Positions 1 through 64,000 of a stretch of 64,000 bases of DNA are shown here, one piece after another. This DNA comes from Actinoplanes oblitus. Its GTDB lineage: Bacteria > Actinomycetota > Actinomycetes > Mycobacteriales > Micromonosporaceae. Where the stretch lies: contig NZ_CP126980.1 of NCBI RefSeq assembly GCF_030252345.1, positions 5,223,501-5,287,500 on the forward strand, read 5' to 3'. A model generated the notes under the pieces. The model saw nothing but the letters and a program-made list of their open reading frames with translations. It made no database searches and was not told the DNA's origin. Each line of letters opens with the position of its first letter. The stretch's first letter is position 1. The position numbers were made by a program, and so were the translations under genes.

Positions 1-531
1 GTTGAGGTGTCCGGCGTCTCGGACAGCGTCCTGGACGCGATCGCCCGCGCCCTGCAGCTCGACGACGCCGAACGCTCGCACCTCTACGACCTGGCCCGGG
101 CCGCCAACAGCAGCCCGCGCACCCGGCGCCGGCCGGCCCGGCAGCAGATCCGGCCCAGCGTGCAGAGCCTGCTGGACGCCATGACCGACGCGCCGGCGTT
201 CGTCCGCAACGGCCGGCTCGACATCCTCGCCGTCAACGCCCTCGGGCAGGCGCTCTACTCGCCCGCCTACGCCGCTGCCGCGCGACCGGTCAACCTGGCC
301 CGGTTCTGCTTCCTCGACCCGGCGGCCGAGGGGCTCTACGCGGACTGGGCCGAGGCCGCCGACACGACAGCGAACCTGCTGCGCACCGAGGCCAGGCGCG
401 ACCCGGCCGACCCCGGGCTGACCCTCACCGCGTACAGCGCCGAGGCCGGCACCCCGGCCCACGACACGCTGCGCCTGCTGGCCAGCTGGGCCGCCACGGC
501 GGCGGGGGCGGGTGCTCAGGGCGTACCGTAA
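1..531 (+). CDS. XRE-family regulator with MmyB-like ligand domain (5' partial)
   Basis: The frame is open from the left edge of the window to TAA at 529-531, so the start lies outside. The visible part begins at the end of an XRE-type DNA-binding domain (VSDSVLDAIARAL, a segment that usually follows the recognition helix). It runs into the MmyB-like C-terminal domain seen in many actinobacterial XRE regulators (RNGRLDILAVNALG and LARFCFLDP motifs). These proteins usually act on an adjacent, often divergent, oxidoreductase or SDR gene. Any such target would lie left of the window. A full-length homologue at 13902-14651 shows the missing HTH. The end lies only 7 bp from the convergent IclR gene, with no hairpin between them. 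Confidence 0.85.
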   Translation, partial: VEVSGVSDSVLDAIARALQLDDAERSHLYDLARAANSSPRTRRRPARQQIRPSVQSLLDAMTDAPAFVRNGRLDILAVNALGQALYSPAYAAAARPVNLARFCFLDPAAEGLYADWAEAADTTANLLRTEARRDPADPGLTLTAYSAEAGTPAHDTLRLLASWAATAAGAGAQGVP

Positions 532-538
532 ATCGGTT

Positions 539-1315
539 TTACAGGATCTTCTGGCCTCGGATGCGGCGGGCCAGCTCGTTGGCGTGGTGGCGGACCTCGG
601 CCACCAGGTGGGGACGGTCCGGGGCCGGGACCTGCGGATAGGTGACGGCGATGCCGGCGATCGGCCAGCCGGAGCGGTCCCGGATCGCCACCGCGACCGA
701 CACCAGGCCCTCGGTGACCTCGCCGTCCTCCAGGGCATAGCCCTGGCGGCGCTCGCGGATGAGGATGGCGCGCAGCTCGGACAGCCGGGTCGGACTGCCC
801 TCGGCGCGGCCGGCGAAGGCCGCGCGGTTCGGGAACAGGGCGCGCAGCTGGACGTCCGGCAGGGCGGCGAGCTGGGCGCGGCCGCTGGCGGTGATGTGGC
901 TGGGCAGGCGCACGCCGACGTTGGTGACCAGCGGCGGGCGCCCGGGCGCGCGCTCCTCGACCAGGTAGATCACGTCGCGGCCGTGCAGGACGGACAGGTG
1001 CGCCGACTGCCGGACCCGGTCGACGAGTGCGGCCAGGATCGGCGCACCGAGCCGGGCCAGCGGCTCCTGGCGGGCGAACCCGGAGCTGAGCTCGAACGCG
1101 GCCAGTCCGATGCCGTACCGCTCCACCTCCGGGTAGTGGATCACGAAGCCGTGCTGTTCCATGACGCCGAGCAGCCGGTACACCGTCGATCGCGGCAGCC
1201 CGAGCGCTGTCGTGATGGTCGCGGCCGGCACCGGGCCCCGCTGCGCCGACAGGTAGCCGAGGATCCGCAGGGTGTGATGCGCGGCCGGGGATTGTCTCGC
1301 CTCGGCCATCCGCAC
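539..1315 (-). CDS. IclR-family transcriptional regulator, probable hut repressor
   Basis: This 258-residue protein has the two-domain IclR layout. An N-terminal winged HTH spans about residues 10-70 (GPVPAATITTALGLPRSTVYRLL), and a C-terminal effector-binding domain follows, with the typical HLSVLHGRDVIYL and ITASGRAQLA stretches. It is transcribed away from hutH, about 53 bp apart, so control of histidine use is the natural inference. IclR regulators often answer to small organic acids, but the ligand here is unknown. The GTG at 1315 has no visible Shine-Dalgarno sequence. A second start (ATG at 1309) lies two codons inside. A near-perfect palindrome begins 2 bp upstream. Confidence 0.9.
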   Translation of the reverse strand: MRMAEARQSPAAHHTLRILGYLSAQRGPVPAATITTALGLPRSTVYRLLGVMEQHGFVIHYPEVERYGIGLAAFELSSGFARQEPLARLGAPILAALVDRVRQSAHLSVLHGRDVIYLVEERAPGRPPLVTNVGVRLPSHITASGRAQLAALPDVQLRALFPNRAAFAGRAEGSPTRLSELRAILIRERRQGYALEDGEVTEGLVSVAVAIRDRSGWPIAGIAVTYPQVPAPDRPHLVAEVRHHANELARRIRGQKIL

Positions 1316-1316
1316 A

Positions 1317-1332
1317 GTCTCACATGTGGGAC
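1317..1332. promoter_or_regulatory. Candidate IclR operator between iclR and hutH
   Basis: The 16-bp stretch GTCTCACATGTGGGAC is a dyad with one mismatched pair (arms GTCTCACA and TGTGGGAC). It lies 2 bp upstream of the IclR GTG and about 36 bp before the first hutH ATG. Binding here could repress both divergent promoters. A TTGACG element (about 1338) on the plus strand could be the hutH -35. That it binds this IclR protein is inference from position. Confidence 0.45.
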
Positions 1333-1368
1333 ACCAGTTGACGCCACGCCCTCCCGGACCCCTGGCGG

Positions 1369-2943
1369 ATGTGTTCGGATCGCCTCATGGCCTTCACGTC
1401 TCCTTCCTCTGGCCGGACCGCGTCCGTGCGGCTCGGCGCCGGTGCGCCCGCGCTCGCCGACGTGGTCGCGATCGCCCGCCACGACGCATTCATTGATATC
1501 GATAAAGAGGCCCTGGACGGGGTGGCCGAGACCCGGCGGCTGATCGAGGCGCTCGCCGGCGACACCGAGCCGCATTACGGCATCAGCACCGGCTTCGGCG
1601 CGCTCGCCACCAAATTCATCAGCGCCGACCGCCGCGCCCAGCTCCAGCAGAGCCTGGTCCGCTCGCACGCGGCCGGCTCCGGGCCGGAGGTGGAGCGCGA
1701 GGTCGTCCGGGCGCTGATGACGCTGCGCCTGTCCACCCTGCTGACCGGGCGTACCGGGGTCCGTCCGGTGGTCGCCGAGACCTACGCCGCGGTGCTCAAC
1801 GCCGGGATCACCCCGGTGGTGCACGAGTACGGCTCGCTCGGCTGCTCCGGTGACCTCGCCCCGCTCGCCCACTGTGCCCTGGTGCTGATGGGCGAGGGCG
1901 AGGCGCGTACCCCGGACGGGCGGCTGGTCGACGGCGGCACGGCGCTGGCCGAGGCCGGGATCACCCCGGTCACCCTGGCCGAGAAGGAGGGGCTGGCGCT
2001 GATCAACGGCACCGACGGCATGCTCGGCCACCTCGCCCTCGCCCTCGCCGACCTGGACCTGCTGATGTCGACGGCCGACATCGCCGGAGCGATGAGCGTG
2101 GAGGCGCTGCTCGGCACCGACGCGGTGTTCGCCGCCGACCTGCAGGCGCTGCGCCCGCAGCTCGGACAGGCCGCCGCGGCCGCGAACTTCCGCACGCTGC
2201 TGCACGACTCGCCGCTGATCGCCAGCCACAAGGGCCCGGAGTGCACCCGGGTGCAGGACGCGTACTCGCTGCGCTGCGCCCCGCAGGTGCACGGCGCGGC
2301 CCGCGACACCGTCGAGCACGCGCGCCTGATCGCCGGGCGGGAGCTGGCCTCGGCCGTCGACAACCCGGTGGTCACCCCGGACGGGCGGGTCGAGTCGAAC
2401 GGCAACTTCCACGGCGCCCCGGTCGCGTACGTGCTGGACTTCCTGGCCATCGCGGTCGCCGACGTGGCCAGCATGTCGGAACGGCGTACCGACCGGATGC
2501 TCGACCCGAACCGCAGCCACGGCCTGCCGCCGTTCCTGGCCGACGAGGTCGGCGTCGACTCCGGGCTGATGATCGCCCAGTACACCGCGGCCGGCATCAC
2601 CAGCGAGCTCAAGCGCCTCGCGGTGCCCGCCTCGGTCGACTCGATCCCGTCCTCGGCCATGCAGGAGGACCACGTGTCGATGGGCTGGGCCGCCGCCCGC
2701 AAGCTGCGCAAGGCCGTCGACGGGCTGGCCCAGGTGCTGGCCATCGAGATCATGACGGCGGCGCGGGGCATCGACCTGCGCGCGCCACTGCTGCCCGGTA
2801 AGGCGACCGGCTCGGTCGTACGCCTGATCCGCGACGAGGTGAGCGGGCCCGGACCGGACCGCTTCCTCGCCCCCGAAATCGCGGCGGTCGCCGCCGCGGT
2901 CCGCTCCGGTGCGGTGCTGAACGCCGCCGGACCCCTGCTCTGA
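1369..2943 (+). CDS. hutH: Histidine ammonia-lyase
   Basis: It catalyses L-histidine to trans-urocanate plus ammonia, the first step of histidine degradation, in the cytoplasm. The protein (524 residues) carries the MIO-forming tripeptide as Cys159-Ser160-Gly161 inside GSLGCSGDLAPLAH. It also has the YGISTGFGAL motif near residue 70 and the family-wide SRxHGLPPFL and SSAMQEDHVSMGW segments. The usual tripeptide is Ala-Ser-Gly, but Cys-Ser-Gly is what I recall from Streptomyces enzymes, so the substitution is lineage-typical. Two in-frame ATGs (1369 and 1387) are possible starts and neither has a clear ribosome binding site. It is the first gene of the hut operon. Confidence 0.97.
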   Translation: MCSDRLMAFTSPSSGRTASVRLGAGAPALADVVAIARHDAFIDIDKEALDGVAETRRLIEALAGDTEPHYGISTGFGALATKFISADRRAQLQQSLVRSHAAGSGPEVEREVVRALMTLRLSTLLTGRTGVRPVVAETYAAVLNAGITPVVHEYGSLGCSGDLAPLAHCALVLMGEGEARTPDGRLVDGGTALAEAGITPVTLAEKEGLALINGTDGMLGHLALALADLDLLMSTADIAGAMSVEALLGTDAVFAADLQALRPQLGQAAAAANFRTLLHDSPLIASHKGPECTRVQDAYSLRCAPQVHGAARDTVEHARLIAGRELASAVDNPVVTPDGRVESNGNFHGAPVAYVLDFLAIAVADVASMSERRTDRMLDPNRSHGLPPFLADEVGVDSGLMIAQYTAAGITSELKRLAVPASVDSIPSSAMQEDHVSMGWAAARKLRKAVDGLAQVLAIEIMTAARGIDLRAPLLPGKATGSVVRLIRDEVSGPGPDRFLAPEIAAVAAAVRSGAVLNAAGPLL

Positions 2944-2955
2944 GAGGCACTTGTG

Positions 2956-4622
<1,667 letters not shown>

Positions 4623-4626
<4 letters not shown>

Positions 4627-5837
4627 CGGCGCCGGCGATGCTGGCCGAGATCGACGGCATCGGCCGGGACCCGGTCCGCGGCGGCCACTCCCGGCACCTG
4701 CTCGACGACGCCGACCGGGAGCTGCGCGACTGGTTCGTCAGCACGGCGAAGAACCTCGGCCTCGAGGTCGAGCGGGACGGCAACGCGAACCTGTGGGCGT
4801 GGTGGCACCCGGCCGACGGCCCGCGGTACCCGGCGGTCGTCACCGGCAGCCACCTCGACTCGGTGCCCGGCGGCGGCGCCCTGGACGGCCCGCTCGGCGT
4901 GGTCAGCGCCCTGGAGGCGGTGTCCCGGCTGCGCGCCGCCGGCCACGAGCCGGCCCGCTCGGTGGCGGTGGTGGTGTTCGCCGAGGAGGAGGGCGCCCGG
5001 TTCGGCGTCGCCTGCCTCGGATCGCGGCTGCTCACCGGCGTCCTGCCGGCCGAGAAGGCGCTCGAGCTGACCGACGCGGCCGGGCACCGGCTGCGCGACG
5101 TGCTGGCCGAAAACGGGATCGATCCGGCCGGGGCGGGTGCCGATCCGGCGCGGCTGGCCCGCGTCGGGGTGGTCGTCGAACTCCACGTCGAGCAGGGCAA
5201 ACAGCTGGCGCCACTGGGCCGGCCGCTGGGCCTGGCGACGACGATCCTGGCGCACGGCCGGTGGTCGCTGCGGATCGTCGGGCGAGGCGATCACGCCGGC
5301 TCCACCGAGCTGACCTCGCGGCACGACCCGGTCCTGGTGGCCGCCGACGTGATCAAGGCGGTCCGGCAGGCCGCCGTCGCCGCGCCCGCACCGGCCCACG
5401 CCCGGGCCACGGTGGGCCGGCTGACGGTGACGCCGGGCGGCACCAACGCGATCGCCTCCGAGGTGGTGCTCTGGCTGGACGCCCGCGCCGAGCGCGATCA
5501 GGAGGTGCGCGACCTGGTCACGGCGGTCACGGCGGCGGCCGAGGCGGCCGCCGCGGCGGAGGGCTGCACGGTCACCGTCCAGGAGGAGTCGTTCTCGTCA
5601 CGGGTCACCTTCGACGAGCAGCTGACCGACCGGCTCGACCGGGTGCTCGGCGGGATACCGCGGATTCCGACCGGCGCCGGTCACGACGCGGGAGTGCTCG
5701 CCGGCTTCGTGCCTTCGGCGATGATTTTCGTACGCAATCCCGAAGGCGTCTCGCACGCACCCGCCGAGACCGCCAGCGACGCGGACATCTCCCGGGGTGT
5801 CACGGCGCTGGCCGCCTGCCTGGCCGATCTCACGTGA
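4623..5837 (+). CDS. M20-family amidohydrolase in the hut operon (possible N-formyl-glutamate hydrolase)
   Basis: This 404-residue protein belongs to the M20/M28-type carbamoylase group (allantoate amidohydrolase and N-carbamoyl amino acid hydrolase). Metal-binding residues are visible: His77 and Asp79 in TGSHLDSV, Asp88 in GALDGPLG, Glu121-Glu122 in [10 protein letters not shown], the VELHVEQG histidine, and the late GAGHDAG. By sequence alone it would be called an allantoate or carbamoyl-amino-acid hydrolase. Its place between hutU and hutF, joined to both by GTGA overlaps, argues for a role in histidine breakdown. No HutG-type formylglutamate deformylase is present, so hydrolysis of N-formyl-L-glutamate is the simplest inference. 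The substrate is not proven by sequence. Confidence 0.85.
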
Positions 5838-7060
5838 GGATCTTCGCCCGGCGGCTCGTGCTGCCCGGAGCCGTCCGGGAGAACGTGCTCCTGCAGGACG
5901 GCGCGGTCCACGACGCCACCCCCGGCACACGTGCCGACCTGCGGCTGGGCACCGTGGTCCCGGCGTTCGCGAACACCCACTCACACGCCTTCCACCGGCT
6001 GCTGCGCGGGCGCACCAACGCCGGCGGCGGCGACTTCTGGGAGTGGCGGCAGCGGATGTACGCCGTCGCCCAGTCCCTCGACCCGGACCTGATGTTCGAG
6101 GTGGCGCTGCTGGTCTACGGCGAGATGGTGGCTGCCGGTTACGCCTCGGTCTGCGAGTTCCACTACCTGCACCACACCCCGTCCGGCCGGCCCTACCCGC
6201 GGCACGAGATGGAGCTGGCGCTGGCCGCGGCCGCCACCGAGGCCGGCATCCGGCTCACCCTGCTGGACACGCTCTACCTGCACGGCGGGTTCGGGCAGCC
6301 GCTGCACGACCACCAGCGCCGCTTCGGTGACGGCAGCGTGCGGGGCTGGCTGGACCGCTGGCACGACCTGCGGTCCGTCCTGCGCGGGGCCACGCTGGGC
6401 GCGGCTTTCCATTCGGTACGCGCCGTCGCGCCGGACGAGCTGCGCGACGCGGTGGCCGGCCTGCCCGCCGAGGTGCCACTGCACGTGCACCTCTCCGAGC
6501 AGCCGGCCGAGAACGCGGACTGCCTGGCCGCCACCGGCCTGACCCCGGCCGGGCTGCTGGCGTCGGTGGGTGCGCTGTCGCCGCGCACGACGGTGGTGCA
6601 CGCGACGCACCTGACCGACGCGGACGTGGCCACGCTCGGGGCGGCCCGGGTGACCGTGTCGATGTGCCCGTCCACCGAGGGGGATCTCGGCGACGGGCTG
6701 GGCCGGGCCCGGGACCTGGCCGACGCCGGGGCCCGGATCACCATCGGCTCCGATCAGAACGTGACGGTGGACCCGTTCGAGGAGCTGCGCCTGCTGGAAC
6801 GCGGCGCCCGGCTGGCGTCCGGGCGGCGCGGGGTGTTCAGCCCGGCCGAGCTGTGGGCGATCGGTGCCGCCGGGACCGGCCTCGTCGAGATCGATACCGG
6901 TTCGGTCCGGACGCTCGGCACCCACCCGGCGGAGTTGTTCATGAGCGCGACAGCCGCCGACGTCCGCACGGTGATCACCGATGGCGTGGTGCGCGGGCGG
7001 CCCGACCTCGATCGGGCGGCCCGGTTGTACTCCCGGATCGAGGCGAAGGTGACGGCGTGA
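5834..7060 (+). CDS. hutF: Formimidoylglutamate deiminase
   Basis: It hydrolyses N-formimidoyl-L-glutamate to N-formyl-L-glutamate and ammonia, the deiminating branch of histidine degradation. The amidohydrolase-superfamily metal motif is NTHSHAFHR (His49 and His51). Family-typical stretches follow: [15 protein letters not shown], the [11 protein letters not shown] histidines, VVHATHLTD and the [15 protein letters not shown] aspartate. The GTG at 5834 overlaps the upstream stop and gives 408 residues. A much longer open frame exists upstream in this frame, but it runs through the M20 gene and is not coding. The TGA is shared with the hutI start (GTGA). Confidence 0.95.
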
Positions 7061-8208
7061 GCGAACTCATCACGAACATCGGCGAGCTGTTCACCGGGTC
7101 GTCGGGCATCCTGCGGGACGCCGCCCTGGTGATCGACGACGGGCTGGTCGCCTGGGTGGGACCGCGCACGGCGGCCCCGCCGGCGGACACCGTCTTCGAC
7201 GCCGAGGGCGCGGCGGTGGTGCCCGGCTTCGTGGACAGCCACTCGCACCTGGTGTTCGCCGGGGACCGGGCCGACGAGTTCGACGCGCGGATGTCCGGGC
7301 AGCCGTACACGGCGGGCGGCATCCGGCGGACGGTTGCCGCGACCCGGGCCGCGTCGGACGAGGAACTGGCCGCGCACACCGGGCGGCTGCTCGACGAGGC
7401 GTTGCGCTCCGGCACCACGACCATCGAGATCAAGTCGGGGTACGGGCTGACCGTCGAGGACGAGCGCCGCAGCCTGGCGATCGCGTCCCGGTTCACCACG
7501 GAGACCACGTTCCTCGGGGCGCACGTCGTCCCGGCCGAACATCAGCCGGCCGCCTACGTGGACCTGGTCACCGGGGAGATGCTGGACCGGGTGGCCGGGC
7601 TCGCCCGGTGGATCGACGTGTTCTGCGACCGGGGCGCGTTCGACGTCGACCAGGCCCGGACGATCCTGTCCGCCGGGGCGGCCCGCGGTCTCGGAGTGCG
7701 GATGCACGCCAACCAGCTGGGCCCCTCGGGTGCGGCGCGGCTCGGGGTGGAACTGGGAGCGGCCAGCGTCGACCACTGCACGTTCCTGTCCGACGAGGAC
7801 GTCGACGCCCTCGCCGCATCCGAGACGGTGGCGACGTTCGTGCCCGGCGCGGAGTTCTCCACCCGGCAGCCGTTCCCGGACATCGGGCGGCTGCGCGACG
7901 CGGGGGTGCGGTACGCGATCGCCACGGACTGCAACCCAGGGTCGTCGTACACCAGCTCGATGCCCTTCTGCATCGCCCTGGCGGTCCGCGAGATGCGGAT
8001 GACCCCGACGGAGGCGCTGCTCGCGGCCACCGCCGGGGGCGCCCGGGCGCTGCGCCGCACGGACGTCGGGCACCTGTCCCCCGGCGCCCGCGCCGACGTG
8101 GTCCTGCTCGACGCCCCGTCGTTCGTGCACCTCGCCTACCGCCCGGGCGTCCAGCTGGTGAGGCACGTCTGGCAGCACGGCCGCCGCACGACCGCCTGGA
8201 GCAGGTGA
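7057..8208 (+). CDS. hutI: Imidazolonepropionase
   Basis: It opens the imidazolone ring of 4-imidazolone-5-propionate to give formimidoylglutamate, the substrate of HutF. The 383-residue protein shows the HxH metal motif (His62, His64 in [12 protein letters not shown]), the substrate-site segment [27 protein letters not shown], and the C-terminal [19 protein letters not shown] 7057 overlaps the hutF stop. It is the last gene of the operon and converges on an acetyltransferase gene only 10 bp away, with no obvious terminator between them. The gene order matches hut clusters known from Streptomyces. Confidence 0.96.
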
Positions 8209-8218
8209 GCGCGGCCGG

Positions 8219-8761
8219 TCAGCCGATCGCGAGCGTGGCGGTGACCACCGGCCCCTCGCCCCGGTGCACGACCCGGTTGCCCGTGCCGTCCCGCGGCCCG
8301 GCCGGGTCGTGCAGCCGGAACCCGGTGGCCGTCAGGAAGGCGGCGCCGGGCTCCCAGCCGGCCGGAATGCTCGCGGTCACCGTCCGGAGGCCGCGCTCGC
8401 GTCCCCTCTCGACGAGCGCCCGAAGGACCGCCGATCCCACCCCTTGCCGCCGGTGCGCCGGCGCCAGCAGGAACAGCCCGGCGGCCGCCGTCCACTGGTC
8501 GGGATGACCGGGGACCACGTCGACGACCCCGACGATCTCGCCGTCCCGTTCGACGACCAGGATCTCCTTCGTCTCCGGTGCGACGCCCTCGGGAGCCGCG
8601 TAGAACAGGCTCTGGAAGTCACCGGGCAGCGCCCGGTCACCGTTGACCGCCGTGAAATAGTCGCCGGCCTGGTCGAAGACCCGTAGCACGGCAGCCTCGT
8701 CCGCCGGCTCGGCCTCCCGGACGCATAGCCCGGCGCCGACCGCGATGGCCTCGAACGTCAT
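8219..8761 (-). CDS. GNAT-family N-acetyltransferase
   Basis: This is a 180-residue single-domain GNAT protein. The acetyl-CoA pyrophosphate-binding loop is RRQGVGSAV (about residues 99-107), preceded by the beta-4 strand AAGLFLLAPAH and followed by a C-terminal strand pair. The substrate cannot be read from the sequence. It stands alone between the convergent hutI and the upstream amidase, with about 165 bp of upstream non-coding sequence that would hold its promoter. Confidence 0.85.
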   Translation of the reverse strand: MTFEAIAVGAGLCVREAEPADEAAVLRVFDQAGDYFTAVNGDRALPGDFQSLFYAAPEGVAPETKEILVVERDGEIVGVVDVVPGHPDQWTAAAGLFLLAPAHRRQGVGSAVLRALVERGRERGLRTVTASIPAGWEPGAAFLTATGFRLHDPAGPRDGTGNRVVHRGEGPVVTATLAIG

Positions 8762-8926
8762 ACCGGCATCACCTTCGGGTCCATTCTGGCGACTCTAATA
8801 GCCCGCATCGGCTTCGTCGCGCCACCCATTCCGGCCCCGGGCCGGTGACGACGCAGCCCGTCGTGGCGGACGAAGATCTCCCGGCGCTCGCAAGCGTTCC
8901 CGCACCCGCGACCGCGCCGTCACACT

Positions 8927-10354
8927 TCAGCGCCCGCGCCCCGCCGCGACCGGGTCGATCGGGGTCAGCACGCCGAGTCGCTCCTCGATGGCCGCCGCCG
9001 CGGCGAGGCAGGTGTCCTCGCGGTACGGGCGTCCGATGAGCTGCACCCCGGCCGGCAACCCGTCCTCGACGCCGGTCGGGACGGCCACCGCCGGGAGCCC
9101 GGCGAAGCTGCTCGCCGTGCACAGGCGCATCGCCGTGGTGACGAGGTCCCGGCCGGCCGGGTCGCGGGACTCGATGCCCGGTTCGACCGGCGGCTCGGTG
9201 AAGACCGGGCCGAGCAGCAGCGGATACCGCTGGAGGAACTCGCCCCACGCCCGCTGGACGCCGAGCCGGACCCCGGTCAGCCGCAGGAACTCGGCGGCGT
9301 CCACCGGTGGCGTCCGCGCCATGCCGAGCTCGATGTACCGGTGCGCGTCCGGGCCGAGCAGTGCGCGGATGGCCGGCCAGGCCGGGGCGAACTCGGTCAT
9401 CACCATGGACTGGTACGCCCGCAGGGCATCGTCCAGCCGGGGCACGTCGGCCACGGCTTCGACGGCGTAGCCGGCGTCCCGCAGCGCCCCGGCCGCGGCG
9501 TCGACGGCACGGGCCACGGCCGGGTGGACGCCGAGCCCGCCGGGATCGGCGACGACGGCGACGCGGATCGGAGCGGGCAGCGGCTCGCCGGTCAGCGGTA
9601 CCGGCACGGCGCGCGGATCGCCCGGGTCGGCGCCGGCCAGCACCTGGAAGACCGCGTGCAGGTCCGCGACCCGGCGCGCGAGGGGGCCGTCGGCGACGAA
9701 GGTCTGCGAGCACCAGCCCGGATCGTCCGGGCCGATGCGGTGGTCGGCCGGGAACCTGCCGTACGTCGGTTTGAGCGCCGCCACCCCGCAGAACGCCGCC
9801 GGGATGCGCACCGAGCCGCCGGAGTCGTTGCCCAGCCCGAGCGCGGCCATCCCGGTCGCCACCGCGACGCCGTCGCCGCCGCTGCTGCCGCCCGGCGTCC
9901 GGGACGGGTCCCACGGGTTCACCGAGTCGCCGAACAGCTCGCTGCGGGTGTGCATGCCGGCCAGGGTGAGCGTCGGCATGTTGCTGTGCCCGATGACCAC
10001 CGCACCCGCGGCACGCAGCCGGGCCACCGGCGGAGCGTCGGCGCCGGCCACCAGGTGCCGCAGCCGGGACGCGCCGTGCGTGGTCGGCACGCCGGCCACC
10101 GCGAGGTTCTCCTTGACCGTGAACGGCACCCCGGCCAGCGGGCCGGGCCGGGTGCCGGCGGCGCGCTGCCGGTCCACCGCCGCGGCGTCCTCGCGAGCCC
10201 GGTCGGCGAGCACCTGGGTGACCGCGTTCACCCGGGGATTGACCTCGGCGATCCGGGCCAGGTGCTGCTCGGCCAGGTCGATCGCGGAGATCTCTCCGGT
10301 GCGGACCGCGGCCGCCTGGCGTACCGCGTCCATCCGCCACATCTCGTCTCCCAC
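8927..10354 (-). CDS. Amidase (amidase-signature family)
   Basis: The protein (475 residues) has the Ser-cisSer-Lys arrangement of the amidase-signature family. The lysine is in FTVKENLAVAG, the glycine/serine-rich loop is RTPGGSSGGDGVAVA, and the nucleophile serine is in NDSGGSVRIPAAFCG. It would hydrolyse a small amide; the substrate is unknown. I choose GTG 10354, preceded by GGGGAGG about 6 bp upstream, over the upstream start at 10387, which sits inside an operator. It faces the TetR gene at 10440 across two copies of a palindrome, so repression by that TetR protein is likely. Confidence 0.9.
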   Translation of the reverse strand: MGDEMWRMDAVRQAAAVRTGEISAIDLAEQHLARIAEVNPRVNAVTQVLADRAREDAAAVDRQRAAGTRPGPLAGVPFTVKENLAVAGVPTTHGASRLRHLVAGADAPPVARLRAAGAVVIGHSNMPTLTLAGMHTRSELFGDSVNPWDPSRTPGGSSGGDGVAVATGMAALGLGNDSGGSVRIPAAFCGVAALKPTYGRFPADHRIGPDDPGWCSQTFVADGPLARRVADLHAVFQVLAGADPGDPRAVPVPLTGEPLPAPIRVAVVADPGGLGVHPAVARAVDAAAGALRDAGYAVEAVADVPRLDDALRAYQSMVMTEFAPAWPAIRALLGPDAHRYIELGMARTPPVDAAEFLRLTGVRLGVQRAWGEFLQRYPLLLGPVFTEPPVEPGIESRDPAGRDLVTTAMRLCTASSFAGLPAVAVPTGVEDGLPAGVQLIGRPYREDTCLAAAAAIEERLGVLTPIDPVAAGRGR

Positions 10355-10372
10355 AGCGCCTCCCCAGCCGAA

Positions 10373-10390
10373 CCGATACAACCGCATCGG
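10373..10390. promoter_or_regulatory. TetR operator, copy A
   Basis: CCGATAC-AACC-GCATCGG is a 7-bp-arm dyad with one mismatch. It shares the AACC centre with the perfect copy B, and the two centres are 32 bp apart, close to three helical turns. It lies nearest the amidase start. Confidence 0.7.
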
Positions 10391-10402
10391 ATCGTAGAAT
10401 GA

Positions 10403-10424
10403 ATCCGATGCAACCGCATCGGAT
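10403..10424. promoter_or_regulatory. TetR operator, copy B
   Basis: This is a perfect 9-bp inverted repeat (ATCCGATGC and GCATCGGAT) around AACC, ending 5 bp before the Shine-Dalgarno sequence of the TetR gene. A TAGAAT -10-like hexamer (10395-10400) lies between the two operators on the plus strand, so bound repressor would cover the promoter region. Confidence 0.75.
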
Positions 10425-10439
10425 TACCGGAGGTGGATC

Positions 10440-11000
10440 GTGAGCCGCGACAGTGACCGGGAGGACCGCCGCCGCCGCATCGCCGAGGCGGTGTGTGCGC
10501 TGGCCGACGAGCACGGGATGGACGGTGTCACGCTGCGCGACGTGGCGACTCGCGCCGACGTCTCGATGGGCGCGGTGCAGCGGTGTTTCCGCACCAAGGA
10601 CGAGATGCTGGTGTTCGTGCTCAGGCACGTCGGCACCCGGGTCACCGAGCGGGTGCAGGACGGGCTGGGCGGCGCGCCGACCGGCGACCTGGCGCACGCG
10701 GTCGGCGAGATCGCCCTGCTCGGCGACGAGCATCGGACCGAGGCGCGGGTGTGGCTGGCCTTCGTGGCCAGGGCCGCGGTCAGCCCGCCGCTCGCCGAGG
10801 TCCTGCGCGGCAGCTACCGGGAGCTGACGAGCCTGATCGAACGGCTGGTCATCGCCCTGGGCGTGCCCGACGCCCGGGTCGAGGCGCAGGCCCTGCTCGC
10901 CCTGGCCGACGGTCTCACCACGCACGTCCTGGTCGGACACCTCGACCAGGACGCCGCCACGAAGATCCTCCGGGCTTACCTGGCGCAGCTCACCGCGTGA
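10440..11000 (+). CDS. TetR-family transcriptional regulator
   Basis: This 186-residue TetR protein has the N-terminal HTH at about residues 8-55 (RRIAEAVCALADEHG, then VTLRDVATRADVSMGAVQRCF) and an all-helical ligand domain. GTG 10440 follows GGAGGT with 5-bp spacing. The two palindromes just upstream and the divergent amidase suggest it represses itself and the amidase, with the amidase substrate or product as a plausible inducer. Its last 11 bp overlap the end of the convergent hydrolase gene. Confidence 0.92.
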   Translation: MSRDSDREDRRRRIAEAVCALADEHGMDGVTLRDVATRADVSMGAVQRCFRTKDEMLVFVLRHVGTRVTERVQDGLGGAPTGDLAHAVGEIALLGDEHRTEARVWLAFVARAAVSPPLAEVLRGSYRELTSLIERLVIALGVPDARVEAQALLALADGLTTHVLVGHLDQDAATKILRAYLAQLTA

Positions 11001-11775
11001 CGGGCACCTGTTCCCGCAGGAACGCCAGGATCCGGGCGGACGTTTCCGGGTAGTCCGGGTCGCCGGGGTTCAGGTACTGGCCGTGACCGGCACCGTGGAT
11101 GGTGACGAACCGTTTCGGCCACGGGACGGCGGCGTAGGCGGCTCGACCGGCCTCGATCTCGACCACCGGGTCCCGGTCGCCGTGCAGGAACAGCATCGGT
11201 GCGGCCGGCCCGGCGAACCCGGTCGACGGCCGCCGCCCGGCCACCGACACCGCGGCCCGCAGCGCCGGTGAATGCCCCTTCCGGAACAGGCCCAGCGTCG
11301 TCGTCCCACCGGCCGAGAAGCCGACCGCCGCCACGTGCGTGCCGTCCAGATGCCCGGCCAGGTCCCCGCCGGCCAGCTTCGTCAGCACGTAGGCCGCGTC
11401 CGCCGGCTGCCGCGGGATGTCCCCGGCATCCACCTCGACGTGCCCGTTCGTGTGCGGATAGGCCGGCGCGGCGACCACGTATCCGGCTTGCGCCCACGTG
11501 GTGGCCAGCGGCGCGAACTGCTCCGGCAGCCCGCCGAGCCCGTGGCTGAACAGCACTATCGGGTGTTTCCCGGCGGCGATGCCGGTGCCGTCCGGGCCGC
11601 TGGCATACCACAGCGTGGTCGGCAACGGCCGGTCCGCGCCGCGGGCGAACCGCACGACCTTGGTCACCACCCGAGGGCCGGCCGCGGCGGGCGGATGGGC
11701 CTGGGCCCGGGGCCCGGTGCCGCATCCGCCCACCAGCAGCACGGCCGTCACTGTCATCGCCCCGATACCTCGCAC
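10990..11775 (-). CDS. Secreted lipoprotein alpha/beta hydrolase (dienelactone-hydrolase/PAF-acetylhydrolase type)
   Basis: A lipoprotein signal is visible: the hydrophobic stretch MTVTAVLLV ends in lipobox VGGC, so the protein should be anchored outside the membrane. The body is an alpha/beta hydrolase: oxyanion region VLFSHGLGG, nucleophile elbow GFSAGG, acid in FLHGDRDPVV and histidine in GAGHGQYL. The long spacing between domains and the PIVLFSHG motif resemble chlorophyllase/PAF-acetylhydrolase-like esterases. The start is uncertain: GTG 11775 gives an n-region with an arginine (261 residues), while ATG 11757 is six codons in. Neither has a strong ribosome binding site. Confidence 0.8.
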   Translation of the reverse strand: MRGIGAMTVTAVLLVGGCGTGPRAQAHPPAAAGPRVVTKVVRFARGADRPLPTTLWYASGPDGTGIAAGKHPIVLFSHGLGGLPEQFAPLATTWAQAGYVVAAPAYPHTNGHVEVDAGDIPRQPADAAYVLTKLAGGDLAGHLDGTHVAAVGFSAGGTTTLGLFRKGHSPALRAAVSVAGRRPSTGFAGPAAPMLFLHGDRDPVVEIEAGRAAYAAVPWPKRFVTIHGAGHGQYLNPGDPDYPETSARILAFLREQVPVTR

Positions 11776-11840
11776 GCCGCGGAACGCTAGCGACGGGCAT
11801 CGAGGATCAACACCACGGTACGGCCGGAATCCCGGGCCGA

Positions 11841-12272
11841 TCAGCCGACGGCACGCCGGATCAGGGCGGTGATCCGCTCCTCCTCGGCCGCGTTCAGCGT
11901 GGTCAGCGCGTAGGCGACCGGCCAGAACGCGCCGTCGTCGAGGTTCGCCGCGTCGTTGAAGCCGAGCGTGGCGTACCGGGTCTTGAACTTCGCGGCCGGC
12001 TGGAAGAAGCAGACCAGTTTGCCGTCGCGGGCGTACGCCGGCATGCCGTACCACAGCTTGGGTGTCAGTTCCGGGGCGGCCGCCTTCACCAGCGCGTGGA
12101 GTCGCTCGGCGAGGGCCCGGTCCGCGTCGCCCATCTCGGCGATCTTCGCCAGCACCTCGGGCTCGGGATCGGCCTTGGCGCGTGACCCGCGTCGCGCCGC
12201 CCTCACCTCGCTGGCGCGCTCCTTCATCGCCGCGCGCTCCTCGTCGGTGAACCGGGTGGTCGTCTCGCTCAT
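11841..12272 (-). CDS. DUF1801-type (YdhG-like) small protein
   Basis: This 143-residue protein ends in a DUF1801-type fold: LHALVKAAAPELTPKLWYGMPAYARDG, then KTRYATLGFND. The family is found near stress and metal genes and its function is not established. The N-terminus is a charged helix (EERAAMKERASEVRAARRG). ATG 12272 is preceded by GAGGAGAG at about 6 bp, which decides it over an open frame reaching further upstream. It is monocistronic. Confidence 0.8.
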   Translation of the reverse strand: MSETTTRFTDEERAAMKERASEVRAARRGSRAKADPEPEVLAKIAEMGDADRALAERLHALVKAAAPELTPKLWYGMPAYARDGKLVCFFQPAAKFKTRYATLGFNDAANLDDGAFWPVAYALTTLNAAEEERITALIRRAVG

Positions 12273-12457
12273 GATCGCTCTCCTCGTTCCCTGCGATGTG
12301 GTGCGTCCAGCCTCGCCCGCCGACCACCACCGGCACATCCGTGCTCACCACGGAACGCCCCACGTACCGGCGCCCGTGGTGCGGCCAGGAACAGCCCCTG
12401 GGGGCAACCGTCCCGGTCCGCGAGCGACGGTGCGGACACCCAGGCGCTCGAGCCGGC

Positions 12458-12958
12458 CTATCCGGCGACGGCCGCCGACGCCAGGTCGTCGGCTGCCGCG
12501 TCGAGGAAGGCGCGGCGCGGTTTCCTGATGTGTTCCCAGACCTTTTCGTCCTGTGGGTGCTCGGGGTCGGACGGACCATTCCGGATGACGTCCTGCAGGG
12601 CGAAAGCGAGTTCGCGCGCGGCCGCGTTGACGGCCGGCCGGCAGAGGAGGTGAATGGTTTTCTGGGCGGCCCAGATGCGGTCCTCGATCTCCCGCGCCCG
12701 GGCCTGCCACCGCTCGTCGTCGTGGCCGTGGTGGTACCGGTCCACCGCGACCCGTTCCGCCTCCTGCGCGACAGCGATGAAGCCGATCAGGTGGGTGATG
12801 CGCTCGGCTCGCCGGGTCTCCATCAGGTCGCAGGACCGGCGGCGCTCCTCGGCGCGCTCGGCGGCGGTCCGCTGCACGGTCTGCCCGACGAACGAGGTGA
12901 CGCCACCCACGACCACGCCGGCCAACGAGGCGCCCGCGGTCCACACTTCAACGCCCAT
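12458..12958 (-). CDS. Small membrane-anchored protein of unknown function
   Basis: I do not recognise this 166-residue protein. It starts with one hydrophobic segment (about residues 8-27, ASLAGVVVGGVTSFVGQ). A charged, mostly helical domain follows, rich in Arg and Glu (RTAAERAEERRR), suggesting a membrane-anchored coiled or four-helix protein. Translation from ATG 12958 is supported by GGAGGA just upstream. It is divergent from the cutinase-like gene at 13152, with about 190 bp between. Confidence 0.7.
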   Translation of the reverse strand: MGVEVWTAGASLAGVVVGGVTSFVGQTVQRTAAERAEERRRSCDLMETRRAERITHLIGFIAVAQEAERVAVDRYHHGHDDERWQARAREIEDRIWAAQKTIHLLCRPAVNAAARELAFALQDVIRNGPSDPEHPQDEKVWEHIRKPRRAFLDAAADDLASAAVAG

Positions 12959-13151
12959 GTTCCTCCGCTCGATAAGCCGATGGGAACGATTCATGGTAGG
13001 TGCCGGGGCGCCATTCGCCCGTCCCTCGCGGGGATGACGCCACGCCGTTCCGGAATCCGCCGCCGACCGGATCTGAACCGTTCCCGGGCCGTCGCCGTAT
13101 CCCCCGGCACGAATGTGCACCGTGAGTGCAAATGGAGCGAGAGGAGTGTTC

Positions 13152-13895
13152 ATGACCGGCAAGCGGAAGCGGATCGTGCTGGGCGGCGTGGTCGCCGCGG
13201 TGACGGCCGGGGCCTTGGTGGTGGTGCAGAACAGCTTCGCCGCGACCATCCCGGGAGCCGGGCCGAGGGCCGGCACCAGGGCCGCCGCCGCCTGCGGTGA
13301 CGTCCGGATCATCGTGACCCGGGCCTCCACCGAGGCGCCCGGCACCGGCATCATCGGCTCCCTGGCCACCGCTGTCACCCGGGCCAGCAAGCAGACCGTC
13401 ACCACCGAGGCGACCGACTACCCGGCCCTGCTCAACCCCTACCCACCGAGCGTCGCGGCCGGCACCCGCGCCCTCACCAAGCAGCTCACCGACACCGCCA
13501 CCGGCTGCCCGGCCACCAAGCTCGTGCTGATGGGCTACTCGCAGGGCGCGCACGTGATCGGCGACGTGCTGGCCGGTACCGGACAGGTCGCCGGCTTCAC
13601 CCGCGCCGACGCGATCGGGACGGAGATCGCCGACCGGGTCGTGGCGGTCATCCTGATGGGCGACCCCCGGTTCGTACCGGGAAAGGTCTTCAACGCGGGC
13701 ACCTCACGGACCCGCGGTCTGTTCCCGCGCGGCGCCGACGCGTCCCTGGACGCCTTCGCGGACCGCACCCGGTCGTTCTGTGACACCGGGGACACCTTCT
13801 GCGCCGGCGGGCAGAGCGTCGCCGTCCACCTGAGCTACACCCGCAAGTACAACCGGGAGGCCGGCGCCTTCGTGCTGAACCGGATCGGCGGCTGA
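13152..13895 (+). CDS. Secreted cutinase-like esterase
   Basis: This is a 247-residue protein with a signal peptide (KRKR, a hydrophobic core, cleavage near FAA-TIPG at about residue 31). The cutinase fold motifs are clear: nucleophile Ser130 in GYSQGAH, a late aspartate in CDTGDTFC flanked by cysteines able to form a disulfide, and His in VHLSY. Such enzymes cleave cutin, other polyesters or acyl lipids outside the cell. ATG 13152 follows GAGAGGAG with 5-bp spacing. The stop lies 6 bp from the convergent XRE regulator. Confidence 0.92.
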   Translation: MTGKRKRIVLGGVVAAVTAGALVVVQNSFAATIPGAGPRAGTRAAAACGDVRIIVTRASTEAPGTGIIGSLATAVTRASKQTVTTEATDYPALLNPYPPSVAAGTRALTKQLTDTATGCPATKLVLMGYSQGAHVIGDVLAGTGQVAGFTRADAIGTEIADRVVAVILMGDPRFVPGKVFNAGTSRTRGLFPRGADASLDAFADRTRSFCDTGDTFCAGGQSVAVHLSYTRKYNREAGAFVLNRIGG

Positions 13896-13901
13896 GAACG
13901 G

Positions 13902-14651
13902 TCAGGCGAAGAAGGCGGCGCTCGCGGCATCGGCCGGGTAGTACGACTCGATCGCCACCTCATCGAGGGTGATGTCCATCGGCGTACCGAAGGTGGTGAT
14001 CGTCGAGAACAGCCGCAACTCCCGCCCGTCCATCCGGATGATCATCGGGATCACCACGTCGGCAGCCACCCGCTCGCCCTCCTTCTCGGTGCCGCCCGCC
14101 AGCAGTTCCTCGAACAGCGCCGCCAGTTCCGGGTCGGGCGCCGCCGCCAGCTGCCGCCCGACCCGACCGCGGAACACCGCTCGCACGTCGGGCAGGTTCA
14201 CCACCATCGGCGCGAAGCCGCGCGGGTCCAGGCCCAGCCGGATCAGGTTGACCGGCGGCCTCAGCAGCGCCGGGTCGACCCGGTCCAGGAACGGCCGGAC
14301 CGCCCGGTTGGTCATCAGGATGTTCCACCGGCGATCGAAGAGCAGCGCCGGATAGGGCTCGTGGGCGCGCAGCACCCGGCGGACCGCCTCGCGCGCCCCG
14401 GCGAGTTCGGCCAGCGGCCGCTCGGTGTACCGGGGCGCGAACCCCGCGGCGAGCAGCAGCCGATTGCGGTCCCGCAGCGGCACCCGCAGCTGCTCCGCGA
14501 GCCGGAGGATCATGTCGGCGCTCGGCCGGGATCTGCCGGTCTCGACCAGGCTGACGTGCCGGGCCGAGACGTCCGCCGCGTTCGCCAGGTCCAGCTGGCT
14601 GAGGCCCCGGCGATGGCGCCACTGACGCAGTTGTTCCCCCACGGTTCGCAC
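13902..14651 (-). CDS. XRE-family regulator with MmyB-like domain
   Basis: This is a full-length 249-residue member of the family seen truncated at the left edge. The HTH is at about residues 7-60 (LRQWRHRRGLSQLDLAN, then SARHVSLVETGRSRPS). The MmyB-like ligand domain follows (RRWNILMTNRAV, NLIRLGLDPRGF). The start is GTG 14651. It is divergent from the SnoaL-like gene at 14710, which is its most likely target. Regulators of this family often control a neighbouring small-molecule enzyme. Confidence 0.92.
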   Translation of the reverse strand: MRTVGEQLRQWRHRRGLSQLDLANAADVSARHVSLVETGRSRPSADMILRLAEQLRVPLRDRNRLLLAAGFAPRYTERPLAELAGAREAVRRVLRAHEPYPALLFDRRWNILMTNRAVRPFLDRVDPALLRPPVNLIRLGLDPRGFAPMVVNLPDVRAVFRGRVGRQLAAAPDPELAALFEELLAGGTEKEGERVAADVVIPMIIRMDGRELRLFSTITTFGTPMDITLDEVAIESYYPADAASAAFFA

Positions 14652-14709
14652 GCGTCAATGAAATCCCATGTCATCGACAAGCCCTGCGGGGGCCGAAACA
14701 CTGCTGCTC

Positions 14710-15102
14710 ATGACCGATTCCAACAAGGTCCTTGTCCAGCGGGCGCTGGCTGGGCTCATCCAGACCGGCGACGTCGGCGCGCTCGCCACCTTCCTGACCG
14801 GCGACTTCCGGCACCACCGGCCAGGCGGGCTCACCCTGTCCAGAACCGAGTGGCTGGCTGCCGTCGAGGCCGCCCTGGCACCGCTCGCCGGCATGCGGGT
14901 CGAGATCGAGCAGCTGCTGGCCGAGGGCGACCATGTCGTGGTCTTCTCCCGGCGTTGGTTGCCGGACGGCGGACCGGAGATCACCGTGGTCGACCGGTGG
15001 CGGATCCAGGACGGGCTGATCGCCGAGGGCTGGGAGCTGATCGAGCCGACAGCCGAGGTCACCATGCATCTCGCCTGGTGGACAGTCGCCCCCGTTCGTT
15101 GA
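14710..15102 (+). CDS. SnoaL/NTF2-like protein
   Basis: This 130-residue protein has a cone-like SnoaL/NTF2 fold, inferred from the helix KVLVQRALAGLIQTGDVGALATFL, the FRHHRPGG pocket segment and the closing strands HVVVFSRRW and EITVVDRWRIQDG. It could be a cyclase, dehydratase or ligand-binding protein; no function can be assigned. The start is taken at ATG 14710, without a clear ribosome binding site; an in-frame ATG at 14668 would add 14 residues. It is paired with the divergent XRE regulator. Confidence 0.75.
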   Translation: MTDSNKVLVQRALAGLIQTGDVGALATFLTGDFRHHRPGGLTLSRTEWLAAVEAALAPLAGMRVEIEQLLAEGDHVVVFSRRWLPDGGPEITVVDRWRIQDGLIAEGWELIEPTAEVTMHLAWWTVAPVR

Positions 15103-15514
15103 TGTCGACCTCGGGTGCAGTTCTTGCGTCACGAATGCTCGCGGTGCCCTACTTGGCCGCGACGGGTGCCATCTGACTGACGATCGCCGTCCGCCGCCTC
15201 TGCCGCACCCCTTTCCGCCTGACTCCCGCCGCACTCCGCCAACCCCGTCCGCACGCGCGAGGTCCGCTTCTGGTCACTCTCACCACGATTTCGGTACGCC
15301 CGGGGCGCGCCCGCCGTACCGAAATCGTGGTGACCGCGACCCGGAGCGCGCCCGGACCGAGGTGGCGCCGCGGCTCATCGGGCGTCCGTCGCCCCGGCGT
15401 GGTCGGCCTGCCGGCTCCCCGTCACGCCTCAGCGGGGGACCACCTGGCCGCACGCGTCACCAGGTCCACTTCGGGGCTCCGATCCCCAGCCGGCCAGCGG
15501 CCCACCACCCGGGC
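15103..15514. other. Non-coding stretch with a long palindrome
   Basis: I see no convincing gene here. The only structured element is the 19-bp inverted repeat at 15280-15333. The stretch separates the SnoaL gene from the MerR promoter. Confidence 0.5.
15280..15333. repeat. Perfect 19-bp inverted repeat with 16-nt GC-rich loop
   Basis: The left arm TCACCACGATTTCGGTACG (15280-15298) is exactly complementary to the right arm at 15315-15333. It could form a very stable hairpin. There is no T-run on either side, so it is not a standard intrinsic terminator. Confidence 0.85.
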
Positions 15515-15546
15515 TTGCATCCGGTACCCAGGTACAGGCTTACCGT
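15515..15546 (+). promoter_or_regulatory. MerR-type promoter and operator
   Basis: The -35 is TTGCAT (15515-15520). It is followed by exactly 19 bp holding the dyad CCgGTACC-CA-GGTACaGG (15521-15538), then -10 TTACCG (15540-15545, or TACCGT one base later). An overlong spacer with the operator inside it is the hallmark of MerR-family promoters. The ATG at 15553 is 6 bp past the -10, so the transcript is probably leaderless. Confidence 0.75.
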
Positions 15547-15552
15547 CGTGTC

Positions 15553-15936
15553 ATGACCGCCACCGAGCCGCTGTGGGTGCCCGACGCGTGCACCCTGCCC
15601 ACCGCTGAGCAGCCTTTTCGCCTTGCCGAGGTCGACCGGCTCTTCGCCACCGCGGTGCGCGGGATCGACATGACGGGCCCGACAAGGGTACGGCTGCGGC
15701 TGGCCGGACCGGACGGGCTGGCCGAGACCGTGCGAGATCTGACCGCGCGGGAGAGCGCCTGCTGCTCCTTCTTCGGCTTCACCGTCACCGCCGAACCCGC
15801 CGTCGCCGGTGAATCGGTGACTCTGGAGGTTCAGGTGCCACGCCAGCACACGGCGGTCCTCGACGCCCTCGTGCGGCGGGCCGTCACCGCGGCGGCTGCC
15901 GGTAGCCGGGACACGTCGCCGCGGGCCACGGCGTGA
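15553..15936 (+). CDS. Cysteine-pair protein of a MerR operon, unknown function
   Basis: This 127-residue protein is of a kind I have seen next to MerR genes in actinobacteria but cannot name by function. It has no signal peptide. Its notable motif is ARESACCSFFGF (about residue 70), a vicinal cysteine pair that could bind a soft metal such as mercury. The gene is first in a coupled operon: its TGA overlaps the merR start (GTGA), and it lies directly behind the MerR-type promoter. A metal-binding or reporter-of-metal role is inference. Confidence 0.7.
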   Translation: MTATEPLWVPDACTLPTAEQPFRLAEVDRLFATAVRGIDMTGPTRVRLRLAGPDGLAETVRDLTARESACCSFFGFTVTAEPAVAGESVTLEVQVPRQHTAVLDALVRRAVTAAAAGSRDTSPRATA

Positions 15937-16382
15937 CGGCGCCGGATCGGGGCGGGTTGCGCACCGGTGAGGTCGCCGAGCGGGCCGGCGTCAACATTCA
16001 GACGCTGCGCTACTACGAACGCCGCGGCCTGCTCGCCGAACCGGTTCGCTCGACCGGCGGGCATCGGCTGTACCCGCGGGACACCGTCGCCCTGCTCACC
16101 GTGATCAAGGCGGCGCAGCGGCTCGGCTTCACCCTCGACGAGGTCGCCGACCTGCTGGCCGCGGGCCGCCGCCGGCACCCGAGCGTGGATCTGCGGCAGC
16201 GCGCCATCAGCAAGATCGCCGAGATCGACGCGAAGATCGCCGACCTGACCGCGATCCGGGCCTCGCTGACCGAGGTCGTCGACGCCCGCTGCGACAGCCT
16301 CACCAACTGCACCTGCGCCGACTGCCCGATCCCGTTCCTGACCATCGGCACCGCCGAGCGCCCCGACGGAGACCCCGCATGA
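15933..16382 (+). CDS. merR: MerR-family metal-responsive regulator
   Basis: This 149-residue MerR protein has the winged HTH at residues 10-50 (RTGEVAERAGVNIQTLRYYERRGLL), a long dimerisation helix, and a C-terminal cysteine cluster at Cys120, Cys126, Cys128 and Cys131. Classical mercury MerR uses one cysteine near residue 79-82 plus two near 117-126. Here no cysteine is present near 80, so metal coordination must differ. It sits in the middle of an operon rather than divergent from it, and the promoter upstream of the first gene has MerR geometry. The symbol reflects the family; mercury specificity is inferred. Confidence 0.85.
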   Translation: MTAPDRGGLRTGEVAERAGVNIQTLRYYERRGLLAEPVRSTGGHRLYPRDTVALLTVIKAAQRLGFTLDEVADLLAAGRRRHPSVDLRQRAISKIAEIDAKIADLTAIRASLTEVVDARCDSLTNCTCADCPIPFLTIGTAERPDGDPA

Positions 16383-16765
16383 ACCAGCCCACCCCACCGG
16401 TCCCGCACGTCGGCGACGGCCCACCCGCCCGCAGCAAGGTCACCGGCACTCTCGCGGCCCTGGCCTGCGCGGCGTGCTGCGCCCTCCCGCCGCTCATCAC
16501 CGCCGGCGTGCTCACCGCGGCCGGCGCGGCGCTCCTCCAGCAGACCCTGCTCGCCGTCGCCGCGACCCTGACGGCCGCCGCGCTGGTGATGTGGTGGCTG
16601 CACCGGCGCCGCACCGCCCGGCCTGCCGTACCCGCTGAGCATGATCAGGGTTGTGGGGGCCGGTGCGCATCCGGGAAGTCCGCGCCAAACCCAGCGGGAG
16701 TGGGGCGCGGTGGGTGTGGCTCACGATGTTCGCCCGTGGCCGGCGGGGTTACCGGCGGCCGGTGA
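16379..16765 (+). CDS. MerT-like small membrane protein, possibly with altered C-terminus
   Basis: ATG 16379 overlaps the merR stop (ATGA). The protein has two membrane spans (about residues 22-52 and 53-74). The first carries Cys33-Cys34 in CAACCALPPLITAG, the vicinal pair typical of mercuric ion importers. After the second span (WWLHRRR) comes a soluble tail with further cysteines (GCGGRCASG), then low-complexity Gly-rich residues to 16765. The tail may be natural as far as about residue 100, but the rest looks like read-through into unrelated DNA. No mercuric reductase or lyase follows, so the operon may be cut short. Confidence 0.65.
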   Translation: MNQPTPPVPHVGDGPPARSKVTGTLAALACAACCALPPLITAGVLTAAGAALLQQTLLAVAATLTAAALVMWWLHRRRTARPAVPAEHDQGCGGRCASGKSAPNPAGVGRGGCGSRCSPVAGGVTGGR

Positions 16766-16946
16766 GCCTGTGCGACGACCGCACTGCTCGCTTTCACCGA
16801 GGGCGATCTGCAGCAACTGCGGCGGATGGGACCGCCACGCCGCTACCGCATGATGCCCGACGGCGTGATTCCGTCAGCGAGTATCGGTAACAAACCCAAG
16901 GTCAGCAGCCCAGAACAAGATCGACAGAGGCGTATGATGCCGCGAT
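16766..16946. other. Junction region, possible gene remnant
   Basis: This short gap lies between the MerT-like gene and the accessory region. One plus-strand frame reads AFTEGDLQQLRRMGPPRRYR, which has a protein-like composition but no recognised family and no start. It may be the tail of a gene lost when the accessory DNA arrived. Confidence 0.25.
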
Positions 16947-17594
16947 GTGGGAACCGACATCTACGGTGCGATCGAGGTCCGTGACCTGATCGGTGCCGCC
17001 GCCCTCGACGGTCCGCTCGACGCCGATCCCCACAATGAGGCGCCGTGGGTGCGCTGCATGGATCTTTACCCGCTCTATCCCGGAGGCGATTACCAGCCGT
17101 TGGGCTGCCTATTCGGCATCCGTAACTGGAACGGTTGGGAGCCGGTCGCCGAAGGCCGTGGGCTGCCGGCCGACGTGTCAGAGGCCGTTCGGAAGGAATA
17201 CGAACACGACGCGGAGATCGACCGGGCGATCGGCGGCAGCACCTGGGTTTCCTGGTCAGAACTGCGCGCCCTCGACATGAGCGTCACCCCCTTGGCGCGC
17301 GGCGTGCTCGAGATCAATGAGAACGGATCCAGCCTCTACCACTGCTACCGCGTCGAGGACGAATGGCCCGCCGACGTCGTAGCTGAGTACGGGCAACCCA
17401 TGGTCGGCGAGTCTCCGATCACCGCCGCATACGGCAGCTGGCAGCATGGCGCCACTACCCTCACGTACAAGAGGGTGACCCGCAACGACGTGCTCGGAAC
17501 CGGCACTGGATGGGATCACGTCTTCGCCATCATGCGATCCCTCGCGAAGCGCTTCGGGGAAGAAGGCGTACGCCTCGTCGTTTGGTTCGACTGA
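16947..17594 (+). CDS. Conserved hypothetical protein of the MGTDIYG type
   Basis: This 215-residue soluble protein begins MGTDIYGAIEVRD. Related actinobacterial proteins open the same way (I recall MGTDIHG) but have no assigned function. The sequence is rich in aromatic and acidic residues (FGIRNWNGWEP, YHCYRVEDEWP) and has no transmembrane segment or catalytic motif I recognise. GTG 16947 is the only start that gives the family-like N-terminus. Codon use is slightly less GC-rich than in the flanking core genes. It is the last gene before the mobile element. Confidence 0.7.
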   Translation: MGTDIYGAIEVRDLIGAAALDGPLDADPHNEAPWVRCMDLYPLYPGGDYQPLGCLFGIRNWNGWEPVAEGRGLPADVSEAVRKEYEHDAEIDRAIGGSTWVSWSELRALDMSVTPLARGVLEINENGSSLYHCYRVEDEWPADVVAEYGQPMVGESPITAAYGSWQHGATTLTYKRVTRNDVLGTGTGWDHVFAIMRSLAKRFGEEGVRLVVWFD

Positions 17595-17618
17595 CAACGC
17601 TCGATCCAAGCCACCTGG

Positions 17619-17689
17619 TGGCGCTCAAACTCAGCGATACGAAAATGGCTCCGCCGGCTGTGGCGCTCGAAGTGAGCGACAACTGGCTC
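17619..17689 (+). repeat. Two degenerate direct repeats, IS21-like terminus remnant
   Basis: Copies begin TGGCGCTCaaaCTCAGCGA (17619) and TGGCGCTCgaaGTGAGCGA (17661), 42 bp apart, and both go on to ATGGCTC or CTGGCTC. Short repeated motifs of this kind occur at IS21-family ends. No istA or istB gene is adjacent, so this would be a relic end into which the ISL3-type element inserted. Confidence 0.4.
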
Positions 17690-17697
17690 TCGAACTG
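17690..17697 (+). repeat. Target-site duplication, left copy
   Basis: TCGAACTG abuts the left terminal inverted repeat at 17698. It is identical to 21579-21586 beyond the right terminal repeat. ISL3-family elements are known to make 8-bp duplications. Confidence 0.75.
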
Positions 17698-17751
17698 GGC
17701 TCTGGCGCAAACTGTGTGATTGATCTTGACCGATGAGTCGTTGTTCGGCTG

Positions 17752-18416
17752 TGTTATACCGTCGAGCAGCTTCTCCCTCATCTGGCCGGCATCGAGATCG
17801 AAGAGGTGCACGCCGGCGCTGAACTGGTCCTCGTAGCCGCCGCGCGTCGGGACGAAGGAGTGTGTCCCGTCTGCTCGGCGTCATCGTCGCGAGTCCATTC
17901 GCGGTATCAGCGGACGTTGACCGATGCACCGGTGGCGGGGCGGCTGGTACGGATCTTGCTGAGGGTTCGACGGTTCTTCTGCGGCAACCCGGAGTGCCGG
18001 AGCAAGACCTTCGCCGAACAGGTTGACGGGTTGACTCGCCGCTGGACACGCACGAGTGAAGGGCTCCGGCGGATGCTCACGGAGATCGGACTCGCGTTCT
18101 CCAGAAGATCCTCGACCGCTGCCCGGAGCTGCGATGCGGTGTCGATCTGGTCCGCTCGTTCGCCGACATGATGACTCACCTGCACGGCGAACGTCTCACC
18201 GCGTGGATCACCGCCGCCGAACAGGCCGTGCTGCCCGGCGTCAGCCGGTTCGCCACCGGCTTGAACGCCGACCTCGCCGCGGTCACCGCCGGGCTCAGCC
18301 TGCCCTTCAGCTCCGGACCGGTCGAAGGCAACGTCAACCGCATCAAGATGATCAAACGGCAGATGTACGGCCGGGCCGGCTTCGACCTGCTCAGGAAACG
18401 TGTACTCCTGTCATGA
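17752..18416 (+). pseudogene. ISL3-family transposase, internally deleted and frameshifted
   Basis: The N-terminal part (17752 to about 18100) reads EQLLPHLAGIEIEEVHAGAE. The zinc-binding and HTH region follows, with CPVC, FFCGNPECRSKTFAEQVDGL and RRWTR. The C-terminal part is in another frame (to TGA 18416): LTAWITAAEQAVLPGVSRFA, SSGPVEGNVNRIKMIKRQMY, then GRAGFDLLRKRVLLS. The central DDE domain is missing: the join is near 18100, where LTEIGLAF meets QKILDRCPELRCG. A full transposase of this family is roughly 400-550 residues, so about half is gone. No start codon is visible at the expected position either. Confidence 0.8.
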
Positions 18417-18480
18417 CTGTCGATCATGCTGATCGAGCCTTCAGCGCTGATATGGAACCACTCCGGTATAAGTACTGCTC

Positions 18481-18954
18481 GTGGACGTCACTTCATTCGA
18501 TATGCGCTGGGAGATCGTCGGATCCGGCTGGGCCAAACTGACCTGGATCGCCGATGACGACGAGCTTCAGGTGATTACGTCCTATACCGGTCACGGGCTC
18601 CAGGGCCTCCTTCGGAGCGCGGTCGACCTGCACCTCGGATCCAAATCCTCCCTGGCCTGGCTATCCGACGAACCCCATGCTCACGTCTTCGTCTTCACCG
18701 GAGCCGCCGAACACGTCTACGTCCAGATCCTCCGGCTACCTGATGAGTATGCGGAGGATCCATGGATCGGTGCGAAGCGCCGATGGGCGGCCCGGATCCC
18801 CACTCGCGCCTTCATCACAGCCGCAGCTCACATGGCCCAAGCAGTACTCGACCAACACGGTGAGGCCGGCTACCGGCAGGCATGGAGGAACATGTCCTTC
18901 CCAAGCCGCGAGCTGGCTGTGCTGCGGAGTGGAAGCACCCAACCGCTTCCTTAA
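18481..18954 (+). CDS. Passenger gene of the left ISL3 copy, unknown function
   Basis: This 157-residue soluble protein starts at GTG 18481. I do not recognise a family. It contains alternating strand-like segments (WAKLTWIADDDELQVITSY, AHVFVFTGAAEHVYVQIL) followed by helices (AFITAAAHMAQAVLDQHG), a composition that would suit a small alpha/beta or immunity-type protein. TATAAG at 18467-18472 ends 8 bp before the GTG, so the mRNA may be leaderless. It lies between the transposase remnant and the putative right terminal repeat, the position where passenger genes sit. Confidence 0.65.
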   Translation: MDVTSFDMRWEIVGSGWAKLTWIADDDELQVITSYTGHGLQGLLRSAVDLHLGSKSSLAWLSDEPHAHVFVFTGAAEHVYVQILRLPDEYAEDPWIGAKRRWAARIPTRAFITAAAHMAQAVLDQHGEAGYRQAWRNMSFPSRELAVLRSGSTQPLP

Positions 18955-18997
18955 TCGCACTCCCGCCGCCAGGTTTCACTATTTTCGCGCCAGAGCC

Positions 18998-19234
18998 GAC
19001 TTCCGGCGCCACTCCTGCTAGCCCGCCTGCCGCAATGTTCGTGAGAACCGGCGCCACCAGTAGATCTTCACTACTGGTGCCGTCGGCCGTGCCCGCTCAC
19101 CCTGCGTGCAAACGAGCATCAGGTCTCTCGGAGTGCGGACGCGCGGAACTGCCGATGAGAGCGCATCGATACTGCCGCGGAGCGCGCGATAATGATTCAA
19201 CCTCATAGTTGAATGAACTATATATAATTACATC
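18998..19234. other. Intergenic stretch upstream of the low-GC membrane gene
   Basis: No gene is seen. Base composition falls towards AT near the 3' end, where the promoter for 19235 lies. Confidence 0.4.
19195..19234 (+). promoter_or_regulatory. Promoter with hairpin, probably leaderless
   Basis: TATAAT (19223-19228) ends 6 bp before the ATG at 19235, so transcription should start at or next to the A of the ATG. Immediately upstream is a 7-bp inverted repeat, ATTCAAC-CTCATA-GTTGAAT (19195-19214), overlapping the -35 position. It could be an operator. Confidence 0.55.
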
Positions 19235-19912
19235 ATGATACTGTCTCGTCAGAGCCGCAAGAATTCTGCTATAGGCCAAGCGCCCGCAAGTATAATAAAG
19301 GACGAGTCAATCCAATTCTTGCTGGTTGAATTCGCTTCGATACGCGAGTTCCGAGCGTTCGCCTACGCGATCGTCGAGAAGCGGATCCAGTTCATCATTG
19401 CTCTTCAGGCGGCTGAAACGGCATTTATTGGGGTCCTTGTGACCCAGCACACTGACAAGCGGGTCGTCGCGCTAGTTTCCCTTGTTCTCGGCTTGCCCAC
19501 ACTGCTTCTTACCTATCTGACGTACCTTCGAGCGCTAGATTTTCAAATCCAAGGACGCAGGTACATCAGAGCGATGAATGCAATACGTGGCTACTTTGTC
19601 TCGAATGATCCGAAGATTTCCTCAGCCGTTCTTCTTCCAACGGATCCGCGATTTCCAAGGTTCGATCAAATTGGATACGGCGGCTCGACAATGCAGAGCC
19701 TTGCGACTAAGGTCCTCGTCCTGGTAATCTTTCTTTTCAGTTTGTTGAGCTTCGCAGCCATGTGGCTGATTATGTCTTTCACGATCGAAGCGACAGGTGC
19801 GCCGGTGGTGGCCGCCATGGTATCGGCTTCTTTGTGTCTTATCGTTTCCCTGCTGGAGCGCAATCGCACGAAGCGCCACCTTCGTAGGGCAGAAGAAGAA
19901 TCAGCAACTTGA
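19235..19912 (+). CDS. Low-GC four-helix membrane protein
   Basis: This 225-residue protein has four predicted spans: about residues 50-70 (IQFIIALQAAETAFIGVLV), 75-95 (VVALVSLVLGLPTLLLTYL), 155-180 (VLVLVIFLFSLLSFAAMWL) and 185-205. A cytoplasmic loop carries YIRAMNAIRGYF and LLPTDPRFP, which recur in uncharacterised actinobacterial membrane proteins. The arrangement of two helical hairpins around a short loop recalls small membrane effectors of conflict systems, but no partner nucleotidyltransferase or SLOG gene is present, so I do not assign that role. Base composition is markedly less GC-rich than every neighbour, a sign of transfer. Confidence 0.75.
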   Translation: MILSRQSRKNSAIGQAPASIIKDESIQFLLVEFASIREFRAFAYAIVEKRIQFIIALQAAETAFIGVLVTQHTDKRVVALVSLVLGLPTLLLTYLTYLRALDFQIQGRRYIRAMNAIRGYFVSNDPKISSAVLLPTDPRFPRFDQIGYGGSTMQSLATKVLVLVIFLFSLLSFAAMWLIMSFTIEATGAPVVAAMVSASLCLIVSLLERNRTKRHLRRAEEESAT

Positions 19913-19955
19913 TCGAATTTCCCGCGTGGTCATGGCATCGTGAGGAGGTCCGCTC

Positions 19956-20642
19956 ATGCCGAAATCCGGTAACTCGAATCCCGGGGATAAGGGACGGCCC
20001 GATGTCGAGGCGCCAACAGGACGCCCATACGATGCGGTCGAACTTGTGGAGTCGGCCGGGAGCAGATTCAGACACCGCGTCCCGGCCGAATTTTTCGGCC
20101 GAGGCTCAGCCCAGCGACTTCAATGCCTTGTCCAAGGTGGCGAAGACGGTGTCGGAGCCACCCTTCCAGGACGGCACCGGATCCGCCTGACCGGGCGCCA
20201 GTTGGTAGAGCCACCAGATGTTCTGCCAGGGGTCGAGCATCCGGGCGAGCGTCGTCTCACCGTAGAACGGGGTCGGTTCGGTCACCGTCGTGGCGCCCTC
20301 GACACCGGCCCGCTCGAGCACCGCCGCTGCGTCGGTCACCCACAGCTGCAGCAGGCTGGGCCGCGCCGGCCAGCCGACCAGCCGGTCGGCGACCATCAGG
20401 TCGACCGTGCCGAGCCGCAGCTGGGCGTGGATGAGCTTGCCGTCCGGCATCGGCGTCCGCGCCTCGACGGTCTCGGCCGCACCAAACACCTCGGCCACAA
20501 AGTCCACGAACCGCGCGGCGTCATCCACAATCACGAACGGATTGAGGACGGCGCCGCCATAGGGGACAGCTTCCGGAGAGAGCAGAACGTCGCTGGTCAT
20601 GCCGAGGATCATGCCGTCATCTGCGGTCAGTTCCTGACCTAA
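19956..20642 (+). CDS. Possible small gene, antisense to the VOC gene beyond about residue 48
   Basis: ATG 19956 has an excellent ribosome binding site (GAGGAGG, 7 bp upstream) and opens MPKSGNSNPGDKGRPDVEAP. The frame stays open until 20642 only because it runs antisense through the GC-rich VOC gene. A short authentic gene may have lost its 3' end when the VOC segment was joined here. The product beyond the first ~48 residues is not credible. Confidence 0.25.
   Translation: MPKSGNSNPGDKGRPDVEAPTGRPYDAVELVESAGSRFRHRVPAEFFGRGSAQRLQCLVQGGEDGVGATLPGRHRIRLTGRQLVEPPDVLPGVEHPGERRLTVERGRFGHRRGALDTGPLEHRRCVGHPQLQQAGPRRPADQPVGDHQVDRAEPQLGVDELAVRHRRPRLDGLGRTKHLGHKVHEPRGVIHNHERIEDGAAIGDSFRREQNVAGHAEDHAVICGQFLT
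20083..20101 (-). terminator. Hairpin behind the VOC gene
   Basis: CGGCCGAA-TTT-TTCGGCCG is a perfect 8-bp stem with a 3-nt loop, 5 bp beyond the VOC stop codon on the minus strand. There is no extended T-run. Confidence 0.5.
20106..20600 (-). CDS. VOC-superfamily (PhnB/glyoxalase-like) protein
   Basis: This 164-residue protein has a vicinal-oxygen-chelate fold of the PhnB-like sort: VLNPFVIVDDAARFVDFVAEVFGA, then HAQLRLGTVDLMVADR, LWVTDAAAVLERA and the closing MLDPWQNIWWLYQ. It lacks the full metal set of glyoxalase I, so a binding or resistance function is as likely as catalysis. The start at ATG 20600 is preferred; ATG 20612 is four codons upstream. GC content is normal for the host, unlike the adjacent membrane gene, so the two cargo genes have different histories. 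Confidence 0.8.
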   Translation of the reverse strand: MTSDVLLSPEAVPYGGAVLNPFVIVDDAARFVDFVAEVFGAAETVEARTPMPDGKLIHAQLRLGTVDLMVADRLVGWPARPSLLQLWVTDAAAVLERAGVEGATTVTEPTPFYGETTLARMLDPWQNIWWLYQLAPGQADPVPSWKGGSDTVFATLDKALKSLG

Positions 20643-20999
20643 TACCTCAGCGGCGCCGAGGCCGCTGAAATGGCGAGAGCCCCCGGCGCCGGCCGGTCGT
20701 TGCCGCCGACAGGCATCCACACCCAAGACTCTCCCATGCGGCTTCATATCCCCTTGTGGCACCGCGCTCGGCATCCGCTCATGCCGCAGATAGGGCGTGC
20801 CCTGGCTCCGGCGACCGTCACCGTTCGTATACGGCATGTCCGGCGGTCGACACATGAACGCGCCTCGCTGATGGATGGCGCCGAAAACTCGGTTCTGGCA
20901 CAGGAAGTGTGATTGATCTTCGCGGATGACTTGTTGTCCGGCTGTGTGACGAGACGATCCGGAAGCTCCTTCCGGCCGCAGACCGTCAGTGGTGCACAA

Positions 21000-21129
21000 C
21001 CGGCGGCGCGTCACCACCGTTCACCTGCTCGACGAAGGTCCGCACGGTGCAGGCGGCGTTGCCGCAGATGAGATGTACGGCAGAGCCGGCTTCGACCTGC
21101 TCCGCAAGAGGGTCTTGCTCGCGCCCTGA
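21000..21129. pseudogene. Scrambled ISL3 transposase fragments
   Basis: Two fragments of one transposase lie in opposite orientations: the zinc-finger part on the minus strand and the C-terminal tail on the plus strand. This implies an inversion plus a deletion, leaving about 40 residues in all. Confidence 0.7.
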
Positions 21130-21187
21130 TCGCTGAACAGCGTCCCTGCCTCGCATCGATCCGGCAGGCTGTGATGTTCTGCCCACC

Positions 21188-21538
21188 ATGTCTGAGAACG
21201 CCGACCGGCTCGTCTCGATCCCGTTGGAGAAGGCCATCGAAACCGCCCGACTCCTGGAGAGCATCGTCGTCTCACTGGACCGGATCGGCTCCCGCCAAGC
21301 AGCAGGTAACGCCGACGCTGACACGCTTGACCAGTTCATGACCGAATGGCTCGTCGGACCGCGTCTCTCCCGCGCCCGTTCCGTGCTGTGGGATGCCATC
21401 ACGGAGGTGATCGGCGAGGAGAAGACTGAGGCAATCGCCGAATCGACCCCTCGCTTCCCGAACCCCGTTCCGGACGAGGTACGCGCGCTACGCCAGGAGT
21501 TGCGAAGGCGGAACGAGACGCAGTTTGGCCACTCATGA
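21188..21538 (+). CDS. Passenger gene of the right ISL3 copy, unknown function
   Basis: This 116-residue soluble protein is mostly helical (LEKAIETARLLESIVVSLDRIG, LSRARSVLWDAITEVIGEE). It has no recognised domain and no similarity that I can see to the passenger at 18481. It occupies the same place in its element: after the transposase C-terminal remnant and just before the right terminal repeat, which begins 20 bp past its stop. ATG 21188 has no strong ribosome binding site. Confidence 0.6.
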   Translation: MSENADRLVSIPLEKAIETARLLESIVVSLDRIGSRQAAGNADADTLDQFMTEWLVGPRLSRARSVLWDAITEVIGEEKTEAIAESTPRFPNPVPDEVRALRQELRRRNETQFGHS

Positions 21539-21578
21539 CCACGTGCCGGGTCATCTCCACACTTCCTGTGCCAGAACC

Positions 21579-21586
21579 TCGAACTG
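21579..21586 (+). repeat. Target-site duplication, right copy
   Basis: TCGAACTG directly follows the right terminal inverted repeat and is identical to 17690-17697. Confidence 0.75.
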
Positions 21587-21737
21587 GGGCCCATTCGTCA
21601 GCCTTCTCGGGACCCATCCCTTGATCGGTCGTTCGTGTTTTCGTGAGTTCGGCCCCACCCGTTGGTGAGATCAGCTCGGCGACGTGATGTCGTCCGAGGC
21701 TTTGTACGGGGTGGACCGAGGCGACATCGGCTGAGCA

Positions 21738-22943
21738 TCATGATGCCGGTTCGGGCCGCGGGGAGCCGGTGTGCTGGACCAGCAGCGCCGCGATCGCGAG
21801 CAGGCCGCCGCAGATCAGCAGGGCGAGGGGCATGGTGGCAAGGTGAGCGACCGCGGCGATGGCGAGCCCGCAGGCGATCTCTCCGAGGTATTTGGCTTGG
21901 GCGAGTAACGAGTGCACCGTGGCCCGGACGGCGCTGACGGTCTGTTCGTTGATCCAGATGGTGGTGAACGTGCGGGTCAGCGGCAGCGCACCAGCGGCCA
22001 GGAGCACGGCGAGGCTTCCGCTGTTTCCCTCGGGGGCGACGGCCAGGCCGGTGACGCCGACCGCGGCGACCGTGCAGGCGGTGACGAAGCCTCGTCGCAG
22101 CGTGTGGACACCGTTGATGCGTGGCCGCACCAGGCGGAGTGCGGCGGCGCCGGCGAGGCTCACCAGCACGCCCAGGCCGCCAAGCCACAGCAGGGGATCG
22201 ACGGAGAGCCCGACATCGACCAGTCTCAACGGGTAGAGGCGGCCGAACGCGTTGACGACTCCATTGACCATGAACGTCGCCGCGAAGATGCCGAGGATGA
22301 CACGACTGGCGCGCACCAGGGCCGATCCGCGCACCAGGATCGACCAGGAAGCGGACCAGCGCTTCACGCGGACCGGCCGAAACCGGCGCTCAGGGAAGCG
22401 CGCCACAACATAGCCACCGAGCAGCAGCATGGCGGCTCCGGCAACCATCATGGCGGAGCGGGGGTCGGTCAGCCAGGCCAGCCCGCTGACGCTCATCAGT
22501 CCGGCGACCGTCCCGGTCAGCTGGGCCTGGTCCGCACGCAGCAACACCGCAGCGACGGCTGTTGGCTCGTCCAGTTCGTCGCTGATCCATGCCACGTCTG
22601 CGCCGCTGGCGAAGTTCCAGGACAGGCCCCACAGCATCTGCGTCGCCAGCACCGGCACGAACTCGCTGACGAGGCCGGTGGCGAGCATGGCGGTGCCCAT
22701 GAGGACATGCGAGATGACCAGCGACCACTTGCGGCTCACCGTGTCGGCGAGCATGCCCGCGGGAACCTCGAACACCAGCGCGGCGACTGACTGACCGACA
22801 CCGATCAATGCCAGCTCGGACGCCGGCAGATGCGCGTCGACAACCAGGTAGACGCTGGTGACCGCCCACCACCCTCGATGCAGGACAGCACGGCACCATG
22901 TCCACCTCACGAACACCGTGGCGAGGCTGGAGTCACCACTCAT
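21738..22943 (-). CDS. MFS transporter
   Basis: This 401-residue protein has about 12 hydrophobic segments. The MFS loop 2-3 signature is present in a relaxed form (GMLADTVSRKWSLVIS, about residues 62-77). The N-terminal half opens with the RGWWAVTSVYLVV helix, and a long cytoplasmic loop sits near residue 195-215 (RFPERRFRPVRVKRW). It is most like small-molecule efflux carriers of actinobacteria; the substrate is unknown. It stands alone beside the mobile element. Confidence 0.85.
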   Translation of the reverse strand: MSGDSSLATVFVRWTWCRAVLHRGWWAVTSVYLVVDAHLPASELALIGVGQSVAALVFEVPAGMLADTVSRKWSLVISHVLMGTAMLATGLVSEFVPVLATQMLWGLSWNFASGADVAWISDELDEPTAVAAVLLRADQAQLTGTVAGLMSVSGLAWLTDPRSAMMVAGAAMLLLGGYVVARFPERRFRPVRVKRWSASWSILVRGSALVRASRVILGIFAATFMVNGVVNAFGRLYPLRLVDVGLSVDPLLWLGGLGVLVSLAGAAALRLVRPRINGVHTLRRGFVTACTVAAVGVTGLAVAPEGNSGSLAVLLAAGALPLTRTFTTIWINEQTVSAVRATVHSLLAQAKYLGEIACGLAIAAVAHLATMPLALLICGGLLAIAALLVQHTGSPRPEPAS

Positions 22944-22961
22944 CGTGGACGACCGCGGATC

Positions 22962-23102
22962 TCAGCTAGCACCACCCACGGGACCTTACGGATCGGTCGC
23001 CGTCATGACAGGCACGACGTGTCCTACGCGGTCGTGCGCACCTACGTCGCCGACCGCACAACCGGGCCCCGTTCCCACACGCACGAAGTCACACGCTGGT
23101 AG
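22962..23102 (+). other. Possible IS21-type transposase (IstA) remnant
   Basis: One frame reads RHDRHDVSYAVVRTYVADR before a stop at 23102. This resembles the helix-turn-helix segment of IstA proteins. No other part of istA or istB is present. The rest of the 22944-23305 gap shows no gene. Confidence 0.3.
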
Positions 23103-23305
23103 GTTCCGCCGCGTATCAGAGATCGTTACCGGTGGATGTGCAGGCGGCGGTCGCCAGCGGTTCCATTTCGCCCTGACCTGAACGCGCGACCTCGGCCCCC
23201 GGCTGGGTCACCGCGCACAGCAGCCGGGGAGAACCAGTTCGCGCCGGCCGGACCGCCCTCGTCCGGCGGGTGTTGGTCCCGCGAAGGATCGGGCATGAGC
23301 TGTCC

Positions 23306-23827
23306 ATGAGCGGATACGTACTCGTGGGCGGGTGGCCGGGTTCCGGGAAGACGACGGTGGCCCGAGCTCTGGCCTCCCGGCTCCAGCTCCCCTGCCTGTC
23401 CAAGGACGACGTCAAGGAAGCGCTCATGGACTCCTTGGGTACGCCCTCGACCGTCGAACAGTCACGTCGGCTGGGTGTGGCAGCCGTTCACGCGGTACTT
23501 CGCGTCGCTCGGGGGTGTCCCGGCGCGGTCATCGACAGCACCTGGTTTCCCTACTCCCTGCCTCTGGTGCGCGCTCTCGCCGGTCCCTTCGTCGAGATCC
23601 GCTGCCGGGTCAGCGTCGGGGTGGCGCGGGAACGGTATCGACGCCGTGTCCGGGACGAGCGGCATCTGGACATGCGGCGCACCGAGCAGGAACTCTGGGG
23701 AGAAGATATTCCCCCGCTCGGAGTCGGGCCGGTGATCGAGGTGGACACTGTGCGGACGGTCGACACCGCCGCCCTTGCGGCGACTGTCCGGGTCGCCTTG
23801 GGCGGGACCGCAGGACAAGTGGTGTAA
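23306..23827 (+). CDS. P-loop kinase-like protein (AAA_33 type)
   Basis: This 173-residue P-loop protein has Walker A GGWPGSGKTT at residues 8-17. The helix VARALASRLQLPCLSKDDVKEAL and the VIDSTWF strand are typical of small zeta-toxin/chloramphenicol-phosphotransferase-like kinases. A lid-type arginine cluster (ERYRRRVRDERH) lies near residue 115. The substrate is unknown: related proteins phosphorylate small molecules or nucleotides. ATG 23306 is the start that puts the first strand directly before the P-loop. It converges on the ABC operon. Confidence 0.8.
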   Translation: MSGYVLVGGWPGSGKTTVARALASRLQLPCLSKDDVKEALMDSLGTPSTVEQSRRLGVAAVHAVLRVARGCPGAVIDSTWFPYSLPLVRALAGPFVEIRCRVSVGVARERYRRRVRDERHLDMRRTEQELWGEDIPPLGVGPVIEVDTVRTVDTAALAATVRVALGGTAGQVV

Positions 23828-23947
23828 CTCCGATCAAGAAGCTGTCGGCCAGCACGACGGGCCCGGGTCGCGCCGCTGGCGGCCCCGGCCTCGCGGGTGG
23901 GCGGGACCGGGGCGACACGGGACCGCTCACCGCGTACCGGAAAGCGG

Positions 23948-23970
23948 CGGTCCGGAAGGAAAGCGGACCG
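23948..23970 (-). terminator. Hairpin behind the export operon
   Basis: CGGTCCG-GAAGGAAAG-CGGACCG has a perfect 7-bp stem, 14 bp past the permease stop on the minus strand. It has no T-run. Confidence 0.4.
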
Positions 23971-23983
23971 TGACCGGGAAGGA

Positions 23984-25273
23984 TCAGGCTCGCATCACGG
24001 TGGCGATGGGGATGCGGGCGGCTCGCAGGGCCGGGACGAAGCCGCCCAGGATCCCCGCGACCAGGCCGGCGACGATCCCGGAGACGCCGGCTGACCAGGG
24101 GAACTCGACGTTCTGCAGGAAGGGTTCGGACGAGCCGAGGACCGCCGAGAGCACCTTGAGCCCGGCCACGCTCAGCCCGATCGCCAGGGCGGCGGTCAGC
24201 AGGCCGGTGAGCAGGGTCTCCGCGAGGACGATGCCGGCCAGGACCGCCCGTGGGGTGCCGACCGCGCGGCGCAGCGCGAACTCCTCGATGCGCTCGCCGA
24301 CCGTGGCCAGGCCGACGTTCAGGACGCCGGCCGCGCCGATCACCAGGACCAGGCCGGCCATCGCCAGGAAGATCAGGCGGAGCAGGTTGAGCTGGTCCTT
24401 CATCTGTTTGCGGGTGTTGATGGTCTCGGCGGCGAGGCCCTGCGCGCCCAGGCCGGTGAGTTTGGCGATCAGGACCGGTTCGACGGGGGTGCCGGCGGCC
24501 ATCGCGACCTGGATGTCGCCCATCGTGTTCGGGTCGCCGAGCCGGGCCAGCGGAAGCCAGCTGGTGAGCTCGTCGAGACGCAGGTACGCGTGCGGCGACG
24601 CGTCGCCGTCCTTGATCACGCCGACGAACCGCGGCGTCAGGTTGGCGGTCGCGCCCGGTACCCGCATCTCGGCCGGCACCTGGTAGCGGGTGAAGCCCTT
24701 GGCCGCCTCCTCGTTGAGCACCAGCCGTGGTGCCATCATCGGCGCGGTGCCGAAGTCCAGCCACTGCCCGGACTTCACCTGGTACGGCCGGAACGGCCGG
24801 ACGTCCCCGGTCAGCGCGGTGAGCCGCAGCTCGATCGCCTGCCCCCGCGGTGCGCCCTCGTTCGGGTCGTAGCAGCCGTTCTGGTTGCAGATCTGCGAGT
24901 TGCCGCCGCCCCAGTCCTGGTCGAACGGCGACCCGCCCTCGTTGACCGGGCGCACCCCGGGCTCGCCGATGATCGCGCTGAGGTTGAACAGGCCGACCGC
25001 GTCGGTACGGCTGCGCACGGTGTCCGCGACGGCCTGGCTCGCGCCGGTCATCGACGGTACGTAGAGCGCCTTGCTGCCGTCGACGCCGGAGTTCAGTTCG
25101 ACGTCGGCGAGCTGGAGGCGTTCGGCGATGCCGGCGCCGGCCTGGACCACGACGACGGCGAGGACGCCGAGGAACAGGCTGACCATGGACAGGAAGGTGC
25201 GCAGTTTGCGGGCCCGGATGCCCTGTATCCCGATGATCGTGGCGGTGCGCAGCCGGCCGGAGAGACGGATCAT
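23984..25273 (-). CDS. MacB/FtsX-type ABC transporter permease
   Basis: This 429-residue permease begins with a span at about residues 25-50 (LRTFLSMVSLFLGVLAVVVVQAG) and has a large extracytoplasmic domain of about 250 residues. Three C-terminal spans follow (LNLLRLIFLAMAGLVLVIGAAGVLNVGLATV, then AVLAGIVLAETLLTGLLTAAL, then VSGIVAGLVAGILGGFVPALRAA). RIEEFALRRAVGTPR is the coupling-helix motif of the FtsX superfamily. ATG 25273 overlaps the ATPase stop (ATGA). With the ATPase and adaptor upstream it forms a MacAB-like export or mechanotransmission system. Confidence 0.9.
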   Translation of the reverse strand: MIRLSGRLRTATIIGIQGIRARKLRTFLSMVSLFLGVLAVVVVQAGAGIAERLQLADVELNSGVDGSKALYVPSMTGASQAVADTVRSRTDAVGLFNLSAIIGEPGVRPVNEGGSPFDQDWGGGNSQICNQNGCYDPNEGAPRGQAIELRLTALTGDVRPFRPYQVKSGQWLDFGTAPMMAPRLVLNEEAAKGFTRYQVPAEMRVPGATANLTPRFVGVIKDGDASPHAYLRLDELTSWLPLARLGDPNTMGDIQVAMAAGTPVEPVLIAKLTGLGAQGLAAETINTRKQMKDQLNLLRLIFLAMAGLVLVIGAAGVLNVGLATVGERIEEFALRRAVGTPRAVLAGIVLAETLLTGLLTAALAIGLSVAGLKVLSAVLGSSEPFLQNVEFPWSAGVSGIVAGLVAGILGGFVPALRAARIPIATVMRA

Positions 25274-25959
25274 GCGAGCACCCGCTCACTGAGCACGCCG
25301 GCCTCCAGGTCGACCGTGCGGCCCATCCGAGCGGCGTGGTCCCGGTCGTGGGTGACCAGGATCAGTGCGCAGCCCCGGGTGGTCGCCTCGAGCAGCGCGT
25401 CGATCACGACGGTGCCGGTCTCGATGTCGAGCGCGCCGGTCGGCTCGTCGGCGAGCAGGATCTGCGGCTCGCGCACCAGGGCGCGGGCGATCGCCACCCG
25501 CTGCTGCTCACCGCCGGACATCTTGGCCGGCCGGTTTTTCGCCAGGTGGGCGATGCCGACCTGGTCGAGGGCGTGCATGACCCGGGCGCGGCGTTCCCGG
25601 CGGGGCAGCCAGCCCTGGCCGTTGATCAGGGCCATCGCCACGTTCTGTGCGGCGGTCAGGTGCTTGAGCAGGAAGAACCGCTGGAAGACGAAGCCGAAGT
25701 GCGAGCTGCGCAGCTTGGCGGCGTGCCGCTCGGGCAGCCGGCTGATGTCCCGGCCGTTGAGCAGGTAGCTGCCGGAGTCCGGCCGGTCGAACAGGCCGAG
25801 GACGCTGAGCAGGGTGCTCTTGCCGGAACCGGAGCGGCCGACGATGGCGACGCTCTCCCCGGCCCGGACGGTCAGGTCGACGCCGTCGAGGATGGTGCGC
25901 GGCTGCTCCTGACCCTTGAGCACCTTGGTGATGCCGGTGAGTTCGATCAGCTCGCTCAT
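25270..25959 (-). CDS. ABC transporter ATP-binding protein (MacB/LolD type)
   Basis: This 229-residue ATPase has Walker A GRSGSGKST, Q-loop FVFQRFFLL, signature MSGGEQQRVAIARAL, Walker B ILLADEPTGALD and the switch histidine in VTHDRD. The LLADEPTGALD form is characteristic of the MacB/LolD/FtsE branch. ATG 25959 overlaps the stop of the upstream adaptor gene and its own stop overlaps the permease start, so all three are translationally coupled. Confidence 0.95.
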   Translation of the reverse strand: MSELIELTGITKVLKGQEQPRTILDGVDLTVRAGESVAIVGRSGSGKSTLLSVLGLFDRPDSGSYLLNGRDISRLPERHAAKLRSSHFGFVFQRFFLLKHLTAAQNVAMALINGQGWLPRRERRARVMHALDQVGIAHLAKNRPAKMSGGEQQRVAIARALVREPQILLADEPTGALDIETGTVVIDALLEATTRGCALILVTHDRDHAARMGRTVDLEAGVLSERVLA

Positions 25960-26939
25960 CCGACCGGGTTCCCGCCGGTCGGGGCGACGGTGGGCAGGTT
26001 CGGGCCGGGGATCGCTATCGTCTCGTCGCCGCGCAGGCCCTTCGTGATCTGGACGACCTTGCCGTCGGAGAGGCCGAGCACCACGTCGACGGTCTTGCGG
26101 GTGTGCTCCTCCCCGGTGACCACGTCGACCTTGCCCCGGCCCTGCGCGCCGGCGACCGCCTCGACCGGCAGGACCAGCGCGTTCGTGGCGCGGCCGGTGA
26201 TCACTTCGAGGGTGACGTCGGCACCGTTGATCAGTTTGACGCTGGCCGGCGGAACACAGACCAAGCGCATGCCCGTCGGTTCCGACCCGCCGGTGCTGCC
26301 GCTGTCCCCCGCCGCCGGGTCGGCGGCCGGCGCCGACGCGTCCGGAGCCGGCGACGCGGTGGTGGCGGCCGGCTCGGGCACGGTGCCGGCCGGCAGCGCG
26401 GCGATGGTGCCGAGCGTCTTGCACCTGAACGGCCCGGGACCGTTCTTGATCTGCGCCTGGACGGTCTTGACCGCGCCGGAGATCCGGTACGCCTGGTCAC
26501 TGCCGATCTCCGCGACGATGCCGTACCCGGCGTGCTGCGCGGACACCACCGGCATGCCCTTGGTGACCTCGGCGTGGTCCTCCATCAGCCGGCCGGCGAA
26601 GGTGGCCCCCTTGGGGATCTCCACCCGGCGCGGGAAGTCGTCGTGCCAGACGCTGGCCACCCACTCCGGGCTGCTCACCGGCGTCTTGGACGGCACTCGG
26701 ACGACCCAGCGCAGCTCGCCGTCGGCCGGTGCGACGATCCCGAAGACCGGGTTGATGGTGACCTTGCCGGTGAGGCTGACCTGGTTGGTCAGGTCCTGGC
26801 GGGTGGGCTGGACCGTGGTCAGCACGGTGCCCCGATCGGCCAGCCCGGGCGTCGAGGTCTCGTCACCGCCGGAGGTGCAGCCGGCCATCACGAAACCCAG
26901 TAACACCACGCTCAGCCGGACAGGCCTGCTCGCCTTCAC
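25956..26939 (-). CDS. Lipoprotein membrane-fusion-type adaptor of the ABC exporter
   Basis: This 327-residue protein has a lipoprotein signal (MKASRPVRLSVVLLGFVMAGC, shown here only to its lipobox MAGC at Cys21). It continues with TNQVSLTGKVTINPVFGIVAP, the barrel-sandwich entry typical of HlyD/MacA-type adaptors. A Pro/Ala/Ser-rich insert occupies about residues 200-240, and a C-terminal beta domain follows (ALVLPVEAVAGAQGRGKVDVV). Such proteins in Gram-positives bridge the permease to the outside. It is the first gene of the operon, divergent from the ATP-grasp gene with about 135 bp between. Confidence 0.85.
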   Translation of the reverse strand: MKASRPVRLSVVLLGFVMAGCTSGGDETSTPGLADRGTVLTTVQPTRQDLTNQVSLTGKVTINPVFGIVAPADGELRWVVRVPSKTPVSSPEWVASVWHDDFPRRVEIPKGATFAGRLMEDHAEVTKGMPVVSAQHAGYGIVAEIGSDQAYRISGAVKTVQAQIKNGPGPFRCKTLGTIAALPAGTVPEPAATTASPAPDASAPAADPAAGDSGSTGGSEPTGMRLVCVPPASVKLINGADVTLEVITGRATNALVLPVEAVAGAQGRGKVDVVTGEEHTRKTVDVVLGLSDGKVVQITKGLRGDETIAIPGPNLPTVAPTGGNPVG

Positions 26940-27075
26940 CCGGATCCCCCGTCGTCGATGCGATCAACAGCGGGGCGAAGGGTACCGGATCGGCGCAAGT
27001 GCCGGTTACGACCGCTTCCACTCACGACATTTCCGGTACGGCCTCGGCTGCCCGGCCCGCTACCCTCGGCGGGTG

Positions 27076-27930
27076 ATGTTGCTGGTACCCGGGGACGTTC
27101 TGCGGCCGCGCCGCCCCGACGAGCACTTCGCCGGTGAGGCGGCGGCTGCCCGGGCGGCCGGGATCGAGGTCGCCGTGATCGACCACGATGCCCTCGTCCG
27201 GGGCGATCCGGGGGACGCGGCGGTGGCCCGGGTGCCGGCCGGCGCGGACGCGGTCTATCGCGGCTGGATGCTGCCCGCCCCGCGGTATCGGGCGCTGGCC
27301 GATGCCCTGGTCCGGCGCGGGACATCCCTGCGCACCACCCCGCGGCAGTATCGGCGGGCGCACGAACTGCCCGGCTGGTACCCGGCGGCGGCCGGGCACA
27401 CGCCGGAGTCGGTGTGGACGACCGGCGACGCCCGGGCGGACTTCGTGGCGGCGTGCGCGGGGCTGGGCTCCGGGGCGGCGGTGCTGCGGGACTACACCAA
27501 GTCGATGAAGCACTACTGGTCGGAGGCGGCGTACCTGCCGGACGTCACGGACACCGAGGCGGCATGGCGGGTGGCGAGCCGGTTCCGGGAGTTACGGGAG
27601 AGCGAGTTCACCGGCGGGTTCGTGCTGCGCCGCTTCGAGGACTTCACCGGGGCCGAGGTGCGCACGTGGTGGATCGGCGGCGAGTGCCGGCTGGCGACCG
27701 CGCACCCGGACACGCCGGACGAGCACCCGCCGGCGGATCTGGACGTGTCGGCGTTCGCGGGGCTCATGCGTACGGTCGATCTGCCCTTTGTCACAGCGGA
27801 CCTGGCCCGCCGCGGCGACGGTGAGTGGCGCGTGGTGGAGATCGGCGACGGGCAGGTCAGCGACCTTCCGCGGTCCACCCCACCGGGCGAGTTGATCGCC
27901 GCACTGGACCGCGACGGTACGGCGTCGTGA
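27076..27930 (+). CDS. ATP-grasp domain protein (R2K-like clade)
   Basis: This 284-residue protein shows the pattern of the small ATP-grasp family once called DUF4343: AVLRDYTKSMKHYW, GGFVLRRFEDF, EVRTWWIGGECRL, and the metal-binding C-terminal EWRVVEIGDGQVSDLP. The last motif holds the acidic residues expected for Mg-ATP. These enzymes are thought to ligate a carboxylate to an amine, often modifying a peptide or protein; the substrate here is unknown. ATG 27076 is chosen; GTG 27073 is adjacent. Its stop overlaps the next gene (GTGA). Confidence 0.8.
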   Translation: MLLVPGDVLRPRRPDEHFAGEAAAARAAGIEVAVIDHDALVRGDPGDAAVARVPAGADAVYRGWMLPAPRYRALADALVRRGTSLRTTPRQYRRAHELPGWYPAAAGHTPESVWTTGDARADFVAACAGLGSGAAVLRDYTKSMKHYWSEAAYLPDVTDTEAAWRVASRFRELRESEFTGGFVLRRFEDFTGAEVRTWWIGGECRLATAHPDTPDEHPPADLDVSAFAGLMRTVDLPFVTADLARRGDGEWRVVEIGDGQVSDLPRSTPPGELIAALDRDGTAS

Positions 27931-28628
27931 GCGCCGCCGTGCCGAAGCGCCGGTGGTGGATCCGGATCGCGATCGGGGTGACGGTGGCGCTGGGCGTCGC
28001 CTGCGGCGCGGTGGCGGTGGCCGCGCCGTCGGTGGCGGCGGTCGCCTGTCCGCGGTGCTATGGGTTGACCGGCCTGGGTGGCGGCGTCTACGCGGAACGC
28101 GACGACGATTCCTACCGTCGGCTGGTCGACGCCGCCGAGCAGCGGGTGGCCGCCTTCTACGGCGGGCGGGAGGCGCACGCCCGGGTGCTGATCTGCGCCA
28201 CCGACGCCTGCTATCGGCGCATCGGCGGAGGTGCCGAGAAGGGCCGGGCCTTGCGTACGAAAGCCCTGCTCCTGTCGCCCGCCGGGGCGAACGAGGTGAT
28301 CGCGGCGCACGAACTGGCCCACCTGGAACTGCGGCAGCGGCTCGGGGCGGCGCAGTCGGCGGTTCCGCCCTGGTTCAACGAGGGCCTCGCGGTGGTGGTG
28401 TCGGCGGATCCGCGGTACCTGGGACCCGGTCCGGATCGCTGCCGCGTCCCCTATGGCGAGGCGCTCGGCGTGACCCGGGCCGACTGGTCGGCGGTCACCA
28501 AGGACGGCGGTGACCAGGGTTATCTGCGGGCGGCGTGCGTGGTCAGCCACTGGGTCGCGGACCGCGGCGGCCCGTCCGCCGTGCTGAATCTGATCAGCGA
28601 TCTCCGCGCCGGCAAGCCGGTCTTCTGA
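27927..28628 (+). CDS. Membrane-anchored zinc metallopeptidase (peptidase-MA-like gluzincin)
   Basis: This is a 233-residue protein with an N-terminal signal anchor (RRWWIRIAIGVTVALGVACGAVAV) and an extracytoplasmic catalytic domain. The zinc motif HELAH lies in VIAAHELAHLEL (about residue 129), and the third ligand glutamate is in PPWFNEGLAVVVS about 25 residues later, the gluzincin layout. A cysteine pair (ACPRCYG) follows the membrane span. It is translationally coupled to the ATP-grasp gene, which suggests that one modifies and the other trims or senses a shared extracellular target. Confidence 0.8.
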   Translation: MSAAVPKRRWWIRIAIGVTVALGVACGAVAVAAPSVAAVACPRCYGLTGLGGGVYAERDDDSYRRLVDAAEQRVAAFYGGREAHARVLICATDACYRRIGGGAEKGRALRTKALLLSPAGANEVIAAHELAHLELRQRLGAAQSAVPPWFNEGLAVVVSADPRYLGPGPDRCRVPYGEALGVTRADWSAVTKDGGDQGYLRAACVVSHWVADRGGPSAVLNLISDLRAGKPVF

Positions 28629-28681
28629 TCCGGTCATGGGGCCCACTCGGGGCACGAGCGCGCGCATCCGCCGACGATCGG

Positions 28682-29206
28682 ATGCTCGATCCTCGAAACC
28701 TTGACGGCATGCGTACGGTCGCCTCTGCTCTGCTGGCCGTCACTGCCGGCGTGGTCGCGGCTCGGGTGAGGGTCGGATGGTTTCCGGCGTTGTGTACGGC
28801 CGCCGTCGCTGCCACTGTCGCGTGGTCGGGGATAGCGCTGATGCTGACGTGGGCCGGCCTGGGTTCTGAACGAGCTGCCCGTCGCAAGCTTCGGAAAGCT
28901 CAGCGCGGCAGGGGGCTCGCGCGGGGCGATTCCACCCGCGGTCAACCTTTCACGTGCTGTGCCAGTAGGCCGCAGCGAAGCCGAGCAGCACGGCAATCCC
29001 GACGTAGACCGCACTGGTCTTCGTCCGCCCGCCCACGAAGGCGACGCAAGCGATCACCAACGGCCCGCCGAAGGCGACCGCCTCCAGCAGGTGCGTTGCC
29101 AGGTGCACATCATGTTCGAACCCGACCTGGTGCGCTCCGTTGTTGTCTTGATCGTCGGCCCAGCTCTGCAGACCGAGTCCGAAGATCCACGCCACACTTG
29201 CCGTGA
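28682..29206 (+). CDS. Possible small membrane protein, 3' part doubtful
   Basis: From ATG 28682 (or 28709) the frame gives two hydrophobic segments (ASALLAVTAGVVAARV and ALCTAAVAATVAWSGIALML), then a basic tail. After about residue 85 it is antisense to the membrane gene at 28950-29369 and turns into Arg/Pro-rich sequence, so the true protein, if any, probably ended earlier and has been damaged. Confidence 0.3.
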   Translation: MLDPRNLDGMRTVASALLAVTAGVVAARVRVGWFPALCTAAVAATVAWSGIALMLTWAGLGSERAARRKLRKAQRGRGLARGDSTRGQPFTCCASRPQRSRAARQSRRRPHWSSSARPRRRRKRSPTARRRRPPPAGALPGAHHVRTRPGALRCCLDRRPSSADRVRRSTPHLP

Positions 29207-29369
29207 TGCCCACCAGCCAAGCGACAGTGAGTCCCGCGACCGCGAGCGAGGGCCACGACGGTTCCTTCGTCGCCGACAGATCCTTCACCCCGGAGACGAT
29301 AGCGAGCACTGGTAGCACCCACAGCCGCCTGAGGGACCGGAAAGAACAGACCAAGTGGCAGAGCCGCAT
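28950..29369 (-). CDS. Hypothetical membrane protein
   Basis: This 139-residue protein has three or four spans: RLWVLPVLAIVSG, SLAVAGLTVAWLVGITASVAWIFGLG, LEAVAFGGPLVIACVAFVGG and AVYVGIAVLLGFAAAYW. Between spans two and three is an acidic loop (SWADDQDNNGAHQVGFEHD). No family is recognised. The first 15 residues (MRLCHLVCSFRSL) look untypical. A different frame upstream reads MNGRARRVDAALPLGLFFP, so the original N-terminus may have been separated by a frameshift near 29350. Confidence 0.55.
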   Translation of the reverse strand: MRLCHLVCSFRSLRRLWVLPVLAIVSGVKDLSATKEPSWPSLAVAGLTVAWLVGITASVAWIFGLGLQSWADDQDNNGAHQVGFEHDVHLATHLLEAVAFGGPLVIACVAFVGGRTKTSAVYVGIAVLLGFAAAYWHST

Positions 29370-29653
29370 CCACCCTGCGGGCCCGTCCGTTCATCGGCAC
29401 CGGCGTGTACGCGATCATAAACATCTGGACACGGAACGTCACGACGGTCCGGCTGCCAACGCGTGTGCCAAGCGGCCAATCAGTACTCGGCGAGTCCAGG
29501 GGCCTACACCACACAGAGCCTTCATCCTGCGAACGTGCCGGGCGATAGCGACTCCTGACGCCCGGCGTCTACGCCCCACGACAGCCCACTCGCAGGCCCA
29601 CTGTCGGCGGGCAGGTACTGGTTGCCGGCTTTCTCGTCGTGGGATTGCGCCGT

Positions 29654-29997
29654 TCAGGACAGGCGGGCCTGCAAACGGTGGACGACGCGCAGCAGGTCAT
29701 CGCGGTGCTTGGCTACTTTCATCCAGGCCGGAAGTTTTTCGAGCAGACTCATATCGCAGCACGAGAAGGCTGAACCGCGCTCGCGGAGGCCGGCAGTCAG
29801 GTATTGCTCCAGCAGCGTGAGATGACTGGCGTTGTAGGCCCAGAAAACGTGCCCTCGGAAGTCGGCAACCTCTTGCAGTAGCTCGCTTCGTAGCCGGACG
29901 ACTTCGGCACCACACGGTCAAGCTGGTGCTCGCAAGTCGCGACGGCATCCCACCACCGGTCCTCAGTCGCGCCGACGTCCGAATCAGGCATGACCAT
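29654..29997 (-). pseudogene. Frameshifted small gene of unknown function
   Basis: The N-terminal part in one frame reads MPDSDVGATEDRWWDAVATC and EHQLDRVV. Around 29905-29912 (GGTGCCGAAG) the sense passes to another frame: AEVVRLRSELLQEVADFRGH, VFWAYNASHLTLLEQYLTAG, SAFSCCDMSLLEKLPAWMKV, ending at TGA 29654-29656. Joined, these give a coherent helical protein of about 113 residues. A single-base indel, natural or from sequencing, would explain it. No family is recognised. Confidence 0.55.
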
Positions 29998-30023
29998 GTC
30001 AGCACCTGCCATGCCGGTGTCCC

Positions 30024-30239
30024 TCAACCGGCCAGGAAGGCCGCCTCACGGTGCGCCTTTCACAATTCCGCTACGGCCGTCAACCGGCCCCGATCCATGC
30101 GAGTACTCAACGTGGAAAGCGCCGTCACGGCGAGTGACAAGTTGCCAAATGGCCCACGCGAAAGAAGCTCGTAGCGAGGATTGTGCGCCACTATGCCGTC
30201 CTTGCGAAAGTCGGAGAAATTTGTCAGGATGGCCTTCGC
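30024..30239 (-). pseudogene. Fragment of a helical gene with a premature stop
   Basis: The minus-strand frame reads AILTNFSDFRKDGIVAHNPR, GNLSLAVTALSTLSTRMDRG, then LTAVAEL, a TGA (30060-30062), and KAHREAAFLAG with a final TGA. It directly precedes the frameshifted gene at 29997, so the two probably formed an operon. The 5' end is lost under the start of the FtsX-like gene. Confidence 0.35.
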
Positions 30240-30261
30240 CAGGGGCAGAAAGGAATTCTTG

Positions 30262-31158
30262 ATGCGCTGGAGATACCTGCTTGCCGAAACGGTTATCGTC
30301 CTACGGCGCAACGTCCTGATGACCCTTGCAGCGCTGGTAACGGTTACCGTGGCTCTGACCCTGCTGGCCGGCAGTCTTCTGCTGTACCTCGAAGTCGGTT
30401 CGATGCAACGCGCGCACCATCACGTTGATGTCACGGTGCAGCTGCGTCCGGATGTTCGGGAGGGGCAGCGCGCCACCATCGCCGCCGCGTTGCGGTCGAG
30501 CCCTTCGGTTGTCGCCATCCGGTTCGAGAGTGGCCGGGAGGCGTTGAAACGCTTTCAGGACCAGTGGGGCAGTGCGCATGACGCACTCGAGGAAGCGCGG
30601 CGGCAGCTCACGGATTCGTTCCAGGTTCAGCTCGCGGATTCCGGGCAATACGACACCCTCGTCGCGCGGCTGGGCAGTCAGCCGGGCATCCAGCGCGTCA
30701 TCGATCAACGTCATGACGTGGACAGTGCCTCGGCCCATCTCTCCAGTATTCGGACGGGCGCCGTCGTGGTGTCATTGCTCATGACGCTTGCGGCGGCGGT
30801 CCTGGTGGGCAACATGAGCCGGGTCGCTGCGCATGTCAGGCGGAGTGAATTCTCTGTAATGCGGCTTGTCGGCGCATCGAACTGGTATATACAGGCACCC
30901 TTCGTGCTCGGGTCGGCCCTCATAGGCATCTCTGCCTCACTGCTCGGACTTGCCGCTTTGAAGATCGGGAAGTCGCTTTTTGTGGATGTTTATTCTCAAG
31001 AGTTCTTGCTGTTGTTCACCCCGCTGCCGAAGAACACCGTTTTGCTCATGGTGCCGTTGATGGCGGCCATCGGCGCAACCATGACGGGCGCCATGGCCCT
31101 GATTGCCAGTCGCTCACTTCTTCGATCGCAGCGACGCGAACCTTGGGCAATGGTTTGA
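30262..31158 (+). CDS. FtsX-like permease without FtsE
   Basis: This 298-residue protein has the FtsX layout. It opens MRWRYLLAETVIVLRRNVLM with a first span near residues 20-42. An extracytoplasmic domain follows (HHHVDVTVQLRPDV to QRVIDQRHDVD). Three spans come last, with the motif AHVRRSEFSVMRLVGASNWY before the third. FtsX normally pairs with the ATPase FtsE to control cell-wall hydrolases. No FtsE gene adjoins it, so this is probably a second FtsX. ATG 30262 follows AAAGGA. GC content is lower than average for the window. Confidence 0.85.
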   Translation: MRWRYLLAETVIVLRRNVLMTLAALVTVTVALTLLAGSLLLYLEVGSMQRAHHHVDVTVQLRPDVREGQRATIAAALRSSPSVVAIRFESGREALKRFQDQWGSAHDALEEARRQLTDSFQVQLADSGQYDTLVARLGSQPGIQRVIDQRHDVDSASAHLSSIRTGAVVVSLLMTLAAAVLVGNMSRVAAHVRRSEFSVMRLVGASNWYIQAPFVLGSALIGISASLLGLAALKIGKSLFVDVYSQEFLLLFTPLPKNTVLLMVPLMAAIGATMTGAMALIASRSLLRSQRREPWAMV

Positions 31159-31279
31159 CGCGGCCGACGCCTCACGTGCCGATCGGCCGGCAGGTTCCGC
31201 CATACGACTTCTCGCGGCAGGTACGGGCCAAGACAACTTCAATGAAGACCCCGTGGGTCACGGCACGGTCCGCTTGTGC

Positions 31280-31336
31280 GACCGCACCCGGCCGCGCGAC
31301 CAGAAGTGGCGCTCCGACCGCTCGCCGGGTGCGGTC
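31280..31336 (-). terminator. 13-bp inverted repeat behind the SnoaL/GMC cluster
   Basis: GACCGCACCCGGC (31280-31292) is exactly complementary to 31324-31336, with a 31-nt loop. It lies 10 bp past the stop of the last cluster gene (31346) on the minus strand and may end transcription. The loop is long and there is no T-run. Confidence 0.4.
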
Positions 31337-31345
31337 CGGGCCGGT

Positions 31346-31984
31346 TCAGGCCGCGTCCGGCAGCCACCCCGCCGGCTTGTCCGGGTACGCCTGGCGCTGC
31401 TCGGCGGAGAGCGCGAACCATTCGCGCACCGCGGCGTCCGGCACGAACTCGGCGTCCAGGTACATCTGGTCGATGGTCCGGCGGGTCATCCGCCAGATCC
31501 CGTCGGACCCCCGGCGGAACCGATCGGTCACCAGCCCGTGCCCGGCCGGCCGCTCGAAGACCGGCCCCTCGCCGGCGGACCCGCCGGTGATCGGGCCACG
31601 CATGGTGACGCCGTACAGGAAGCTCATGGCTCCCGCGGTGCCGTCCGGCTCGCCCCAGACGACCAGGTTGATCCCCTGGTGGCGCAGGCCGGCGTTGGCG
31701 TACTCCCACTCGCGCAGCATGGTGAGCACGGCGGACCGGCCCTCCCGGTAGCCCCAGACGTGGTCCATCACCGCGTCCTCGGTGAGCATGTCCTCCAGCG
31801 CCTGGTAATTGCGTGTGTCGTAACACCACTCGAATCGCAGAACCAGGTCGGCCACCGCCGCGCGATCCTCCGCGGACAGCCGGTTCTGCACTTCCGAAAG
31901 CGGAGCGAAATAGCCGGGGGCGGGTGTCAGGCTCGGCGGGGCACCGGCCTTCTTGGTGGTTTCGAGTGCAGTTTCCGTTGCCAC
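31346..31984 (-). CDS. SnoaL/NTF2-like protein, end of the oxidative cluster
   Basis: This 212-residue protein contains one SnoaL-4-type NTF2 domain at about residues 35-190: VADLVLRFEWCYDTRNYQAL, MLTEDAVMDHVWG, then GHGLVTDRFRRGSDGIWRMT. Aromatic-ring dioxygenase small subunits and SnoaL-type cyclases or dehydratases share this fold. The GTG start at 31984 is set by GAGGAGG about 8 bp upstream; the open frame extends further but without support. It is the most distal gene of the minus-strand cluster, 92 bp from the SDR gene. Confidence 0.8.
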   Translation of the reverse strand: MATETALETTKKAGAPPSLTPAPGYFAPLSEVQNRLSAEDRAAVADLVLRFEWCYDTRNYQALEDMLTEDAVMDHVWGYREGRSAVLTMLREWEYANAGLRHQGINLVVWGEPDGTAGAMSFLYGVTMRGPITGGSAGEGPVFERPAGHGLVTDRFRRGSDGIWRMTRRTIDQMYLDAEFVPDAAVREWFALSAEQRQAYPDKPAGWLPDAA

Positions 31985-32076
31985 TTCTCGGCCCTCCTCG
32001 AACGATTTGTACAGCCTCAAATCTAGGCCGGTCGACACTTTTTCGCGCGGTGGAACATAACGCAGTGGAGTCGGAT

Positions 32077-32886
32077 TCACTCCGGGGAAATGCCGGTCAG
32101 CTCCCCCGAGAGCCGGCGCAGCCGGGTCCGGGCCGCCACGTCGTACGCCTGCTCGTGGGCCCGCTCCTCGCGGGTCCCGTTGAAGTACCGGCCGGTCACG
32201 TTCGCCAGGGCCGGGTCGGTGACCAGCCGGCCGGTCGCGTGCACACCGTCGGCCAGTTCGCTCACCGGATTTGCCACGATCTTCGTCGGCATGTACGTCG
32301 CCGGATGCAACGCATTGGCCGTCACACCGGTCCCGGACAATTGCTCGGCGAGATCGAAGGTGAACATGATCTGCGCCAATTTGCTCTGGCAGTACGCCTG
32401 CACGCCGCTGTAATCACGAGTGAGCATGACATCGTCGAAATCGATGGGCGCCTGTCCCGCCGACGACACCTGCACGATCCGGCTCGGCGCCGACGCGACC
32501 AGCAGTGGCCGCAGCAGATGGGTCAGCAGGAAACCGGACAGGTAATTGACGGTGAATCGCAGCTCGTATCCGTCGGCGTTCTCCTGGCGCACCCCGCCGC
32601 CGGGCACGGTGGTGCCGATGCCGGCGTTGCTCACCAGCGCCGTGAGATGGTCGTGTTCCCGGGAGACGGTGTCCGCGAGCCGCCGGACCTGGTCGAAGTC
32701 GGACAGGTCGGCGCGATACCAGAACAGCTTCTCGTTCCCGGTCTTCGCCGCGATCTCCGCCAGCGTGTCCTTGCCCCGGGCGTCGTCACGGCCGTGCACC
32801 AGGATGGTCGCGCCGGTAGCGGCCAGGTGTGCCGCCAGAGCGCGGCCGAGACCGTCGGTGGCGCCGGTGATGAGTACTGTCTGCAT
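32077..32886 (-). CDS. Short-chain dehydrogenase/reductase
   Basis: This 269-residue SDR has the nucleotide-binding motif TGATDGLGRAL (residues 7-17), an Arg after strand 2 (HGRDD) suggesting NADP(H), SNAGIG, a serine in VQVSSAG and the catalytic Tyr-x3-Lys in YCQSK. It resembles retinol-dehydrogenase/WW-oxidoreductase-like SDRs, which act on hydrophobic alcohols or ketones. ATG 32886 is preceded by GGAGAGG. Confidence 0.92.
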   Translation of the reverse strand: MQTVLITGATDGLGRALAAHLAATGATILVHGRDDARGKDTLAEIAAKTGNEKLFWYRADLSDFDQVRRLADTVSREHDHLTALVSNAGIGTTVPGGGVRQENADGYELRFTVNYLSGFLLTHLLRPLLVASAPSRIVQVSSAGQAPIDFDDVMLTRDYSGVQAYCQSKLAQIMFTFDLAEQLSGTGVTANALHPATYMPTKIVANPVSELADGVHATGRLVTDPALANVTGRYFNGTREERAHEQAYDVAARTRLRRLSGELTGISPE

Positions 32887-32905
32887 GGTCCTCTCCTTCG
32901 ATCGA

Positions 32906-33913
32906 TCACTGACTGTCGTCGGCGGCACCCGGCGGATCGAGCAGCAACAGATCCGCCAGGGCGCTCACCGCGGGTGCGTACCGGCTGCGATATTCACGCA
33001 GCCGACGGGCGCACGCCGACGGATCGGCCGGCACCGGGCAGCCGGCGTCCCGCAGTTCCCGCAGCACCGCGTCGAGGTCGATGTCGGCGATCCCGCTATC
33101 CGGGACGTCGCGGGGTGCCACCGACTGCAGGGTCGCTATCCCGATCCGTAACGTCGCGCGCGCCTGCGGCGCACGCTCGCCGGGCGTGAGCAGTAGCTGC
33201 AGGGCTGCCGCGTCGAGGACGGCGAGTAGGGCGAACGGCCAGGACGCCGCCGGATCACTGGCCCGGAAACTGATCAGGATCGGATAGTTGGTGTGCGTCT
33301 CGCGGACGTCGGCCGCCCACAGCTCCCAGGCGGCGAACAGGGCGGTGAGACCGTCCGCCCAGTCCTGTCGCAGATGCGTCAGCAGCAGGTGCACGCCGTT
33401 CACCGAGCCGGTGCAGCGCGCGGCGAGCTGCGTGACCGCCGCCTCCCGCCGGTTGTACGCGGCGTAGAGCGACGGCAGGTAGGCCAGTTCGAGGGTGACC
33501 ACCACCAGACCGGTGGACGCGGCGACGAAGGCCAGCACGGTCTGGCCGGCGCCGGCCGGAACGGCGAACCCCAGGGTGAACACCGACGAGCCGGCGAGCC
33601 GCATGGCCCACGCCAGGTTGTGCAGCAGCGGCCAGCCGATCAGGCCGTAACCCACCACGTAGCAGGCCAGCCAGGCGAAGAGCACCACCAGGAAGGCCGT
33701 CGGACCGACCAGGACCAGCAGCCGGTCGCGGGCGCGCCGGCTGCGCAGCCGGCGCGCTCCGAACCGGCCCGCCCGCTCCACCGAGCGGCCCAGGTGTGCC
33801 GCCAGCCGCGACGTACGCCCCCGGGGGCCGGCCACCGTGTGCAGCACCGACAGGCTGGTGCCGGCGAGCAGCACCAGACCGGCGAGGCAGCCCAGCCAGC
33901 GCACTGCCTGCAT
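32906..33913 (-). CDS. Pore-like integral membrane protein
   Basis: This 335-residue protein has four N-terminal hydrophobic segments: LGCLAGLVLLAGTSLSVLH, LLVLVGPTAFLVVLFAWLAC, a re-entrant-like MRLAGSSVFTLGFAVPAG, then VLAFVAASTGLVVVTLELAYL. A soluble C-terminal half of about 190 residues follows. The helix-pore-helix pattern resembles two-span potassium channels, but the selectivity filter is SSVFTLGFA rather than TVGYG. The protein is coupled to the MFS gene (TGATG overlap), so it may help export or regulate the transporter. Function is not established. Confidence 0.65.
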   Translation of the reverse strand: MQAVRWLGCLAGLVLLAGTSLSVLHTVAGPRGRTSRLAAHLGRSVERAGRFGARRLRSRRARDRLLVLVGPTAFLVVLFAWLACYVVGYGLIGWPLLHNLAWAMRLAGSSVFTLGFAVPAGAGQTVLAFVAASTGLVVVTLELAYLPSLYAAYNRREAAVTQLAARCTGSVNGVHLLLTHLRQDWADGLTALFAAWELWAADVRETHTNYPILISFRASDPAASWPFALLAVLDAAALQLLLTPGERAPQARATLRIGIATLQSVAPRDVPDSGIADIDLDAVLRELRDAGCPVPADPSACARRLREYRSRYAPAVSALADLLLLDPPGAADDSQ

Positions 33914-35370
33914 CACGAACCGGCGGCCCGGTCGGCTTTGGGGAGGAACTGCACCAGGACCGCCACCAGCACCACGAGGACGAGGGTGTAGACCATGCCG
34001 CGCTGGAAGGCGTGGGCGTACACGGTGGCACCTTGCGGGTGGGTGCCCAGCGCGCCGTAGAAGATGATCCCGATGACCGCCACGCCCAGCGCGCCGGCGA
34101 TCTGCTGCACGGTGGTGAGCACGCCGGAGGCCGAACCCGCGTACTCGGGTTTCACCCCGGCCAGCACGAGCGCGATGATCGGGCCCATCACGGCGCCCTC
34201 GCCCAGCCCGTTGAGCAGCAGGCCGGGGGCCAGCGACCAGCCGCTGACGTGCGCGCCGGCCGAACCGACCACCGGGATGAGCACGGCGTAGCTGAGCGCC
34301 ATCAGGACGGCGCCGATGGCCAGCGCCTGGCGTCCGAAGAGCTTCGCCAGCCGGGTGGCGTTCACCGAGGTGAGGAAGAAGCCGACGGCCAGCGGCACGA
34401 AGGTCACTCCGGCGCGCAGCGCGTCGAACCGCTCGCCCTCCTGCAGGTACACCGCCAGCACCAGGAAGAGCGAGGCCAGGCCGGCGTAGAAGGCGAGCAC
34501 GATGGTGATGCCGGCGACGAAGGAGCTCTCCCCGAACAGCTTCGGCTCCACCAGCGGGGCGCCGCCGCGGGCGGCCAGCCGCCACTCGTAGCGGACGAAC
34601 AGGGCGAGGACCACCACCGACAGGGCCAGGCTGACGAACGCCCACGCGGGCCAGCCCGCCTGCCGGCCCTGCACCAGCGGGAACAGCAGCAGCACCAGGC
34701 CGACGGTGCTCAGCGCGACGCCACCGAGGTCCAGCTTGCGCGCGGTGTCCGACCGCGACTCCGGCACCAGCGGACGGGTCAGCGCGAGGGCGGCCAGGCC
34801 GACCGGCACGTTGATCAGGAAGCAGCTGCGCCAGGAGAGTCCCAGCACGTCCGCGTAGATCAGCAGGCCGCCGATCAGCTGGCCGCAGACCGCGGCCAGC
34901 CCCAGTGTCACGCCGAACGCGGTGAACGCGGGCGCCCGGTCCCGGCCGGTGTAGGTGACGTTGAGGATCGAGAGCACTTGCGGGAACAGCATCGCCGCGC
35001 TCAGTCCCTGCAGGACCCGGGCCGCCACGAGCATCGTGGCGGTGGGGGCCAGGCCGCAGGCCGCCGAGCTGAGCACGAAGGCGAGCAGCCCGATGGCGAA
35101 CATCCGTCGCCGGCCGACGATGTCGCCCAGCCGGCCACCGGTGATCAGTCCGATCGCGTACGCCAGGCCGTAGCCGGCGACCACCAGCTGGATCTCCGCG
35201 GCGTTCGCCCGCAGGTCCTCCTGAATGGAGGGAATAGCCACGTTCACGATGAAGAAATCGAGAATGGTCATGAAGGTTCCGACGAGAACCACCGGCAGCG
35301 CCCACCATCGGCGCGATGATGGCGCCGAGGCCTGATCACGAGTGGAATCGGACGTCTTGCTCTGCGACAT
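33913..35370 (-). CDS. MFS drug exporter, DHA2 (14-span) type
   Basis: This 485-residue exporter has the DHA2 signature LDFFIVNVAIPSIQEDL in span 1, loop motif GGRLGDIVGRRRM, motif C in span 5 (LGLAAVCGQLIGGLL) and about 14 spans. It would export a hydrophobic product by proton antiport, so the surrounding cluster probably makes or detoxifies a small molecule. ATG 35370 follows GGGAGG with 6-bp spacing. The stop overlaps the start of the pore-like protein. Confidence 0.92.
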   Translation of the reverse strand: MSQSKTSDSTRDQASAPSSRRWWALPVVLVGTFMTILDFFIVNVAIPSIQEDLRANAAEIQLVVAGYGLAYAIGLITGGRLGDIVGRRRMFAIGLLAFVLSSAACGLAPTATMLVAARVLQGLSAAMLFPQVLSILNVTYTGRDRAPAFTAFGVTLGLAAVCGQLIGGLLIYADVLGLSWRSCFLINVPVGLAALALTRPLVPESRSDTARKLDLGGVALSTVGLVLLLFPLVQGRQAGWPAWAFVSLALSVVVLALFVRYEWRLAARGGAPLVEPKLFGESSFVAGITIVLAFYAGLASLFLVLAVYLQEGERFDALRAGVTFVPLAVGFFLTSVNATRLAKLFGRQALAIGAVLMALSYAVLIPVVGSAGAHVSGWSLAPGLLLNGLGEGAVMGPIIALVLAGVKPEYAGSASGVLTTVQQIAGALGVAVIGIIFYGALGTHPQGATVYAHAFQRGMVYTLVLVVLVAVLVQFLPKADRAAGS

Positions 35371-35407
35371 CAAACCTCCCTCAAGTAAGTTCGAATATGA
35401 GGCGCGA

Positions 35408-35479
35408 GCCGGCGCAACTCGCTTTTCGATTGCCGGAAAATGAACGGATTGTAAACTCCGCCATTTCTGTTGCGCCGGC
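35408..35479. promoter_or_regulatory. Promoter region of the MFS gene with an 11-bp inverted repeat
   Basis: GCCGGCGCAAC (35408-35418) and GTTGCGCCGGC (35469-35479) are perfect arms around 50 nt that include the AT-richest part of this region. It lies 38 bp upstream of the MFS start and past the GMC stop, so it could be an operator or a terminator. Confidence 0.35.
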
Positions 35480-35548
35480 CCGGAACGCCTCGAACGCGCA
35501 CCGATCGAGCCTACCAACGTCCGACTGATATCGCCTGTTTTGCGGTCG

Positions 35549-37078
35549 CTACCGGAGCCACTCGGCGAAGCGCTCACCAATGGCAATGCACGTCAGATTC
35601 GTGTTCGCACGGATCATCGTCGGCATGATCGAGGCATCGGCGACGCGCAGGTTCTGCACGCCGAACACCTGGCCACGGTCGTCCACCACCGCGTCCGGGT
35701 CGCCCTCGACGCCCATCCGCGCCGTGCCGGCCGGGTGGTAGTGGGTGGTCGCCGAGGCCAGCGCGTACGCGTCGACGCTCTCGTCGGACCGGAAGGTGTC
35801 CTCGTCCGGGGCGACGATCCGCTTGGTGTACTTCTGCAGCTCCGGGCGCTGCGCGAGGCTCCACGCCAGCCGCAGCCCCTCGCGCATGCGCCGCAGGTCC
35901 TCGGGGTCGGACAGGTAGTTCAGCTCGATCCTCGGCGCCGCCGCCGGATCCACCGAATCGATGGTCACCTGCCCGCGGGACCGGGGCCGCTCGATGCCGA
36001 CCGACAGCATGAAGGCGAACCGGTTGCCGGCGTCCTCCAGCAGGTCCGTCGCGTAGCCGCTGAGGTCGATCCGGCTGTACAGGTACATCTGCATGTCGTC
36101 GCGCTCGGCCGAGCCGGGTGCGGTGTACCGCAGCAACGTCTGGCAGACCGGGTCCTTCGGGTCGATCACCCCGGGTTGCGGTTCGACGGTGACCAGGCAG
36201 GCCGGGTGGTCCAGCAGGTTCTGGCCGACCCCACGCAGCTCGGCCACCGTCGGGACACCGAGCCGCCCCAGGGTGTCCGCCGGTCCGATGCCGGACCGCA
36301 GCAGGATGGCCGGCGTGCCGATGGCGCCCGCGCTGAGGATGATGCGGTCGCCCGAGATCGTCCGGGTCCGCCCGCCGGTGACGACCTGGACACCCGTCGC
36401 CCGCCGGCCGTCGAAGAGCACCCGGTCGACAGTGCTGTCCGGCAGGATCTCCAGGTTGTCGCGGCCGCGAGCGGGGTCCAGGTAGGCCAGCGCGACAGAC
36501 ACCCGCTGGCCGTTGCGCAGGTTCTGCGGCAGCACGGCGATGCCGTCACCGGGCGCGCCGTTCAGGTCCGGGATCCGCGCGAAGCCCAGCTCCGTGCAGG
36601 CGTCCAGCATGGCGCGCTGCAGCGGCAGGAACTCCTCGTCACGCCAGCGGCGTACCGGGATCGGGCCGCCGGAGCCGTGCGGGTGGTCCGGGAAGTCCTG
36701 GTCGTCCTCCAGCCGCTTGAAGTACGGCAGCATGTCGTTCCAGCCCCAGCCCCGCAGGCCGGACGCCGCCCACTCGTCCAGGTCCTGCGGATCCGGCCGG
36801 ACCGCCAGCGAGGTGTTGATCGCCGAGCAGCCACCGACCAGCTTGCCCCGGGCCATCGGGATCGAACGCCCGGGCACCGCCTCGGCGCTGTAGCCCCAGT
36901 CGTGCTCCGAGAACGACGGGTAGAGACCGTCGAAGACGTCGGCCGGCAGCCGGTCGGACGGGAAGTCCGGGCCGGCCTCGATCAGCAACACGCGGCGCTG
37001 CGGGTCGGCGCTCAGGCGGCTCGCGATCACTCCACCGGTCGAGCCCGCGCCGACGATGACATCCGTGTATTCAGCCAT
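35549..37078 (-). CDS. GMC-family FAD oxidoreductase (choline-dehydrogenase-like), copy 1
   Basis: This 509-residue flavoenzyme has FAD motif VGAGSTGGVIASRL at residues 8-21, the GMC signature GKLVGGCSAINTSLAVR near residue 80, ILSAGAIGTPAILLRSGIGP, and the catalytic pair His in THYHPAGTARMG and Asn in RANTNLTC near the C-terminus. It oxidises an alcohol to an aldehyde. The aldehyde dehydrogenase just upstream would take the product to the acid. ATG 37078 is preferred to ATG 37084 because GGAG then has normal spacing. Confidence 0.93.
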   Translation of the reverse strand: MAEYTDVIVGAGSTGGVIASRLSADPQRRVLLIEAGPDFPSDRLPADVFDGLYPSFSEHDWGYSAEAVPGRSIPMARGKLVGGCSAINTSLAVRPDPQDLDEWAASGLRGWGWNDMLPYFKRLEDDQDFPDHPHGSGGPIPVRRWRDEEFLPLQRAMLDACTELGFARIPDLNGAPGDGIAVLPQNLRNGQRVSVALAYLDPARGRDNLEILPDSTVDRVLFDGRRATGVQVVTGGRTRTISGDRIILSAGAIGTPAILLRSGIGPADTLGRLGVPTVAELRGVGQNLLDHPACLVTVEPQPGVIDPKDPVCQTLLRYTAPGSAERDDMQMYLYSRIDLSGYATDLLEDAGNRFAFMLSVGIERPRSRGQVTIDSVDPAAAPRIELNYLSDPEDLRRMREGLRLAWSLAQRPELQKYTKRIVAPDEDTFRSDESVDAYALASATTHYHPAGTARMGVEGDPDAVVDDRGQVFGVQNLRVADASIMPTMIRANTNLTCIAIGERFAEWLR

Positions 37079-37105
37079 GATCATCGCTCCGTTCTGCGAG
37101 GCGGT

Positions 37106-38575
37106 TCAGTCGACGTTGACGAAGACGGTCTTGTACTGCAGGTACTCCTCGATGCCCTCCGGGCCGAGCTCGCGCCCGTAACCGGACTGCTTGTAGCCGC
37201 CGAACGGCGTGCTGCTCTCGAACTGGCCCCAGGTGTTGATCCAGACGATCCCGGCCTGCAGCCGGCTCGCGGTGCGGTGGGCGCGCTTGAGGTCCCGGGT
37301 GTGCAGGCCGGCGGCCAGGCCGTACGGTGTGCCGTTGGCGATCGCCACCGCCTCGTCGTCGGTGTCGAAGCGCAGCACGCTCAGCACCGGCCCGAAGATC
37401 TCCTCCTGCTCGATGCGCATGCCCGGACGGACGTCGGTGAAGATCGTCGGGCTCAGGAACAGGCCCCGGTCATCGGTCCCGTCCGGGCGCCGCCCACCGG
37501 TGCGCAGCGTGGCGCCCTCCTCCTGCCCGATCCGCAGGTACTGCGAGACCTTGTCCAGCTGCTCCTGGTGGGCAATCGGGCCCAGCTGGGTCTCCGGCTC
37601 CCGCGGGTCGCCGATCTTCGTCGCTTCGGCCAGCCGCACCAGCCGGTCCACCAGCTCGTCGTGCACCGACCGGTGCACCAGCAGCCGGGAGCCGCTCATG
37701 CAGAACTGGCCGGCGTTGAAGAACGCGGCCTGGAAGGCGGCCTGCGCCGCCGCGTCCAGATCGGCGTCGCCGAAGACGATGTTGGCACCCTTGCCGCCCA
37801 GCTCCACGGTGACCTTCTTGAGGGTTCCGGCGGCTTTGCCGATCAGCAGCTTGCCGGTGGCCGTGGAGCCGGTGAACGCGAGCTTGTCGACGCCCGGGTG
37901 CTCGGCGAGCCGGCCGCCGAGCAGCGGTCCGTCGCCCAGCACCACGTTGTAGACGCCGGCCGGAGTGCCCGCGTCGGCGATGATCTCGGCGAGCAGCAGG
38001 GTCGACAGCGGCGTCTGCTCGGCCGGCTTGTGCACCACCGTGTTCCCGGCCGCGAGCGCCGGCGCGATCTTGTTGATCGCCAGGTTGAGCGGGAAGTTGA
38101 ACGGCGTGATCGCGCCGACCACGCCGACCGGTTCCCGGCGGGTGTACGCGAAGGAGGACTGCCCGGCCGCCCGCGCCGCACCCTCCAGCTGCTGCACCAT
38201 GCCGCCGTAGTAGGCGAAGAGGTCGGCGGCGGCGGGCACGTCGAAACCGCGGCTGAAGGTGATCGGCTTGCCGACGTCCAGCGTCTCGCGCAAGGCCAGC
38301 TCGTCGGCACGCTCCCGCATCCCCTCAGCGATACGGATCAGCAGCTCACCCCGCTCCTTGAGCGTCATCGCCGGCCACGGGCCCTCGTCGAAGGCGGTCC
38401 GGGCGGCCTGGACCGCGTCGTCCAGGTCGGTCTCGTCGGCCCAGGCCACCCGGCACAGCGGTGCGCCGGTGGCGGGGTTGATGTCCTCGACGACCGCACC
38501 GGCCCGGGCCGGGCGGAATCGGCCGCCGATGAACAGTTCACCGTCGGAGACGGTCTGAATGGCTTCGGTTGTCAT
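37106..38575 (-). CDS. NAD-dependent aldehyde dehydrogenase
   Basis: This 489-residue enzyme has the ALDH motifs: FTGSTATGK, the general-base glutamate in VELGGKGANIVF, and the nucleophile cysteine in NAGQFCMSGSRL. The C-terminal signature is PFGGYKQSGYGRELG, and it resembles betaine/aminoaldehyde or phenylacetaldehyde dehydrogenases. It starts at ATG 38575 and ends 28 bp before the GMC gene, suggesting a two-step alcohol-to-acid route. A 12-bp inverted repeat lies 47 bp upstream of its start. Confidence 0.95.
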   Translation of the reverse strand: MTTEAIQTVSDGELFIGGRFRPARAGAVVEDINPATGAPLCRVAWADETDLDDAVQAARTAFDEGPWPAMTLKERGELLIRIAEGMRERADELALRETLDVGKPITFSRGFDVPAAADLFAYYGGMVQQLEGAARAAGQSSFAYTRREPVGVVGAITPFNFPLNLAINKIAPALAAGNTVVHKPAEQTPLSTLLLAEIIADAGTPAGVYNVVLGDGPLLGGRLAEHPGVDKLAFTGSTATGKLLIGKAAGTLKKVTVELGGKGANIVFGDADLDAAAQAAFQAAFFNAGQFCMSGSRLLVHRSVHDELVDRLVRLAEATKIGDPREPETQLGPIAHQEQLDKVSQYLRIGQEEGATLRTGGRRPDGTDDRGLFLSPTIFTDVRPGMRIEQEEIFGPVLSVLRFDTDDEAVAIANGTPYGLAAGLHTRDLKRAHRTASRLQAGIVWINTWGQFESSTPFGGYKQSGYGRELGPEGIEEYLQYKTVFVNVD

Positions 38576-38621
38576 GAGCAGACTCCTGTTGAGAGATCAA
38601 CGTTCGCCTTGTGCAGGTATT

Positions 38622-38656
38622 TCGATCGGCGAATCGATTACGGGTTCGCCGATCGA
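38622..38656. promoter_or_regulatory. 12-bp perfect inverted repeat upstream of the aldehyde dehydrogenase
   Basis: TCGATCGGCGAA (38622-38633) and TTCGCCGATCGA (38645-38656) flank an 11-nt spacer. Its position 47 bp before the ALDH start suits an operator; it could also terminate the upstream small gene. The rest of the 240-bp gap shows no gene. Confidence 0.5.
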
Positions 38657-38815
38657 GCACCGGCTCGGCGGAATGTTTCCGATAACCGTGACCCTGTCTC
38701 GCGCGGTGGTGTGCGGTGCGGCGCCATCAGTGAATGCCCGGCGCACCACGGCAACAACCGGGGACGATCGACGCGCGGAGACTTGTGGAACTTGACTGAA
38801 TGGACACGGGATTGT

Positions 38816-39022
38816 TTAAAAAACCGCCGGCGCGATGGCCTGGGAATCCACCGGCGAATCCGGGATGAGCCGGTCCAGATCCGCCGGGTGGACGAAGTGG
38901 CAGGGCCCGGCGTGCCGGTGCGGCCGGACGCATCGGCGCCCGCTCGGCAGATGGATCTGTCCGCACAGGCCGTGCCGGGCCAGGCCCTCGTCGATGGAGA
39001 CGTTGTGCAGGTCGGCGCGCAT
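38816..39022 (-). CDS. Small Cys/His-rich protein
   Basis: This 68-residue protein begins ATG 39022, directly after the stop of the VOC gene (TAGATG). The core CGQIHLPSGRRCVRPHRHAG and PCHFV has Cys and His spaced as in a small zinc-binding knuckle, a motif I have seen in short actinobacterial proteins without known function. The coupled start and the conserved-looking motif argue that it is real, although it is shorter than most called genes. Confidence 0.6.
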   Translation of the reverse strand: MRADLHNVSIDEGLARHGLCGQIHLPSGRRCVRPHRHAGPCHFVHPADLDRLIPDSPVDSQAIAPAVF

Positions 39023-39481
39023 CTAGGGCGCCGGCGACTCGGATGCCCCGGCCAGCGAGGCCGGGTCCTGATCGGTGTAACCCTGGCTGACCTCGACGAT
39101 CACGCCGTCCGGATCGCGCACCCAGACGGTACGCCAGCCGGGGATCACCTCGTCGAAGCGCAGCGGTCCCAGCGTGATCACCAGCTGGTCACCCGCTCCG
39201 GCGAGCCAGCCGTCCAGGTCGGTCACCTGGAAGGCCAGGTGACGGATGAGACCGGGCTGACCGGGGCCGTCCGCCACGGCGTCGTGCGCCGCCACGCCGG
39301 GCGCCTCGAACAGCTCCAGGTACACGTCACCGGCACGCAGGAAGATGACGCGACCGTCCCCGGTCTCGATCACCCGTGCCCTGCGGAAACCGAACCGGCG
39401 GCGGTAGAACTCCTCGGTGGCGGCGATGTCACGGCAGTTGAGGCCCACGTGCGACCATCGAACCGGTGCTACCTCACTCAT
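39023..39481 (-). CDS. VOC-superfamily (glyoxalase/dioxygenase-like) protein
   Basis: This 152-residue protein has two beta-alpha-beta-beta-beta modules. The first module has WSHVGLNCRDIAATEEFYRR with a metal-type histidine, and a glutamate follows in VYLELFEAPG. The second module has RHLAFQVTDLDGWLA with a histidine, and the glutamate in VIVEVSQGY. All four glyoxalase-type ligands (His, Glu, His, Glu) appear present, so a metal-dependent lyase, isomerase or epimerase is plausible. GGGGAGG stands 9 bp before ATG 39481. Confidence 0.85.
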   Translation of the reverse strand: MSEVAPVRWSHVGLNCRDIAATEEFYRRRFGFRRARVIETGDGRVIFLRAGDVYLELFEAPGVAAHDAVADGPGQPGLIRHLAFQVTDLDGWLAGAGDQLVITLGPLRFDEVIPGWRTVWVRDPDGVIVEVSQGYTDQDPASLAGASESPAP

Positions 39482-39497
39482 GTCGTCGCCTCCCCGT

Positions 39498-40205
39498 TCA
39501 GGCCGGCACGGCCAGGTCGTCCAGGGCCAGCACCCGGTAGGACACGATGACCGGGCCGCCGGTGCGCGGCGAGCGCGACAGCCGCCACGACTGCCGGGCG
39601 CGCGCCGCGATCCGCTGGTCGTCGGCCGTCTGCCGGGCACGCCACACGACGACCACATCACAGGTGACGTCCGCAGAGGCGGGTACCGGGCGGACCTGGA
39701 TGGACTCCAGGTCGTGGCTCTGGTCGGCGAACTGCTCCCCCACCGTCCGGTACCAGCCGCGGAACTCGTCCTCGTTGGTCATCGTCGCGTCCGGGAAGAC
39801 CATCTCCAGGTCGTGGTCGCTGAGCAGCGGCAGCAGCCGCTCCACCGGTTCGTGCCGGCTCAGCCGGTCGAACCAGTCCCGGGCGAAGTCGCGGACCTCG
39901 TCGTCGCGCGGCGGCTGGGTGAGCTGGGCGACCGGGTGATAGCGCCCGGCGACGGCCGGACCGGCGAGCGCCGGCTCGAACTGCTGCCAGAGCGACGGGT
40001 CCTTGGCCAGATGCGCGTCCAGGTCCGCCTGGGTCGCCCACTGTTCGAAGAGCAGGAAGCGACGCGGATCCGCCTCGTCCCGCAGCCAGATGAACTGGAT
40101 CAGACCGGCATCACCACGGGTGCCGCGCTCGATCCGGCTGAGCGTGTCGATCGCACGCTCCTCCGAGCCCGGCCGCACTTCGATCGACAGCGTACAGGTG
40201 ATCAT
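39498..40205 (-). CDS. Fusion of antibiotic-biosynthesis monooxygenase (ABM) and SnoaL/NTF2 domains
   Basis: This 235-residue protein has two parts. Residues 1 to about 100 form a ferredoxin-like ABM domain (ITCTLSIEVRPGSEERAIDT, FIWLRDEADPRRFLLFEQW, LDAHLAKDPSLWQQF). Residues 110-235 form an NTF2-like domain (RDFARDWFDRLSRHEPVERL, LEMVFPDATMTN, VVVVWRARQTADDQR). ABM domains are cofactor-free oxygenases or heme-degrading enzymes, and the NTF2 partner could bind the same substrate. ATG 40205 is chosen. It lies 16 bp upstream of the VOC gene. Confidence 0.8.
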   Translation of the reverse strand: MITCTLSIEVRPGSEERAIDTLSRIERGTRGDAGLIQFIWLRDEADPRRFLLFEQWATQADLDAHLAKDPSLWQQFEPALAGPAVAGRYHPVAQLTQPPRDDEVRDFARDWFDRLSRHEPVERLLPLLSDHDLEMVFPDATMTNEDEFRGWYRTVGEQFADQSHDLESIQVRPVPASADVTCDVVVVWRARQTADDQRIAARARQSWRLSRSPRTGGPVIVSYRVLALDDLAVPA

Positions 40206-40237
40206 GAGAATGTGGTCCTTTCGTGCGGGGAGCCCGA

Positions 40238-41044
40238 TCAGGGAAGCGGGACGCCGAGCTGGCGCATGAGGCCGGTGGTGTCCGCCTGGACCCAGCGCTC
40301 GACGATCTTGTTGTGCTCGATCCGATAGACCTCGACGCTGGTCCACTGGACCTGCTTCCCGGTCGGCTCGCGGTCGAAGAAGGGCTTCACATGCCGGCCG
40401 GTGAAGGTGATGTGGATGACCACCTTGCCGCCCTCGGCCGGATAGATCAGGTCGTGGTGCGAGGTGAAGTCGAGTGCCTCGTGGGCGTCCCGGATGATCG
40501 TCTTGAGCTCGTCGAGATCGCGCACGCTCCACGCCGGGTTGTTGTCGATGAACGACGTAGCGAACAGCTCGTCCATGTCGTCGTAGCGCCGTTCGTTGAC
40601 GACGTCGTTCAGCTTGCGGATCAGGGCGACGTTCTCCTCGTCCGCCGACAGCTGGTTCTTCAGGCCGAGCAGATCGTCCTGCGCCCACCGCTCCACGAAA
40701 CGGTCGCCGGAGATCCGCCAGATCTCGGTCGTCGTCCAGCTGACCGAGCGGCCGGTGGGCGCCTCGCCCAGCACGGCGCCGACATGCCGGCCGGTGAGCC
40801 GGCAGCGGGTGATCACCCGGTCGTCCACCGCGACCGCCTCGATCAATTCACCGGTCAGCTCGAGCGTCGCCTTGGCCTCCCGCATGGCGGCCAGGTACGA
40901 GTCGATGTCGTCGACCTGGAAGCCGGGGTGGTGGTCGACGAACCCCGGGTCGACCAGTTTCGTGATCGCGTCGTAGTCAGTGCTGTTGAAGGCGGTCAGG
41001 AAACGCTGGTAGAGCGCCACGTTCGGGTGTTCTGCGCTGGTCAT
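40238..41044 (-). CDS. Tandem SnoaL/NTF2-like protein
   Basis: This 268-residue protein is made of two related SnoaL-like (ester-cyclase-type) domains. Repeat 1 (about 5-130) has VALYQRFLTAFNSTDYDAIT and FVDHHPGFQVDDIDSYL, then TGRHVGAVLGEAPTGRSVSW. Repeat 2 (about 137-262) has VALIRKLNDVVNERRYDDMD, FIDNNPAW, then TGRHVKPFFDREPTGKQVQW. The shared TGRHV and PTG-x-x-V-x-W motifs show duplication within one gene. Each repeat could be an active cyclase or dehydratase. ATG 41044 follows AGGAGGT and overlaps the GMC stop (ATGA). Confidence 0.85.
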   Translation of the reverse strand: MTSAEHPNVALYQRFLTAFNSTDYDAITKLVDPGFVDHHPGFQVDDIDSYLAAMREAKATLELTGELIEAVAVDDRVITRCRLTGRHVGAVLGEAPTGRSVSWTTTEIWRISGDRFVERWAQDDLLGLKNQLSADEENVALIRKLNDVVNERRYDDMDELFATSFIDNNPAWSVRDLDELKTIIRDAHEALDFTSHHDLIYPAEGGKVVIHITFTGRHVKPFFDREPTGKQVQWTSVEVYRIEHNKIVERWVQADTTGLMRQLGVPLP

Positions 41045-42624
41045 CGTGCAACCTCCTGCAAGTAGCCGACGGATTCCTGTCGGATGAACTCGGCGGCGCG
41101 CTCGCCGATCATGATGGTGGCGGCGTTGGTGTTGCCGGCCACGATGGACGGCATCACCGACGCATCCGCTACGCGCAGACCCCGCACGCCGTGCACGCGC
41201 AGGCGCGGATCGACCACCGACTCGTCCGGGCCGCCCATCCGGCACGTGCCGACCGGGTGCCACAGCGTCGTGGCCGCGCGGGCCAGGAAGTCCCGCAGGT
41301 CCGCGGCCGCGGTCACCTCCGGTCCCGGGCCGAGCTCCGGACCGCGGAAGTCGGCGAAGGCGGCGGTGTTCGCCAGTTCCCGGGCCAGTCGCACCCCCTC
41401 GACCAGGACCTGCCGGTCGTGGTCGGTGGACAGATAATTGGCCCGCACCGTGGCCGGAACAGCCGGGTCGGTGCCGGCCAGCTCGACCGTGCCGCGGCTG
41501 GTGGGCTTGAGACCCACCGGGGCGAAGGTGAAGCCCGGCCCCTCCCACAGGCCGGCCGGTGCCCCGTCAGCCAGGAACTTCGCCGACCCGAAGGCGAACT
41601 GCAGGTCGGGCGCACCCGACCGGTCAGCGGCCGGCGTACGGACGAAGAGCCCGGCCTCGGACACCAGCTCGGCCGGCGGGTGCTCCCGGCGCGACTGGAA
41701 ACACACCGGCACGAAGAGGTGGTCCTGCAGGTTGCGACCCACCTCCGGCAGATCGACGAGGCAGCGGATGCCGTGCCCGGCCAGGTGCCCGGCCGGTCCG
41801 ATGCCGGAGAGCATGAGCAGCTTCGGGGTCTCGAACGCACCGGCGCTGAGCACCACCTCGCCGCCCACCTCGACCCGCGCCGGACGGCCGTGCCGCACGT
41901 ACTCCACGGCGCTGACCCGGCCACCGGTGACGACCATCCGGGTCACCTGCGCACCGACCTGGACGGTGAGGTTCGGCCGGTTCAGCACCGGGTGCAGGTA
42001 GCCGGTCGCCGCGCTGCTGCGCCGGCCGGCCGCGTCCCGGGTCACCTGGTAGTGGAACCCGAAGCCGGTCTGGTCGCCGGCGTTGTAGTCACGCTCCGGC
42101 TGATAGCCCAGCTCCTGGGTGGCCGCCACGAACGCCTCGGACACGCCGGTGAGCCGGTCGTGCCGGCGCACCTGGATGGGACCACCGGTGCCGCGATACC
42201 GGGGATCGCCGCCGGCGTAGTCCTCGGCCCGCCGCAACACCGGCAGCACCTCCTCGTACGACCAGCCCGGGCAGCCGTCCGCCGCCCAGCCGTCGTAGTC
42301 GGAGGGGTGACCGACCACCCACATCAGCGCGTTGATCGAGCTGCACCCGCCGACGACCCGCCCGCGGGCCACCGGGATCCGCCGGCCGGCCAGAGCGGCC
42401 TCCGGCTCGGTCCGATAGCCCCAGTCGATCGTCGGCGCCCAGTCCGCGGTCCACAGCGCCGTCGTCGACGGCAGATCGACCCGGTGGATCTCCTCCCTGG
42501 TGTCCCAGCCGCCGGCTTCCAGCAGCAGCACCGAACGGTCCCCGCGCTCGCTCAGGCGACTCGCGACGGCGCAGCCGGCCGAGCCGGCGCCGACGACCAC
42601 GTAATCGGCGTACGAATCGCTCAT
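41041..42624 (-). CDS. GMC-family FAD oxidoreductase, copy 2
   Basis: This 527-residue enzyme has FAD motif VVGAGSAGCAVASRL, GMC signature GRVVGGCSSINALMW, LSAGAFETPKLLMLSGIGP, and the catalytic His in TLWHPVGTCRMG with Asn in AGNTNAATIM. It is clearly diverged from the first GMC gene, so the pair are likely paralogues with different substrates. ATG 42624 is set by GGAGG five bases upstream. It is the first gene of the minus-strand cluster, coupled to the tandem SnoaL gene. Confidence 0.93.
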   Translation of the reverse strand: MSDSYADYVVVGAGSAGCAVASRLSERGDRSVLLLEAGGWDTREEIHRVDLPSTTALWTADWAPTIDWGYRTEPEAALAGRRIPVARGRVVGGCSSINALMWVVGHPSDYDGWAADGCPGWSYEEVLPVLRRAEDYAGGDPRYRGTGGPIQVRRHDRLTGVSEAFVAATQELGYQPERDYNAGDQTGFGFHYQVTRDAAGRRSSAATGYLHPVLNRPNLTVQVGAQVTRMVVTGGRVSAVEYVRHGRPARVEVGGEVVLSAGAFETPKLLMLSGIGPAGHLAGHGIRCLVDLPEVGRNLQDHLFVPVCFQSRREHPPAELVSEAGLFVRTPAADRSGAPDLQFAFGSAKFLADGAPAGLWEGPGFTFAPVGLKPTSRGTVELAGTDPAVPATVRANYLSTDHDRQVLVEGVRLARELANTAAFADFRGPELGPGPEVTAAADLRDFLARAATTLWHPVGTCRMGGPDESVVDPRLRVHGVRGLRVADASVMPSIVAGNTNAATIMIGERAAEFIRQESVGYLQEVAR

Positions 42625-42937
42625 CGCCGCCTCCGTGGCGACGAGGTAACGGTGGTACAAAGCATCATCGGGACCTCCTGACAGGATCGAGACGTCGGAG
42701 CCGACACGAGAGGCGGCCGGATTGCCGGGGGCCTGTGGCGCGCAACCGGCGGCGGTGTCTGTCCCCCAGTCAACTGGCGGCACCGGCGCGCCGCTAACCA
42801 GAGGCGGCGGCGCGGGACGACTTCGCGGAGTTAACGTAGCCGCCCCGCGGCACGTTCCGGCTCGCCGATCCCGGGCAGTGGTGCGCCCGCTACCCGCCCG
42901 CGCGAGCGGCGATCGTTCTCAGGGGAAGGAACAGCGG
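42625..42937. other. Divergent promoter region between the GMC cluster and the TMEM175 gene
   Basis: No gene is seen. It should hold the promoter of the minus-strand cluster and that of the TMEM175-like gene. I could not pick out a convincing -35/-10 pair. Confidence 0.4.
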
Positions 42938-43576
42938 ATGAGCCAGGACTCCGCCGACGTCGGCGTCAGCCCGCGCCGGCTCGAGGCCTTCAGTGACGGC
43001 GTCATCGCCATCGTCGCCACGCTGCTGGTACTGAACATCGAAGCGCCCGGGCCGGACGTCCCGGTGTGGACGGCGCTCGGCCGGGAGTGGCCCTCGCTGG
43101 CGGTCTACGCGATGAGCTTCATCCTCATCGGCATCGCGTGGATCCACCACCACAACCTGTTCCACCACGTACGCCACGTGGACCGGCCGATGCTGATGCT
43201 GAACCTGCTGCTGTTGCTCTCCCTCAGCGTGCTGCCGGTACCCACCGCCACGCTCGGCGCGCATCTCGGCGGCCCGGACGCCACGGCCGCCGCCGAGCTG
43301 TATTTCGGCTGCCTGACCATCACCTCGCTGTGCTTCACGCTGCTCTGGCACCACCTGCACCGCCGTCCGCACCTGGTGCACGACGAAGCCCGGCCGCAGG
43401 CCGCCACCGCCCTGCGCCGGGCCGTGATCGGGCCGGCCGGTTACCTCTGTTCCGGCCTGCTGGCCCTGATCACCCCCATCGGCGGCCTGATGCTCAACGG
43501 CGTGCTGGTCCTCTACTACACGTTCGGCCGCAAGTCTCCGGCGTCGCGCACCCGGTGGCCGGGCGCGGGCTCGTGA
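42938..43576 (+). CDS. TMEM175-family (DUF1211) potassium channel-like protein
   Basis: This 212-residue membrane protein has the family hallmark RRLEAFSDGVIAIVATLLVL (residues 11-30; the RxxxFSDG motif lines the pore). Five more hydrophobic segments follow, including SFILIGIAWIHHHNLFHHV. Bacterial TMEM175 proteins form tetrameric potassium-leak channels. The neighbours give no further clue. ATG 42938 follows GGGGAAGGA. Confidence 0.9.
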   Translation: MSQDSADVGVSPRRLEAFSDGVIAIVATLLVLNIEAPGPDVPVWTALGREWPSLAVYAMSFILIGIAWIHHHNLFHHVRHVDRPMLMLNLLLLLSLSVLPVPTATLGAHLGGPDATAAAELYFGCLTITSLCFTLLWHHLHRRPHLVHDEARPQAATALRRAVIGPAGYLCSGLLALITPIGGLMLNGVLVLYYTFGRKSPASRTRWPGAGS

Positions 43577-43651
43577 CCGGTCGGGCCGTCCTGGGCGACC
43601 CGCCCGCGAAACCGTTGCGACCAGCGGTTCGGGTTGCGCTACGGTGCCGTG

Positions 43652-44809
43652 GTGACACGATTCCGCCGCGCCTACCGCGACGTCGACGGCCACCGCGTCG
43701 AAGGCACCTGGCGGCACATCTTCGTCCGCAACGGGGACAACTACTACCTGGCCGACCTGGTCATCTACGCCGACGGCGCGGTCGACACCGGCACCGGCGG
43801 ACTCACCGATCCCGACGGTCTGGCGGGCCTCCTGCGATCCGGCCAGGTAGCCACCACCCTGCACGACGGCGCCTGGGCATCGGCCCATCACCTTGCCACG
43901 TGGCGCTTCACCGAAGCCACCTGCGCGATCGACGCCGACATGCTCCTCGGCGAGGTCGCTGACGAGATCGACCGGCTCAACGACCGGCCCGACTCCACCG
44001 ATCGCTGCCTGCGGGCCGTGCGGACCTATCTGGCCGACGCGACCGAGGACAACCGATTGCGCGTACGCCAGCGGTACCTGGCCATACCCGAGCACCTGCG
44101 GATCTACGCCCTCGGCGACATGGACAACCGCGACTGGCCGCTGAAGGTCCTGGCCACCGCGATCGGCGATACCGTCGAGGGCCACTACGACGACGAAGTG
44201 GCCACGCCGGACCTGCACGCGGAGGCCGTCGAGTACTTCCGTGACCGGGAGCTCCATCGGGCCCGAGCCGGCGCGCGGATCCCGGCCGATGGGCCGGATC
44301 AGCCCGAGACCGCGACGCTGACCCTCTACCAGGGACGACAGGACCACCCGGACAACGCGGTCCTGCAGAACGACTATCCGGCAAGGCTCACCATCGACGG
44401 CAGGGACTATCCGACGGTGACCCACGCCTACTGGGCACTGGCCACCGACGACCCCGGCTGGCGTGATCGCATCGCGGCGGCACCGGACACGTACGACGCC
44501 GCCGAACTCGCCGGACAGGCACCCCGCCGGCCCGGTTGGCCGGCGGCCCGCCTCGCGATCATGGCGCGGCTCCTGCGAACGAAATTCGCACAGCATCCGT
44601 CCATGGCGCGCGTCCTGCTCGCCACCGGCGACGCGCGCATCGTCTACACCGCGGTCGGCTCCGCCTATTGGACCGCCTCCGGGCAGCGGAGCAGCAACTG
44701 GATCGGCCGGCTGCTGGAGCTCGTCCGCTCCGAACTCGCCGCACTCGACGCCGGGGTCCCCCTTCCCACGAGTCACGGCGCCGGCCCCTCGGCCGCACCG
44801 GAAACCTAG
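43652..44809 (+). CDS. NADAR-domain protein with extra N-terminal domain
   Basis: This 385-residue protein has a C-terminal NADAR/YbiA-like domain (about 245-370): LTIDGRDYPTVTHAYWALA, LLRTKFAQHPSMARVLLATG, and SNWIGRLLELVRSEL. NADAR proteins are N-glycosidases acting on riboflavin intermediates or ADP-ribosylated guanine. Two usual positions differ: the Glu of the E-H-x-Y-Q motif is Thr (T-H-A-Y-W), and the acidic residue before the FW/YW pair is Ser (GSAYW). The N-terminal ~230 residues (VEGTWRHIFVRNGDNYYLAD and later EHLRIYALGDMDNRDWP) are a separate domain I cannot name. The start is GTG 43652; GTG 43649 is adjacent. Confidence 0.75.
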   Translation: MTRFRRAYRDVDGHRVEGTWRHIFVRNGDNYYLADLVIYADGAVDTGTGGLTDPDGLAGLLRSGQVATTLHDGAWASAHHLATWRFTEATCAIDADMLLGEVADEIDRLNDRPDSTDRCLRAVRTYLADATEDNRLRVRQRYLAIPEHLRIYALGDMDNRDWPLKVLATAIGDTVEGHYDDEVATPDLHAEAVEYFRDRELHRARAGARIPADGPDQPETATLTLYQGRQDHPDNAVLQNDYPARLTIDGRDYPTVTHAYWALATDDPGWRDRIAAAPDTYDAAELAGQAPRRPGWPAARLAIMARLLRTKFAQHPSMARVLLATGDARIVYTAVGSAYWTASGQRSSNWIGRLLELVRSELAALDAGVPLPTSHGAGPSAAPET

Positions 44810-44987
44810 CCGGGGACTTGCGCACATTCAGTCCAGGATGTTCTCGCCCACGAGGACTGGGCCGCCCAGCTTACCGACGCCGACCGGCGCGGCCTTACGC
44901 CGCTGTTCTGGACCCACGGTCCCACCGACCCAGGTAGCGGTTTGATCATGCGGGCCAACTCGTCGAACGTTCTGGAATGATCGCCGC

Positions 44988-45797
44988 GTGAAACCGAATC
45001 TCGACACGCCAGGCCTTGGCGGCCCGCGTGAAGCCTCTATCCCGGTTCCGGGCGACGCCCGGCTGTGGGCCGAGCGCGTCGGCACCGGCAGCCCGGTCGT
45101 GCTGCTGCACGGCGCAGGCATGGATTCCCGCCTGTGGGACCGCATCGTTCCCGAGCTGGCCCGGTACCACAACGTGATCCGGTATGACGCCCGAGGCCTG
45201 GGCCGCTCCACGCCACCGAACCAGCCGTTCAGCGATGTCGATGATTTGCGCGCCGTCCTGGACTACTTCGGACTGCGCCGAGCCGCCCTGGTCGGGCTGA
45301 GCATGGGCGGGGAAAGCGCGCTGGACTTCGCCCTCACCTACCCCGAGAAGGTCACCGCGCTCGCCCTGGTCGGCGCCTCGGTCAGCGGACACCGCTGGCC
45401 CCAGGACCCCGACCTGAGCGCCTACGCCACCGCACGCCGAGAACGGGACGCGAGCGCCCTGGCCGAGCTCGAACTCTCCATCTGGGCAGGCCTGGGCCCA
45501 ACAGCCCCGGGATGGGAACTCATCGACGCGATGGTCACGCAAAACGCCGCGCGACGCATCGTCAGCGAACAGCAATGCGCCACCGGCCAGAACGCCGAAG
45601 CGCACCTCGCGGAGATCGCCGCACCGACACTGGTCCTCCACGGCGACCGCGACCACCCGGAGATCGGCGTCATCGCCCGGCTGCTCGCGGCCCGCATCCC
45701 CGGCGCCCACGCCGAGATCATCCCGAACGCCGACCACTACCTGCCGCTACGTACGCCCGAGGCCCTCACCGAAGTTCTCCTGGCACACCTGCCCTGA
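44988..45797 (+). CDS. Alpha/beta hydrolase
   Basis: This is a 269-residue single-domain alpha/beta hydrolase: oxyanion region VVLLHGAGMDSRLWD, Ser nucleophile in GLSMGGESALDFAL (about residue 106), acid in VLHGDRDHPE and His in NADHYLPLRTP. It resembles 3-oxoadipate enol-lactonase/epoxide-hydrolase-like enzymes, but the substrate is unknown. It starts at GTG 44988 and is monocistronic. Confidence 0.9.
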   Translation: MKPNLDTPGLGGPREASIPVPGDARLWAERVGTGSPVVLLHGAGMDSRLWDRIVPELARYHNVIRYDARGLGRSTPPNQPFSDVDDLRAVLDYFGLRRAALVGLSMGGESALDFALTYPEKVTALALVGASVSGHRWPQDPDLSAYATARRERDASALAELELSIWAGLGPTAPGWELIDAMVTQNAARRIVSEQQCATGQNAEAHLAEIAAPTLVLHGDRDHPEIGVIARLLAARIPGAHAEIIPNADHYLPLRTPEALTEVLLAHLP

Positions 45798-45987
45798 CAC
45801 GGGATCCATCGACCGCCGCATCCACAACCATTGACGATCGCTCAGGTGAAACGGTCCTGGCTGACGGGCTCACATACCTATTCGGCCGGGCCGGATGCGG
45901 CGCGTGCGGGAGCACGTTCACCCTGGCCGACTGGTTCGAAGCAGCGAATAGCCCCCGCTGACAGCGACCACGAGATCGAGCGTCGGC

Positions 45988-47313
45988 TCAGCGGCCAAAC
46001 CCTGTCCGCTGGACCTGATCACCACGGTGTGGACCAGGCGACACGTTTCTCACCGCCCCCGGCAGCCGCCGGCACACCGGAGCGACGACGGCGACGCCCG
46101 CCAGCGTCACCAGCAGCAGCGTGGCGAATCCGGCGGCGCCGACGATGTGCCGCTCGAAGCCGATGGTCAGCACGACGACCTCGGTCACGCCCCGGCAGTT
46201 GAGGAGCACACCCAGCCGCAGCCGGTCCGCCGCCGGCAATCCGCACGGCAGCGCGCCGAGCCAGGCGCCGCCCGCCTTGGCCACCGTCATGACGGCCAGC
46301 AGCAGGGCGAAACAGACGACCTCGGCACGCCCGCCGCTGAGCGCGCCGAGCGGCATGGCAAGCCCGATGGAGCCGAAGTACAGCGGCAGCAACACCGCCG
46401 ACGTCGTCGCCTCGAGGTGCTGATTGGCCCGCTCCACCGCCGGCACCCGGGGCATCACCACGCCGGCCAGCAGGGCCCCCGGCGCGGCGTGCAGGCCGGC
46501 GCCGTGGGTGACCGCGGCGAAGAGCGCCACCGACACCACGATCAGCGGCACCACCGCCGGGCCGGCGCCGGCCACCGCGGATCGCCGCGCCACCCACCGC
46601 ACCACGGGCCGGAGCACCGCCAGCGCCACCACGACCAGACCGAACAGGGCCGCCACCACCGCCCAGGCCGGCACCGGAACGGATCCCCGGCCCGCCACGG
46701 CGAGCAGGACGGTCAGCCCGGCCCACACCAGAGCGTCGGTGCACGCGGCCACCGTCAGGGCCAGCCTGCCGCAGGTGGTGCCGGCCAGTTCCACATCCGG
46801 AAGCAGGCGCGCCAGCACGGGCAGCGCCGTCACCGCACAGACCAGGGCGAGAAAGCCGGCGAACACCCCGCCGGGCACGCCGGCCGCGCCCACCACCGGC
46901 CGGATCACCGGGGCGACGGCCAGACCGGCCAGCACCGGTACGACCACCGCACCGGCCGTCACCGTCAGCACCGCGCTCGACCGGGGGCGGCCCGCGGTGC
47001 GCAGCTCGTAGCCGATCAGGTAGGCGAACAGGGCGATACCCAGATCGGCGAGCGCCCGCACCGCCGTCGCCGTGTCCGGCAACCGCAGCCACTCCACCGC
47101 TGCGGGCGCGACAGTGGCCAGGCCGAGCGGCCCGAGCAGCAGGCCGGCCAGGATCTCACCGAGCACCCGAGGCTGACCACCGCGGGCCGCGAGCGCGCCG
47201 CCGGCCGCGGCCAGCGCCACGACGACAGCGGCGGCGAGCAGAAAACGTACGGTGTCCGGAAGCTCCCGCACCGCGCACGTGACCTCGTACACCGCGGCAC
47301 AGTCCGTGTTCAC
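45988..47313 (-). CDS. CPA2-type cation/proton antiporter
   Basis: This 441-residue carrier has 12-13 hydrophobic segments. It has QPRVLGEILAGLLLGPLGL near the N-terminus (the CPA2 signature region), ALFAYLIGYELRTA, and CRGVTEVVVLTIGFE near the C-terminus. Members move Na+ or K+ against H+. The CRG(V)TE motif is typical of actinobacterial carriers that often sit beside biosynthetic or stress genes. GTG 47313 with GAGGGGG upstream is chosen. A strong hairpin separates it from the sugar operon, so it is probably transcribed on its own or by read-through. Confidence 0.85.
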   Translation of the reverse strand: MNTDCAAVYEVTCAVRELPDTVRFLLAAAVVVALAAAGGALAARGGQPRVLGEILAGLLLGPLGLATVAPAAVEWLRLPDTATAVRALADLGIALFAYLIGYELRTAGRPRSSAVLTVTAGAVVVPVLAGLAVAPVIRPVVGAAGVPGGVFAGFLALVCAVTALPVLARLLPDVELAGTTCGRLALTVAACTDALVWAGLTVLLAVAGRGSVPVPAWAVVAALFGLVVVALAVLRPVVRWVARRSAVAGAGPAVVPLIVVSVALFAAVTHGAGLHAAPGALLAGVVMPRVPAVERANQHLEATTSAVLLPLYFGSIGLAMPLGALSGGRAEVVCFALLLAVMTVAKAGGAWLGALPCGLPAADRLRLGVLLNCRGVTEVVVLTIGFERHIVGAAGFATLLLVTLAGVAVVAPVCRRLPGAVRNVSPGPHRGDQVQRTGFGR

Positions 47314-47332
47314 TCGCGTCCCCCTCACACGG

Positions 47333-47369
47333 GGGTGGACCGCCGGTGCACGGCACCGGCGGCCCACCC
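47333..47369 (-). terminator. Strong hairpin behind the sugar/stress operon
   Basis: The stem GGGTGG-a-CCGCCGGTGC, loop ACG, then GCACCGGCGG-c-CCACCC gives 16 paired bases with one mismatch. It starts 8 bp past the stop of the barrel-STAS gene. There is no U-run. Confidence 0.6.
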
Positions 47370-47377
47370 CGGGATCG

Positions 47378-49587
47378 TCAGACCCGGAACAGCTCGGCCC
47401 GCTCCTCGCCGGCCACCAGGGAGACGGCCTCTCCGGAGGGGTCGATGTCGGCGAACACCTGGCGGACCGACTCGTTGGCCCCCACCACGAACGTCTCGGC
47501 GACGTGACGCTGCTGCTGCAACAGCACGATGGTGCGGGCGGCCGCGTCGTCCATGCTGTTGAGCCGCTCGGCCCGCAGCACCAGGCGCTGCGGCCGGTGG
47601 TCCAGCAGGGTGCGCAGGTCCTGCTCGAAGAGCCTCAGGTGGTCACCGTCCAGGTCGCCCTCGACGCTGATCACCACGATGTCGTCGCCGACGGTCTCCA
47701 GCACGCCGTAGGTCTGCGCCCGGGCCGGGGCCAACCGCACCTCGACCCGTACCGGGGAGTTCCCGGTCAGCGCGACGGTGTGCCGCTCGGCGTCGAAGTC
47801 GGTGTGCGGCTCACCGTCCACCCACACCTCGTGGATGATCACCTCACCGGCCGCGAGCAGATCCGGCGCCACCCGGAGCACGCCGTCCGGCAGCGTCGCC
47901 GGGTCGACGTGGAAGTGCAGGGCGAGCGGACGGCCGATCACCAGCAAGTCGTTGTAGACGGCGGACAGGTACGCCAGCTCGAACGCGTGATAGCCGGACA
48001 TGGCGTGGTTGCCCTTCATCCGCTCGCCGTGCACCAGGTACGGCGTGCCGTCGGCGAGCACGTTGAAGTAGACCCCGCCGGAGTCGTGATCGGGGAACCA
48101 GGACAGGTAGAAGGCCTGCGACTCGCGGGCCAGGCGGCGGAACTCCGGATCGTCGCGGCGCCCCGCGAGCACCAGGTACGCCAGGATCGCCTGCTCCTGC
48201 TGCCACCAGGCCTTGCGGTTGTGCCAGACCAGGCGGTGATACTGCTGCCGGTCGTCGCGCCAGCGTTCGACGACGTCGTACCAGCCGCCGCGCTGCCGGT
48301 CCTGGCCCACCTCCGGCATCCGGCGGGCCAGCCGCTCGGCCAGCTCCACGTACCGTTCGTCGGGGTGGATCGCGTGCACCCGCATCAGGTTCCAGGCGAT
48401 CTTGAGGTTGTGCCCGACCACCGCCCGGTTCTGCTGCCAGCCCCAGTGCAGGTCGGGTCGCCAGTCCTCGTGGAACCGCTCGTTGACGAACGGGCTCGCG
48501 TCGTCCGGGAACTTCTCCACGATGGTGTCGGCCAGGCGCACCAGCATCTCCCGGTGCCGGTCGTCGCCGGTGGCGAGCAACAGATTGATCAGGTACGCCG
48601 GCGCGTGGTCACCCACCGAGTTCCAGTTCTTGCGGGCGCGGTTGCTGCCCAGCGACTCGTGCCGCGGGTCGAGGTGGACGGCGTCGACGTGCGAGAAGTA
48701 CCCGCCACCCGATTCGTCGCGGTAGTAGCCGTCGATGAAGTCGATGGTGTCCCGCACCGCCTGGCCGATCTCCGGGTCCCGGGTGACGCGGTAGGTCTGG
48801 GCCAGGCCGGCGAGCGCGTAGATCTGTTCGTAGAGCGGGATCGAGCCGGCGTCGTCGTCGAACTCCGAGACGAGCAGCTTCACCGGCGGGTCGGTGCGGT
48901 CCAGGCCGTGTACCCAGAAGTGTCCCGCACCGCCGGGCACCCGGCTGCGCATGTGCTCGATCATGTAAGCGCACCCGCCGCGGGCCGCGCTGAGGAAGCG
49001 CTCCTCACCCGTCAGCGCGTACGCGGTCGCCAGCCCGTAGATGAACCGGGACAGCGTGGCGGTCTCCTGCCGCTCGTCGACCTTCTCGCCGGAAACCCCC
49101 AGCCGGGTCCGGTACTCGCGGAAGTCGACCTCGTCGCCGAACTGGGCACCCAGGTAGAAATCCGCCAGGGCGGACAGGTGCCGGCTCCAGAAGCCCGGCT
49201 CCTCGAAGACGGGTCGGCCGGTCTGCTCCTCCACCAGCATCATGTGCTTGCCTTCGAACGCGAAGCCGCTGCCCTCCGGATAGAACATGCCGTGGGCGAA
49301 GACGAAACGACCCTCGGCCAGCAGTTCCCGCAGGCTGCCCGTGACGTCGCGCACCGGATCGCCGAAATTGCGCAGCAGCTCACCCTGGGTGGTTCCGGTC
49401 AGCAGCACCGGGAAGCACCGGTCGTCGACGGTACGGACCTCGACCAGGTCCGTCTCCGGGTCGAAGGCGACCACGTAGCCGGCGATGAGGTCGGAGAACG
49501 AGAAACGCATGTCGTCCAGGGAGATCTCGCCGGGTGCCCGGTCCGGCCCCGGCTCCGACGTCGGGACCACTGTCGGCGAAGGACTGG

Positions 49588-49591
<4 letters not shown>
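47378..49591 (-). CDS. N-acylglucosamine-2-epimerase-type (alpha/alpha)6 barrel fused to a STAS domain
   Basis: This 737-residue protein has three parts. Residues 1 to about 110 resemble the small N-terminal domain of glycan-processing proteins. The long (alpha/alpha)6 barrel (about 120-560) is of the AGE/cellobiose-2-epimerase type, with HWGWQQNRAVVGHNLKIAW, WWQQEQAILAYLVL and GNHAMSGYHAFELAYL holding the usual histidines. The C-terminal STAS domain (about 634-737) has IVVISVEGDLDGDHLRLFEQ and RLNSMDDAAARTIVLLQQQ, with a serine at the phosphosite position. STAS domains act in partner-switching stress control. ATG 49591 overlaps the glgX stop, so the fusion belongs to the trehalose/glycogen operon. 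Confidence 0.8.
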
Positions 49592-51731
<2,140 letters not shown>

Positions 51732-51735
<4 letters not shown>

Positions 51736-52406
51736 GACGCACCCACCGCGTGGTTCCGGCTGCGCGAGCCACGGGGCAGGTCGCCGGTGTCGTCCGGCAC
51801 CGCCGGCACGTCGCGCATCCCGCGCGGCAGCGCACCCCGCCGGCGGGCGATCGCACTGATCAGGGCCGCGGCGAAGGCGTGGCAGTGCTCGCCGGTCCGG
51901 GCCGTGACCAGGTCGTCGTCGACGACGACGTCGGAGTCGACGTAGTCGACGCCCATGTTGCGCAGGTCGCCCAGCAGATTGTTGTGCGCGACCGCGCGGC
52001 GTCCGCGGACCAGTTCGGGCCGCGGGGCGACCAGCCACATCCCGTGACAGATCAGGCCCTTGACCACGTCGTGGTGGGCGAACGCCCGGGCGAGGAACTC
52101 GGTGGCCGGCGGCAGCCGGTCCGGGCTGTCGGTGTAGCGCAGCCGGTCGGCCACCATGCCGGACGGCACGATGATCGCCGAGTAACCGGCCAGCTCGGCA
52201 TCCCCGATCGGCTCGAAGCTCTCCCCGCAGACGAACGGCGCGCCGAACTCGTGACCGGTGAAGGTCATCTCCGGCTGTCCCCACAACCGGCTCAAGAAGT
52301 GCAGCTCCGCGCCTTCCTCGGCGAAGCGGTGCCGGTAGTAGAAGATCTCCGGCTCGTAGTAGTCACTCTCGATCAGAACGCCGATCCGGCATCCCTGTAG
52401 TCGCAT
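51732..52406 (-). CDS. DJ-1/PfpI-family protein, copy 1
   Basis: This 224-residue protein has a class-I glutamine-amidotransferase-like fold: IGVLIESDYYEPEIFYYRHR with the family's acidic residue near residue 18, YSAIIVPSGMVADRLR, and the nucleophile elbow LICHGMWLVAPRP (Cys at about residue 119, followed by His). PfpI-type proteins act as proteases, glyoxalases or protein deglycases; the reaction here is undetermined. Its stop overlaps the glgX start. The last ~30 residues (after RRRGALPRG) are basic and disordered. Confidence 0.88.
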
Positions 52407-52424
52407 GGTTTCGTCCCTTCGGAC

Positions 52425-54056
52425 TCAGCGGGTGTCCAACCGGACCAGGAACGGGCCGTCGTGCCCGAGCGCTTTCTCGACCGCGTCCACCGCCGACGCG
52501 GGCGCGTCGGCGTCGCAGGCGGCGACACCGAGACCGCGGGCCAGTGACACGAAGTCGATGTGCGGGTCGTCGAGCCGGAACGAGTCCGGTGCCTCGCGCG
52601 CCGGCAGGCCCTCCTGCGACCAGTACACGGCGATGTTGTCGCGCAGGATCTGGTAGTTGCCGTTGTCGCAGATCACGAACTTGGCCGGGATCCGGTGCCG
52701 GGCCGCGGTCCACAGCGCCTGGAACGTGTACATGCTGCCGCCGTCACCGGCGAAGCCGACCACGGTGGCCTCCGGCCGGGCCAGCTTCAGCCCCACCGCG
52801 CCGGGCAGTCCCACGCCCAGCGATCCGCCCCGGGTCAGAAAGTAGCTGTCCGGCCCGCCCGGCCGCAGGTGGTGCAACAGGTGCGGCGAGGCGGTGATCG
52901 CCTCGTCGAACACCACGAGATCCTCGGCCCGATCCCGCAACGTGCGCAGGAAGGTGTCGAGAACCGGCCGGTCCGGCGGTGTGCCGGCGGGCTGCCCGGC
53001 GAACTCGGCACGGCGCTGCCACGCCAGCTCCGCGCGTGCGGGGGTCATGTGGTGCCGCAGCTCCTCGCGGACCTGGTGCAACGTCGCCGCCGGATCGGCC
53101 AGCACCGGCACGTCGACCCGGTGGTTCTTGCCGATCTCCCAGGCGTTGAGGTCGACGTGCACCACCGTCGCCTGCTCGTCGAAGATCTCCCCCACCTCCG
53201 GGAAGACCTCCGGCAGCACCGACGTGCCGCAGATCAGCACGACGTCGGCCGCGTTGGTCACCGGCAGGCTGGCCGTACCGAACATGTGACCGAACTGCCC
53301 GCGGAAGCACGGATGCCGGTGATCCAGGTTGACCTCCGACCAGTCGCCGCCGTACACCGGCGCGCCGACCAGCTCGGCGACCTCGCCGAGCACCGTCTGG
53401 GCGCCGGACGCTGTCACACCGTCACCGGCGATGATCAACGGGCGCCGCGCGCCGGCGAGGGCCGCGGCGATCCGCCGCACGGTGTGGTGCGGCGGCGTCA
53501 CCGCGCTCTGCGGGATGGTCGTGGGCACGACGCGCTCCGAGTTCGCCGCGTCCAGCACGTCCATCGGCAAGGCCACGAAGACCGGACCGTACGGCGGTGT
53601 GGCGGCCACCTTGCAGGCGCGCCGGAGCACGCGCAGCAGCGAGTCGGGGTGCGTCACCCGGGTGGCCCACTTGGTCACCGGGCGCGCCATGGCGACCAGG
53701 TCGGCCGCCATCTGCGCGTCCAGTGCCTCGTATCGCAGACCGGCGTCGCCGGCGAGGACCACGAGCGGGGAGTGGCCGCGCATCGCCTGGTACATCATCC
53801 CGATGCCGTTGCCCAGGCCCACCCCGCTGTGCAGCTGCACGATCGCCGGCCGCCGGGTGGCCCGGGCGTAGCCGTCGGCCATGCCGAGCGCGGCGGCCTC
53901 GTGCAGCGCGAAGACGTACTCCAGGTCGGCGGTCTCCTGCAGCGCGTCCAGCAGCCCCTCCTCGACCGTGCCCGGATTGCCGAACAGGTACCGGTGGCCG
54001 TCCGCGACCAGTTGTTCGACCACGGCCTGCCGGCCGGGCCGGCTAGCGGTGCCCAC
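52425..54056 (-). CDS. Thiamine-diphosphate-dependent enzyme (acetolactate synthase/benzoylformate decarboxylase type)
   Basis: This 543-residue ThDP enzyme has the cofactor-activating Glu in FALHEAAALGMADGYA (about residue 53), the central domain AGARRPLIIAGDGVTASGA, and the ThDP-Mg motif GFAGDGGSMYTFQALWTAAR ending in NGNY. It decarboxylates a 2-oxo acid or ligates aldehydes. The group also includes benzoylformate decarboxylase and related enzymes of unknown substrate. The GTG 54056 start is 6 bp past the upstream stop. Its place between two DJ-1-like genes hints at reactive carbonyl handling, which is inference. Confidence 0.88.
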   Translation of the reverse strand: MGTASRPGRQAVVEQLVADGHRYLFGNPGTVEEGLLDALQETADLEYVFALHEAAALGMADGYARATRRPAIVQLHSGVGLGNGIGMMYQAMRGHSPLVVLAGDAGLRYEALDAQMAADLVAMARPVTKWATRVTHPDSLLRVLRRACKVAATPPYGPVFVALPMDVLDAANSERVVPTTIPQSAVTPPHHTVRRIAAALAGARRPLIIAGDGVTASGAQTVLGEVAELVGAPVYGGDWSEVNLDHRHPCFRGQFGHMFGTASLPVTNAADVVLICGTSVLPEVFPEVGEIFDEQATVVHVDLNAWEIGKNHRVDVPVLADPAATLHQVREELRHHMTPARAELAWQRRAEFAGQPAGTPPDRPVLDTFLRTLRDRAEDLVVFDEAITASPHLLHHLRPGGPDSYFLTRGGSLGVGLPGAVGLKLARPEATVVGFAGDGGSMYTFQALWTAARHRIPAKFVICDNGNYQILRDNIAVYWSQEGLPAREAPDSFRLDDPHIDFVSLARGLGVAACDADAPASAVDAVEKALGHDGPFLVRLDTR

Positions 54057-54062
54057 CGCCGC

Positions 54063-54938
54063 TCACCGGTCCCCGGCGGCGGCCGGCTCGGGCGCCACCA
54101 CGCCGGTACGCGGGACGAAGCCCCAGGTCCGCAGCCCCTTGTCCAGGACCTCGACCAGCTTGTCGCCGGTCAGCCGGGAGTCCGGGGTGGAGCGTCCGGT
54201 GATGAACGGGTAGTCGACGATCACCGACGTCTCCCGGCCGAAGTTGCCGATGTAGGCGCCGTCCGGCCCGGTCGCGTCGCGCAGGATGTACTCCAGCGGG
54301 TACGGCGGCGGCCCGATCACGAAGTCGGTGCCCTCGAAGCCGGTCCCGTCCTTGTAGTCGTACTCGATGCAGTGGCCGGTGACGTGCTTGCCGTCGATGA
54401 TGCTGCGCCGGTTCTCCTGATCGCGGGCGAACGCCAGGCACGCGACGCCGTAGCACTCCGCGGCGATCGGCTTGCCGGTCCGGTAAAAGTGCAGGATCAA
54501 CTCGTGCAGCCGGCCGTTGTTGGCCAGGTCCACGATCGGGCCGGAGCCGCCGACGATGAGCAGGGCGTCGTACCGGTCCGCCTTGCTCAGTTCCGCCGCC
54601 AGCGCCCGGAAGTACTCCTCCTGCCGGCGCAGGAAATCCGGCTCGCTGCGGTACGGGCGGTCCGGGAGCCACGCGGCCAGGTTGATCGGGTCGTCCAGTC
54701 GTGACGACGCGTCCAGCCGCCGGCCCTTGTCGGCCATCTCCGCCGTGGTCACCGAGCGGCCCAGCGGCGGGTCGACGTACTCGGGGTCCAGGCTGACCCC
54801 GATCGGCACCGGCCGTTTGCCGGTCGGGGTGGCGAAGTCCACCCGGTAGCCGGCCTCGTCCAGCGCCTCCAACGGCCCGACGAGTTCCTCAGCCCAGTAG
54901 CCGTACTCGGACAGTACGACCAGCACGGACTTGCTCAT
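54063..54938 (-). CDS. DJ-1/PfpI-family protein, copy 2 (Hsp31/glyoxalase-III-like)
   Basis: This 291-residue protein opens SKSVLVVLSEYGYWAEELVG, a strand-loop with the family Glu (residue 18). The nucleophile cysteine is in PIAAECYGVACLAF (about residue 164), and the sequence DALLIVGGSGPIVDLANN precedes it. The length and the extra C-terminal region (YPLEYILRDATGPDGAYIGN) match larger Hsp31/glyoxalase-III-like members better than the 224-residue copy downstream, so the two are distant paralogues. It lies 72 bp after the maltokinase gene in the same direction. Confidence 0.88.
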   Translation of the reverse strand: MSKSVLVVLSEYGYWAEELVGPLEALDEAGYRVDFATPTGKRPVPIGVSLDPEYVDPPLGRSVTTAEMADKGRRLDASSRLDDPINLAAWLPDRPYRSEPDFLRRQEEYFRALAAELSKADRYDALLIVGGSGPIVDLANNGRLHELILHFYRTGKPIAAECYGVACLAFARDQENRRSIIDGKHVTGHCIEYDYKDGTGFEGTDFVIGPPPYPLEYILRDATGPDGAYIGNFGRETSVIVDYPFITGRSTPDSRLTGDKLVEVLDKGLRTWGFVPRTGVVAPEPAAAGDR

Positions 54939-55010
54939 GGTGCTACTCCTCTCGCGATGAACACCGGTGACTGCTCGGATCCGTCCCGTCCGGGCCGATC
55001 CGTCCGCCGG

Positions 55011-56444
55011 TCACCGAACGGCGGAAAACTGGTTGTCCGGTGCCGCCTGACAGTCCGCCGGCCCGGTGCGGCGGCTGCGCCGGCTGCGGGTGTTGCCGCC
55101 CCGGCCAGGCAGGGCGGGGCGCAGGCTCGGGCCGGTGAGCATCCGGCAGATCGCGGCCACGTCGGCCGGCGCGGGTTCGGCGCGGTGCACCAGCTCGCGC
55201 ACCGCGCAGTCGATCTCGTAGGCCCGCAGCACGCGCTCGTCGACACGGCCGCCGGCGTCGGCGTACCCGGTCAGGAAGGCCTGCCGGCAGCGGGCCACCC
55301 AGGCGCCGGCCCGTTGCCCGGCCGCCGCGTCACCGGGCGTCGCGGCGCGCGCCAGCTGATCACGCGCGGTCCACTCCAGCGAGCGGAGCACACCGGCGAC
55401 GTCCCGGGCGACCGGCTGCCGCGATCGCTGCTCCGGGGCCGTGCGGACCCAGTCGAAGTCGACCACCGCCCCCTGCCCGGTCAGCAGGATGTTGTCCAGC
55501 CGCAGATCGCTGTGCACCCGCTGGGCGACGACCGGCTCCCGGCCGGCGGCCACGTCGGCCACCTCGGCCAGTGCGGCGAGCAGCCGCGAGCGGTACGGCT
55601 GCAACTCCGGCACCGCGGCCGGCACGTCGTGCGCCTGTCGGATCATGTCGTTGGCGATCCGCCGCAGGTCGAGCGAGCTCAACCGGGCGCCGCGGAACGC
55701 GGCCAGCAGGTCGGCGTGCACCCGGGCGACACAGGTGCCCAGGCCGCGCGCGGTCATCATGAAGCCGGTCTCCGGCTCCTCGCCGGCGATCACCGCGCGG
55801 GCGCTGCGCACCGCCGCCTCCAGCGCGCCGTGGCCGGCCGGTGCGGCCTGCAGCGCGGCGAAGGTCACGGCGCTGCCGCGCACGTCCGTCTCCAAGGACC
55901 CGTGAAGTGCGCTGACGTGGCCGTTGCCCAGGGCGTGCAGGGCGCGGTGCAACTCCAGGCCGGGGTGCCCGCCGCCGGGGACGTGCCGGTACCACTTCAG
56001 CACGTACGTGTCGTCGACGAGCACCGGCGTGCACGCCGGGCCGCCGGTGCCGGGCCGTGGAGCGTCGACGACCGCGCAGCTGGGCCGGCCGCTCGCCACC
56101 GGTGCGGCGGCACCGGCGAAGACGGAGAGGACCAGACGCATCAGTTCCTCGTCCTGTGTGGCGTCGTAGACGCAACCGTGGTCGAGGTCTCGCACCACGT
56201 GGTCCGCCGCGACGGGCGGCGGGCCGGGCCGGATCCCGAGCGGCACCAGGCACCAGCCCGAGACGGGCCCGGCGCCCACCACGGCCAGCACGGCGGCCGG
56301 GCCACCGGCCGGCAACCGGTTGACCAGTACCGGGGCGCTGACGACACGCGCCCGGCCCCGATGACCGGCCGGACACCACGGCTGTCGCTGCAACCAGCCG
56401 GTCAGCGCGGCCAGCACCGGCGGGGCGTTCAGGTCGGGGATCAT
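55011..56444 (-). CDS. Maltokinase-like phosphotransferase
   Basis: This 477-residue protein has an N-terminal cap (VVSAPVLVNRLPAGG) and a C-terminal kinase lobe. VLVDDTYVLKWYRHVPGG carries the ATP lysine. RVHSDLRLDNILLTGQGAVV then VDFDWVR gives the Brenner-type catalytic and metal aspartates. In actinobacteria such kinases follow TreS and phosphorylate maltose to maltose-1-phosphate for GlgE. ATG 56444 begins 2 bp after the TreS stop. No glgE gene is in the window, and the sequence is diverged, so function is inferred from context. Confidence 0.82.
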   Translation of the reverse strand: MIPDLNAPPVLAALTGWLQRQPWCPAGHRGRARVVSAPVLVNRLPAGGPAAVLAVVGAGPVSGWCLVPLGIRPGPPPVAADHVVRDLDHGCVYDATQDEELMRLVLSVFAGAAAPVASGRPSCAVVDAPRPGTGGPACTPVLVDDTYVLKWYRHVPGGGHPGLELHRALHALGNGHVSALHGSLETDVRGSAVTFAALQAAPAGHGALEAAVRSARAVIAGEEPETGFMMTARGLGTCVARVHADLLAAFRGARLSSLDLRRIANDMIRQAHDVPAAVPELQPYRSRLLAALAEVADVAAGREPVVAQRVHSDLRLDNILLTGQGAVVDFDWVRTAPEQRSRQPVARDVAGVLRSLEWTARDQLARAATPGDAAAGQRAGAWVARCRQAFLTGYADAGGRVDERVLRAYEIDCAVRELVHRAEPAPADVAAICRMLTGPSLRPALPGRGGNTRSRRSRRTGPADCQAAPDNQFSAVR

Positions 56445-56446
56445 CG

Positions 56447-58225
<1,779 letters not shown>

Positions 58226-58627
58226 GCCGACTCACCTGACTTCCTGACGGGTGCGCTGAACACTTCGCCGATGCCGCCCCGGCCTAATCGGCCCGATCGA
58301 CACTCAGTCAACTTGGCTAATTCGCTCGATCCCCGCCGGATGCCGACAGCCGTCAATGACTTCTCGTGATCCGGAAACGACTTCGTGCACTCGATGGCGC
58401 AGCCCGGCGACAACAAGATCAGCGAATGCCACGGCTATCTTCCCTAAAACGACAAACCCGCCCGACGGCCTGTCATACCCGCCCTGACCTGCTATATCGG
58501 CCCCTCAACAACCAGCATTGCCGTGTGACGAACGCCGCGCTCGCGCAGGAACGTTAGGTTGACCTTGTCGGCGAAGGCGGCACCTGGCAACGATCCGAAG
58601 GTCCATGGGTGACTTCGGGGGGCCGCC
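58226..58627. other. Divergent promoter region between treS and the transposase-like pair
   Basis: No gene is seen in about 400 bp, and GC content is lower than in the flanks. On the minus strand a TTGACT (58306-58311) could be the treS -35. The repeated CGATCGG/CGGCCTAATCGG-like sequence near 58280-58300 is partly palindromic. Confidence 0.4.
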
Positions 58628-59794
58628 ATGCTGGTACGTTTTTCCACGCCCGAGATCGATCAAAGATTTGTGGAGTCCATCCACGACGACCGGCTCGGGG
58701 AATTCGTAAAGAATGTATTCAGCGCATTGCCCCGCTCGGACCAGCGCCGCTGGGCGGAAATCTACACTCGCGGGCTACTGCTGGGCACCGGGCCCAAATC
58801 GATCCGCCGGACGGCGCAGGAACTCGTGGCCGAGCCGGCCATCCAGTCGCTGCAACAGTTCGTCAACCAGAGCCCCTGGGACTGGCAGCCGATTCGGGAG
58901 CGGCTGGCGGCCGAGGTGCAGGCCCGCCTCTCCCCGGAGGCCTGGGTGGTGGTCGCCAACATCACCAGCAAGCGCGGTGACAAGTCGATCGGCGTGGAGC
59001 GGCGCTTCGTGCCCTCCGAGGGACGCCTGATCAACTGCCAGATGGGCCTGGGCCTGATGGCCACCTCGCGGCTGCACGGCGTGCCGATCGACTGGCGCCT
59101 GGTCCTGTCGCCCCGCTGGACCGACGACCCGGCCCGCCGCGCCAAGGCCCGCATTCCCGACGGTGTGCACGCCCGGGCCGAGTGGGAGGAGGTCCTCGAC
59201 ATGGTGCGCCAGGTGCGCGACCGGTGGGGCATGCCGGTCGCTCCCCTGCTCGGCGAATGGCGCACCCCGGGCGCCGTCGAACTGGTGAACAGCCTGGTCG
59301 CCCTCGATCAGCCGTTCGCACTCGAGGTGGACGGCTCCCTGCTGGTGGCCCCCGCGCACCGGCCGCTGGCACCGGCCGGTCAGCGTGACGCCTGGCAGAT
59401 GGCACCCCGCCCGCTGGCCCAGCACGCCCGGATCTGGGAGAAGTCGCACCGGCACATCATCGTCGCCACCGGCCAGTCCTCGGCCCGGGTGGTGTCCATG
59501 CCGATCACCATGGCGCCGACCGCCTCCCGCTTCGGCGCGGCGGTCGACGTACGCCTCATCGCGGCACACCCGACCGGCAGCGAACCGCCCCGGTACTGGG
59601 TCACCAACCTGTTCGACGCCCCGCTGCAGGAGATCATCTTCCTGCTGCAGTTACGGGAGACAGCCGACCGCGCCTCGGACCGGCTCTACACCGAGTTCGG
59701 CGTCAGCGACTTCGAGGGCCGGTCGTTCCTCGGATGGCACCACCACGCCACCCTGGTCTCCACCGCCTGCGCCTATGACTGCCTCTACCGATGA
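58628..59794 (+). CDS. IS701-type transposase homologue lacking catalytic aspartates, copy 1
   Basis: This 388-residue protein matches IS701-family transposases in its N-terminal helical domain: FSALPRSDQRRWAEIYTRGL, GPKSIRRTAQELV, SLQQFVNQSPWDWQPIRERL. Where active enzymes have W-V-x-D-D-T-G-x-x-K, this one has W106-V-V-V109-A110-N-I-T-S-K115, so both aspartates are gone. The second catalytic segment (usually V-A-D-A-G-Y-G) is APLLGEWRTPG, again with no Asp. The frame is intact and there are no terminal inverted repeats nearby. ATG 58628 follows GGGGGG. It is followed 51 bp later by a paralogue with the same losses. Confidence 0.75.
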   Translation: MLVRFSTPEIDQRFVESIHDDRLGEFVKNVFSALPRSDQRRWAEIYTRGLLLGTGPKSIRRTAQELVAEPAIQSLQQFVNQSPWDWQPIRERLAAEVQARLSPEAWVVVANITSKRGDKSIGVERRFVPSEGRLINCQMGLGLMATSRLHGVPIDWRLVLSPRWTDDPARRAKARIPDGVHARAEWEEVLDMVRQVRDRWGMPVAPLLGEWRTPGAVELVNSLVALDQPFALEVDGSLLVAPAHRPLAPAGQRDAWQMAPRPLAQHARIWEKSHRHIIVATGQSSARVVSMPITMAPTASRFGAAVDVRLIAAHPTGSEPPRYWVTNLFDAPLQEIIFLLQLRETADRASDRLYTEFGVSDFEGRSFLGWHHHATLVSTACAYDCLYR

Positions 59795-59845
59795 CGGTTA
59801 CCATGAGTGTCCACATTGGCATCTCGTGGTGAAGGGGAGCCGCGA

Positions 59846-60988
59846 TTGACCAACATCGACGAGACACCGGCCGACGCGTGGTTGCGCGAGTTCGCCGACC
59901 GGGTCTTCGCCTCGCTCCCCCGCTCGGACCAGCGACGATGGGCGCAGCTCTACCTGATCGGCCTGCTGCGGGACGGGCCGCAGGCCATCTCCCGCACCGC
60001 GGAGGCCGTCCCGGGCAGGTCAGCCGTCCAATCGTTGCAGCAGTTCATCAACCAGAGCCCCTGGGACTGGGCGCCGGTGCGCGCCCAGGTCGCGCTGGAA
60101 ATCCACGAGCGGATGGGACCGCGGGCCTGGACCGCCGCCTACTTGGTGATCCCCAAACGTGGTGGACAGGCGGCCGGCGTCGACCGCCGCTTCGTACCGG
60201 CGCTGGATCGGACGGTCAATTCCCAGGCGGCCGTCAGCCTGCTCCTCACCGGATCCGCCGGCGGCATCCCGGTGAACTGGCGGCTTCTGCTGTCACCGCG
60301 CTGGATCGCCGATCCGGATCTCCGGCGCCAGGCCCGGATCCCGCCCTCCGTGGCGGCCCGCTCGGAGTGGGAGGAACTCGTCGACATGGTGAGCGAGCTC
60401 CAGCAGTGGGGACTGCCGCGGCGGCCGCTCGTCGCCCAGTGGTCCGGCATACCCGGCGCTGACCAGCTCATCGGCCAGCTCGCCCAGCAGGACCAGGGAT
60501 TCCTCGTCGGTGTCGACCCGCAGACCAAGGTCGTCCCGCATCGCTCCACCCGGGCCGACGGCCTCCGCCGATCACCGGCGCCGACCCCGCTGCCGGTGAG
60601 CCGATTCCCGGCCGGCGTCCAGCAGCGGGTCACCGTGGTCAACGGGATCACCGGCCGCAAAGAGGTCTTCCGGCTGTCCCAGCGCTCCCTCGCCTTTCCC
60701 GGGCAGGAGATGGCCAGTGGCCTCCGGTTGCTCGTGACGGGCCGCGCCGGTCAGGACCGCACGCCGGATTACTGGATCACGAATCTGCGCGACGCCAGCC
60801 CCCGGGAGCTGGCCGCCCTGCTGCAGCTGCCCCGGGTGGACAAGCCGGTCGGCGACTCGCTGCACGAGAAGCTGGGCATCCGCGCGTTCACCGGCCGGTC
60901 GTTCCCCGGCTGGCACCACTACGTGACCCTCACGTCCATCGCCGTCGCCCTGCAGAACTTCCTGCCGCTGGACGCCTTCTTCAATTGA
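59846..60988 (+). CDS. IS701-type transposase homologue lacking catalytic aspartates, copy 2
   Basis: This 380-residue paralogue of the preceding gene shares FASLPRSDQRRWAQLYLIGL, GPQAISRTAEAV, SLQQFINQSPWDWAPVR and the C-terminal FTGRSFPGWHHYVTLTSIA. The catalytic sites are lost: W95-T-A-A98-Y99-L-V-I-P-K replaces the DD motif, and RPLVAQWSGIPG replaces the second Asp segment. I place the start at TTG 59846, preceded by GGGGAG with 6-bp spacing; GTG 59807 would add 13 residues. The two genes are well diverged but both intact, so selection on a non-transposase function is likely. Confidence 0.72.
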   Translation: MTNIDETPADAWLREFADRVFASLPRSDQRRWAQLYLIGLLRDGPQAISRTAEAVPGRSAVQSLQQFINQSPWDWAPVRAQVALEIHERMGPRAWTAAYLVIPKRGGQAAGVDRRFVPALDRTVNSQAAVSLLLTGSAGGIPVNWRLLLSPRWIADPDLRRQARIPPSVAARSEWEELVDMVSELQQWGLPRRPLVAQWSGIPGADQLIGQLAQQDQGFLVGVDPQTKVVPHRSTRADGLRRSPAPTPLPVSRFPAGVQQRVTVVNGITGRKEVFRLSQRSLAFPGQEMASGLRLLVTGRAGQDRTPDYWITNLRDASPRELAALLQLPRVDKPVGDSLHEKLGIRAFTGRSFPGWHHYVTLTSIAVALQNFLPLDAFFN

Positions 60989-61118
60989 GTCCGGTACCGG
61001 CACATCGCTCGACCGGCTCGCGGCGAAGGCCGACGATCGGGGCAGCCGCGAAACGATCGGCCCGGCCGGCGGTGGTGGGTGGTCATCGTCGGCCTCCGGG
61101 AGAAGCTCCGGCTCCGGC

Positions 61119-62693
61119 TCAACCGCGCGTCCACTGCTGGTTGGCCCCTCCGTTGCAGGACCAGATCTCGACCGCGGTGCCGTTGGCGGTGCCGTTGGCG
61201 TAGACGTCCAGGCACTTGCCGGCGCCGGCGGCGGTCACCGTGCCGTTGCTCTGCAGCTGCCATCGCTGGTTGGCCTGACCGTTGCAGTCCCACACCTCGA
61301 CCCTGGTGCCGTCGGCAGTGGCGGCGCCGGTGACGTCCAGGCACTTGCCACCGCTGGTCCGCAGCTCCCCCGCCGCGGTGGCGGTCCACTGCTGGTTGCC
61401 ACCACCGTTGCAGTCCCAGATCGCGAGTGGCGTTCCGTTGGTCTGATTGCCGTTCGGTACGTCGAGACACCGGCCGGACTGACTGCCGCGCAACGCGAAC
61501 GTCCCCGTGGTGGACCCGGTACCGCCGGTGACGAGGTACATGGCCGCGCCGTGGGCGGGAACGGACGCGCTGATCGTCGAGCCGGTGGTGGACGTGGTGT
61601 GCGCCCACAGATCGCGTACCGAGTAGGACGCCGCGCCACCGAGCCCGAGCTGCGCGGCCGTGGTGGACACGGTCGCCGTGCTGCTCGCGCGGTTGAGCAG
61701 GACGACGGCGGCGGACCCGTTGGCCATCGGCTTGGCCCAGACCTCGGAGTTCCCGTTGTCGGCGATCCGGTTGCCCTGGCGCCCGCCCCAGTCCTGATTC
61801 ACGCCGATGACCTCGGTGTTGGTCAGGATCGCCTTGGTGGCGGCACTCATCGTGCGCAGGTCGTTGCCGGCGATCAGTGGAGCGTTCAACACCGCCCAGA
61901 GGCTGAAGTGAGCCCGGGACTCGGTGTCGCTGAGACCGTTGCCGACCTCGAGCATGTCCGGGTCGTTCCAGGCGCCCGGCTTCGAGTACGACATCCACCC
62001 CGGCTGGCTGTCCAGGATGCCCATCACCGAGTTCCAGTTGCCGGCGATGTCACCGGTGGTCCGCCACGAGTTCCCGGTCGCCGGTCCCCAGGAGCCGACA
62101 CTGTCGGTGCCCCAGTTGCAGATCGCGAACAGGATGGGCCGGCCCGACGTGGCCAGCGCGTCCCGCATCGCGGTGTATCGCTGCTGGCCGGACTTGCCCT
62201 GGGTGTCGCCGCAGTTGTCGTACTTCAGGTAGTCGATTCCCCACGAGGCCCACAGCTTGGCGTCGCGCTGCTCGTTGTTGAGGCTGGCCGGGTAGCCGGC
62301 GCAGGTGGTGAGACCGGCGGAGGAGTAGATGCCGATCTTGAGGCCCTTGCCGTGGACGTAATCGGCCAGGGCTTTCATGCCGTTGGGGAACTTCTGCGGA
62401 TCCGGGACGAGGTCGCCGCTGCCGTTGCGGGTCCTCTGCGACCAGCAGTCGTCGATGTTGACGTAGCGGTAGCCGGCCGCGGCCATGCCGCTGGACACCA
62501 TGGCGTCGGCCGTCTGGCGGATCAGTGTGTCGCTGACGTTGCAGCCGAAGCTGTTCCAGTCGTTCCAGCCGAGTTGGGGAGTGCGAGCCAGGCCGCTCTC
62601 GAGGGCCTGGGCCGGCTGGGCGGCGGCGAGCGCTACCGGCGTGGCCACCGCCACGAGCAGCGCCGAGAGGACAGAGCGGAGCGTCTTTCGCAC
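61119..62693 (-). CDS. Secreted GH27 alpha-galactosidase with ricin-B lectin (CBM13) domain
   Basis: This 524-residue secreted enzyme has a signal peptide (RKTLRSVLSALLVAVATPVA, cleavage after AQPAQA near residue 30). The GH27 barrel starts LGWNDWNSFGCNV. The nucleophile is Asp159 in YLKYDNCG and the acid is Asp246 in WNDPDMLEVGNG. A beta-sandwich follows. The C-terminal ~125 residues form a beta-trefoil with three Q-x-W repeats (GGNQQW, QANQRW, GANQQW). It releases galactose from galactosides in plant polysaccharide. GTG 62693 follows AAGGAG with 7-bp spacing. Confidence 0.94.
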   Translation of the reverse strand: MRKTLRSVLSALLVAVATPVALAAAQPAQALESGLARTPQLGWNDWNSFGCNVSDTLIRQTADAMVSSGMAAAGYRYVNIDDCWSQRTRNGSGDLVPDPQKFPNGMKALADYVHGKGLKIGIYSSAGLTTCAGYPASLNNEQRDAKLWASWGIDYLKYDNCGDTQGKSGQQRYTAMRDALATSGRPILFAICNWGTDSVGSWGPATGNSWRTTGDIAGNWNSVMGILDSQPGWMSYSKPGAWNDPDMLEVGNGLSDTESRAHFSLWAVLNAPLIAGNDLRTMSAATKAILTNTEVIGVNQDWGGRQGNRIADNGNSEVWAKPMANGSAAVVLLNRASSTATVSTTAAQLGLGGAASYSVRDLWAHTTSTTGSTISASVPAHGAAMYLVTGGTGSTTGTFALRGSQSGRCLDVPNGNQTNGTPLAIWDCNGGGNQQWTATAAGELRTSGGKCLDVTGAATADGTRVEVWDCNGQANQRWQLQSNGTVTAAGAGKCLDVYANGTANGTAVEIWSCNGGANQQWTRG

Positions 62694-63013
62694 GGAGGTA
62701 CTCCTTACCGCTGTAGGGGGCTGCGGTCCTCGAACACGAACGGGTGGCCCGCTCGCTCCCGCCGGGCGAACGAGCTCAGGCCGATGGCTGCGCGAGGCGC
62801 GCCGGCCGGGACGCGCCCCGGGGATGAGGCAGTGACCGTCCACCGGCGGTGGCCCGCACATCCGCGCCTTCGCTCCCAGGTCCCGGAGATGGCAGATCGC
62901 AGTGGCGGACAGCGGCCGTCGGCGTCGCTTTGTGTTCGAAGTCGTTTCAAGCTGTCAGTTACAGTGACGGTTGTCAATGGCATCGGGCAGCCGGCCGGTG
63001 GGATCGAACGGGC
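62694..63013. other. Promoter region of the alpha-galactosidase
   Basis: No gene is seen in about 320 bp. On the minus strand there is a consensus TTGACA (62972-62977) without a good -10. TTGAAACGACTTCGAA (62935-62950 on the minus strand) is a loose palindrome with a central CG, reminiscent of LacI-type operators. CTGTCAGTTACAG nearby forms a short dyad. Confidence 0.35.
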
Positions 63014-64000
63014 TCATGCGGCAGTCCCTCCACCGGTCCCGGCACAGTCGACAAGAACCTTCATGACGTCGCCGCCGGCCTCCAGCGCCGCGAAGGCCGC
63101 CGGGACATCGGTGAGCGGCACGACGCGGCTGATCAGCCGGTCGGCGTCGACGGTGCCGCCGGCGACCAGGCGTACCGCCTCCTCGAAGTCGGCCCGGTCG
63201 TAGAGGCGGGCACCGACCAGCGTGAGTTCGCGCCAGAAGAAGCGGTGCAGGTTCACCTCGCGCGGCCGGGGATGGATGGCGACCAGGCACAACCGGCCGT
63301 GCACCCCGAGCACGTCGACGGCGACCCGCACGCCGGCCTCGGCGCCGGACACCTCGAAGGAGGCGTCCGCGCCCGCCTCGCCCGTCCACTCCCGGACCCG
63401 CTCCGGCACGTCCTCGGAAAGCGGGTCCCAGGTCCGCAGGCCGAGGCCGGCGGCGAGTCGCCTGCGGTGCTCGCTGATCTCGGCCAGCCGCACGTCGGCG
63501 CCCCGCGCCCGCGCCACCACCGCGATCAGGACACCGACGGGTCCCCCGCCGACCACGACCACCCGCTCGCCGGGCCGGATGGCGGCCCGCCCCACGTCGT
63601 GCACCGCCACCGCGGTCGGCTCGACCAGCGCGGCCCGGTCCAGCGGCAGCCCGGCCGGCAGCCGGACCAGCGTGGTGGCCGGGACGGTCCACCGTTGCTG
63701 CATGGCCCCCGGCGAGTCGATGCCGATGAAGTCCAGGTTCTGGCAGATGTGGTGGTTGCCGTGCAGGCAGGCCGGGCAGGTGCCGTCCCAGCGCAGCGGC
63801 ATGACGGTGACCGCGTCGCCCGGTCGCCATCCCGGCACGTCCGGCCCGACGCGCACGACACGCCCGGACATCTCGTGGCCGATGACGGCCGGCGTGGTGA
63901 CCCGCGCGTCCATGTCGCCGTGGAAGATGTGCAGGTCGGTTCCGCAGATGCCGACGTAGGCGGGCGCCACCTCCACCTCACCGGGGCCGGGCGGGCGGGT
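63014..64000 (-). CDS. Zinc-dependent alcohol dehydrogenase (MDR family), 5' partial
   Basis: The frame is open to the right edge, so the first residues lie outside. The visible ~328 residues include the catalytic zinc ligands Cys in VGICGTDLHIFHG and His-Glu in VIGHEMSGRV. A reduced structural-zinc lobe follows (GTCPACLHGNHHICQN, four ligands plausible), then the Rossmann motif VVVGGGPVGVLIAVV. It resembles sorbitol, threonine or zinc-type sugar-alcohol dehydrogenases. It lies upstream of the alpha-galactosidase in the same direction and may act on a sugar product, but 320 bp separate them. Confidence 0.9.
   Translation of the reverse strand, partial: TRPPGPGEVEVAPAYVGICGTDLHIFHGDMDARVTTPAVIGHEMSGRVVRVGPDVPGWRPGDAVTVMPLRWDGTCPACLHGNHHICQNLDFIGIDSPGAMQQRWTVPATTLVRLPAGLPLDRAALVEPTAVAVHDVGRAAIRPGERVVVVGGGPVGVLIAVVARARGADVRLAEISEHRRRLAAGLGLRTWDPLSEDVPERVREWTGEAGADASFEVSGAEAGVRVAVDVLGVHGRLCLVAIHPRPREVNLHRFFWRELTLVGARLYDRADFEEAVRLVAGGTVDADRLISRVVPLTDVPAAFAALEAGGDVMKVLVDCAGTGGGTAA

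Follow-up and report, generated by a model that had tools for sequence, protein, structure and literature searches.

Two adjacent IS701-type proteins of Actinoplanes oblitus as a putative domesticated transposase beside a treS carbohydrate cluster

From our analysis of a 64,000-bp stretch (the window) of the Actinoplanes oblitus genome, which is a single 9.8-Mb contig, two adjacent genes, A and B, were found to encode IS701-type transposase proteins whose catalytic residues have been replaced. We regard it as probable, with room for doubt, that A and B represent a domesticated transposase whose retained function is to bind DNA and regulate the adjoining operon, regulation being the likeliest, putative use of the two proteins. 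At the level of the family, domestication is well supported by catalytic relaxation, conserved termini, the predicted fold, purifying selection among the relatives and recurrent gene neighbourhoods. For A and B, we infer on sound grounds a putative DNA-binding or regulatory role from the Tn5-like N-terminal domain that is kept and from the operon and ScbR-type neighbours. The two genes and the region upstream are as follows.

58628..59794, + strand: protein A, 388 aa, domesticated IS701-like protein with V109/E210/D347 at the catalytic positions
59846..60988, + strand: protein B, 380 aa from the TTG at 59846 (393 aa from the GTG at 59807), domesticated IS701-like protein with A/Q/K at the catalytic positions
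58226..58627, no strand: divergent intergenic region of 402 bp between treS and A, putative place of a regulatory site

Both frames on the + strand (58628-59794 for A, 59807-60988 for B) are free of internal stops. For B, TTG 59846 is the likelier start because a Shine-Dalgarno-like AAGGGGAG lies immediately 5' of it and because the database copy P0121 is 380 aa long; A and B likely form one operon (window 58628-60988). Pfam DDE_5, the only Pfam family matched by the two proteins, scores 148 bits for A and 130 bits for B (cut-off 27), and the NCBIfam IS701 transposase model (NF033540) matches them over nearly the full length with 268 and 248 bits (cut-off 150). The original prediction, made from the letters alone, of an adjacent, well-diverged pair of IS701-type proteins divergent from treS agrees with these results: the frames are intact, the motifs that it quoted are present, both profile cut-offs are exceeded, 153 of 369 aligned residues (about 41%) are identical between A and B, and 402 bp (58226-58627) separate the pair from treS. 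Most relatives of A and B carry a transposase annotation, and A had no match in the phage collection.

The active multicopy relatives from the same genus, used as reference, read ALDDTG / IVADAGYG / RWRIEHD...K across the catalytic site. Aligned to their D/D/E residues are V109, E210 and D347 in A and A111, Q211 and K346 in B, and the motif lysine, which we assign to a YREK-type motif, is replaced by Y354 in A and H353 in B (393-aa numbering for B). Two of the three catalytic positions of A hold acidic but altered residues and none of those of B is acidic. The earlier claim that both proteins lack the aspartates of the DD-T-G and V-A-D-A-G-Y-G sites was borne out by this alignment, and the catalytic glutamate, absent from that account, is also replaced (D in A, K in B). 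The first aspartate of DDTG was taken as the invariant residue since DETG is the reading in some active copies whose motif is otherwise complete; the second D as the catalytic residue was dropped, and a single DDE reading of P0015 made on the second-D column became void after a recount on the first D. The predicted models of A and B adopt the full Tn5 transposase fold (RNase H type), confidently over the full length, and align to Tn5 from Tn5 residue 5 with the N-terminal domain present, and PDB 1b7e aligns only from model residues 85 and 74 of A and B. When the catalytic positions were mapped on the models, as had been proposed, the first fell in the first strand, the second at the end of strand 207-210 (A) and the third within the long helix 333-355 (A), which by strand and helix position is how a DDE site would be placed in the predicted models.

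Two protein searches, each from about 8000 scored candidates, gave the best 120 listed of 447 and of 392 matches, from which 200 distinct homologues were aligned (A and B left out of the counts); the closest relative of A and B among the matches listed is 48% identical. The homologues keep the catalytic residues in unequal numbers (first Asp in 30, second Asp in 179, Glu in 21, Lys in 1), so catalytic loss looks stepwise. D/D/E is complete in only four of the 200, all with His replacing Lys, and only 18 lack the first Asp, the second Asp and the Glu together. A Streptomyces subgroup (P0060, P0079, P0085 and P0115, at loci L106, L107, L112 and L113) keeps D/D/E with His for Lys and closely follows an AGE epimerase gene; judged from sequence, it may be a half-way stage or may retain residual activity. 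In a 38-row alignment, column 109 holds E in 10, A in 8, G in 6, D in 5 and others, column 347 holds R in 12, A in 8 and others, and column 210 holds D in 32. At least 90% conservation was found in 25 of 74 N-terminal and 14 of 28 C-terminal columns of this alignment, in which the C-terminal 356-383 is the most conserved stretch and the N-terminal domain is also strongly conserved. As read from these alignments, the proteins form a large actinobacterial clade whose catalytic columns have drifted and whose N- and C-terminal parts are conserved. A tree was built from 105 rows; in it, 95 rows of the domesticated clade separate with an SH-aLRT of 96 from the active group closest to them, which comprises six active rows and the active-type copy of L042, and A, B and P0002 form one clade (SH-aLRT 99). 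The dN/dS of 19 close pairs of domesticated relatives, hand-picked from near neighbours, was 0.055-0.423 (Nei-Gojobori script), values that would be raised by the non-coding sequence included in some stop-to-stop frames and that are evidence for the family alone, as A and B have no close relative.

Signs of mobility were sought around the pair and in its genome. No terminal inverted repeat scored above mononucleotide shuffles in the flanks searched (402 bp left, 130 or 612 bp right): the best repeat score of the pair was 9.5, a value attained in 38 of 100 shuffles for the near right flank and in 50 of 60 for the wider one. Under the same test the active copy L017, present in six copies in its genome (G024), gave an 18-bp repeat reached by none of 60 shuffles, and on this comparison the earlier remark that terminal repeats are missing around the pair stands. 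A has four matches in its own genome, namely itself, B (42% identical in this search) and two distant copies (30% over part of A); no near-identical copies were found there, and DDE_5 places number eight in all, several of them partial.

The gene neighbourhoods of the relatives were compared in 79 loci, retrieved out of the top-ranking 80 among 560 confirmed; an in-house script called the genes, which were then clustered. Three contexts recur: (i) genes for AGE, GlgX, DJ-1, TPP and STAS proteins; (ii) ScbR/AfsA genes of hormone-like gamma-butyrolactone signalling, with HxlR, DUF1702, UnbV/ASPIC and PKS genes often next in line, a set which we take to be an enediyne-type core; and (iii) MmyB-type regulators. 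The AGE family occurs in 27 loci (window included) of 15 groups, and the locus counts are not independent since many of the 79 loci are near-copies. With the genus and family loci added, 100 domesticated loci stood against 33 active ones, several of which are copies of one element within one genome: AGE was found in 27 and 0, GlgX in 29 and 0, TPP in 25 and 1, DJ-1 in 17 and 0, ScbR in 32 and 0, AfsA in 24 and 0, and MmyB-type genes in 22 and 0, respectively. Left out of this count were L042, which has both types, the carbohydrate-type loci L106, L107, L112 and L113, which nevertheless read D/D/E, and L128, whose frame is too short; L157 was counted as active, and L188 as domesticated despite a profile score closer to the active type. 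Within the window's own genus and family, the 26 domesticated loci comprise seven with AGE or GlgX, one with ScbR/AfsA and 18 with neither.

An even draw of 296 genomes from the class yielded 25 (own included) with a match to P0003 at 1e-40; in six of them (G410, G426, G441, G556, G558 and G620) an active query matches the same places, which leaves 19 genomes, own included. Of the 33 listed places, the two of the window itself and the 11 with the lowest scores were set aside and the 20 best-scoring others were fetched; by profile score, one of these was typed as active and 19, from 15 genomes, as domesticated. ScbR and/or AfsA accompany 10 of the 19 domesticated loci, AGE/GlgX three and neither six, so that 13 of 19 show one of these contexts. 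None of the 13 active-type loci of this draw, from nine genomes, also typed by profile score and including some partial frames and some stretches under 20 kb, shows either context, and one has an MmyB-type gene; 13/19 against 0/13 gives a Fisher p of 1.2e-4 if the loci are independent.

The window belongs to the carbohydrate type. Leftwards from 58225 to 47378 its cluster runs treS, maltokinase-like gene, DJ-1, TPP enzyme, second DJ-1, GlgX and AGE-STAS, with further genes beyond.

56447..58225, - strand: treS, maltose alpha-D-glucosyltransferase (TIGR02456, 825 bits, cut-off 678)
55011..56444, - strand: maltokinase-like gene (Mak_N_cap)
54063..54938, - strand: DJ-1/PfpI-family protein
52425..54056, - strand: thiamine-pyrophosphate enzyme, benzoylformate decarboxylase / acetolactate synthase-like, below the cut-offs of those models
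51732..52406, - strand: second DJ-1-like protein, 224 aa, similar to an L039 gene named DJ-1-like by eye
49588..51735, - strand: GlgX-type debranching enzyme, the weakest-scoring of the genome's three GlgX copies over the cut-off
47378..49591, - strand: AGE epimerase whose C-terminal stretch is STAS-like (anti-sigma antagonist), with STAS scores slightly short of the Pfam cut-offs
45988..47313, - strand: sodium/proton exchanger, downstream of AGE
40238..42660, - strand: two genes (40238-41044 and 41041-42660) of clusters c13 and c7, recurring in other copies of the carbohydrate cluster

AGE, GlgX and the STAS part, the latter just below the Pfam cut-offs, are thereby found together. Kinase and PP2C phosphatase genes occur in relatives' loci such as L235 and L119, and no such gene was recognised between 40 and 64 kb in the window. 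The listed database relatives of the window AGE that are about 50% identical to it include proteins from cyanobacteria (a Scytonema protein is 49% identical) and Chloroflexota, and many are named anti-anti-sigma factor.

AGE is present in 18 of 67 genomes of the genus. Five of these, namely the genome of the window and G011, G045, G056 and G058, encode a domesticated protein no more than 10 kb from AGE; the copies of the latter four form a clade of their own (SH-aLRT 100) apart from A and B, which indicates that different lineages of the protein family joined the same kind of cluster. The other 13 AGE-bearing genomes have the cluster or parts of it with the domesticated protein absent from the fetched 16-20 kb, so the cluster can do without it. 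The 66 other genomes of the genus yielded no orthologue of A or B, and the 354 genomes of the family search yielded no close one. This speaks in part against the original prediction, which had proposed conserved synteny as a check and absence of the pair from close relatives as grounds for refutation: orthologous pairs are missing from the 66 genomes, although the association with AGE recurs, within 10 kb, in the four genomes holding the other lineage.

The same prediction suggested that A and B might act as a heterodimer. Directly adjacent domesticated pairs were found at three of 79 relative loci (L046, L073 and L078), and L042 has two domesticated copies with an active-type copy next to the first. 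Each L046 copy is sister to one L042 copy (SH-aLRT 99 each), and because the copies are sister one to one the two-copy arrangement has lasted in these loci; such persistence would fit the heterodimer idea as far as sequences can tell. At L042 1499-2710, in a gamma-butyrolactone (GBL) locus, an apparently active IS701 copy (D/D/E/K) lies right after a domesticated copy, and L136 8765-11528 (G057) holds two tandem IS701 copies, both with D/D/E.

A regulatory site was looked for upstream of A. No binding site was found in 58226-58627: GACTTC occurs there four times, but the top 6-mer count is as high in 205 of 500 shuffles, and the repeats were rejected as an operator. No sigma-70-like promoter match was obtained in 58000-61300. 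A GTTCGCTATTAT-like element lies upstream of 19 of 80 relatives, mainly of the GBL type, and none was seen by eye in 58226-58627. Upstream of the domesticated gene in Streptomyces, a block of about 90 bases (A-tract, GTTCGCTATTMT) is nearly invariant between species; it lies about 100-180 bases upstream of the RxDQR codons in L065, L066, L075, L076, L082, L084, L086, L099, L102 and L110, and by eye it is better conserved than the coding start, least so in L099. Conceivably, this block could be a promoter with an operator.

Under the reading that we favour, an IS701-family transposase lineage would have lost DNA cutting and become the host genes A and B, with retention of the Tn5-like scaffold and of the N-terminal domain, the part of a transposase that holds the DNA end. 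The pair would then act as a sequence-specific regulator of the divergent treS-maltokinase-DJ-1-TPP-GlgX-AGE/STAS cluster, binding probably in the divergent promoter region 58226-58627 and repressing or activating the operon and itself, and its relatives elsewhere would regulate gamma-butyrolactone circuits or similar clusters. Co-location alone is no proof of regulation. A wider and tentative proposal, which we hold to be unlikely, is that a class of bacterial transcription regulators derived from a DDE transposase provides the DNA-binding output of two unrelated actinobacterial signalling systems, GBL circuits and icfG-like STAS/kinase/phosphatase switches, with diverged copies forming an obligate heterodimer at some loci and A/B as the extreme case.

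The same observations were weighed against four other explanations. A and B could be retained host proteins of another kind, for example a partner in a STAS/kinase/phosphatase switch or a structural DNA-bridging protein, which we judge unlikely. Partner-switch genes are present in 29/124 domesticated, 22/36 carbohydrate-type and 0/46 active loci, and the most conserved part of the proteins is the C-terminal 356-383 rather than the N-terminal DNA-binding domain; however, the latter is strongly conserved too, and only 1/33 GBL-type loci has partner-switch genes, which makes a partner switch improbable as the common function. A trans-acting inhibitor of related active insertion sequences, binding their ends and blocking transposition in the manner of the Tn5 inhibitor, is less probable again, as it leaves the recurrent metabolic and GBL neighbours unexplained; A and B moreover keep the N-terminal domain, unlike the truncated inhibitor, and the active copies in the same genome are distant (30% over part of A).

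That one or two insertion sequences landed by chance beside treS and the pair is their decaying remnant is disfavoured and very improbable. The transposase annotation of most relatives, the patchy occurrence of the pair with no orthologue in close relatives, and the far drift of A and B into a state shared by just 18/200 homologues (first Asp, second Asp and Glu all missing) are what decay would leave; the intact frames, the confident full-length fold, the absence of terminal repeats, the purifying selection on relatives and contexts not seen around the compared active copies speak against it. To a passive link with GBL circuits and carbohydrate clusters, in which the proteins are carried along by mobile gene clusters and linear plasmids and retained because they serve mobility or maintenance, we give the least credence. 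One Streptomyces relative matches 143 plasmid records at 1e-20 (118 from Streptomyces), a total that may include active copies, and the cluster is itself patchy, with AGE in 18/67 genus genomes. In PLSDB annotation, one record has a 'transposase' between ScbA/ScbR and DUF1702/CRTAC1/type I PKS genes, another has it before HTH/DUF1702/CRTAC1 with ScbR absent from the stretch shown, and a third has it near an amylase-family gene and a STAS gene; the plasmid regions viewed are from the linear records NZ_CP115938.1, NZ_CP029362.1 and NZ_CP016083.1, two of them beside DUF1702/CRTAC1 genes. Yet none of the 13 active-type loci of the same genome draw has either context, and the tight coupling to AGE and the divergent pairing with ScbR-type genes imply integration at the level of the operon.

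In antibiotic-producing actinobacteria, genes that carry the label 'IS701 family transposase' may be regulators, probably in the hundreds. Many such genes lie beside ScbR/AfsA and apparent enediyne-type clusters, a setting in which an overlooked regulator would be of consequence for the awakening of silent pathways. A DDE-transposase example would also be added to bacterial domestication, and a transcriptional output would be suggested for icfG-like carbohydrate clusters in actinobacteria.

Among known systems, A and B resemble IS701-family transposases (NF033540, DDE_5) in exceeding both cut-offs and in their Tn5-like fold, and differ from them in having no D/D/E set and no terminal repeats, in being a single pair and in their recurrent gene context. 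The Tn5 inhibitor (PDB 1b7e), the N-terminally shortened product of an active Tn5 gene, likewise has a transposase fold without cutting, and like it A and B could bind transposon ends; unlike it, they are separate, long-diverged genes with the N-terminal domain. TldR proteins are TnpB-derived bacterial regulators that lie beside operons, are RNA-guided and have another fold. They are bacterial mobile-element proteins turned regulators, as A and B would be, but A and B match DDE_5 alone in Pfam. In plants, FHY3/FAR1 are transcription factors that arose from a transposase (PMC13306707, PMC6000157). The reuse would be the same, although FHY3/FAR1 are Mutator-derived and eukaryotic and the regulatory role of A and B is putative. 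IS701 elements are treated as insertion sequences in the portion of PMC9208149 cited here, and an IS701-derived regulator family was not found among the papers listed by the literature searches, with most subscription papers outside their reach. Nothing relevant to a further guess, a SARP helper or TylU, was found among the papers listed.

The cluster itself is closest to the icfG operon of Synechocystis (slr1852-1862), which, in the sections cited, holds the Slr1855 epimerase, the Slr1856 anti-sigma antagonist, GlgX and IcfG (PMC8670252); its Slr1861 is an anti-SigC factor as well as a kinase, and the operon has been linked to the metabolism of carbon and glucose (PMC12329169). Those sections name no transposase-like gene in the operon, and the window cluster has in addition treS, the maltokinase-like gene and the TPP enzyme. 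Common to both are an AGE-type epimerase, a STAS protein and an isoamylase/GlgX (PMC8670252, PMC12329169), and some relatives' loci also hold a kinase-like HATPase and a PP2C gene. By analogy, the transposase-derived protein could be the transcriptional output of an icfG-like cluster.
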